A stretch of DNA of 38,094 bases from Microcaldota archaeon (GTDB lineage Archaea; Micrarchaeota; Micrarchaeia; Micrarchaeales; Micrarchaeaceae): contig JAKAUR010000028.1 in assembly GCA_021827665.1 (NCBI GenBank), forward strand, positions 1 to 38,094. Direction: 5' to 3'. This document shows, piece by piece, positions 1 through 38,094 of the stretch. Position numbers and translations under genes: made by a program. Within the stretch, counting starts at the first letter, position 1. Each line of letters begins with the position of its first letter. Under the pieces are notes generated by a model, which was given only the letters and a program-made list of their open reading frames with translations, was not told the origin of the DNA and did not search any database.

Positions 1-1554
1 TCTGTCAATCCACTGATAGCGAGCAACATAGCTCTTCTGCTCTGGCTGCTTCTAGGCTACATGCTGGTTTCCGGAGTGATAGTCGTAACCATAGGCAGGC
101 TATCAGACATGTACGGAAGGGTAAAGCTGTACAACATGGGCTTCGCGATTTTCACCGTGGGCTCGATAGGGCTTTACATATCCTCATTGTACATAACCGG
201 GGTCAACGGGGCATTGTCACTCGTGCTGCTAAGGCTCGTTCAAGCGGTGGGCGGAGCCTTCCTTTTCGCAAACAGTGTAGCCATACTGACTGATGCGTTC
301 CCTTCAAACGAAAGGGGAAAAGCGATAGGCTTCAACCAGATTGCCGGAGTAGGCGGAGGCATACTAGGCCTAATACTCGGCGGCATACTTTCAAGCTTTG
401 ACTGGCACCTGATATTCCTTGTCAATGTCCCTATAGGGATCGTAGGTACAATATGGGCTTACTTGGGCCTGCACGAGCTCGCTACGATAAAGAGGGGCCA
501 GAAGTTCGACATAGTCGGCAACGTAAGCTTTACTGTTGGCCTTACGCTCATACTCCTGGCTTTGACATATGGCCTTCTGCCTTACGGAACTAATACCATG
601 GGCTGGCAGAGCCCTTACGTAATGGGCGGTATGATTGCCGGAATACTTATGTTAGCCCTATTCGGAATAATAGAGTTAAGGGCAAAGTATCCAATGTTCA
701 AGCTTGCGCTATTCAAGATAAGGGCTTTCGCTTTCGGGAACCTGAGCCTGCTTCTGGCAGGCATAGCAAGAGGCGGCCTTCAGTTTATGATAATAATATG
801 GCTGCAAGCCATATGGCTTCCCCTTCACGGCGTCGCGTTCTCGCAGACGCCATTCAGGGCAGCGATATTGATACTGCCTCTGCTTTTCGGATTCCTGATA
901 TTCGGCCCGATATCTGGATATCTTTCCGACAGATACGGTGCAAGGCTATTCTCAACACTGGGAATGACAATAAACGGGTTAGGCTTCATAATGCTGGCTT
1001 TCATTCCTGCGGAATTCAAGTATGCCTATTTCGCGGTAATAATATTCATAATCGGCGTGGGCCAGGGGCTGTTCGCCGCGCCCAATACTACTGCGATAAT
1101 GAATTCAGTACCTCCGGAGCAGCGCGGCGGAGCATCGGGCATGAGGGCCACATTCACCAACATATCGCTGATATTCAGCATAGCCATATTCTTCACGCTT
1201 CTCGTCGTGGGTCTTTCAGTGCATCTAGGCCCATCGCTCTATAACGGGCTGGTGGCCCAGCATGTCCCAATTTCAGAAGCGACAAGGGTATCGCACCTTC
1301 CTCCAACATCTGCACTTTTCGCCGGGCTTCTCGGCTACAACCCTATGAAATCACTCATAAACCCAACAGTGCTGGCATCGCTTCCAGCTGCAAACCAAAG
1401 CTACGTGATAGGCAAGATATTCTTCCCAACGCTTATATCAAAGCCATTCCATGACGGCCTGGCTCTGGTGCTATATACTGGGGCTATAATGTCTTTCATA
1501 GCGGCCATAGCATCCGCATTGAGGGGAAAGAGGTACATTTACGGCGAGCAGTAA
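1..1554 (+). CDS. MFS transporter (DHA2/EmrB-like), 5' truncated by window edge
   Basis: Frame stays open upstream of the ATG at 61 to position 1 (SVNPLIASNIALLLWLLLGYMLV...); many TM helices; MFS motif 'GRLSDMYGRVKLY'. Confidence 0.88.
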   Translation, partial: SVNPLIASNIALLLWLLLGYMLVSGVIVVTIGRLSDMYGRVKLYNMGFAIFTVGSIGLYISSLYITGVNGALSLVLLRLVQAVGGAFLFANSVAILTDAFPSNERGKAIGFNQIAGVGGGILGLILGGILSSFDWHLIFLVNVPIGIVGTIWAYLGLHELATIKRGQKFDIVGNVSFTVGLTLILLALTYGLLPYGTNTMGWQSPYVMGGMIAGILMLALFGIIELRAKYPMFKLALFKIRAFAFGNLSLLLAGIARGGLQFMIIIWLQAIWLPLHGVAFSQTPFRAAILILPLLFGFLIFGPISGYLSDRYGARLFSTLGMTINGLGFIMLAFIPAEFKYAYFAVIIFIIGVGQGLFAAPNTTAIMNSVPPEQRGGASGMRATFTNISLIFSIAIFFTLLVVGLSVHLGPSLYNGLVAQHVPISEATRVSHLPPTSALFAGLLGYNPMKSLINPTVLASLPAANQSYVIGKIFFPTLISKPFHDGLALVLYTGAIMSFIAAIASALRGKRYIYGEQ

Positions 1555-1608
1555 AATATAACTAACTTTTCTCAACAATTAAAGTGCTTTTAAAAGCCAG
1601 TGTTTCAA

Positions 1609-2460
1609 ATGGATTTTAACGATATCGTAGAGCATATATTCGCGTCGCGCTGGATATCCGGCACGAGGATGGAAGATGCCATAAAAAGCTCAAAGCATTT
1701 TAACGCGCTGGGCATAAGGACGATAATAAACTACCTAGGGGAAGAAATAACAAAGCAGGAAATGGTCGATGCGACAGTTGACACATATGTACGCCTGATA
1801 CGCTACATAAAGAATTACGGAATAAACGCAGACATATCTGTGAAGCCAACTCAGCTAGGGCTTTCCATATCCGAACAGGAAGCGATGAGCAATTACTCAA
1901 AGCTTGTAAAGGACGCGAGGCTATCCTCGGTATTCGTGTGGCTTGATATGGAGGGAGAACCTACGGTCGACAGCACCATTAAGATGTACCTGTCAGAGGT
2001 TCAGCAGGGAGGTGTGGGCATATGCCTGCAGGCATACCTGAAGCGCACGGAATCGGACCTGCAGCGCATAGCGAAGTCCGGTGGAGTAGTAAGGCTGGTC
2101 AAGGGCGCATACTCCTCCAGCAAGTCCAAGAGCTTTACTACATGGGAGGAGGTAACGCGGAACTACGCAAAACTCATGCAGCTGGCATACGAGCAGTGCA
2201 CAGAGTTTACGATAGCGACTCACGATACCGAGATGATAAGGAAGTCAATCGAGCTTAACAAGAAGTACAAGCGCAAGGTCACCTACGCCATGCTAAAGGG
2301 CATAAGGAACAGGCTTGCAGCAAGCCTTGCAAAGGACAATAAAATGTCGCTCTACGTGCCATTCGGCGAGCAGTGGATATCCTACTCATACAGAAGGCTT
2401 AAAGAGGCAGGGCATCTTAAACTATTGTTGAAATCTTTATTCGAAAGACAGGGTGTTTGA
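1609..2460 (+). CDS. Proline dehydrogenase
   Basis: ProDH/PutA-like motifs 'VRLVKGAY', 'ATHD', C-terminal 'YVPFGEQWISYSYRRLKE'; start may be 1600. Confidence 0.88.
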   Translation: MDFNDIVEHIFASRWISGTRMEDAIKSSKHFNALGIRTIINYLGEEITKQEMVDATVDTYVRLIRYIKNYGINADISVKPTQLGLSISEQEAMSNYSKLVKDARLSSVFVWLDMEGEPTVDSTIKMYLSEVQQGGVGICLQAYLKRTESDLQRIAKSGGVVRLVKGAYSSSKSKSFTTWEEVTRNYAKLMQLAYEQCTEFTIATHDTEMIRKSIELNKKYKRKVTYAMLKGIRNRLAASLAKDNKMSLYVPFGEQWISYSYRRLKEAGHLKLLLKSLFERQGV

Positions 2461-3907
2461 ATTGGCAGATCAGGAAAAAAGAGCCATAACGGTAAAAAAG
2501 TCGGACGACATATCCGAGTGGTACACGCAGGTGATAATAAATTCCGATTTCGTGGATTACAGCGCAGTGTCCGGATGCATAGTATTCAGGCCCTCGGCAT
2601 ATTTCTCATGGAATGCGGTCAAGGAAGCAACAGATTCAATGTTCATAAAGGCAGGGATAAAGAACGCATACTTTCCGCTGCTGATACCGGAAAGATTCCT
2701 CGAAATGGAAAAGGAGCACATAGAGGGGTTTTCGCCAGAAGTGGCATGGGTGACGGAGACCGGCAATTCAAAGCTGAGCGAAAGGCTTGCCATAAGGCCC
2801 ACGTCCGAGACCATAATGTACGACAGCTTTTCAAAATGGATAAGGTCCTGGAGGGATCTTCCGCTCAGGCTCAACCAGTGGAACAGCGTAGTGCGCTGGG
2901 AATTCAAGCATCCGACCCCGCTGCTTAGGAGCAGGGAGTTCCTGTGGAACGAAGGCCATACGGTATTTGCTACCGAAGAAGAGGCAAATGCAGAGCGCGA
3001 CCAGATACTGGGGATATACGCCGAAGTAACAAAAGAATACCTGGCTCTGCCAGGGATAATGGGCCAAAAGACGGATTACGAAAAATTCGCAGGAGGGCAG
3101 GCTAGCTACAGCATAGAGCACCTTCTACCAAATGGATATGCCATTCAGGGCCCAGACTTTCACAACGACGGCCAAAATTTCGCAAAGGCTTTTGACATAA
3201 AGTTCATAGACAAGAACAACGAGCTGAAATACGCGTACCAGAATACATTCGCAATATCCACAAGGGAGCTTGGGGCAATGGTGATGATGCACGGCGATGA
3301 CAGGGGGCTTGTGATACCGCCTAAAATATCAATGATACAGGTAGTCATAGTCCCAATATACAGGGACACGAACAGGGAGTCCATACTGGCATACGCAAAA
3401 AGGATAAGCCACGAACTGGAGAAGCATGCAAGGGTATATCTGGACGACAGGGACGATTATTCCGTAGGCTGGAAATTCAACGAATGGGAGCTCAAGGGAG
3501 TTCCTGTAAGAATAGAAATAGGTTCAAAGGAACTGGAATCGAATGGCGTGGTATTGGTAACTAGGCACGATATGAAGAAGACGCAATACGGTTCATCCAG
3601 CATATGGGAAACTGTAAAAAAAGAGCTTTCACGCGTACAAAGGGAGCTTTACGATCGCGCCCTGCTCTTCATAAAAGAGAAAATAAAGAAAGTCGGTTCC
3701 TACGAAGAGCTAAAGCGTGCGATCTCGGATGGAAACATGGCGCAGGCACAGTGGTGCGGCCAAACGGAATGCGAGCTCAAAATAAAAGAGGAGACCGGAG
3801 CAAAAACGACAAACATGCCCTTTGATGCGCAGAAAAACGTCTCTGGCAACTGCGTTTATTGCGGCAAGCCTTCAAAGCACGTTGTCAACTTCGCCAAATC
3901 GTATTAA
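2453..3907 (+). CDS. proS: Prolyl-tRNA synthetase (archaeal/eukaryotic type)
   Basis: Class II motifs 'RPTSETIMYDSFSKWIRSWRDLPLRLNQWNSVVRWE', 'LLRSREFLWNEGHT', C-terminal zinc-like domain ending in Tyr; GTG (2453) or TTG (2462) start. Confidence 0.96.
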   Translation: MFELADQEKRAITVKKSDDISEWYTQVIINSDFVDYSAVSGCIVFRPSAYFSWNAVKEATDSMFIKAGIKNAYFPLLIPERFLEMEKEHIEGFSPEVAWVTETGNSKLSERLAIRPTSETIMYDSFSKWIRSWRDLPLRLNQWNSVVRWEFKHPTPLLRSREFLWNEGHTVFATEEEANAERDQILGIYAEVTKEYLALPGIMGQKTDYEKFAGGQASYSIEHLLPNGYAIQGPDFHNDGQNFAKAFDIKFIDKNNELKYAYQNTFAISTRELGAMVMMHGDDRGLVIPPKISMIQVVIVPIYRDTNRESILAYAKRISHELEKHARVYLDDRDDYSVGWKFNEWELKGVPVRIEIGSKELESNGVVLVTRHDMKKTQYGSSSIWETVKKELSRVQRELYDRALLFIKEKIKKVGSYEELKRAISDGNMAQAQWCGQTECELKIKEETGAKTTNMPFDAQKNVSGNCVYCGKPSKHVVNFAKSY

Positions 3908-3945
3908 TATCTGAACTTTCATTATTGAATCGCAATAACCTTGGC

Positions 3946-4018
3946 AGTCCCGTCGTCTAGTGGCCAAGGACGCAGGGCTTTGGACCCTGCTACGTCGGTT
4001 CGAATCCGGCCGGGACTA
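3946..4018 (+). tRNA. tRNA-Gln (anticodon UUG)
   Basis: Acceptor AGTCCCG/CGGGACT, anticodon arm CAGGG-CTTTGGA-CCCTG, T-loop GTTCGAATCC. Confidence 0.95.
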
Positions 4019-4034
4019 TGATTAAGGCGTCAGG

Positions 4035-4634
4035 ATGATCAAACTCTTAATATTCGACCTTGGAAACGTGCTCCTGAGATACGATGACAGCCAGTATTAC
4101 GAATACGTATCAAAAAAGTACGGGTTCAAATACGAGAAGGTCGCTTCGATAATGGAAAGATACAACACCAAACTATACACCGGCAGGATGAAAAATTCGG
4201 AGTTTTTACGCTCGGTATCCAAATCGTTGCACATCCCAATCGAAAAGCTCGAATTCGAAAAATATTTCATAAAGAAGGCAAAAGTCAATAAAAAATTAAC
4301 GGACTCCGCTTTGAGCCTTAAACGAAAATACAAGATAGTAATTCTCACAAACATATACATGAGCAGATACAGATCGACCCAGAAAGTATTCGATATTTCT
4401 CAATTTGACAGGGTGTTTGCGTCATGCTTTATTGGGATGAGAAAGCCGGACGAAAATGCATACAGGTATGTCCTTAAGAAATGCAGGGTAAAACCAGGGG
4501 AAGCCATATTTATAGACGACCGAAAAGAAAACATAGCCGGTGCGAAAAAAGTTGGCATAAAATCCATACTGTTTAGGAACAATGGATTACTTTTCGAGAA
4601 CCTATCCAAATTGGGAATAAACAGCATCAAATGA
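4035..4634 (+). CDS. HAD-superfamily (subfamily IA) hydrolase
   Basis: 'LLIFDLGNVLL', 'ILTN', 'GMRKPDENAYRYVLKK', 'IFIDDRKENIAGAKKVGI'. Confidence 0.9.
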   Translation: MIKLLIFDLGNVLLRYDDSQYYEYVSKKYGFKYEKVASIMERYNTKLYTGRMKNSEFLRSVSKSLHIPIEKLEFEKYFIKKAKVNKKLTDSALSLKRKYKIVILTNIYMSRYRSTQKVFDISQFDRVFASCFIGMRKPDENAYRYVLKKCRVKPGEAIFIDDRKENIAGAKKVGIKSILFRNNGLLFENLSKLGINSIK

Positions 4635-4638
4635 TTAG

Positions 4639-5505
4639 ATGATATCCTGGTATTGCTTAGTAATCATATCCTCGATAATAATGGGGGCTTCTACCATAAT
4701 AGAAAAGTATGCCCTCAAAAACGAGCACGCAACCTCATTCAGTGCAAGCTTTTCGATAGTCGTCGCTGCATTTTCTCTCGTATTTTTGCCATTTGCAAAA
4801 TTCAACATCAACATTTATGAATTGGCTATAATCTATCTGATGAGCTTACTGTCTACTATTTCTTACCTGTTCAACGCCAGAATATACAAGCACGGGAACA
4901 TATCTGTTTCAACACCGGTCCTAAGCTCACTTCCACAGCTCTTCGTGGTCCTTCTCGCATTCGTATTCCTCGGCGAGAAGCTTACGATATTGCAGTATTC
5001 TGCAATAGCCGTCCTTCTCGTTGCTACATATTTCCTTATCGCGCCGAAAAGCATTAAGAAGTACAAACAATTTGATTCCAAAAAGTACGTTTATCTGCTC
5101 GTTCTCAACACCCTGATAATGGCCTTCGGGGGAATACTCATGAAGTACTTATTGAACCTGACCGTGAATCTGTACGCGATGTTCATACTTTTGGAGATAT
5201 TTATAGCCATAAACATGACCCTGATGATATCTATAAGGTACAATGGCGTAAGGGAGGAATTCTCAAATCTGATAAAAAACAGGAAAATCATATTTTCTAT
5301 AGCAATCCTAAGCCTTCTTTACAGGGTCTTCTATTACGCATCGTTGCAATTGGCATACGTTAGCCTAGCCTCCCCGTTGAGAAATAGCGTATCCGTAATA
5401 ATAACCGTGGTTATAGGAGGGCTGATATTCCAAGAGCGCGGACTCAAACGCAAGCTTGCAATAACTGCAATAATGCTGTTAATGGTATACCTGATAATAA
5501 CATAA
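4639..5505 (+). CDS. EamA/DMT-family permease
   Basis: About 10 hydrophobic segments, 'FLGEKLTILQYSAIAVLLVATYFL' and C-terminal repeat with GxxxFxE-type motif. Confidence 0.8.
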   Translation: MISWYCLVIISSIIMGASTIIEKYALKNEHATSFSASFSIVVAAFSLVFLPFAKFNINIYELAIIYLMSLLSTISYLFNARIYKHGNISVSTPVLSSLPQLFVVLLAFVFLGEKLTILQYSAIAVLLVATYFLIAPKSIKKYKQFDSKKYVYLLVLNTLIMAFGGILMKYLLNLTVNLYAMFILLEIFIAINMTLMISIRYNGVREEFSNLIKNRKIIFSIAILSLLYRVFYYASLQLAYVSLASPLRNSVSVIITVVIGGLIFQERGLKRKLAITAIMLLMVYLIIT

Positions 5506-5511
5506 ATATGG

Positions 5512-6236
5512 GTGCATAAAATGACTGAAAAAATCTATCTCAGGGACTCGTATATGAAGGAGCTGGAATCTGAGGTCGTCAGCTCAGAAAGCGGCAGAAT
5601 CATCCTAGACAGGACAATATTCTATCCTACCGGCGGGGGCCAACCGTGCGATACCGGAATAATATCCACTCTCGACGGGAAAGAATACAAAATAATAGAG
5701 ACAAAAAAGCAGGAGACGATGTGGTACATATAAGCCGGGATGCCGTAAGCCTAAGCAGAGGGGAAAAAGTAATATGCAAGATAGACTGGGAAAAGAGGTA
5801 CATGCACATGAAGCTGCACACGATGCTTCATACAATCGACGGCGTGGTGTACAAGAAATACAAGGGAGAAATAACCGGAGGCCAGATATTCGACAATTCT
5901 GCACGCATGGATTTCGACATACCTGGATTTACTAAAGAGATGCTAAGTTCGATAATCTCGGATTCGCAACTAATCATAGATGAAGGCCACAGGGTTGTTC
6001 CAAAGGAGATAACAAGGGAGGAGGCAAAGAGGATTGGAGGCGTAGCACGTACGGCCCCAGGAGCCGATCTCCTGGAAAAGCTCGATACTGTAAGAATCAT
6101 AGAAATAGAGGGATTCGACTTCCAGCTAGATGGAGGCACTCACGTAGCAAACACTAACGAACTGGGTAAAATATCGCTTATAAAGTTCGAAAACAAAGGT
6201 GCCCATAACAAGAGGGTCGAATTCGGCCTTTCATAA
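5512..6236 (+). CDS. AlaX-type alanyl-tRNA editing protein, encoded in two frames (5512-5733 zero frame, continuing in -1 frame to 6236)
   Basis: 'RTIFYPTGGGQPCDTG' in frame 1; 'DDVVHIS...HMKLHTMLHTIDGVVYK...FQLDGGTHVANTNELG' in frame 3; frames join at A_AAA_AAG (5703-5709). Confidence 0.82.
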
Positions 6237-6635
6237 TCTTTCTGTCTCCCCGTCCGGCTTTTTGTGCTCGTATATGAACACGGCGTGCTTGAGCGCCTTG
6301 AGCGATATGGTCGCACATTTGGCCCTTGCAGGTCCAGGGTCTATGCCTATCAGGTCGACTATAAAATCGAATCCCAAGCTCTCTATTTCGCTTACGCTCT
6401 TGCCCTTTATCGCATCGGTTAGCTTGCTTGCTGTCCCTACGCTTATGGCGCATCCGCTTCCGTCGAAACTTACGTCCGCGACCTTGCCGTCTTTCACCTT
6501 TATGTAAATCGTTATGTCGTCCCCGCATGTTGTATTGTATTCATGACTGCTCGAGTCGCAGTCAGACATGCTTTTCTTGTTGTGCGGGTGTTCGTAATTC
6601 GCTACCAAATCCTCTGCGTACAAATCAAGGCTCAT
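6231..6635 (-). CDS. sufU: SufU/IscU-type Fe-S scaffold protein
   Basis: Three conserved Cys: 'NTTCGDDI', 'DGSGCAISVGTAS', 'ARAKCATIS'; last gene of suf operon. Confidence 0.88.
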   Translation of the reverse strand: MSLDLYAEDLVANYEHPHNKKSMSDCDSSSHEYNTTCGDDITIYIKVKDGKVADVSFDGSGCAISVGTASKLTDAIKGKSVSEIESLGFDFIVDLIGIDPGPARAKCATISLKALKHAVFIYEHKKPDGETERL

Positions 6636-6646
6636 TTGATTACCGA

Positions 6647-7885
6647 TTATTTTTTGAATATCCTTTTTACCTCATTAATCGCTTCCACTGCTTTGTCTAT
6701 GTCATCTTTGTTGTTATAAATGTAAAAACTCATCCTTGCTACGGCGCTTTGTTTTAAGATTTGCGTTACCAGCGGCATGGCGCAATGATGCCCTGCGCGT
6801 ATCGCAACGTTGTAATTGTCAAATATGCTGGCTATGTCGTGAGGGTGCACCCCGTTTACTGAGAATGATATGACGCCCCCGTGATCGTTCTTCTCCATGT
6901 CGGGCCCATAAGTCTCCACGTTTCTTATCCCAGACAAAGAGTCAAGCGCATACTTTGTAAGTTCCACTTCGTGTTTAAAGACATTTTCCATCCCGAGCTT
7001 TTGCAAATATTTTATGGCCGGAGTCATGCCTATGCCTCCTTCAATGTTCGATGTTCCTGCTTCAAATTTCCAAGGTATTCTGTTCCATGTGCAGGAATAA
7101 AATTCAACTGCTTCTATCATGTCTCCTCCGCCTATGACTGGCGGCATGTTCTCAAGGATCTCGCGCTTTCCGTATAGTGCGCCTATCCCGGTGGGGCCTA
7201 GCATCTTATGCCCGGACAGGGCGTAGAAATCGCATCCTATTTCTGATAAATTTACTGGCATGTGCGGTGCAGACTGGGCACCGTCTACCAGGACTACGGC
7301 TCCCTTGTCGTGTGCCTTTCTGGTTATGCTTTTGACATCGTTAATGGTTCCAAGCACGTTCGAGGCGTGGGTTATTGCGACAAGCTTTGGGTTCTTCTCA
7401 AGTCCGTCCTCCAAACTCTTTTGGTCAAGCCTGTAATCCTCGCCTACCTTAACATAATCCAAAACCGCCTTCTTCCTTTTGGATAGCAATATCCAAGGCA
7501 CAAGATTGCTGTGATGTTCCATCTCGGATATCAGTATGTGGTCTCCCTCGGATATGTTCTTCTCCCCCCAAGACAAAGCCACCAGATTTATCGCTTCCGT
7601 AGTGTTTCTGACGTAAACAAGCTCCTCGTAAGACCCAGCACCAAGGAACTTCGCCATCTCCTTCTTTGAATCTTCGTAAGCTTCAGTGGCCCTTTCGGCT
7701 ATCTGGTATATGCCCCTGTGTATGTTGGCGTTGTAATTGCCGTAATAGTCGCTTATTGCATTTATGACATCCCTCGGCTTCTGCGACGTAGCTGCGCTGT
7801 CCAGATAAACAAGCCTCCGACCCTCCTTGCTGGATTCGAATATGGGAAAATCCTTTTTTATCTCGTCTGGATTTATTTCTGCCAA
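6647..7885 (-). CDS. sufS: Cysteine desulfurase SufS
   Basis: 'YLDSAATSQKP', 'IHRGIYQIAERATEAYE', 'VLVDGAQSAPHMP', 'DFYALSGHKMLGPTGIGALYGK', 'IRAGHHCAMPL'. Confidence 0.96.
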   Translation of the reverse strand: MAEINPDEIKKDFPIFESSKEGRRLVYLDSAATSQKPRDVINAISDYYGNYNANIHRGIYQIAERATEAYEDSKKEMAKFLGAGSYEELVYVRNTTEAINLVALSWGEKNISEGDHILISEMEHHSNLVPWILLSKRKKAVLDYVKVGEDYRLDQKSLEDGLEKNPKLVAITHASNVLGTINDVKSITRKAHDKGAVVLVDGAQSAPHMPVNLSEIGCDFYALSGHKMLGPTGIGALYGKREILENMPPVIGGGDMIEAVEFYSCTWNRIPWKFEAGTSNIEGGIGMTPAIKYLQKLGMENVFKHEVELTKYALDSLSGIRNVETYGPDMEKNDHGGVISFSVNGVHPHDIASIFDNYNVAIRAGHHCAMPLVTQILKQSAVARMSFYIYNNKDDIDKAVEAINEVKRIFKK

Positions 7886-8629
7886 TCAATCACTTATCTT
7901 ATCGTATCCTGTCCTTTCAATTTCTTCTATTAAAGAAACCCCTCCGTCCTTCACTATCCTTCCGTTCAGCATTACGTGTACATATTCGGGTTTCATGTAT
8001 TTCAGTATTCTGCTATAGTGCGTTATCACAAGCAGCCCAGGGCTGTTTTCTTCCCTGATTCTGTTTATGTTCTCTGACACTATCTTTATCGCGTCAACAT
8101 CCAGACCAGAATCGGGCTCGTCAAGAATTGCTATCTTTGGCTTCAGTATTGCCATCTGCAGGATTTCGGCTTTTTTCTTTTCGCCTCCAGAAAACCCTTT
8201 GTTCAAAGACCTTCCCACTACGTTCTTGTCGAAATTAAGGTGCTCGACGTTGCTTTTTATGCTGTCCATGAATTCCTTGGTGTTTATTGTCTGCTCGTTT
8301 ACGGATTCGAGGGAAGACCTAAGGAAATTCACAAAGCCCACCCCATCTATCTCGGAGGGGTTCTGGAAAAGCATGAACAATCCAAGCTTTGCCCTTTTAT
8401 CCGGAGTTAAACCTATTATGGATTTTCCATCGACAAGTATGTCACCCCCGGTTATTTTGACTCCGGGATGCCCCATTATGGCCTTTGCCAGCGTAGTCTT
8501 TCCCGAGCCGTTGGGCCCCATCAACACGTGGAATTCGTCAGTATTCAGTTTCAGGCTAACTCCGTTAAGGATGCTCTTTCCTCCTATTTCCGCTTTAAGG
8601 TCCTTTATTTCAAGCAACACATTATGCAC
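7886..8629 (-). CDS. sufC: Fe-S assembly ATPase SufC
   Basis: Walker A 'GPNGSGKTTLAKAIMGH', 'FSGGEKKKAEILQMA', Walker B 'KIAILDEPDSGLDVDA'. Confidence 0.96.
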   Translation of the reverse strand: MHNVLLEIKDLKAEIGGKSILNGVSLKLNTDEFHVLMGPNGSGKTTLAKAIMGHPGVKITGGDILVDGKSIIGLTPDKRAKLGLFMLFQNPSEIDGVGFVNFLRSSLESVNEQTINTKEFMDSIKSNVEHLNFDKNVVGRSLNKGFSGGEKKKAEILQMAILKPKIAILDEPDSGLDVDAIKIVSENINRIREENSPGLLVITHYSRILKYMKPEYVHVMLNGRIVKDGGVSLIEEIERTGYDKISD

Positions 8630-8959
8630 CTATTTTATCATTATATGGCACGATTTAGACGCGCCCTTCGGACAAATTTTACATACTATCCTTTGTGCAT
8701 TGTACTCATCCTTTACCACCATGCTCTGCACAAAGGCTTCTATGTCCTTGTCATTTATTTCTATGCCTTCGCTTTTCGCTCCCTTGCCGCTCAGGTACTT
8801 GCTTACTTCTGCCTGGCTTACTCCAAGCATCTTGGATATGCTCTGCTGTGTAAGGCCGTATTCGTTGAAGAGCACCGTAGCTGCCTTGGACTTCACGACA
8901 GGTATGAATTTTGCCGCAACATAATCGTAGCTCTCCTTTTTACTGGTCATACCAAACAC
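8630..8959 (-). CDS. HTH (XRE-like) regulator with C-terminal Cys cluster, inside suf operon
   Basis: HTH 'GLTQQSISKMLGVSQAEVSKYLSGKG'; C-terminal 'CKICPKGASKSC'; lies between sufD and sufC. Confidence 0.8.
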   Translation of the reverse strand: MFGMTSKKESYDYVAAKFIPVVKSKAATVLFNEYGLTQQSISKMLGVSQAEVSKYLSGKGAKSEGIEINDKDIEAFVQSMVVKDEYNAQRIVCKICPKGASKSCHIMIK

Positions 8960-10172
8960 CGTAGCTCTTTAACTCCATTTCCGGAATGCCTATCTTTTTC
9001 GTTTCCAGCCTGTGCTTTGCGAGAAGCATGCTGAACGACATCGAATCGTGGTTTTTGATGTTTTTCAAAAGCTCGTATATAAGCCCGCTGCCAACGAGGA
9101 ACTTTGCTTTCTCCTTGTCTAGTCCCCTGCTCGATATGTAAAATATGTCGTCTTCGGGAATCGGAGATGTGGAGCTCGAATGCGAAGCCTTTACATAGCT
9201 CTCATCTATGGACATGTCTGGCATCATCGTTATCTTTGCGTTTTTGTCGTATATAAGCCCCCGCTCCTTTATGTGCGATTCCGAGCCCTCTGTTCCCTTT
9301 TCCATTTTTGCCAAGCTCTTAACTATTCCGGAAGAATCGTCGGCAAGCACTGCACGCACTTCATAATTGCAGTTGCTGTTCTGTTTCATGTTGGCCATAT
9401 AAGTGTTAATGTCGAATTTTTGGGCTCCGGAGCCGATTATAGACTCTCTTGCGTTTATGGTGGAGCCTTTTCCGGAATTCTTGAAAACGCTCCTCTGCCT
9501 GGATGTTGCTCCTCCGGTATAAAAAGCGTTAAATTCCAGCCTGGCATTGTCTTTAGTCAAGAATGTCCGTGTAACAAGGGAATTCGTGTTTTCCGATTCG
9601 CAGTGTATCTCGTTTACTTCAAGCTCGGAATCCTCATCCTGTTCAAATAGCTGCGCCGCTCCGTTCAGTGAGTCCCCGCTGCCGCCAAGAGAGAAATAAT
9701 ACTCATTCACCACCGCTTTTGAGTTTTTTGGGACCTTGAACAATAAGCTCGCAGGCGAGCTGTGCCTTCCCGAATCCAAGAACAGAATATTGAGCTCCTT
9801 TGTCCCTGTCCCAAGCTCGACTACTAACGGTTCCAAGGAAAAATCGTACGCAAACGCAGAGAACTTATCCAAGGGCAATCCATTCCTGATGTGCTCCTTG
9901 TCTGCAATGCCCCCTGCATGGACCGATTCGTTGCCCTTCGCGAGCACACCGTCATACATTACCGCTGAAAACCTGATTCCTAGCTTGGCGTACATCCTTG
10001 CAAGCGAAGATTCGTCATAATCATCCATTATGCCCTCTTTAGTGCTGCCTGTCTCGAATCTGGAGAGATCGAGGTTGACAAAATACTTCTTGTATAATGA
10101 ATCCGTCTCAAACGGTATAAAGCGGTAGCTGGGGTTCCTGCCTCTCTGCTCCTGCATTTCATCTGTGGGCAT
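8940..10172 (-). CDS. sufD: SufD-like Fe-S assembly protein
   Basis: SufBD core 'SGIVKSLAKMEKGTEGSESHIKERGLIYDKNAKITMMPDMSIDESYVKASHSSSTSPIPEDDIFYISSRGLDKEKAKFL'. Confidence 0.9.
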   Translation of the reverse strand: MPTDEMQEQRGRNPSYRFIPFETDSLYKKYFVNLDLSRFETGSTKEGIMDDYDESSLARMYAKLGIRFSAVMYDGVLAKGNESVHAGGIADKEHIRNGLPLDKFSAFAYDFSLEPLVVELGTGTKELNILFLDSGRHSSPASLLFKVPKNSKAVVNEYYFSLGGSGDSLNGAAQLFEQDEDSELEVNEIHCESENTNSLVTRTFLTKDNARLEFNAFYTGGATSRQRSVFKNSGKGSTINARESIIGSGAQKFDINTYMANMKQNSNCNYEVRAVLADDSSGIVKSLAKMEKGTEGSESHIKERGLIYDKNAKITMMPDMSIDESYVKASHSSSTSPIPEDDIFYISSRGLDKEKAKFLVGSGLIYELLKNIKNHDSMSFSMLLAKHRLETKKIGIPEMELKSYGVWYDQ

Positions 10173-10181
10173 GCTATTACC

Positions 10182-11597
10182 TCACGCTATCGAATTTGAA
10201 GTGTCCAGTTTTATGAGGCGCTTCAGCTCAAGCGAATATTCCAGCGGTAGCACTTTAACCAGCGGTTCTATGAAGCCCAAAACCGCAGTCGCTATGGCGT
10301 CGTCCTCCTTAAGTCCTCTGGACATCATGTAAAACAGGTCGTCCTCGCTAAGCCTTCCAACCGTTGCCTCGTGGCTCACGAATGCGTCGTCCGCATATAT
10401 CTCGTTGTACGGGTAGGTGTTGGTTTTTGCCTCTCTGTCAAGCAGAAGGGCGTCGCATTTGACGCTTGATTTTGAATTGTAAGCCTTTTTGTCTATGTGG
10501 ACAAGCCCCCTGTATGAAGTCACGCCGCTGCCTTTGGATATGCTTTTCGATATTATCTGCGATGTGGTATTCGGCGCTAAGTGATAAGCTTTGCCTCCTG
10601 AATCTTGGGTCTGTTCCTCGCCTGCTACTGCTATGGAAAGTATTTCGCCCCTTGCACCCTCTTCCTTCAAATAAACGCTCGGATACTTCATGTTGACCTT
10701 GCTCCCTATGTTTGCATCAATCCATTCCACATTTCCGTTTTCGTATACGAAGGCCCTCTGGGTCACCAAGTTGTAGACGTTTTTAGACCAATTCTGTATC
10801 GTTACATACCTTATGTGCGCATTCTTGTGCGCGACTAGCTCCACAACTGCCGCGTGCAGGGACGAGCTTATGTATATGGGCGCGGTGCAGCCCTCTATAT
10901 AAACTACCTCTGCGCCCTCGTCCGCAATTATAAGCGTTCGCTCGAACTGGCCTGCCTTCTCTGCGTTTATCCTGAAATATGCCTGCAGCGGCATGGCAAG
11001 CTTTACCCCTTTGGGCACATATATGAACGAGCCTCCTGACCAAACTGCGGTGTTCAGCGCTGCGTACTTGTTGTCGCTCGGAGGTATTATTTTCCCGAAA
11101 TATTCCTTTACTATCTCAGGGTATTGCTTGACTGCATTGTCCATGTCAGTGAATATGACTCCAAGCTTTTCGAGCTCCTCCTTCATGTGATGATATACCA
11201 CTTCTGAATCGAACTGGGCCTCTGCCCCTGCAAAAAACTTCCTTTCCGCTTCCGGTATCCCAAGCTTGTCGAAAGTGTCCTTAATGTCCTTTGGCACATT
11301 TTCCCACGAATCCGTCTTCTTCGCATTGGGCTTCAGGTAATAATAAATGTCATCGTAATCTATCTTGCCGAGATCAGGCCCCCATGTCGGCACGGGCTTT
11401 TCCTTGAATATCTTATAACCAAGAAGCCTCTTTTCAAGCATCCATTCAGGTTCGTGCTTGCTTTTTGATATCTGTGTTATGGTTTCTTCTGATATGCCCT
11501 TTACTATCGTTTCATAGTCATCCTTAGTCTTAAATCCGTACTTTTCCAAGTATTCGTCCTTTTTTTGCATTACATCCTGGGTCTCATCGTAAGCCAT
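10182..11597 (-). CDS. sufB: SufB Fe-S assembly protein
   Basis: 'WSGGSFIYVPKGVKLAMPLQAYFRINAEKAGQFERTLIIADEGAEVVYIEGCTAP', 'DDLFYMMSRGL'. Confidence 0.97.
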   Translation of the reverse strand: MAYDETQDVMQKKDEYLEKYGFKTKDDYETIVKGISEETITQISKSKHEPEWMLEKRLLGYKIFKEKPVPTWGPDLGKIDYDDIYYYLKPNAKKTDSWENVPKDIKDTFDKLGIPEAERKFFAGAEAQFDSEVVYHHMKEELEKLGVIFTDMDNAVKQYPEIVKEYFGKIIPPSDNKYAALNTAVWSGGSFIYVPKGVKLAMPLQAYFRINAEKAGQFERTLIIADEGAEVVYIEGCTAPIYISSSLHAAVVELVAHKNAHIRYVTIQNWSKNVYNLVTQRAFVYENGNVEWIDANIGSKVNMKYPSVYLKEEGARGEILSIAVAGEEQTQDSGGKAYHLAPNTTSQIISKSISKGSGVTSYRGLVHIDKKAYNSKSSVKCDALLLDREAKTNTYPYNEIYADDAFVSHEATVGRLSEDDLFYMMSRGLKEDDAIATAVLGFIEPLVKVLPLEYSLELKRLIKLDTSNSIA

Positions 11598-11636
11598 GCT
11601 CCAACACCTGCAGTAGTTAAAATACTAATCAATAGA

Positions 11637-11653
11637 TTATAACTCAGTTATAA
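11637..11653. promoter_or_regulatory. Candidate suf operator: perfect dyad TTATAAC-TCA-GTTATAA
   Basis: 7-bp inverted repeat with 3-nt spacer, between the TATA-like element (about 11657-11670) and sufB start codon. Confidence 0.6.
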
Positions 11654-11656
11654 CGT

Positions 11657-11670
11657 GGATAATATTTAAA
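11657..11670 (-). promoter_or_regulatory. Predicted archaeal TATA box for suf operon (minus-strand CTTTAAATATTATC)
   Basis: AT-rich TTTAAATATT about 60-70 nt upstream of sufB ATG. Confidence 0.5.
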
Positions 11671-11761
11671 GCTTATCGGGAATTTTACGATGCTGCCTAC
11701 AACGTTTGCAGCAGTGCGGCCATATAAAGGTATAAACATTTTTGTTATAAAAATATAATCT

Positions 11762-13402
11762 ATGGTGATTGGAGTGGCAGCAGGCACATTTTCAAATGAA
11801 TTTACATACAGAAAAATGGTGGAGAAAGGAGAGGAATCAAAATTTGACGCGCTTTTTGACCAGGCGGCTAAGAACGCCCTGGCTTCTTTTGGCAAGACTT
11901 GGCCCATGCACATAGGTCAAAACCAGGTAACTGCACAGGAGCTGCTCGAAGAGCGCTCGCCGATTGACAGGCGCATACTGATCGGAAAATTTCAGAAGGG
12001 CACGCGCGAGCATGCAAGGGAAGCCATAGCTGAAGCGAAGAAGGCTTTCGAAACATGGAGCAAAACCGACTATAAGAGCAGGCTTGCAGTATTCAGGAAG
12101 GCAGTGGAGAAATTCAGGGAAAAGAAATTCGAACTCGCTGCCATCTTGAGCTACGAAAACGGAAAATCAAGGTACGAGTCGGTCGGCGAGGTCGATGAGG
12201 CCATAGACTTCATAAACTACTACATGCTTGAAATGGAAAAGAACAAGGGGTATTCCCGCAAAAACGCCATAGCGGAGAGCAGCGTAAAGGTAAAGGCAGG
12301 CTTTCAGGGAGCGCCTGCAGACAAGCTGGAAAAGATCACCATAAAGCTCAAACCCTACGGGGTATTCGGAGTCATAGCTCCCTTCAACTTTCCTGTTTCT
12401 ATATCGATGGGAATGAGCATGGGGGCCATGGTTACCGGCAATACCGTAGTGTTCAAGCCTTCATCTACAGACAACATGTCGATGCTGACCGGGCTCAAGA
12501 TATACGAAATACTTAAGGAAGCAGGCCTTCCAGACGGTGTTTTCAACTATGTGACCGGACCTGGATCAGAGGTGGGAGACGAGCTCGCAATAAGCAGGGA
12601 CGTTTCAGGCATAGCGTTCACAGGTTCAAGGGAAACGGGCATGCGCATGGCAGCAAGGTCATACTCACAGAATGCACAGAAGGTCTTCATAGTAGAAATG
12701 GGAGGCAAGAACCCTGCCATAATCTCAAAAAATGCCGACATAGAAAGCGCAGTCGAAGGCGTGGTAAGCGCCGCCTTCGGTTTCGCAGGCCAGAAGTGCA
12801 GTGCACTTTCAAGGGTGTATGTTCATGAATCGATAAAGGAGGTCTTCCTGAGCAAGCTCATAGAGCGCACAAGGGGCCTTAAAGTCGGCAACCCGCTATC
12901 CAAGGAGAACTACATAGGGCCATTGATAAGCGAAAGCGCTTACAACCGCTACGTAGAATCCGTCGAAAAAGCCAAATCTGCGGGTAGGCTGCTATATGGT
13001 GGGTCGCGCGTAAGCAACGACATGGACGGATTTTACGTAGAGCCGGCGATAGTGGAGATAAGGCACGACCACGAGCTTGTGCACAAGGAGCTTTTCCTGC
13101 CGTTCATAACTATCGAAAGCTTCAAGGATTTCGGCGAAGCGATAAATATGGCAAACGACGTGGAATATGGGCTCACGGCCGGGATGTACGGTACCAGCAA
13201 AGCAGAGATAAGGGAGTTTGAAAAGCACATAGAAGCCGGGACGGTTTACGTCAACAGGGCAATAAGTGCAACCACTGGAGCCATAGTAGGCATGCACACT
13301 TTCGTCGGATGGAAGGGCAGCAGCCTCACGGGAAAGGGCACAGGAAGCAAATTCTACCTGGAGCAGTTCATGCGCGAGCAGAGCTTTTCAGTTACGGGTT
13401 AG
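11762..13402 (+). CDS. 1-pyrroline-5-carboxylate dehydrogenase / aldehyde dehydrogenase
   Basis: ALDH core 'APFNFPVSISMG', 'VEMGGKNPAII', 'FAGQKCSALSRVYV'; P5CDH-like 'ERSPIDRRILIGKF' and C-terminus 'GWKGSSLTGKGTGSKFYLEQFMREQS'. Confidence 0.85.
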   Translation: MVIGVAAGTFSNEFTYRKMVEKGEESKFDALFDQAAKNALASFGKTWPMHIGQNQVTAQELLEERSPIDRRILIGKFQKGTREHAREAIAEAKKAFETWSKTDYKSRLAVFRKAVEKFREKKFELAAILSYENGKSRYESVGEVDEAIDFINYYMLEMEKNKGYSRKNAIAESSVKVKAGFQGAPADKLEKITIKLKPYGVFGVIAPFNFPVSISMGMSMGAMVTGNTVVFKPSSTDNMSMLTGLKIYEILKEAGLPDGVFNYVTGPGSEVGDELAISRDVSGIAFTGSRETGMRMAARSYSQNAQKVFIVEMGGKNPAIISKNADIESAVEGVVSAAFGFAGQKCSALSRVYVHESIKEVFLSKLIERTRGLKVGNPLSKENYIGPLISESAYNRYVESVEKAKSAGRLLYGGSRVSNDMDGFYVEPAIVEIRHDHELVHKELFLPFITIESFKDFGEAINMANDVEYGLTAGMYGTSKAEIREFEKHIEAGTVYVNRAISATTGAIVGMHTFVGWKGSSLTGKGTGSKFYLEQFMREQSFSVTG

Positions 13403-13405
13403 CCA

Positions 13406-13819
13406 ATGCTGAATTTCATAAGAAAAAGGCTCAAATATTCAACTGGAATCGTAGAAATAGGAGACATGAAGCTCAAGGCGATACTGGCCGATTCGCTCAT
13501 AAAAAAGGCAATAGGGCTGATGTACAGGGATGACATCTCCGAGAACGAGTGCATGCTTTTCACATTCTCGCATCCGTCGATGCTCGGGATATGGATGAAG
13601 GGCATGAGGTTCCCGATAGACATTCTTTGGCTGGACTCATCGAAAACGATAGTCACGATGAAGGAATCGCTGCCTCCGTGCCGCAGCATTTTCTGCAAGA
13701 CGTATTATCCAGAGCGGGAATCAATGTACGTCATTGAGCTGCGCTCAGGCTTTATAAAAAAGAATTCAGTAACTAAGCTTACTGAAATAAAAATAGAAGA
13801 GCCGAAAAAAAGGAGATAA
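13406..13819 (+). CDS. DUF192 family protein
   Basis: 'ADSLIKKAIGLMYRD', 'MLGIWMKGMRFPIDILWLDSSKTI'. Confidence 0.85.
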   Translation: MLNFIRKRLKYSTGIVEIGDMKLKAILADSLIKKAIGLMYRDDISENECMLFTFSHPSMLGIWMKGMRFPIDILWLDSSKTIVTMKESLPPCRSIFCKTYYPERESMYVIELRSGFIKKNSVTKLTEIKIEEPKKRR

Positions 13820-14155
13820 TTATCTCCTTCTCTTCTTCGCGGAGCTCCTTGCGCTCTTAGACCTGCTGCTTTTCATTGCCTTCCTTGCAGGTCTCCTTGC
13901 GCTTGCCGCCTTTCTCTTTGCTCCTGAGCCGCGCGCCCTTCCGCCTCTGTTCATCTTGGTTCTGACGACATATCCGTTTCCGTCTATGTAGTACAGGAAT
14001 CCCTCTTCTCTCTCTATCTTTTCGGATCCTACCTTGGCCTTTCTTCCCCTTGTGTTCATTTTCATCGGGGTCTTCCATACGTGCCCGTCCTTGCCAAGAT
14101 AATAGAGATATCCATCGTCCCTATCTATTCTCTCGCTACTTACTTTCTGCGGCAT
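13820..14155 (-). CDS. Small protein: two tandem ~32-aa repeats plus Lys/Arg/Ser/Ala-rich tail; candidate nucleic-acid-binding protein
   Basis: Repeats 'SSERIDRDDGYLYYLGKDGHVWKTPMKMNTRG' and 'GSEKIEREEGFLYYIDGNGYVVRTKMNRGG'; tail 'KRKAASARRPARKAMKSSRSKSARSSAKKRRR'. Confidence 0.75.
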   Translation of the reverse strand: MPQKVSSERIDRDDGYLYYLGKDGHVWKTPMKMNTRGRKAKVGSEKIEREEGFLYYIDGNGYVVRTKMNRGGRARGSGAKRKAASARRPARKAMKSSRSKSARSSAKKRRR

Positions 14156-14377
14156 TTTATTCACCAATAGTAATTCCATAGTTAAATTTAAATAACTATT
14201 GCAAATTTATCCTCGTAAAGCTCTCGTATAACGCCATTTTTACCTCGAAATGTGTGCTTGTCGGATTTTTATTGGTGTGCAATCCGCACATTTTACGTCC
14301 CATCAGGTTTGCATTCCGAAGGCCAAAACGCTCTCCAAATTATTATAAGCTTGAGCGTCAAATAGCTAATCAGTGGT

Positions 14378-15169
14378 TTGATGCTAGATATAAAACTCAT
14401 ATCGGACAAGAAGATTGACGGATATACGCTTCTGGAAGGCTTCCCTGGCGTCGGTCTCGTTGGTCCGATGGCCCTAAGCTACGTGATAGAAAAGCTCAAC
14501 ATGGAATACTATGGCTACTTCGAAAGCCAGGCGTTCCCTCCTCTTGTGTCGATACACAATTCAATACCTATGCATCCTGTCCGCATATATTTTTCTTCGA
14601 AATACAAATTGGTGGCAATATTCGCCGAGTTTGCGATACCGTCGGAAATGACATACATAATGTCGAAGAAGATATCTGACTTCATCAAGGAGAACAAGAT
14701 AAAAGACATAATATCAATAGGCGGAATGCCAAGCCAAAGCATATCTTCCGAACTATCGGAAACCGACGAGGAAAAACAGAAGGAAGATGAGGAACAGGCG
14801 GAGAAAGTGTTCGCAGTAATATCGAATCCTGACATGGCCTCCGAACTCAAGAAGGCAGGCATCAGCATAATAAACGAAGGCGTAGCCACAGGAATAAGCG
14901 CGATGCTGATGATAAACGCTACATCTGAAAAGATAAAGGACACGAACCTGCTGATACAGGTAGACCAAAGGATTGTGGATCCGAAATACGCAGAGATAGC
15001 CATAAAGTCGATAAGCAAGCTTCTGGACCTGAAGATAGACGTATCCGAGCTCGACAAGGAGGCGCAGGCGATAGAGGCCAAGATACGCGACGTGATAAAG
15101 AAAAACAAGGACTCGCACGAGAGCTACAAGGAGGCCACTGACGCCGCAGGTCCGTCGATGTATGCGTGA
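14378..15169 (+). CDS. PAC2 family (proteasome-assembly-chaperone-like) protein
   Basis: 'LLEGFPGVGLVGPMALSYVIEKLNMEYYGYFESQAFPP', 'IISIGGMPSQ', 'GVATGISAMLMINA'. Confidence 0.88.
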   Translation: MMLDIKLISDKKIDGYTLLEGFPGVGLVGPMALSYVIEKLNMEYYGYFESQAFPPLVSIHNSIPMHPVRIYFSSKYKLVAIFAEFAIPSEMTYIMSKKISDFIKENKIKDIISIGGMPSQSISSELSETDEEKQKEDEEQAEKVFAVISNPDMASELKKAGISIINEGVATGISAMLMINATSEKIKDTNLLIQVDQRIVDPKYAEIAIKSISKLLDLKIDVSELDKEAQAIEAKIRDVIKKNKDSHESYKEATDAAGPSMYA

Positions 15170-15182
15170 CAAAACATATCTT

Positions 15183-15291
15183 GCAGGGGTGGCAGAGTCT
15201 GGTCTGGCAAAAGGTAAAGCCACAGAAAAACGCGCAGGACTTAAGATCCTGTGGCCTAGCGCCTTCGTGAGTTCAAATCTCACCCCCTGCA
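15183..15291 (+). tRNA. tRNA-Leu (anticodon UAA) with predicted ~25-nt D-loop intron (about 15204-15228)
   Basis: Acceptor GCAGGGG/CCCCTGC, anticodon arm CAGGA-CTTAAGA-TCCTG, long variable arm GGC-CTAGC-GCC, T-arm GTGAG-TTCAAAT-CTCAC; 109 nt as encoded, 84 nt after removal. Confidence 0.88.
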
Positions 15292-15294
15292 CAT

Positions 15295-16323
15295 TCAAAG
15301 GCTTCGGTGTATTACTGTAGAATTGCATCCCTGTGGAACCACAAGATTGCCGCTTATTATAAGCTTCAGGTAGCCAAGATACGGGATTACTCCGACTACT
15401 TTTCCCTGTACCTGCGACATGTTAGGTGGATAGTTGCCGTACTGTATGTCGAGCCCAGGATTGTTATCGCCCTTCGTCAGCACGTAATACTCTCCGCTGT
15501 CGTTCAATATCGCGTAGGCCCTGTGGACTACGTACGCATCGCCCTCTTCGTAAAACAGGTCTCCAGGCCTTGTTCCGTAGACCACTATGCTGTTGTTCCT
15601 GTCTCCTGCAACGGTGCGGTTGTTGATGGTTATGCTGGTGGTATAAGCTTCGTTGAGTATCTGCCCCGTAGAGAGCCTTACTTCGCGGGTCCCGCACGAA
15701 TACTGCACTACGTTGTTGGCTTGCTCCTGGCTGTTTACCAGCCTGTAAACGCCGTTGCTGTCCTCTATGAGTCCAACTTTGTATCCCGGGGCCAAGGTTT
15801 GGCGTATGTAAGTGCCGCTCGCATTCGTCATGTATGCCACGCAACTTAACGATTCCGAATCAGGGCTGGAAAGTATTTTGGACATCTGCGCTGAAGTCAC
15901 ATCTACTATCGGCGCCTTTATCTGCGATGCCGAAGACACCCCGTGAAGAAATATCATGTCGCCCCTGTGGAGATATGGCAGCATGCTGCAGCTTGGAACA
16001 ACGTCTATCGGGCTGCTCGTGGCCAGGAAGAACTTTAACCCATACCACAGGACTACGACTATTATTATCGCAGCTGCTATCTCGAGGATGCTCTTCTTAT
16101 AGCCGACCTCGTTCTTGCCGCTTATCAATTCCAAGACTATGGCTATGATTATCAGGAAAAACGTGACTATCCCGAGCATTATCGCCAGGATCCTTATCCT
16201 TTGCAGAAGTACATACAGGACGAGTGCGATTATTATGAGCACGTAGATCGGCCACACTGTTATGCTGCTCTTGGGTGCATCTCTTCCCTGTTTTTTCTTC
16301 GTGCCCTTTCTCCCCTTTTCCAA
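15295..16323 (-). CDS. Archaeal signal peptidase I (S26B-like)
   Basis: 'VVPSCSMLPYLHRGDMIFLHG', 'EGDAYVVHRAYAI', 'VLTKGDNNPGLD'; N-terminal TM helices. Confidence 0.85.
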   Translation of the reverse strand: MEKGRKGTKKKQGRDAPKSSITVWPIYVLIIIALVLYVLLQRIRILAIMLGIVTFFLIIIAIVLELISGKNEVGYKKSILEIAAAIIIVVVLWYGLKFFLATSSPIDVVPSCSMLPYLHRGDMIFLHGVSSASQIKAPIVDVTSAQMSKILSSPDSESLSCVAYMTNASGTYIRQTLAPGYKVGLIEDSNGVYRLVNSQEQANNVVQYSCGTREVRLSTGQILNEAYTTSITINNRTVAGDRNNSIVVYGTRPGDLFYEEGDAYVVHRAYAILNDSGEYYVLTKGDNNPGLDIQYGNYPPNMSQVQGKVVGVIPYLGYLKLIISGNLVVPQGCNSTVIHRSL

Positions 16324-16327
16324 TCAA

Positions 16328-19300
16328 TCACTTTACCTCTACGCTTTCGGGCGCGACTATCTTGACTCCGAAAACGTTCGATTCTCCCTTGTTCTTGGCC
16401 ACCCCTATTGCAGTGTCTGCATACGATATGAGCGTGTCGTTATGGCTTACTACTACGAACTGTGAATTGGAGCTAAGCTGCTTTATGAGCGCCGATAGCT
16501 TCTTCGAGTTCTGCTTGTCCAGTGCGGTATCTATCTCGTCGAATATGTAAAACGACATAGGCCTGCACATGAGTATCGAGAATATCAACGTAAGCATGAG
16601 CATGGATTTTTCGCCTCCGGAAAGCCTCTCAACGTGTATGGGCCTCTTGCCTTCGTGCAGCTCGAATCCCAATCCTGAATTGAAAGTATCCCTGGGGTTG
16701 TCCAAGACTATCGAGCCCTCATTTTCAGGGAATACTGATTTGTACATGCTCTTGAACTTCTGGTTTACCATATTGAACGTGTCGTTGAAAACCTCGAGCT
16801 TCTTGGATTCCAGCTGACTTATCATCGACAGTATGGAATTCCTTTCGCTTTCCAAGGTCATTATCTTTTCCTGAACGCCGTTGACCTCCCTGCTCTTCTC
16901 CTCGTACATCTCCGGCGCGCGCATGTTGATGCTCCCCATCTTTTCAAGTTCTGACTTCAGGACGTAGAGCTCCTTCTCCATCTGGTCTATTTCTCCTTCT
17001 AACGGTTGTTGTCCCTCATAGCCGCTGAGCTCTGCCATCAGGTCCGAAAGCCTTGTCTGCAGCTGTCCTTTGTTGGCCTGCATCGCTATGGATTCCCTCT
17101 CAAGCCTGTCCTTTTCGCTAGACAGCTTGCCCTTCTCAAATCCGTTCTTCGTCATCTTGTCCTCTATCTTTTTTATCTCCTCATACATGCCTGCCGACTT
17201 CTTGTCGTGCGTCCTTATCGTTTCCTCAAGGGAATCTGCCTCCTTCCTGAGCTCCTTTATCTTTGCTTCAAGCTCGCTTGCGTTTTCCCTGCTTTTTCCA
17301 AGCCCGGTCTCCTTGTTCTTTATATCCTTCCCTAATTCCGAAACCCTGGCAGAGAGCAATTCGTTCTCCTTGACGATGGCAGCGTGCTGGGCCGTAGCCT
17401 TTTCGAATCTTTCCGACAGCTTCTTTGCAAGGGCTTCCTTCTCTACGCTTTCTTTCGCTCCAGCGTTCGCGAACCTGCCGCTTATCCTAGAATAAAGGGC
17501 CGAGCTCTCCTCCTTTACCGGGGCCATAAGGGCTTCGAGTTCCTGAAGCCTCTTCTCAGCGTTTTTGCTCGCCGCAGAATCCGAGGCCAAACCTTCTTCA
17601 ATCTCCCTTATCCTTTTTGTGATGTCAGCCTTTTCAGCCTCGGAATTTTTGAGCGATACTCTTATGTTCTCAAGCTCCATGGCGGAGCTCATTACAATGG
17701 TCTCTGACTTTCCGAACTTCTGCCTTGATTCCTCTTCCAATCCCTGTATGCTTTCGAGCTCATCCTTCAGGGTTTTTTCGCTATCCTCCGCAGACTTGAG
17801 CTCTGCGACAGCCTTTGCGTAATTGAAGCTTCTGGAAAAACCACCAGACACGACTCCCGACTGCTCGAGTATCTCACCTTCCATGGTTACGTACCTGTGC
17901 CTGCTGCCCTTGGCCACGGACTTTATGTCCCCTATGAGGTACGTATTTGAAAATATAAACTTGAAAGCGTTCGCGAACCTGCCATCGAATTCTATCAGGT
18001 CTATAAGCGGATCCCCTTCTCCGATGGGCTTTGTGTCCGTGTAGCTTATTATGTCCAAAGGTATGAATGACGCCCTCCCCAGCTTGTTTTCCCTCAATAT
18101 CTTCACCGCCTTGTCGGCGGTGCTTACCTTGTCAACCACAAAATAACTCAACCTAGCGCCAGCAGCGGCGTTGACCGCCTCTGCGTACCTCTCGTCGTAC
18201 TTGCAGAGTTCGGCCGCCCTTCCGTAAAATCCGTTTCCAAGCCTCTCCGCCAACACTCTTGCAGACCTGTTCGTGTCGCTGCCGTATGTAGCCAGGCTCT
18301 CCCTAAGCGATATCTTCCTTTCCGAGATCTGCGAAAGCTCTGCTTCTACGGCCTTTCTCCTAGACTTGAACCCTTCCAGCTCCGCCCTTGCCTCGGAAAG
18401 CTCCCTGTTTCCCTTGTTTGACGCTGCAGATATCTCCTGCTCGTTTTTCCTCAGCTGTTCGACTGATTTGGAAACCCTCTCGAGCTCCTGCTCGACGGAC
18501 TTCTTTTGGGATTCCAATCCGGAGATGCGCGTCATCGCCTGCATGTGCTCCCTGTTGACGGATTCCATCTCTGCCGAAAGTTTTTCTATGAGCTTCATCT
18601 TCTCCTCATATTCTTCTACGTCCCTTTTGCCCTCTGCAGATCCAGTGGCTCCCCTGCTCCTTTCGAGCTCTTTCCTCATTTCCGATATCTCAGCATCTAT
18701 GCCTGGCAGCTCCCTTCCATTAAGCTCCAGCTTGGCGTTCTGCTTTTCAAGCTCGGCCCTAAGCGTTTCTATCTCTTTTATTGCAGCTTCTGAAAACTGC
18801 GTCGAAGCCTTGAGCTCAGATTCTGCCACCGCCATTTTCATTTTCAGGGATTCGAGCTGCCTGTTGGAATCGTTTAGCTCCGACGATCTTTCGTTGAGCG
18901 CCTTCGCCTTCGCGCTCCTTTCGGCCGAAAGCCTTTCTCCTATGGAATCGAGCTCCAGTATTTTGGCGCCTATTTCGTTTATTGCCTTCTCCGATTGCGA
19001 GAGATTGTCTATTATGCCCTTGAGTTCTGCCTTTATGCTCTCGCTCCTCTTGTAAAGTATCGTGTAATTTATCTGCTTGGCCTTGGACGACATTGCAGAA
19101 TATTTTTCCGCTGCTTCCTTCTCCTTCTTAAGCTCCTCCAGGAATCCGAGCCTTTCTCCAAGAAGCGATTTGGTTTCAGTTATCTTTTCCTCGACCTTTT
19201 CGAGCTCCTTCTCTGAGGCCTCCTTTTTGTCGTCGAATTCTTTTATCCCTGCGGCTATGTCAATCAGGCCTCGCTTCTCCTTCGCGTTGAGGCTGAGGAG

Positions 19301-19726
19301 CCTCACTATTTCTCCTTGAGTTATCGTGTTGGTGTCGCTTATCATGCAATTGTTGGCCCTGAGATAGTCGCTTATCTCCTGCCTAGTCATGCGCTTTCCG
19401 TTGAGCCTGTGGCTTATCTTGCCGTTCGGCTTAATTATCCTAGTGACGGTGACCTCGTTGTCGCCCTTCAGGATTATGCTCACTGATGTTTTCTTGCCCT
19501 GCAGGTCCTTCCTCGGCGCGCCCAGGTCGCTCACAAGCTGCGATGCCGAAGTTACGCGCATCCTTCTTAGCGATCCCTCACCAAAAGCGAACAGCAGGGA
19601 GTCGCACACGTTCGATTTTCCCGAGCCGTTTGGCCCGACTATGCAGTTGAAGCCTCCGCTAAAACTTATCGTCGCGTTCCTGAAAGATTTGAAGTTGTGT
19701 AAAATTAGCTTTTCAAGGTAAAGCAT
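16328..19726 (-). CDS. smc: Chromosome segregation SMC ATPase
   Basis: 'FNCIVGPNGSGKSNVCDSLLFAFGE', coiled coils and hinge, 'VERLSGGEKSMLMLTLIFSI', 'FYIFDEIDTALD'. Confidence 0.97.
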   Translation of the reverse strand: MLYLEKLILHNFKSFRNATISFSGGFNCIVGPNGSGKSNVCDSLLFAFGEGSLRRMRVTSASQLVSDLGAPRKDLQGKKTSVSIILKGDNEVTVTRIIKPNGKISHRLNGKRMTRQEISDYLRANNCMISDTNTITQGEIVRLLSLNAKEKRGLIDIAAGIKEFDDKKEASEKELEKVEEKITETKSLLGERLGFLEELKKEKEAAEKYSAMSSKAKQINYTILYKRSESIKAELKGIIDNLSQSEKAINEIGAKILELDSIGERLSAERSAKAKALNERSSELNDSNRQLESLKMKMAVAESELKASTQFSEAAIKEIETLRAELEKQNAKLELNGRELPGIDAEISEMRKELERSRGATGSAEGKRDVEEYEEKMKLIEKLSAEMESVNREHMQAMTRISGLESQKKSVEQELERVSKSVEQLRKNEQEISAASNKGNRELSEARAELEGFKSRRKAVEAELSQISERKISLRESLATYGSDTNRSARVLAERLGNGFYGRAAELCKYDERYAEAVNAAAGARLSYFVVDKVSTADKAVKILRENKLGRASFIPLDIISYTDTKPIGEGDPLIDLIEFDGRFANAFKFIFSNTYLIGDIKSVAKGSRHRYVTMEGEILEQSGVVSGGFSRSFNYAKAVAELKSAEDSEKTLKDELESIQGLEEESRQKFGKSETIVMSSAMELENIRVSLKNSEAEKADITKRIREIEEGLASDSAASKNAEKRLQELEALMAPVKEESSALYSRISGRFANAGAKESVEKEALAKKLSERFEKATAQHAAIVKENELLSARVSELGKDIKNKETGLGKSRENASELEAKIKELRKEADSLEETIRTHDKKSAGMYEEIKKIEDKMTKNGFEKGKLSSEKDRLERESIAMQANKGQLQTRLSDLMAELSGYEGQQPLEGEIDQMEKELYVLKSELEKMGSINMRAPEMYEEKSREVNGVQEKIMTLESERNSILSMISQLESKKLEVFNDTFNMVNQKFKSMYKSVFPENEGSIVLDNPRDTFNSGLGFELHEGKRPIHVERLSGGEKSMLMLTLIFSILMCRPMSFYIFDEIDTALDKQNSKKLSALIKQLSSNSQFVVVSHNDTLISYADTAIGVAKNKGESNVFGVKIVAPESVEVK

Positions 19727-19751
19727 TGCCTACACCGTCGCCTAATAACTC

Positions 19752-20840
19752 TTAGCCTTTAACGTTTTTAGAGTTTCCCCTGGTGTGTGCTATATGCAGC
19801 GAAATCACCGACTCCATGTGCTGCATCTGCACTATGCCGATGAACTTGCCCCTTTTCATTACAGCAGCCACGCCAGCACCATCGCTCTGCATCTTGCTGT
19901 ACGCGCTGTATATCTGCTCGTTCGTGTCGAACTCGCTCAGCGGCATGCTGATCTTGCCCACGTCGATGTTGTTTAGCGGTGCTCCTGCCAGCATGTTCCT
20001 GGGCAGCCTCGACACTATGTAAATTTTCCCGTTCTCCCTGAAAAGGACAATATGGGTATGGCTTTTCATAACCGCCTTGTAAATGCCGTACAAATCTGGC
20101 CTTCCCTTGAGCATTGTGTAGTTCCTGCTTACCGCAGCGCCAACCTTGATGTCCTTGGTATACTCCTTAACATATGCGCCCTGCAGCTCGGCCTTCGCGC
20201 CGCCGTAGAGAAACACAGCTATGAAGACATCCCACAGCACTATGAATTCCTTATAAAGCAGCGAGTATCCATTTTCTACAGCCACGAAGGCTATCGTTCC
20301 TATGACGAACAGCACTATTATCGCATTGCTTATGTTGACCGTAAGCTTCGTCGCCGATAGGAAATCCCTCTTCTTCTCCAGCCAGCTCCTGAGGACCCTT
20401 CCTCCGTCCAATGGGAACCATGGGAGTATGTTGAATACCGCGAGCAGAAGGTTGAGTATGAACAGAAGCTGCACGAAAAGCTCTATGGTTCCTGCGGGTA
20501 TGAATATGACGGCAATCCCGAATATGAACGCGAGCAGGAAGCTCGAAACCGGGCCGGCTATGGCTATCATAAACTCAAGCCTCGGCGGCACCTCGTCCAT
20601 GTCTATCATGGAGCCGCCTCCGAGCGGGTAGAGTATTATCTTTTTCACGCTTATGTTGTTCCTTATGGCCGTCACGGAATGTGCAAGCTCGTGGAGGAAC
20701 ACGCAAACGAAGAGCAAGACGAATATTATGAACAGGTTCACGCTTATGGCCAGGGCTAGCAGCATCATTACTATGAAGGTCCAGTGCAGCTCTATGGGTA
20801 TGCCGTAAATGCTGCCTATGTTGGGCGAAGCTCCTGCCAT
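19752..20840 (-). CDS. M50 (site-2 protease family) membrane metalloprotease with C-terminal CBS-like region
   Basis: 'FLHELAHSVTAI' (HExxH), 'FPLDGGRVLRSW'. Confidence 0.92.
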   Translation of the reverse strand: MAGASPNIGSIYGIPIELHWTFIVMMLLALAISVNLFIIFVLLFVCVFLHELAHSVTAIRNNISVKKIILYPLGGGSMIDMDEVPPRLEFMIAIAGPVSSFLLAFIFGIAVIFIPAGTIELFVQLLFILNLLLAVFNILPWFPLDGGRVLRSWLEKKRDFLSATKLTVNISNAIIVLFVIGTIAFVAVENGYSLLYKEFIVLWDVFIAVFLYGGAKAELQGAYVKEYTKDIKVGAAVSRNYTMLKGRPDLYGIYKAVMKSHTHIVLFRENGKIYIVSRLPRNMLAGAPLNNIDVGKISMPLSEFDTNEQIYSAYSKMQSDGAGVAAVMKRGKFIGIVQMQHMESVISLHIAHTRGNSKNVKG

Positions 20841-20949
20841 GGATTTGTTTCTGTTCCTATCTATAATAATATTTCTGTGTCTAAGCTATATCGGGAGCCG
20901 CAAAGGTTTCCAAGATGTTTGCACGTCGGAAAAACCCAGTTTTAGGGGA

Positions 20950-21741
20950 ATGCGTTTCATATACGGCGAGCCAGCCCTGCTGATAAGCGCAAAGGGCGGC
21001 GAATGGCTGGTAGTCGGCGACATACACATAGGTTCGGAACGCAGGATATCGGACAGGGGCATAAGGGTCTATAATCTTTGGGAGCAGATGTCCCGCAAGC
21101 TGCTGTCGCTAGCCGACACCTTTTCGGCCAAGGGCATAGTGCTTCTCGGCGACATAAAGGACAGCATACTCTATCCGGAATCCTGGGAGCAGAACGACAT
21201 CAGGCATTTCGCAAAATCGCTCTCCGGCCTAAAAGTGGTGGCTCTGAGGGGCAACCACGACGCACACATAGACGAGATAATGGGCATCGAGCTCAAGGAC
21301 GAGGTCATGCTCGGCGACTATGCGTTGCTCCACGGCAACAAATGGCCTTCCAAGGCTGCGATGTCTAAGAAGGCCTTGATTACTGGCCACAACCACATAG
21401 CGGTAAGGATAATAGATAAGAACGGAGGGGTCTACTCGGAAAAGGCTTGGCTCATAGCCGATATAAACGATAAGAATGCCAAGAGGTTCTATGCCTCTTT
21501 CAGGGCGAGCAAGCTCGTAGTTATGCCGGCATTCAATCCCCTGATACTCGGGACTGCCGTAGGTGCAGAAAGAAAAGACGAGGATAACATAAGCCCCCTG
21601 TTAAGGAACGGGGTTTTCGATTACGCGAACGCTGACATATATTCGATAGACGGCATATACATGGGCAAGGTAAATTCGCTCAGCTCAAGCTATGAGGCCC
21701 AGAGCAAGAAAACGGGAAAGAAAAGAAAGCTCAATCCCTGA
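20950..21741 (+). CDS. Metallophosphoesterase
   Basis: 'VVGDIHIGSE', 'VLLGDIKD', 'LRGNHDAHI', 'LLHGNKWP', 'ITGHNHIAV'; longer ORF starts at 20809. Confidence 0.9.
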   Translation: MRFIYGEPALLISAKGGEWLVVGDIHIGSERRISDRGIRVYNLWEQMSRKLLSLADTFSAKGIVLLGDIKDSILYPESWEQNDIRHFAKSLSGLKVVALRGNHDAHIDEIMGIELKDEVMLGDYALLHGNKWPSKAAMSKKALITGHNHIAVRIIDKNGGVYSEKAWLIADINDKNAKRFYASFRASKLVVMPAFNPLILGTAVGAERKDEDNISPLLRNGVFDYANADIYSIDGIYMGKVNSLSSSYEAQSKKTGKKRKLNP

Positions 21742-21904
21742 TTATCGTTATGGGTATTACTCCCTTTTCGAATTCTATCTCTGCAAGGTCGAGCGGCTCG
21801 GTTATGCCCTCAGGTACCTTTATCAGCGGCGGCGCCCCGTGCGCAAGCTGAAGCGCTCTAGCGCCTACCACTCTTGCTTTTTCAAATTTTGTATATTCTT
21901 GCAT
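21731..21904 (-). CDS. rpoK: DNA-directed RNA polymerase subunit K (Rpb6-like)
   Basis: 'YTKFEKARVVGARALQLAHGAPPLI...EPLDLAEIEFEKGVIPITI'; 57 aa from internal ATG. Confidence 0.92.
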   Translation of the reverse strand: MQEYTKFEKARVVGARALQLAHGAPPLIKVPEGITEPLDLAEIEFEKGVIPITIIRD

Positions 21905-21914
21905 TGGTACACCC

Positions 21915-23366
21915 TCATATCGGGTTCGGCTTGAATCTCTCCTTGGCGTCGTGCATGCTCTTGTCAACCTTCTTGCGCCACTGTTCGAATCCACCCGGGC
22001 TTGACGGGTATTCCATGTAGATCGAGTTGAGCTCCTTCATTTTGTTGACCGCATAAACGAGGTCCCTGAATGCGCTTATGTTCTTTGTGCCTTTGAGCAC
22101 CATCGAGAATTTGGACATAAGGCTTAGCTCCGGCATGAGCCCGAGCGCGAGCTGGTTCGCTTCCTTTGTGCTAAGGAAGTTTTTGAAACCATAATCGATT
22201 ATGTCGTTGTTAAGGGACTGCAGGTAAATCCTCAGCACTTCAAGCCCTGCCGTCTTGTATCCGTATTCCTTGTTGAAATCGACATTGTACTGCCACAGGC
22301 CGTTAACGCTCGTATCGTTGGCTTCGACGGCCTTCGCCGCGTTTTCCCCTGCGAGTATTCCGGAGACCAATGCTGGGCCTATGCCTCCAGCGCTTATCGG
22401 GTTCGGCATCACCATGCTGTCGCCAGCTCCCATGTAACCGTCATATACGAGGCTCTCCATCTGCCTTCTTACCGCCACCGACCATATTCCCTTGCCGTTG
22501 TTGTCCTTGTTGAAAAGCTTGTATTCCTTGTTCTTTATGACCGGGTTCCAGGCTATGTACTGGTCTATGAGGTTCTGAAGCGTGTCGTTCCTGTTTAGCG
22601 CTTTGTTCCTTATGTCGAGGCTTCTCTTCTGGACTCCAAGGCCTATGTTTATCTTTCCGTCGCTCTTTGGGAATACCCATCCGTATCCTCCTGGAGCCAT
22701 GGTCTGGTTCAGGTGTATGAGCGCATTCTTCGGGTCGTAATACCTTTCGTCCTCGTGGTCAAGATCAAATTCTATTATATACCTGCCTGTGGATTCTATG
22801 TCGTCTATGTCTACGTTCTTTTCCACAAACCTGTTCTCAGGAAGGCGCCTTCTCAAAACTGTTGATATTCCGAGCGCATCTATGACAATTTTTGACTTGT
22901 ATATCGTGTGATTTTTTTCCTTGTCCTTGCCGAATATGCCCGCGACTTTGTTGTCCTCCAATACCGGGCCTTCTACCTCGAACTGCGTGACGTAGTTGGC
23001 TCCGTTCTTTATCGCTATGTCTCTCAGCTTCCTTTCAAATTCGGGCCTGTCAAGTACGTATCCAACTCCATCGAAAAGGAACCTGGATTCCAAATTCGGG
23101 GACAGGGCGTAAACTCCGTCTACCTTGACGTCAAGCTCGGGCTTCGAGAATGATATTCCTGTCTTGGATGTTATAAAGTCCAGGTGCGACCCGGCTACCG
23201 CATCCCCGCAGGTCCAGCCCCAGTTGTTCTTCCTTCCCACATTGTCAGGGTCGTTCCTGTCCAAAAGCAATACGCTGTGCCCCTTCTTGGCTGCAACGGC
23301 TGCCGCAAGATTTCCAGCCATGCCTGCTCCTGCTACAATTATGTCATAGGATTCCTTGGCTTCCAT
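21915..23366 (-). CDS. Geranylgeranyl reductase family flavoprotein
   Basis: 'YDIIVAGAGMAGNLAAAVAAKKGHSVLLLD', 'GYGWVFPKSDGKINIGLGV', 'MGAGDSMVMPNPISAGGIGPAL'. Confidence 0.93.
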   Translation of the reverse strand: MEAKESYDIIVAGAGMAGNLAAAVAAKKGHSVLLLDRNDPDNVGRKNNWGWTCGDAVAGSHLDFITSKTGISFSKPELDVKVDGVYALSPNLESRFLFDGVGYVLDRPEFERKLRDIAIKNGANYVTQFEVEGPVLEDNKVAGIFGKDKEKNHTIYKSKIVIDALGISTVLRRRLPENRFVEKNVDIDDIESTGRYIIEFDLDHEDERYYDPKNALIHLNQTMAPGGYGWVFPKSDGKINIGLGVQKRSLDIRNKALNRNDTLQNLIDQYIAWNPVIKNKEYKLFNKDNNGKGIWSVAVRRQMESLVYDGYMGAGDSMVMPNPISAGGIGPALVSGILAGENAAKAVEANDTSVNGLWQYNVDFNKEYGYKTAGLEVLRIYLQSLNNDIIDYGFKNFLSTKEANQLALGLMPELSLMSKFSMVLKGTKNISAFRDLVYAVNKMKELNSIYMEYPSSPGGFEQWRKKVDKSMHDAKERFKPNPI

Positions 23367-23671
23367 ACTAAACACATATGCAAAATTAAGCGTATTTAGT
23401 TGTTTCTGCAATCTATTTAAAGTTTCTTATTGGTTTTACATCCTGAATCAAGCTGCCCTGCAACATAACCTACTGCGCAATTCCCAATTGACAGCCGATC
23501 TTAACCAAAACGCAACTAAAAAGTTCCCCTATATCAAAAACGCGAAAAGCGAGGGATAGCTTATATATATCTTTCCTATTTTAAATATACTGCTATACCA
23601 AGGCTGCAGTAGTACCTACAGGTTTCTTGCGGTGCTATTTTGCAGTATGTAAGGCACAAAAGTTGATAACA

Positions 23672-23974
23672 ATGGCAGATTTATCAAGCGAAATCAGGCT
23701 CGCCGTCGACAGCGGAGTCACGGCGCTGGGTCTCAACAGCGTCATAAAGTCGGTCAGGGACGCCAAGGCCAAGCTCATAGTCGTGGCCTCCAAAAACAAG
23801 GAGAGCACCATGCAGGACATAGCCCACATGGCCAAGGTAGCAAACGTGCCTCTGGAGATATTCGAAGGGAACCCAATGGAGCTCGGTGCCGTGTGCGGAA
23901 AGCCGTTCTCGGTGTCTGCTGTTTCAGTCATAGAGGAGGGAAACTCAAACATACTTAAAAGGGATAAAAAGTAA
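23672..23974 (+). CDS. rpl30e: Ribosomal protein L30e
   Basis: 'LSSEIRLAVDSGVTALGLNSVIKSVRDAKAKLIVVASK'; upstream of rps12. Confidence 0.88.
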   Translation: MADLSSEIRLAVDSGVTALGLNSVIKSVRDAKAKLIVVASKNKESTMQDIAHMAKVANVPLEIFEGNPMELGAVCGKPFSVSAVSVIEEGNSNILKRDKK

Positions 23975-23988
23975 ACAAAGGGGATAAT

Positions 23989-24417
23989 TTGCCTAATGGA
24001 GAATTTGCCGCTAGAAAACTTGTGAAGCAGAGGAAGCACCAGCGCTTGCTGAAGAAATGGCTCAAGAGAAAGAAATTGAAGCTAAAGCAGAAGTACGATC
24101 CGATGGGAACGGTACCGAGGGCAAAGGGCCTGGTTCTCCAGAAGTTCGCAGTGGAGCAGAAGCAACCGCACTCCGGACAGATAAAATGTGTGAGAGTGCA
24201 GCTCATAAAGAACGGCAAAGTCGTAGGGGCATTCGTGCCTGGCGACGGGGCTGTCAACTACATAGACGAGCACGACGAAGTCACCATAGAAGGGCTGGGA
24301 GGTTCGCAGAGGGGCCAGATGGGCTGCATACCGGGAATGAAATACAAAGTGGTAGAGGTCAACGGCACCAACATGGTACAGATCATAAAGGGCAAGAAGG
24401 AGAAGCCTAAGAGATGA
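23989..24417 (+). CDS. rps12: Ribosomal protein S12
   Basis: 'MPNGEFAARKL', 'CVRVQLIKNGKVVGAFVPGDGAVNYIDEHDEVTIEGLGG'; TTG start. Confidence 0.94.
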   Translation: MPNGEFAARKLVKQRKHQRLLKKWLKRKKLKLKQKYDPMGTVPRAKGLVLQKFAVEQKQPHSGQIKCVRVQLIKNGKVVGAFVPGDGAVNYIDEHDEVTIEGLGGSQRGQMGCIPGMKYKVVEVNGTNMVQIIKGKKEKPKR

Positions 24418-24422
24418 TTTTT

Positions 24423-25130
24423 ATGGCAGAAGAAGAATCCAAGGAAGAGCACAGGAAAGAGCAGAAGAGGCCAGCAAAGAAGAAAGCGGCTCCAAAACGC
24501 AAGGCAGTCGCCACGTCCTCTTCAAGCACCGAGCACAGGCTTTTCAACAAGTACGACTACGGGGTTGAAATACAGGACCTCAGCCTCAAGAACTACATAA
24601 GCCTGAGCCCGGAGGAATTCCCGAGCTCATACAGGAGAACTAGCAAGAAGATGTTCTCGAAGGCGAACATAAACATAGTGGAAAGGCTGGAGAACGCGCT
24701 CATGAGGGGCGGAACCGGAAAGAAGGTAGGCGGCCGCGTAATAAGGACCGAGGGAAGGCTCCAGGGCAAGAAGCTCAAGGTCATGCACATAGTCGAGAAC
24801 GCATTTGACATCGTCAACGACCAGACAAAGCAGAATCCGCTTGAGGTTTTCATAAGGGCATTGGAGAACAGCGCCCCGATAGAAGATACTACAAGGATAA
24901 GGCAGGGAGGAACGGTTTCCAACATACCTGTGGACATAAGCGCCAGCAGGCGTCTGGATACTGCCCTAAGGAACATATCAACCGCTTCGATAATAGGCGC
25001 CTTCAACAACAAGAAGACGATCTCTGAGGCTCTGGCCAACGAGATAGTGCTGGCTGCCAACAACGACATAAACAGCTACGCTCTCAAGAGGAAGAACGAA
25101 ATCGAGCGCATGGCAAGGAGCGCGAAGTAA
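24423..25130 (+). CDS. rps7: Ribosomal protein S7
   Basis: 'NPLEVFIRALENSAPIEDTTRIRQGGTVSNIPVDISASRRLDTALRNIS', C-terminal 'ALKRKNEIERMARSAK'. Confidence 0.95.
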   Translation: MAEEESKEEHRKEQKRPAKKKAAPKRKAVATSSSSTEHRLFNKYDYGVEIQDLSLKNYISLSPEEFPSSYRRTSKKMFSKANINIVERLENALMRGGTGKKVGGRVIRTEGRLQGKKLKVMHIVENAFDIVNDQTKQNPLEVFIRALENSAPIEDTTRIRQGGTVSNIPVDISASRRLDTALRNISTASIIGAFNNKKTISEALANEIVLAANNDINSYALKRKNEIERMARSAK

Positions 25131-25143
25131 TCGGTGTTTTATA

Positions 25144-27336
25144 ATGGTAAGGAAAGAATACGTAGTGGAAGAAATAACCAAAATAATGAGCGACCTGGAC
25201 AACATCAGGAACGTGGCCATAATAGCGCACGTCCACCATGGAAAGACAACGCTCACGGACTCGCTTCTGGCCAGGGCAGGCCTGATATCAAAGGCAGTGG
25301 CTGGAGACGTATTATACACCAACTACGAAGCCATAGAAAAGGACAGGAGGATGACGATAAAGTCAGCCAACATATCCCTGGGTTTCGTATACAACGAAAA
25401 GGACTACATAATAAACCTTATAGACACGCCAGGCCACGTCGATTTCGGAGGCCACGTTACAAGGTCAATGCGTGCAGTTGACGGAGTGGTTCTTGTGGTA
25501 GACCCGGTAGAAGGGGTGATGCCCCAGACCGAAACGGTTCTAAGGCAGGCGCTTAAGGAAAAGGCGAAGCCGGTGCTTTTCGTGAACAAGGTTGACAGGC
25601 TCCTGACCGAGCTCAGGCTAACGCCGGAGCAGACATTCGAGAGGCTGCTAAAGCTCATAAACGACATAAACAAGCTCATATCCCAGTTCGCACCTGAAGA
25701 ATTTGCAGAGAAATGGCAGGTTAGCGTCGAAAAGGGAAGCGTTGCCTTCGGCTCGGCAGCGAAGAAGTGGGCGATATCCAAGCCCATAATGGACAAGTAC
25801 AAGGTTACCTTCAAGGACATATTCGCGCTTACTGCTGCAGGAGACGAGAAGAGGCTGCAGGAAGTTGCCCCCATAGACGAATCCACGCTCATAATGATGA
25901 TAGAACACCTCCCGAGCCCGCACGTGGCGCAGAGGTACAGGATACCGCAGATATGGCACGGGGATCTCAACTCCGTTGACGGACAGGCGATGCTCAACAC
26001 AGATGCATCGGCCAACACCAACATAGTGGTATTCAACATGGTTTACGATCCACACAGCGGAGAAGTGCCTGTAGGAAGAGTATTCTCCGGGGTGGCCAGG
26101 AAGGGCACGGAGCTTCACATATCCGGATTGGCAAACACTCAGAAGATACAGCAGGTCGGCATATACATGGGTCCTGACAGGGTGCAGGTTGACGCCATAC
26201 CTGCGGGAAACATAGCTGCGCTCATAGGTCTCAAGGACGTGAGCATCGGAGACACCCTAAGCACAGGCCTCATAGATCCGTTCGAGCAGATAACCCACTA
26301 CTCAAAGCCGGTAGTAACGAAAGCCGTAGAAGCGGAGGATTCAAGGGACACGACGAAGCTCATAGAGGCGCTCAGGGAGCTCTCGAAACAAGATCCGACG
26401 ATACTGACCGAGATAAACCAGCAGACAGGAGAGCACCTGGTCAGCGGAATGGGAGAGCTGCACCTTGAGGTCATAGAGACCAAGCTCAAGGACGATTTCA
26501 AGATACCGATAATAACAAGCCCGCCAATAGTCATATACAGGGAGACGATAACAGGCAAGGCGGGCCCTATAGAGGGCAAAACCCCTAACAAGCACTCGAA
26601 GTTCTATGTGACCGTAGAGCCCCTTCCCGAGGGGGTGCAGAACGCAATAGACGAGGGAACCATAAGGGAAGGAAAGCCCAAGGGCCAGGCAGCAATAGAG
26701 GCGATGGTGGCTGCCGGTCTTGACAGGACCGTGGCTAAGAACGTGGAGGACGTTTCAAACAAGTGCATGCTCGCCGACGTGACCCATGGGGTCCAGTACA
26801 TGAACGAGGTAATGGAGCTGCTCATAGATGGATTCAGGGAAGCGGTAAAGGACGGTCCGCTCGCAAGGGAGAGGTGCTCCGGAGTGCTGGTCAGCGTCGT
26901 CGACGCGACCATACACGAGGATCCAGTTCACAGGGGGCCAGCCCAGATAATACCTGCGATAAGGAACGCGGTATACGCCGGAATGCTGACTGCAGGAGTC
27001 ATGCTCTACGAGCCCAAGCAAAATTTCACGATAAACATACCGCAGGAGTACATGTCAGGGGTCATAACCTTCGTCCAGAGCAAGCGCGGCCAGGTGGTAA
27101 GCGTTACGCAGGAGAACGAGCAGGTTTCCATAGTGGCCAAGATGCCAGTAGCAGAGACTCTGAAGGGATTCTCGAACGATCTCAGGGGACTCACGCAGGG
27201 AAGGGCGATATGGTATACCGAGTTCGCAGGCTACGAGAAGCTGCCGACTGAGCTGCAGAACAAGGTAGTCCGCGAGATAAGGCAGCGCAAGGGCCAGAAC
27301 CCAGAGCCGCCTACGCCGGACCAGTTCCTAGCTTGA
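25144..27336 (+). CDS. fusA: Translation elongation factor EF-2
   Basis: 'DTPGHVDFGGHVTRSMRAVDG', 'NKVDRLL', diphthamide loop 'HEDPVHRGPAQIIPAIRNAV'. Confidence 0.97.
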   Translation: MVRKEYVVEEITKIMSDLDNIRNVAIIAHVHHGKTTLTDSLLARAGLISKAVAGDVLYTNYEAIEKDRRMTIKSANISLGFVYNEKDYIINLIDTPGHVDFGGHVTRSMRAVDGVVLVVDPVEGVMPQTETVLRQALKEKAKPVLFVNKVDRLLTELRLTPEQTFERLLKLINDINKLISQFAPEEFAEKWQVSVEKGSVAFGSAAKKWAISKPIMDKYKVTFKDIFALTAAGDEKRLQEVAPIDESTLIMMIEHLPSPHVAQRYRIPQIWHGDLNSVDGQAMLNTDASANTNIVVFNMVYDPHSGEVPVGRVFSGVARKGTELHISGLANTQKIQQVGIYMGPDRVQVDAIPAGNIAALIGLKDVSIGDTLSTGLIDPFEQITHYSKPVVTKAVEAEDSRDTTKLIEALRELSKQDPTILTEINQQTGEHLVSGMGELHLEVIETKLKDDFKIPIITSPPIVIYRETITGKAGPIEGKTPNKHSKFYVTVEPLPEGVQNAIDEGTIREGKPKGQAAIEAMVAAGLDRTVAKNVEDVSNKCMLADVTHGVQYMNEVMELLIDGFREAVKDGPLARERCSGVLVSVVDATIHEDPVHRGPAQIIPAIRNAVYAGMLTAGVMLYEPKQNFTINIPQEYMSGVITFVQSKRGQVVSVTQENEQVSIVAKMPVAETLKGFSNDLRGLTQGRAIWYTEFAGYEKLPTELQNKVVREIRQRKGQNPEPPTPDQFLA

Positions 27337-27360
27337 AAGCGCAGGCATAATTTCTTTTTT

Positions 27361-27381
27361 AAGAGGCAGCATTTGCCTCTT
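27361..27381 (+). terminator. Candidate hairpin AAGAGGCA-GCATT-TGCCTCTT after EF-2
   Basis: Perfect 8-bp inverted repeat preceded by TTTCTTTTTT, in the EF-2 to L7Ae intergenic region. Confidence 0.5.
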
Positions 27382-27567
27382 TCAGTTGCGCTTCTATCCT
27401 GCGTGCATTATGGGTTCGGCATGTTCCATTCCATGTGCTTCCAATGAGAGTTCGACTATTCAAAAAATCAGGACAAAAATTCAGAAAGCTTTAAATAAGA
27501 TTATATCAAAATATTAACTACAAACTTCTTCATATACTGGATGAAGTGTAAACCGACGGTGTTTTAA

Positions 27568-28071
27568 ATGGCAAAATCTTACGTGAAGTTCGAAGTATCC
27601 AAGGATGTGGCTTCAAAGACATACGAAGCAATGCAGATGGCGAAGCAGTCAGGCAAGCTCAGGAAGGGCATAAACGAAGTGACGAAGAGCGTCGAAAGGG
27701 GCTCTGCTACATTCGTGGTCCTTGCCGAGGACATAGAGCCTGAAGAGATCGCGATGCACATACCGCAGCTCTGCGAGCAGAAGAAGATACCTTTCTCGTA
27801 CGTTCCAAGCAAGCTCGAGCTGGGCAAGTCCATAGGGCTTACGGTTCAGTGCGCTGCCATAGCTGTAGAGTCGCAGGGAGGCGCATCGCAGGCAATAAAG
27901 GACATAATCTCCAAGACTACGGGAACCTCACAGAAGGCCAAGGCCGAGCCGAAGGTGGAAGCAAAGCCGGAACACAAGGAAGAACACAAAGAGGAACACA
28001 AGCACGAGCATAAGGAGGAAAAGAAAGAAGAGAAGAAGGAAGAGCCGAAGGAGGAGAAGTCAGAGGAATGA
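27568..28071 (+). CDS. rpl7ae: Ribosomal protein L7Ae with Glu/Lys/His-rich C-terminal extension
   Basis: 'LRKGINEVTKSVERGSATFVVLAEDIEPEEIAMHIPQLCEQKKIPFSYVPSKLELGKSIG'. Confidence 0.96.
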   Translation: MAKSYVKFEVSKDVASKTYEAMQMAKQSGKLRKGINEVTKSVERGSATFVVLAEDIEPEEIAMHIPQLCEQKKIPFSYVPSKLELGKSIGLTVQCAAIAVESQGGASQAIKDIISKTTGTSQKAKAEPKVEAKPEHKEEHKEEHKHEHKEEKKEEKKEEPKEEKSEE

Positions 28072-28096
28072 CTGAACCCCTATGGAAGTGATGTTA

Positions 28097-28396
28097 ATGG
28101 AAGAAAAACCTGCAAACGCCCCAAGCGCGCCGGCACAGCCGCCGTCCGCTCCGTCACAGTCCGGACCGTCAAGGCCACCGATGCAGTTCTCCGGGTTTCT
28201 TGCGGAAATCGTAGAGATAAACAACAAGGTCAAGACGGGAATGTACGGCGAGGTGTACCAGGTCACGTGCAGGATCCTCGAAGGCAAGGACAAGGGCAGG
28301 ATAATAAGGAGGAACGAGATCGGCCCGATAAAGATCGGCGACGTTATAAGGCTGCCTGACACGAGCAGGGAAGCAAGGGAGATAAAGGTAAAGTGA
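28097..28396 (+). CDS. rps28e: Ribosomal protein S28e with Pro/Ala/Ser-rich N-terminal extension
   Basis: 'AEIVEINNKVKTGMYGEVYQVTCRILEGKDKGRIIRRNEIGPIKIGDVIRLPDTSREAREIK'. Confidence 0.92.
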   Translation: MEEKPANAPSAPAQPPSAPSQSGPSRPPMQFSGFLAEIVEINNKVKTGMYGEVYQVTCRILEGKDKGRIIRRNEIGPIKIGDVIRLPDTSREAREIKVK

Positions 28397-28400
28397 TAAT

Positions 28401-28562
28401 ATGAAATGCTCTTACTGCTCGAAGGAAATCCCGAAAGGCACGGGAACGGCCTACGTCTTTAGGACCGGGAAGATAAACTACTACTGCAGCTCCAGGTGCT
28501 ACAAGTACGACATAATACTCCACAGGCACGTCAGCAAGAAGGAGTTCGCAAGCAGCAAGTGA
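28401..28562 (+). CDS. rpl24e: Ribosomal protein L24e (53 aa; absent from supplied ORF track)
   Basis: Manual translation MKCSYCSKEIPKGTGTAYVFRTGKINYYCSSRCYKYDIILHRHVSKKEFASSK; Cys4 ribbon. Confidence 0.92.
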   Translation: MKCSYCSKEIPKGTGTAYVFRTGKINYYCSSRCYKYDIILHRHVSKKEFASSK

Positions 28563-28645
28563 CTTATTCTAATTTTTATTCTTTTTGTTTTAAGCACTTC
28601 AGCGACAGCAATCGATAAATATATTTGCGGGAAAATATCCTCTGC

Positions 28646-28900
28646 ATGGTCACTTCAAACATATGCCCCAAGTGCGGCACCAACATGCATTTCGTCGAAG
28701 AGGAGGGAAAGCCATTCTACCAGTGCAACGCATGCGGCTACAAGACTGAGATATTGGGATTGGCCGAGCACGAGTGCAGCAAGTGCGGCTACGACAAGGC
28801 GATAATGTACTACCACGGCATAGTGTACGGAGACGAAGCCCCGCTGGTAATGTACACTTGCATAAAATGCGGCAACGTCGACAGGGAGGGCGTAAGCTGA
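28646..28900 (+). CDS. TFS/RPB9-like zinc-ribbon transcription factor
   Basis: 'CPKCGTNMHF...CNACGYK' and 'CSKCGYDKAIMYYHGIVYGDEAPLVMYTCIKCGNVDREG' (TFIIS-like DE hairpin). Confidence 0.85.
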   Translation: MVTSNICPKCGTNMHFVEEEGKPFYQCNACGYKTEILGLAEHECSKCGYDKAIMYYHGIVYGDEAPLVMYTCIKCGNVDREGVS

Positions 28901-28937
28901 TACCCTCAGCAAAAAGCAGGTACCTCATTCACAATCC

Positions 28938-28953
28938 TAAAAACAAAAAGTTT
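28938..28953 (-). terminator. T-rich terminator of the mini-ORF unit (minus strand AAACTTTTTGTTTTTA)
   Basis: Two oligo-T runs on the minus strand about 40 nt after the last mini-ORF. Confidence 0.5.
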
Positions 28954-28991
28954 AGACATATATGTATTTTCGTTAAATCCTAAATTAATAC

Positions 28992-29018
28992 TTATCCACT
29001 GGATGTGCCGCCAATCAT
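28992..29018 (-). CDS. Mini-ORF D, peptide MIGGTSSG
   Basis: AGGTGA-gaaa-ATG; ATG ATT GGC GGC ACA TCC AGT GGA TAA. Confidence 0.6.
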   Translation of the reverse strand: MIGGTSSG

Positions 29019-29032
29019 TTTCTCACCTCATC

Positions 29033-29062
29033 TTATGGATGCTCAGTGTTTCCGCCCATCAT
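29033..29062 (-). CDS. Mini-ORF C, peptide MMGGNTEHP
   Basis: AGGTGA-gaaaa-ATG; ATG ATG GGC GGA AAC ACT GAG CAT CCA TAA. Confidence 0.6.
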   Translation of the reverse strand: MMGGNTEHP

Positions 29063-29091
29063 TTTTCTCACCTATTTCTCCATTGCATGCA

Positions 29092-29127
29092 TTATGGGTC
29101 TCCAACTCCACCTGCTCCTCCTATCAT
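29092..29127 (-). CDS. Mini-ORF B, peptide MIGGAGGVGDP
   Basis: AGGTGA-gaaaa-ATG; ATG ATA GGA GGA GCA GGT GGA GTT GGA GAC CCA TAA. Confidence 0.6.
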   Translation of the reverse strand: MIGGAGGVGDP

Positions 29128-29144
29128 TTTTCTCACCTGTATTT

Positions 29145-29168
29145 TTATCCACACGATTGCCCATTCAT
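29145..29168 (-). CDS. Mini-ORF A, peptide MNGQSCG
   Basis: AGGTGA-aaa-ATG; ATG AAT GGG CAA TCG TGT GGA TAA. Confidence 0.55.
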   Translation of the reverse strand: MNGQSCG

Positions 29169-29194
29169 TTTTCACCTATTTCTCCATGGCTTAG

Positions 29195-29210
29195 AAAAAT
29201 ATTTAAATAT
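29195..29210 (-). promoter_or_regulatory. Predicted TATA box ATATTTAAATATTTTT upstream of mini-ORF A
   Basis: TTTAAATA motif about 35 nt upstream of mini-ORF A ATG; palindromic core could also serve the divergent gene. Confidence 0.5.
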
Positions 29211-29288
29211 TCCGTTTTCCCTGTGTAAAATATCAAAAAAGCAAGCATTAAATGCAAAACTAATATAAAAACACACTTAGGTTTTAAC

Positions 29289-30128
29289 TTGTACCTCAAA
29301 TTTATAACTGACGACAGGTTCAGAAAGCTTGACGCGATTTTCAGCATGTTCGGCCAGGGAAGCCTTCCCGAACCGGTAAAAGAGTTTCCAGCTTTCTTCG
29401 GCAAGGAAATATACCTTTCAAGCAGGATCTTTGAAGCTTCTGTTTCAATACCTAAAAAACAATCCATATGGGACGCATGCTTTGAAGAAAATCCGGAAAA
29501 GGAGATAGAAAAGCCAGAATACAAGGAAATAGTTTCCATGCTCGACGATCTTGACGTACATCTTGAAAAGGAAAGCAGCTATTTTTTCAAAGAATTAAAA
29601 GCAGCAATCAACGATACGTTCTCGTTAAAAATGGATTCGATAAAAAAGAATTTTCAGGAAATATTCAAAATGGGGCTGCCGAAAACGCTTGTCATAATAC
29701 TCGACAAACACGGCATAAACGGTTCCCACGGCCAGAAGCTGGCAATAAGCAAGGACATAGGGGTAATAGGCTATAGAATAGGAGAGCTTGCACTCGAAAA
29801 GGACAGGAACGAGCCAATATCCGTAATCATACCTGAGCTGCTGCACTGCCTGTTTTCGAGGTACAATGTTTTTACTGGCAAAGACAAGCGCGAACTTGAA
29901 GAGGCAGTTTTGAGATATTTTGCCCCTTACGGCATTCTTACTGAAAGGCTGGGCTTGGAGAAGCCGAACGCAAGGGGAACATACGCGGAGCAGTTAAAAG
30001 GAACATGCGGCTCGGAACTTGCAAATAAGCTAAACAAATTAATGCCCAAGTATAATGAAGTGATAGACAATATGAGCTTTTGGGAATTCCTTTCCAAAAG
30101 CGATCTAGAGCAGCTCGCCGCGTCATAG
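29289..30128 (+). CDS. Hypothetical protein, 279 aa
   Basis: Long ORF with plausible codon usage; TTG start; no family recognised. Confidence 0.7.
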   Translation: MYLKFITDDRFRKLDAIFSMFGQGSLPEPVKEFPAFFGKEIYLSSRIFEASVSIPKKQSIWDACFEENPEKEIEKPEYKEIVSMLDDLDVHLEKESSYFFKELKAAINDTFSLKMDSIKKNFQEIFKMGLPKTLVIILDKHGINGSHGQKLAISKDIGVIGYRIGELALEKDRNEPISVIIPELLHCLFSRYNVFTGKDKRELEEAVLRYFAPYGILTERLGLEKPNARGTYAEQLKGTCGSELANKLNKLMPKYNEVIDNMSFWEFLSKSDLEQLAAS

Positions 30129-32183
30129 CTTTGCCCTTTTCAGCAGCAGCGAATTGCTTACAACTATTGTCGAACTCAGAGCCATTGCGAAAGCCGACAG
30201 TATCGGCAGGGAATCATATACTGAAAAGCCTAGCACAGGCACAAGGGCGCCAGCCGCAATCGGCAGCAAGACTATGTTATAACCGAAAGCCCATGCAAGG
30301 TTCTGCTTTATCTTGGAAAGGATTTTTGACGAGAGTATGAAGAGCTTCGGTATGTCATTTATTCTGCTCTTCATCAGCACCACCTGGCCGGATTCCATTG
30401 CTATGTCCGTTCCTGCGCCTATGGCTATGCCCATGTCGGCTTGCGACAGCGCAGGGGCGTCGTTTATGCCGTCGCCCACTACTGCCACTTTCAAACCGCG
30501 CGCATGCAGCTTCTTCACCGCCTCTGCCTTGTCCAAGGGCAGGGCACCGGCGATGACGTTGACTATGCCAACCTCCGATGCCACGTGGTGCGCCACTTTC
30601 TCGCTGTCTCCCGTGACCATCCATACCTCCATGCCCCATGACCTGAGCTTTGATATGGCCTCTTTGGCGTCTCCCCTTATGCTGTCCGAAACCCCGATGT
30701 ACCCGACAGTATTGCCGTTGATCTCCACTGACACCACAGTGCTTTCTTCGCGCATGGCTACAAGGGCACTATCGCCTTCTTCCACTGATTTGGGCAGCAT
30801 CTTCTCGTTGCCTATCCTCACCTTCTTTCCGTTGATAGTTGCGGCTATGCCGCTGCCTGCATTATAAGAGAAATTAGCAGGCATTGTGAGTCCTATGCCC
30901 AAATCTGCGGCACGCTTTAGTATCGCTTTCGCTATCGGGTGCTCTGACTTCATCTCAGCGGATGCCGCATAGTAAAGCAATTCCGCTTCAGTAATCTTTG
31001 TCCTGACTGCTATGCCAGATACGGAGAGCTTTCCTGTAGTTATCGTCCCAGTCTTGTCCAATATTATGGCATTTATTTTTCTTGAGAGCTCTATCACATC
31101 TCCGCTCTTTATCAGTATCCCGTTCTCTGAGGCCTTGCCTGATCCCACAAGCAACGCGGCAGGAGTGGCTATACCGAAAGCGCATGGGCAGGCTATTATT
31201 ACAACGCTTACGAACACGAGTACTGCGGTGCTCAGACCCGATGACCCGAAGAGAAACCATCCAAGGCTTGATGCTATCGCTATGCCTATCACCAGCGGCA
31301 CGAAATATGAAGATACTGTGTCAGCAAGCTTCTGTATCCTCACTCTTTTGGATGCAGCGGCCTCAACTATCGCTATTATCTTTGAAAGAGTCGTATCTGC
31401 TCCAGCTTGCTTTACCTGCATCGTCAAGGAACCTGCGCCGTTCACCGTTGCCCCTATGAGGTTGGAGCCGAGCTCTTTCAGCACCGGCATGCTCTCCCCG
31501 CTTATTGCGGATTCGTCAACTTCGCTTGCGCCTTCTGTGACTATGCCGTCTGCGGGAATTTTTTCTCCAGGCTTTACCAAAAGCATATCTCCAATTCTTA
31601 TGCTCTTTGCATCTATATCCTTTATGCCCGCGCCCTCTAGCCTGTGCACCACGCTGGGCTGGAGCCTGAGCAGCCTGTCGAGAGCCGAGGTCGCGCTCTT
31701 TTCCGCAAGGTGCTGCAGGTAGTCTCCCGTAAGGATAAGCGCTATTATCAGCGAGGAGGAATCGAAGTAGACGTTGCTCACCATGCCTGTGTGCGGCGTC
31801 AGCACCACGGCAGCGCTATACAACCACGCCGCGCTGGTGCCTATAGCTATGAGCATGTCCATGTTGGTGCCCCTGTTTTTTACAGCATCTATGAACCCTC
31901 TGTAGAATTTCAGGCCGGGATAGAACTGCACTATGCCGGAGAGCACGAGCAGCACATAGAGATAGTATGGGAAATGGAACAGGTAGGTTATCACGAGCAC
32001 GGTCAGCGATATCGGCCACGCGAGTGCCAGTGTCCTTTTAAGAGCGTTGAACTCTCTCTCCGGCCTCTCAAACTTTAGCTTGCATGTGCCGCTGCAGAAA
32101 TAGTACTTGAGGCCGTTCCTTTCGCTGGTTATGCTGCCGCTGCTTTCGTCCACATACATTCCGCATACAGGATCGTTAGTCAT
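30123..32183 (-). CDS. Copper-type P1B ATPase with N-terminal YHS domain
   Basis: 'DPVCGMYVDE...YYFCSGTCKLKF', 'IIACPCAFGIATPAALLVGSGKA', 'DKTGTIT', 'VGDGINDAPALSQADMGIAIGAGTDIA'. Confidence 0.96.
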   Translation of the reverse strand: MTNDPVCGMYVDESSGSITSERNGLKYYFCSGTCKLKFERPEREFNALKRTLALAWPISLTVLVITYLFHFPYYLYVLLVLSGIVQFYPGLKFYRGFIDAVKNRGTNMDMLIAIGTSAAWLYSAAVVLTPHTGMVSNVYFDSSSLIIALILTGDYLQHLAEKSATSALDRLLRLQPSVVHRLEGAGIKDIDAKSIRIGDMLLVKPGEKIPADGIVTEGASEVDESAISGESMPVLKELGSNLIGATVNGAGSLTMQVKQAGADTTLSKIIAIVEAAASKRVRIQKLADTVSSYFVPLVIGIAIASSLGWFLFGSSGLSTAVLVFVSVVIIACPCAFGIATPAALLVGSGKASENGILIKSGDVIELSRKINAIILDKTGTITTGKLSVSGIAVRTKITEAELLYYAASAEMKSEHPIAKAILKRAADLGIGLTMPANFSYNAGSGIAATINGKKVRIGNEKMLPKSVEEGDSALVAMREESTVVSVEINGNTVGYIGVSDSIRGDAKEAISKLRSWGMEVWMVTGDSEKVAHHVASEVGIVNVIAGALPLDKAEAVKKLHARGLKVAVVGDGINDAPALSQADMGIAIGAGTDIAMESGQVVLMKSRINDIPKLFILSSKILSKIKQNLAWAFGYNIVLLPIAAGALVPVLGFSVYDSLPILSAFAMALSSTIVVSNSLLLKRAKL

Positions 32184-32215
32184 TCAAACACACAAACTCA
32201 TTTTCCGCTATACAC

Positions 32216-32590
32216 TTATTGGGAGCTGTCGGCAAGGCCCAATATGCTGCCAATGAGCCCGAGAACGAATCCTATGCCGAAACCCCCCATGTCGGCCAGG
32301 CTCAGCACCGCAAATATCAGGGCCACTGCAGACCATGTTGCTATTTCGTGCCTTTTCGTAACGTTGAGTCTTGAAGCAGCAACAATCATCATTGCGCCTG
32401 AAACTATGCCTATCGTCCAAACAATTGAGAACGCGCCAGAGTAGAAGCCGCGGAACATCATGAAGCCCCAAAAACTTCCGAATGCCGCTGTCAATACTCC
32501 TCCGGCAAGCACGAATATTCCACCCATAAGAACAAGCACGTAAGCTGCTGCTGGCTTTTGTGTAGCTCTCTCACGTCTATGCGATGCCAT
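32216..32590 (-). CDS. Small membrane protein, ~4 TM segments
   Basis: Hydrophobic segments 'YVLVLMGGIFVLAGGVLTAAFG', 'IVWTIGIVSGAMMIVAA', 'IATWSAVALIFAVLSLADMGG', 'IGFVLGLIGSILGLA'. Confidence 0.65.
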   Translation of the reverse strand: MASHRRERATQKPAAAYVLVLMGGIFVLAGGVLTAAFGSFWGFMMFRGFYSGAFSIVWTIGIVSGAMMIVAASRLNVTKRHEIATWSAVALIFAVLSLADMGGFGIGFVLGLIGSILGLADSSQ

Positions 32591-32660
32591 ATTACCACTG
32601 TATATTATATCGTCTGCCATATATCTTCATGCAAACGTGCCAATGACATTGAGTTTAGTA

Positions 32661-32804
32661 TCAATTGCTAGAATACTTTTCAGGATCGGCATTAAACTTT
32701 TCTTTGCACGCCTTGCTGCAGAAGAAATACTTCTTACCATTGAACGAAACGAACATTGCCTTTTTCTCGTCGACTTCCATTCCGCACACCACATCTTTTG
32801 CCAT
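32661..32804 (-). CDS. Stand-alone YHS/TRASH-like metal-binding mini-protein (47 aa)
   Basis: 'MAKDVVCGMEVDEKKAMFVSFNGKKYFFCSKACKEKFNADPEKY'. Confidence 0.85.
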   Translation of the reverse strand: MAKDVVCGMEVDEKKAMFVSFNGKKYFFCSKACKEKFNADPEKYSSN

Positions 32805-32880
32805 GGTTACACCATATATCTTATTTAGATATGTCTTAAATATGATATTATTTATAATTTTGCCCAAAAGATAAAGGTGT

Positions 32881-33321
32881 ATGGCAATGAAATCGAAAAA
32901 CATAAAGATAGAGAGCCTCACAAAATTCACGATAATGTTACTGCTTGAAAACGGCCCGGTGCATGGGTATGAGATAATAAAGTACGTGAGCAGCAGGACC
33001 GGAAAGAGGTTAAGTCCTAGCCAAGTATATCCGTTTCTTAGGCAACTGGAAGCAAGGGGCTATGTTTCTAGGGACAGCTCCGGAACAAGGCAGCGTACCG
33101 ACTACAAGCTTACAGCGAACGGGAAGGATTTCGTAAGCGGTCTGAATTCAAAGTTCGGTGAAATAATAGACGTTTACATGCATTCTCGGTTATTCACTTG
33201 TGCGCATTGTGGGTGCGAAATATACAAGGGAGGTGTTACAAGAACGATAAAGGGCAAAAAGCTCACATTCTGCTGCGAAAGCTGCGCAAAGGCATACATA
33301 TACGAAAACGGGCAGGGATAA
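32881..33321 (+). CDS. PadR-like wHTH regulator fused to a C-terminal TRASH-like metal-binding domain
   Basis: 'LLLENGPVHGYEIIKYVSSRTGKRLSPSQVYPFLRQLEARGYV' plus 'CAHCGCEIYKGGVTRTIKGKKLTFCCESCAKAY'. Confidence 0.88.
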   Translation: MAMKSKNIKIESLTKFTIMLLLENGPVHGYEIIKYVSSRTGKRLSPSQVYPFLRQLEARGYVSRDSSGTRQRTDYKLTANGKDFVSGLNSKFGEIIDVYMHSRLFTCAHCGCEIYKGGVTRTIKGKKLTFCCESCAKAYIYENGQG

Positions 33322-33674
33322 TGGAAACGTACACAATGCATTTGGACAAGGAGCCCTTCGAAAAGATGAAAGCTGGGAAAAAGACGATCGAAGTCAGGCT
33401 TTACGACGATAAAAGGAGAAAAATAAAGCCAGGCGACGAGATTGTATTCCTAAAGCTTCCAGACAACGACGAATCCATAAAAGCAAGAGTCATTGAAATT
33501 TTCGTATTCGATTCTTTTGCAAAGATGTTTGAGGCAATCGGTCCGGAACAATTTGGCCACGATAAAAGCTTGACAGTAGAACAAAGGGTCAACATGCAAA
33601 GAAAATATTACACCGAGGAAGAAGAAAAAAGGTACGGTGTTGTTGCCATAAAGATAAAAACCGTACAGAATTAA
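33321..33674 (+). CDS. ASCH-domain protein
   Basis: 'MHLDKEPFEKMKAGKKTIEVRLYDDKRRKIKPGDEIVFLKL'; starts in TAATG overlap with the upstream gene. Confidence 0.85.
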   Translation: METYTMHLDKEPFEKMKAGKKTIEVRLYDDKRRKIKPGDEIVFLKLPDNDESIKARVIEIFVFDSFAKMFEAIGPEQFGHDKSLTVEQRVNMQRKYYTEEEEKRYGVVAIKIKTVQN

Positions 33675-33698
33675 GCGTGCTTGTACTGCATTATTTGA

Positions 33699-34445
33699 CT
33701 AGTCTGCGGACCATTCTTCTATGGCCTTTTTAACCTCTTTGAATTTCGGAAAAGGCCCAAAAACAAGGTTTCTTAGCTCCTTTTCAAAAATTGCACCCTT
33801 GGTATTTAAAGCGCGCGAGAACGCTTCCTTAGAATAACTTTTGTTGATGTAGTCTAACTTTGCATTGATCGCGTTTTTGTTAAATTTAACGCCTTTTTCT
33901 TTTACCAGGTAGTATAAATCATACACGTCGCGGGCTTTTTCCCGGCTTGTTATGGCCCTTACCTTTTCCGCAGCAACCTCTTCAAGGTTCATGCCTAAAA
34001 GTATTCTTATTGGTAACTGATACTCCGGAAGATTTAGTTTTACTGGAGCAGTTTTTAAGATTATCTTTTCTCTCTTGCTTATTTCAACATAAACGACGCA
34101 CCTGCTATTTTCGTTTTTATATAACGGGCCATGTGCCATGATTTTAAACGAAAATGATTTCTCGTCGTCGCTTTCAATCCTCGCGTCGTTTTCTACTCCC
34201 ATGAGCCGAAGCCCCTTTGATACTGCATCAAAGATTCCATGGTCCGGCTCGTCGATTGCGGTAAAATCAAGGTCTTCCGAAAATCTTCTAAGTCCGTGGA
34301 AAAACCACAGGTAGGTTCCGCCCTTAAATGCCAATTGCTTATCATATAGCGTGTTTAATATGAGCGCCTGAACGTAATGTTTTTCTTGTTGCCATGCTTT
34401 AAGGCCGTTTAGCCGCGCTATATCATTTAACGTTGACGCATCAAT
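33699..34445 (-). CDS. AbiEii-type nucleotidyltransferase toxin (canonical-start ORF begins 34334)
   Basis: 'FKGGTYLWFFHGLRRFSEDLDF'; in-frame upstream extension IDASTLNDIARLNGLKAWQQEKHYVQALILNTLYDKQL. Confidence 0.82.
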   Translation of the reverse strand: MDASTLNDIARLNGLKAWQQEKHYVQALILNTLYDKQLAFKGGTYLWFFHGLRRFSEDLDFTAIDEPDHGIFDAVSKGLRLMGVENDARIESDDEKSFSFKIMAHGPLYKNENSRCVVYVEISKREKIILKTAPVKLNLPEYQLPIRILLGMNLEEVAAEKVRAITSREKARDVYDLYYLVKEKGVKFNKNAINAKLDYINKSYSKEAFSRALNTKGAIFEKELRNLVFGPFPKFKEVKKAIEEWSAD

Positions 34446-35023
34446 GATTCAATCACCTTCAAAAGCTTACCACTGCCATAGCCCTTATACCTCTTAGCGT
34501 ATTCTAAAAGCTGGTGCTTATCTGCTTTTTCCATATACTCATCAAATGTGCTTTTTGAATACAAGCCAAGGTATAAGCCGTCTATAAGCGCTTTTTCAGG
34601 TTCTGCAAAAAAGGCATAGCTGCTACCCCTTTCGACCCGTTTGTAGCCATAAAACAGCAGCTCAGGTATTTTGTGGTATATTATTCCATATTTTTCAATA
34701 CGCATGGTGTTTATTGTAGTTACGCATTCTATCTGCTTTGGCACCTGCTGTATTATTTCGTGAAAAAGCAATGCGCTACCCAATGAAATATAGGAAGGAG
34801 TAACTAATTGCGATGCAATTGCAAAATCATCATCTATGAGCGAAAATTTGCCTTTCATAATCCTTTTTGCCAAGCCGTTTTTTACCATTCTTGCGGCATA
34901 TACAGCACCTACCTTTTTTGGTTTGCCCAATATATTGGCTATTTCTGCAGTAGTTATGACTGCTTTGCCGGCGCTTATCGCCATATCCCGAACAGAATAC
35001 AGTGTATTCTCTTTTTTTGCCAA
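34427..35023 (-). CDS. AbiEi-like antitoxin/transcriptional regulator
   Basis: N-terminal wHTH 'VITTAEIANILGKPKKVGAVYAARMVKNGLAKRIMKGKFSLIDDD', 'YISLGSALLFHEIIQQVP', 'AEPEKALIDGLYL'. Confidence 0.78.
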   Translation of the reverse strand: MAKKENTLYSVRDMAISAGKAVITTAEIANILGKPKKVGAVYAARMVKNGLAKRIMKGKFSLIDDDFAIASQLVTPSYISLGSALLFHEIIQQVPKQIECVTTINTMRIEKYGIIYHKIPELLFYGYKRVERGSSYAFFAEPEKALIDGLYLGLYSKSTFDEYMEKADKHQLLEYAKRYKGYGSGKLLKVIESLMRQR

Positions 35024-35308
35024 TTTATCATTCCAACATAACTATATTGTTATATTGCAATGATAGAAATAAAAACTTTTATAATTTAACCAATTTAACG
35101 AGTTAACAGCCAACAAATTGTTTGACTGAGAAAAATTGCAGTTTTTGCACGATACGATTGGCTCGTTCTTATTTTATTATGTATATGATAAGGTAGAAAG
35201 AACCGTGCTACAACCTTTTCGATTCCTTCAAATCAATCTAAAGGCTTAACGCCTACTTCAAATTGAACTATAATTCCACGTAAAACTCCTGGAAAGGCAA
35301 CCGATGCA

Positions 35309-35355
35309 AGTTGGCCTCTCAGAGTCATAGCGCGAAAGTGCCTAAGAGCTCAACT
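35309..35355 (+). ncRNA. Candidate structured RNA hairpin with GAAA tetraloop
   Basis: AGTTG..CTCT / AGAG..CAACT helix with 2x2 internal loop enclosing GCGC-GAAA-GTGC, in an intergenic region. Confidence 0.35.
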
Positions 35356-35457
35356 TCCTAGCGGTTAACTAAGCGTATTTATATATTATTTCCATTTTCA
35401 CTATTATACGTTTTTAATTTAACGTGAATTTTTACTATAATATGAGTAGGTGGAAAT

Positions 35458-35826
35458 ATGAATTCAAATCATATAAAGGAATTGAGCGATAAGGCAATCC
35501 CGCATGAGCTTAGGCATATCTTGAGGAGTCTAGGCACCGAATTTGACTGGGCGATTATGTCTACCGTAGAGCAAAAGGAGATTGCCCTTTCCGAATTAAA
35601 AAAGATCCTGAGGACGGAAGACGACGAGCTTCTCTATAACCACCTTAAAAAATTATCGATGAACGGGTTGATTTCGCATTATTATAAAAATTCAAATTTT
35701 GTAGAAAATGATTCTTATTACGCAATCAGTAAATTGGGCAAGAAATTGATAACGAACATAAATAACGTGTTTAACTTCGATAATAAGTATAATGACGCAG
35801 CCGAAAAGAAAAATGCAAAACTTTAG
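35458..35826 (+). CDS. wHTH DNA-binding protein
   Basis: ArsR/MarR-like 'VEQKEIALSELKKILRTEDDELLYNHLKKLSMNGLI'; upstream AGGTGG. Confidence 0.65.
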   Translation: MNSNHIKELSDKAIPHELRHILRSLGTEFDWAIMSTVEQKEIALSELKKILRTEDDELLYNHLKKLSMNGLISHYYKNSNFVENDSYYAISKLGKKLITNINNVFNFDNKYNDAAEKKNAKL

Positions 35827-36123
35827 CCCGATGAAAAAGGGAATTTTTGATTTATGGCACCCAAGCAAAGGCATAGGAAAAGTCGAAGCATACTCAGTGC
35901 TTCCGGTTTCTGCGTGCGTGTAGCAAGGTATTTAAAGGTTTATAGCTAAAATAATTGCGGTGTCCTTTATGCTAGCATGAGCTTATGTAGGCTCCTGTAT
36001 TTGAAAGCATCCGCTTTGTGAAAATACGTTTCTTAGAACCTATAATCTATGCCCGTGCTTTTGGCACTTATGTGATCGTGGTTTTCACGATTGAAACGAG
36101 GAGAAGAGCTTGCTAAAATTTTT

Positions 36124-38094
36124 TACGCCACCTAGAGGATGGCTTGGCTATAGCAGCGATGAAGGCCGTGGCAAGCTGCGATAAGCCCGGGGTAGCCGCA
36201 AGTCAGGCTTTGAACCCGGGATTGCCGAATCGTGCCGAGAGGCATGCATACGCGGGGAACTGAAATATCTTAGTACCCGCAGGAAAAGAAAGCTTAATGC
36301 GATGCGGTAAGTAATGCGAACGAAAACCGCAGAGGGCGTGCTGAATCCTGCCTTGCAAAAGGCGTGGAGATGTGGCGCAGTGTTGATCCAGAACATGAGT
36401 CGAACGCGTTGGAAAGCGCGGCCAAAGAGAGTGACAGCCTCGTAGACGTAGTGCAATGGACTTGCTGCAGACGAGTAAATCCGCTTGAGTATGCGGAGTG
36501 AATACGGGGGCATTAAACCCCAACCCTAAATATTGGCTATAGACCGATAGCGAACAAGTAGCGCGAGCGAAAGCTGAAAAGAACCCACACGCGTGGGATT
36601 GAAAAGATCTGAAACTAGGTGGTTACATGCAGGTAGGGCACGAAAGGAATGTACCATGCCGAAGCGAAGTACCGAAAGGTATCAGCGAGGCAATGGCGAA
36701 CAGTGTCCTATCATTCTTCTTGAAGCAAGAGCCAGGGAGTGTATAGGTGTGGCGAGTCGAAAGGCGAAGCGAAAGCGATAGCGCGCAGATTCGAGGCGCA
36801 TGGTATGAAAATGCCAGAGCCACATTTATACGACCCGAAGCCAATGCGAACTACGCGCGCCCAGGATGAAGCTAGGTTAACGCCTGGTGGAGGTCCGCAA
36901 CCTGTCATGGCATGTCCTGTTGGGTGAGGCGCGGGTAGCGGCGATATACCTATCGAGCTTGGCAATAGCGGGTCCCCTCTGAAGTATCTTTAGGATAGCT
37001 CTGGGCGAGCTTGCACATGCGGTAGAGCTACCGATTAGCGGGTACGGGGTCGAAAGGCCTCCCTCGCTCGTCAAACTCCGAATGCATGCGCTGTGTAGAC
37101 CCCAGGAGTCGGCGGTGTTGGGTAAGCTAGCACCGCGAGACTACAAAGATAGTGACTAGGGTTAAGGTCCCCAAATCCTAATTGAGTGTGTTAAAGGTGG
37201 GGAATGCCGTAGACAGCTGGGAGGTAGGCTCAGAAGCAGCCATCCTTCAAAAAACGCGTAATAGCGTACCAGTTGAGGCATACCTTGCCGAAAATATACG
37301 GGGCTAAATTAGGTACCGAGACCCTAGAGTGCGACAAGCACTGGTAAGGGGGCGTGCGGCATGGCACGAAGTATGTCCGGAAGGACATATGGACTATGCT
37401 GCAGAGAATATCCTGGTGTTAGTAACAGCAAATATGGGTGAGAATCCCATACACCGTAAGCACACGGTTTTCTTCGCAACGCTCGTCAGCGGAGAGTTAG
37501 GCGATCCTAAGAGGCAGGCCAATCACCTTGCCTCAAAAGGGAAGCTGGTTAATATTCCAGCCCCTAACGCGTAGGCGTGGCAACACAAGGCAGATTTCTG
37601 ACGCTTGGGGATAGGTCCGTAAGAAAGTGCAAAGGGCTGCAGAGTCTCGTTATGAGGAGAAGCAGCTAAATGAACTGTTGGACTGATTTCTTGAGCCCGT
37701 GAAAAGGGAATCTGCAACGATCGCGTTAGTCCGTACCTAGAACTAGTACAAGTGTTGCTGGCTTAAAAGGCCAAGGTGTGACGGAATAACCCAGGTTAGG
37801 GAATTCGGCAAAATCGTGGTGTAAGTTTTCAACAAACCATGTCTGCGTATAGTATGCGCAGATGTCACTGACAAGGGAACAACGACTGTTTATCAAAAAC
37901 ACAACTCACCGCAAAGCCGTAAGGCTTAGTACAGTGGGTGACGCCTGCTCACCGCCAGTACGTGAATGCCCTTTTCAAGGGGAGTAAGCGCTGGCAAAGA
38001 GCGGGAGTAACTCTGACTCTCTTGAGGTAGCGTAATACCTCGTCACTTAATAGGTGACTTGCATGAATGGCGTAACGATTGTTCCACTGTCCCA
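36124..38094 (+). rRNA. 23S ribosomal RNA, 3' truncated by window edge
   Basis: 5' 'GCCACCTAGAGGATGGCTTGGCT...GTGGCAAGCTGCGATAAGCCCGGG', GTPase-centre-like GGCTCAGAAGCAGCCATCC, helix 69 GGGAGTAACTCTGACTCTC, 'GCATGAATGGCGTAACGATTG...CTGTCCCA'. Confidence 0.97.

Follow-up and report, generated by a model that had tools for sequence, protein, structure and literature searches.

The AlaX gene in the window, by which is meant the whole stretch of 38,094 nucleotides analysed here, is one gene lying in two reading frames, with one frame break, and it is continuous in every related genome in which both halves could be read. The break is very probably the result of the loss of one base in or beside a run of A's, natural mutation and assembly error being taken together.

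One AlaX gene in two reading frames

The N-terminal part of the gene is found in the zero frame and the C-terminal part in the -1 frame (Table 1). The two parts match consecutive stretches of the AlaXM model NF040865 and combined they cover positions 1-233 of 234, with the N-terminal Gly-rich subdomain followed by the editing core. Each half alone is far below the 300-bit cut-off of the model. No single open reading frame spans the gene, and a net -1 shift is located at 5703-5712. The two halves are one gene and can be joined only by a net -1 change, as the earlier note had also read them. The gene has the HxxxH and GGTH motifs of the AlaX-M (AlaXp-M) trans-editing deacylases, but it differs from them in being broken by one frame change in the assembly. 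The PDB relatives of the C-terminal part are 2zze and 2e1b.

The start codon of the N-terminal part is ATG 5521, which aligns with the start in the relatives, or GTG 5512. The window sequence reads ACA AAA AAG at 5701-5709, with six consecutive A's (5703-5708), and the zero frame ends in a TAA stop at 5731-5733; the description of this site in the earlier note, as an in-phase A_AAA_AAG followed by that stop, agrees with the sequence. The final codons of the N-terminal part, past the A-run, are out of frame, and homology places the frame change at the heptamer or a few bases downstream. The -1 frame is open to the stop at 6234-6236 with no internal stops. The predicted peptide across the junction of the joined product is ETKKAGDDVVHIS. 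A search for a second copy of the AlaX locus in the same genome found none.

Table 1. Positions of the split AlaX gene, its neighbours and the lysine tRNA genes of the genome
Feature	Position	Strand	Evidence
EamA-like transporter, upstream neighbour	4639..5505	+	PF00892 3e-18
AlaX-M N-terminal part, Gly-rich FYPTGGGQ subdomain, zero frame	5521..5733	+	Pfam PF01411 4.5e-11; NF040865 positions 1-63, 1.5e-20
A_AAA_AAG heptamer, in phase with the N-terminal frame	5703..5709	+	window sequence, alignment
AlaX-M C-terminal part, HxxxH editing core, PF07973 SAD domain, -1 frame	5709..6236	+	NF040865 positions 60-233, 1.9e-55; PF07973 1.2e-11
NifU/IscU-like Fe-S scaffold, downstream neighbour, convergent	6231..6635	-	PF01592 3.1e-22
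tRNA-Lys UUU	L043:15444-15519		
tRNA-Lys CUU	L132:3305-3379		

The stretch 5400-6300, which includes the 3' end of the EamA-like gene, aligns with the related genomes G002 and G003 (blastn to loci L003 and L004). AlaX and the convergent NifU/IscU-like gene share six bases at their stops (6231-6236). A tRNA-Gln(TTG) at 3946-4018 is flanked by the genes for a prolyl-tRNA synthetase (2453-3907) and a HAD-family hydrolase (4035-4634).

The editing-core motif near 6130-6150 is DGGTH, in contrast to the CGGTH of the AlaRS and AlaX structures aligned with it. The Asp of this motif is common to every relative read (L003-L031 and L034), and the Cys of the Zn site may have been replaced by Asp in this AlaX-M group. 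The L034 sequence, from a contig labelled as a Nitrososphaerales MAG (JAGDXK010000029.1), has an AlaX 50% identical to that of the window, also with DGGTH; horizontal transfer or a misbinned contig would be possible origins.

The AlaX locus in related genomes

Sixty related genomes were searched for AlaX and the gene was present in about half of them, the weaker matches being mostly AlaRS. The halves are in one frame in 28 of the 28 relatives with both halves readable (loci L003-L013 and L015-L031, L014 being left out since it is cut by a contig end), and the split is found only in the window. The nearest relative, G003 (82% DNA identity), has seven A's followed by GCAGGT in a single frame, and its peptide TKKAGDDVVHIS is identical to the joined product of the window. 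A close relative with one more A in the run and one continuous frame is the pattern of a homopolymer indel, and it is what the earlier note had itself named as evidence against a programmed shift.

Both G002 and G006, of the same genus, carry the in-phase A_AAA_AAG in an intact gene. The former has six A's and one extra base in the G-rich stretch that follows, and the latter reads GTA AAA AAG. In the alignment G001 has ACG AAG AAA at the site. The intact genes with the heptamer in G002 and G006 indicate a split that is not conserved and a heptamer that is not tied to it, and the conservation of heptamer and split in orthologues, which the earlier note had proposed as a check, was not found. 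A missing base in the nearby G-run, as suggested by G002, was considered and set aside since homology to G003 favours the A-run; the conclusion is the same either way. Independent sequence from the same population was sought by a contig search, in which only other species matched.

Accuracy of the assembly and origin of the break

The comparison with the complete genome G002 covered 844,745 of the 852,456 bases of the genome. In 725 matched genes the comparison flagged fourteen raw frame breaks, the clearest in-gene breaks being those in AlaX and in one phosphodiesterase near a contig end. Three other breaks fall, according to alignments and domain matches, at or upstream of a conserved domain or a likely start; the NUDIX and archease breaks are upstream of the conserved domain, and a break in the window near 28,590 is upstream of a likely ATG at 28,646. 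The result is about two clearly broken genes in 725, with several flagged candidates that are short or of low identity kept outside that tally. A generally error-ridden assembly, with a homopolymer pattern throughout the genome, was rejected on account of the few frame breaks relative to G002. For the most part the assembly keeps the frame correctly, and the AlaX break stands by itself; because frame breaks are rare, the AlaX break cannot be put down to a general rate of homopolymer errors.

The other broken gene, of the type I phosphodiesterase family (G000, C35:11836-12731, locus L069), contains several indels, and its homology is lost past about 12731, close to the contig end. It is intact in G001, G002 and G003, and the break is probably either a real pseudogene or an artefact of the assembly end.

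The dN/dS values of the window against G003 and G002 are about 0.03-0.05 for the C-terminal part of AlaX and 0.05-0.09 for the N-terminal part, and are rough since dS is high. No lesion besides the frame break was found in AlaX. The C-terminal part thus appears to be under purifying selection, and the low dN/dS together with the lack of a second lesion means that the loss is recent, rescued or not real. Unique amino acid changes in the C-terminal part number 12 in the window versus 6 and 8, and in the N-terminal part 1 versus 5 and 4; the excess in the C-terminal part could be a sign of relaxed selection, but the numbers are too small to build on. The AlaRS of the genome is intact (archaeal-type, 892 aa, model positions 4-884, editing region included), and the loss of AlaX should therefore be tolerable to the cell.

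According to the preferred explanation, the gene would be an ordinary AlaX-M trans-editing gene (a Ser-/Gly-tRNA(Ala) deacylase) of a Micrarchaeum-like archaeon, with one base lost in or immediately beside the A-run that encodes lysine-lysine. The apparent slippery heptamer would then be what remains of a seven-A run minus one A, or a native AAA AAG codon pair. The loss may have arisen as a recent natural frameshift mutation, with the gene non-functional in the lineage, or as an isolated consensus error of the assembly; these two origins, which only reads can separate, are treated as one joint class. With homopolymer-indel frameshifts (recent pseudogenes or assembly errors) the window AlaX shares the single A-run lesion, the intact gene in all relatives and the restriction to one genome. 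No difference from that class was seen, and it is the class proposed for the gene.

If the loss of one base is real, RNA polymerase or ribosome could also slip on the A-run in an unprogrammed way and so preserve part of the AlaX activity. In a laboratory drift, bypass was measured for frameshifts in short runs of A, 4A and 5A among them (PMC3812077), and the C-terminal part is without decay. Most recorded natural cases are, however, A-runs of about ten or more (PMC3812077), so that six is short, and the absent decay is equally well explained by recency or by an assembly error. Such a rescue is considered unlikely.

The heptamer and programmed frameshifting

Programmed -1 ribosomal frameshifting at A_AAA_AAG would yield a short product of 70-73 aa and a full-length AlaX. 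The heptamer is correctly phased with the zero-frame stop nearby, the full-length product fits AlaX-M throughout, and the apparent purifying selection on the C-terminal part also speaks for recoding, but none of the 28 relatives has the split. The site conforms to X_XXY_YYZ in the incoming frame, though the same is true of many sites in intact genes: 83 in-phase copies of A_AAA_AAG were found in 76 conserved genes of the same genome (770 conserved ORFs, 222,261 codons). Similarly, 68 genes contain the heptamer in E. coli, with spontaneous shifting at 1e-4 to 1e-5 (PMC9307594). The heptamer at the AlaX site is background and not above chance. When one A was removed in silico from each seven-A run of the conserved ORFs, an in-phase A_AAA_AAN resulted in 30 of 76 cases, A_AAA_AAG accounting for 12 of these; there is thus nothing remarkable in a canonical heptamer at a place where an A-run has contracted.

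Folding was evaluated as MFE against shuffled sequence for nested structures, with pseudoknots outside the model. The 81 nt 3' of the site gave -7.9 kcal/mol versus a shuffle mean of -12.6 (z +1.82), and the 131 nt around the site, upstream sequence included, also folded worse than the shuffles (z +1.44). Within this model no stimulatory structure was found.

The lysine tRNA pool is not the slippage-favouring one of the E. coli type, with a single tRNA-Lys(UUU), since tRNA-Lys(CUU) is present as well; both are also found in G002. The earlier note had compared the site with dnaX of E. coli, where the same A_AAA_AAG is used in the same phase. Slippage on dnaX is due to the weak pairing between AAG and the only tRNA-Lys of E. 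coli (PMC5009743) and depends on stimulators as well, whereas the window genome has tRNA-Lys(CUU) and no stimulator was found at the site. Thermus thermophilus, which has a second tRNA-Lys whose pairing with AAG should be tight, makes use of slippage by the polymerase instead (PMC5009743). By analogy, tRNA-Lys(CUU) would lower the likelihood of slippage in the window genome. It weakens the case and is not an absolute bar, because IS elements with A_AAG motifs occur in bacteria having both tRNA-Lys types (PMC4066793), which counts in favour of recoding. With no conserved split, no downstream structure and a tRNA-Lys(CUU), the parallel with dnaX is weak.

The archaeal precedent that had been cited, the fucosidase gene fucA1 of Saccharolobus solfataricus, is real: a -1 frameshift takes place at A-AAA-AAT, its products have been demonstrated, tandem rare codons and a putative stem-loop accompany the site, and a 2021 review gives it as the one established archaeal case in a cellular gene (PMC8211752). 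The split of fucA1 is itself found in just two of the compared strains and is not conserved in most relatives (PMC8211752). The window AlaX resembles it in three ways: both genes are archaeal, both are split at an A-rich heptamer that is in phase, and both have full-length relatives whose A-run is different by a single A (PMC8211752). It differs in that no structure was detected and in being known from sequence alone, whereas fucA1 has the putative stem-loop, the rare codons and the proven products.

Three points count against the loss of one base. Frame breaks are rare in the assembly and the event is isolated; the position of the break coincides exactly with a canonical heptamer, and joining the halves gives an AlaX of full length; and fucA1 shows that a genuine archaeal frameshift may lack wide conservation. 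Between the two readings put forward in the earlier note, the A-run indel (or a real mutation) is nevertheless favoured and the programmed frameshift is disfavoured, by the continuous frame in all readable relatives and by the lack of detected structure. Programmed frameshifting is judged very unlikely, and we infer that there is no programmed recoding and that the loss is recent.

That the halves are made as separate polypeptides by internal initiation, as a split AlaX or with the C-terminal part as an AlaX-S-like enzyme, is scarcely tenable: the -1 frame stays open on the upstream side, where a start at GTG 5646 would give 196 aa, and AlaX-S enzymes are shorter natural forms (PMC11295145), but 5646-5700 is AlaX-like in the zero frame and not in the -1 frame, and no relative has the split.

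If recoding were true, it would be only the second example of -1 frameshifting in an archaeal cellular gene, by the 2021 review (PMC8211752), and in a gene of translation fidelity: a DPANN AlaX expressed through slippage on A_AAA_AAG despite tRNA-Lys(CUU) would couple tRNA proofreading to frame errors, a prospect that is highly improbable. A canonical heptamer at a gene break should not be taken as evidence of programmed frameshifting unless there is conservation of the split or of a stimulator, because about 40% of the seven-A runs in the genes of this genome acquire an in-phase A_AAA_AAN once a single A is lost.
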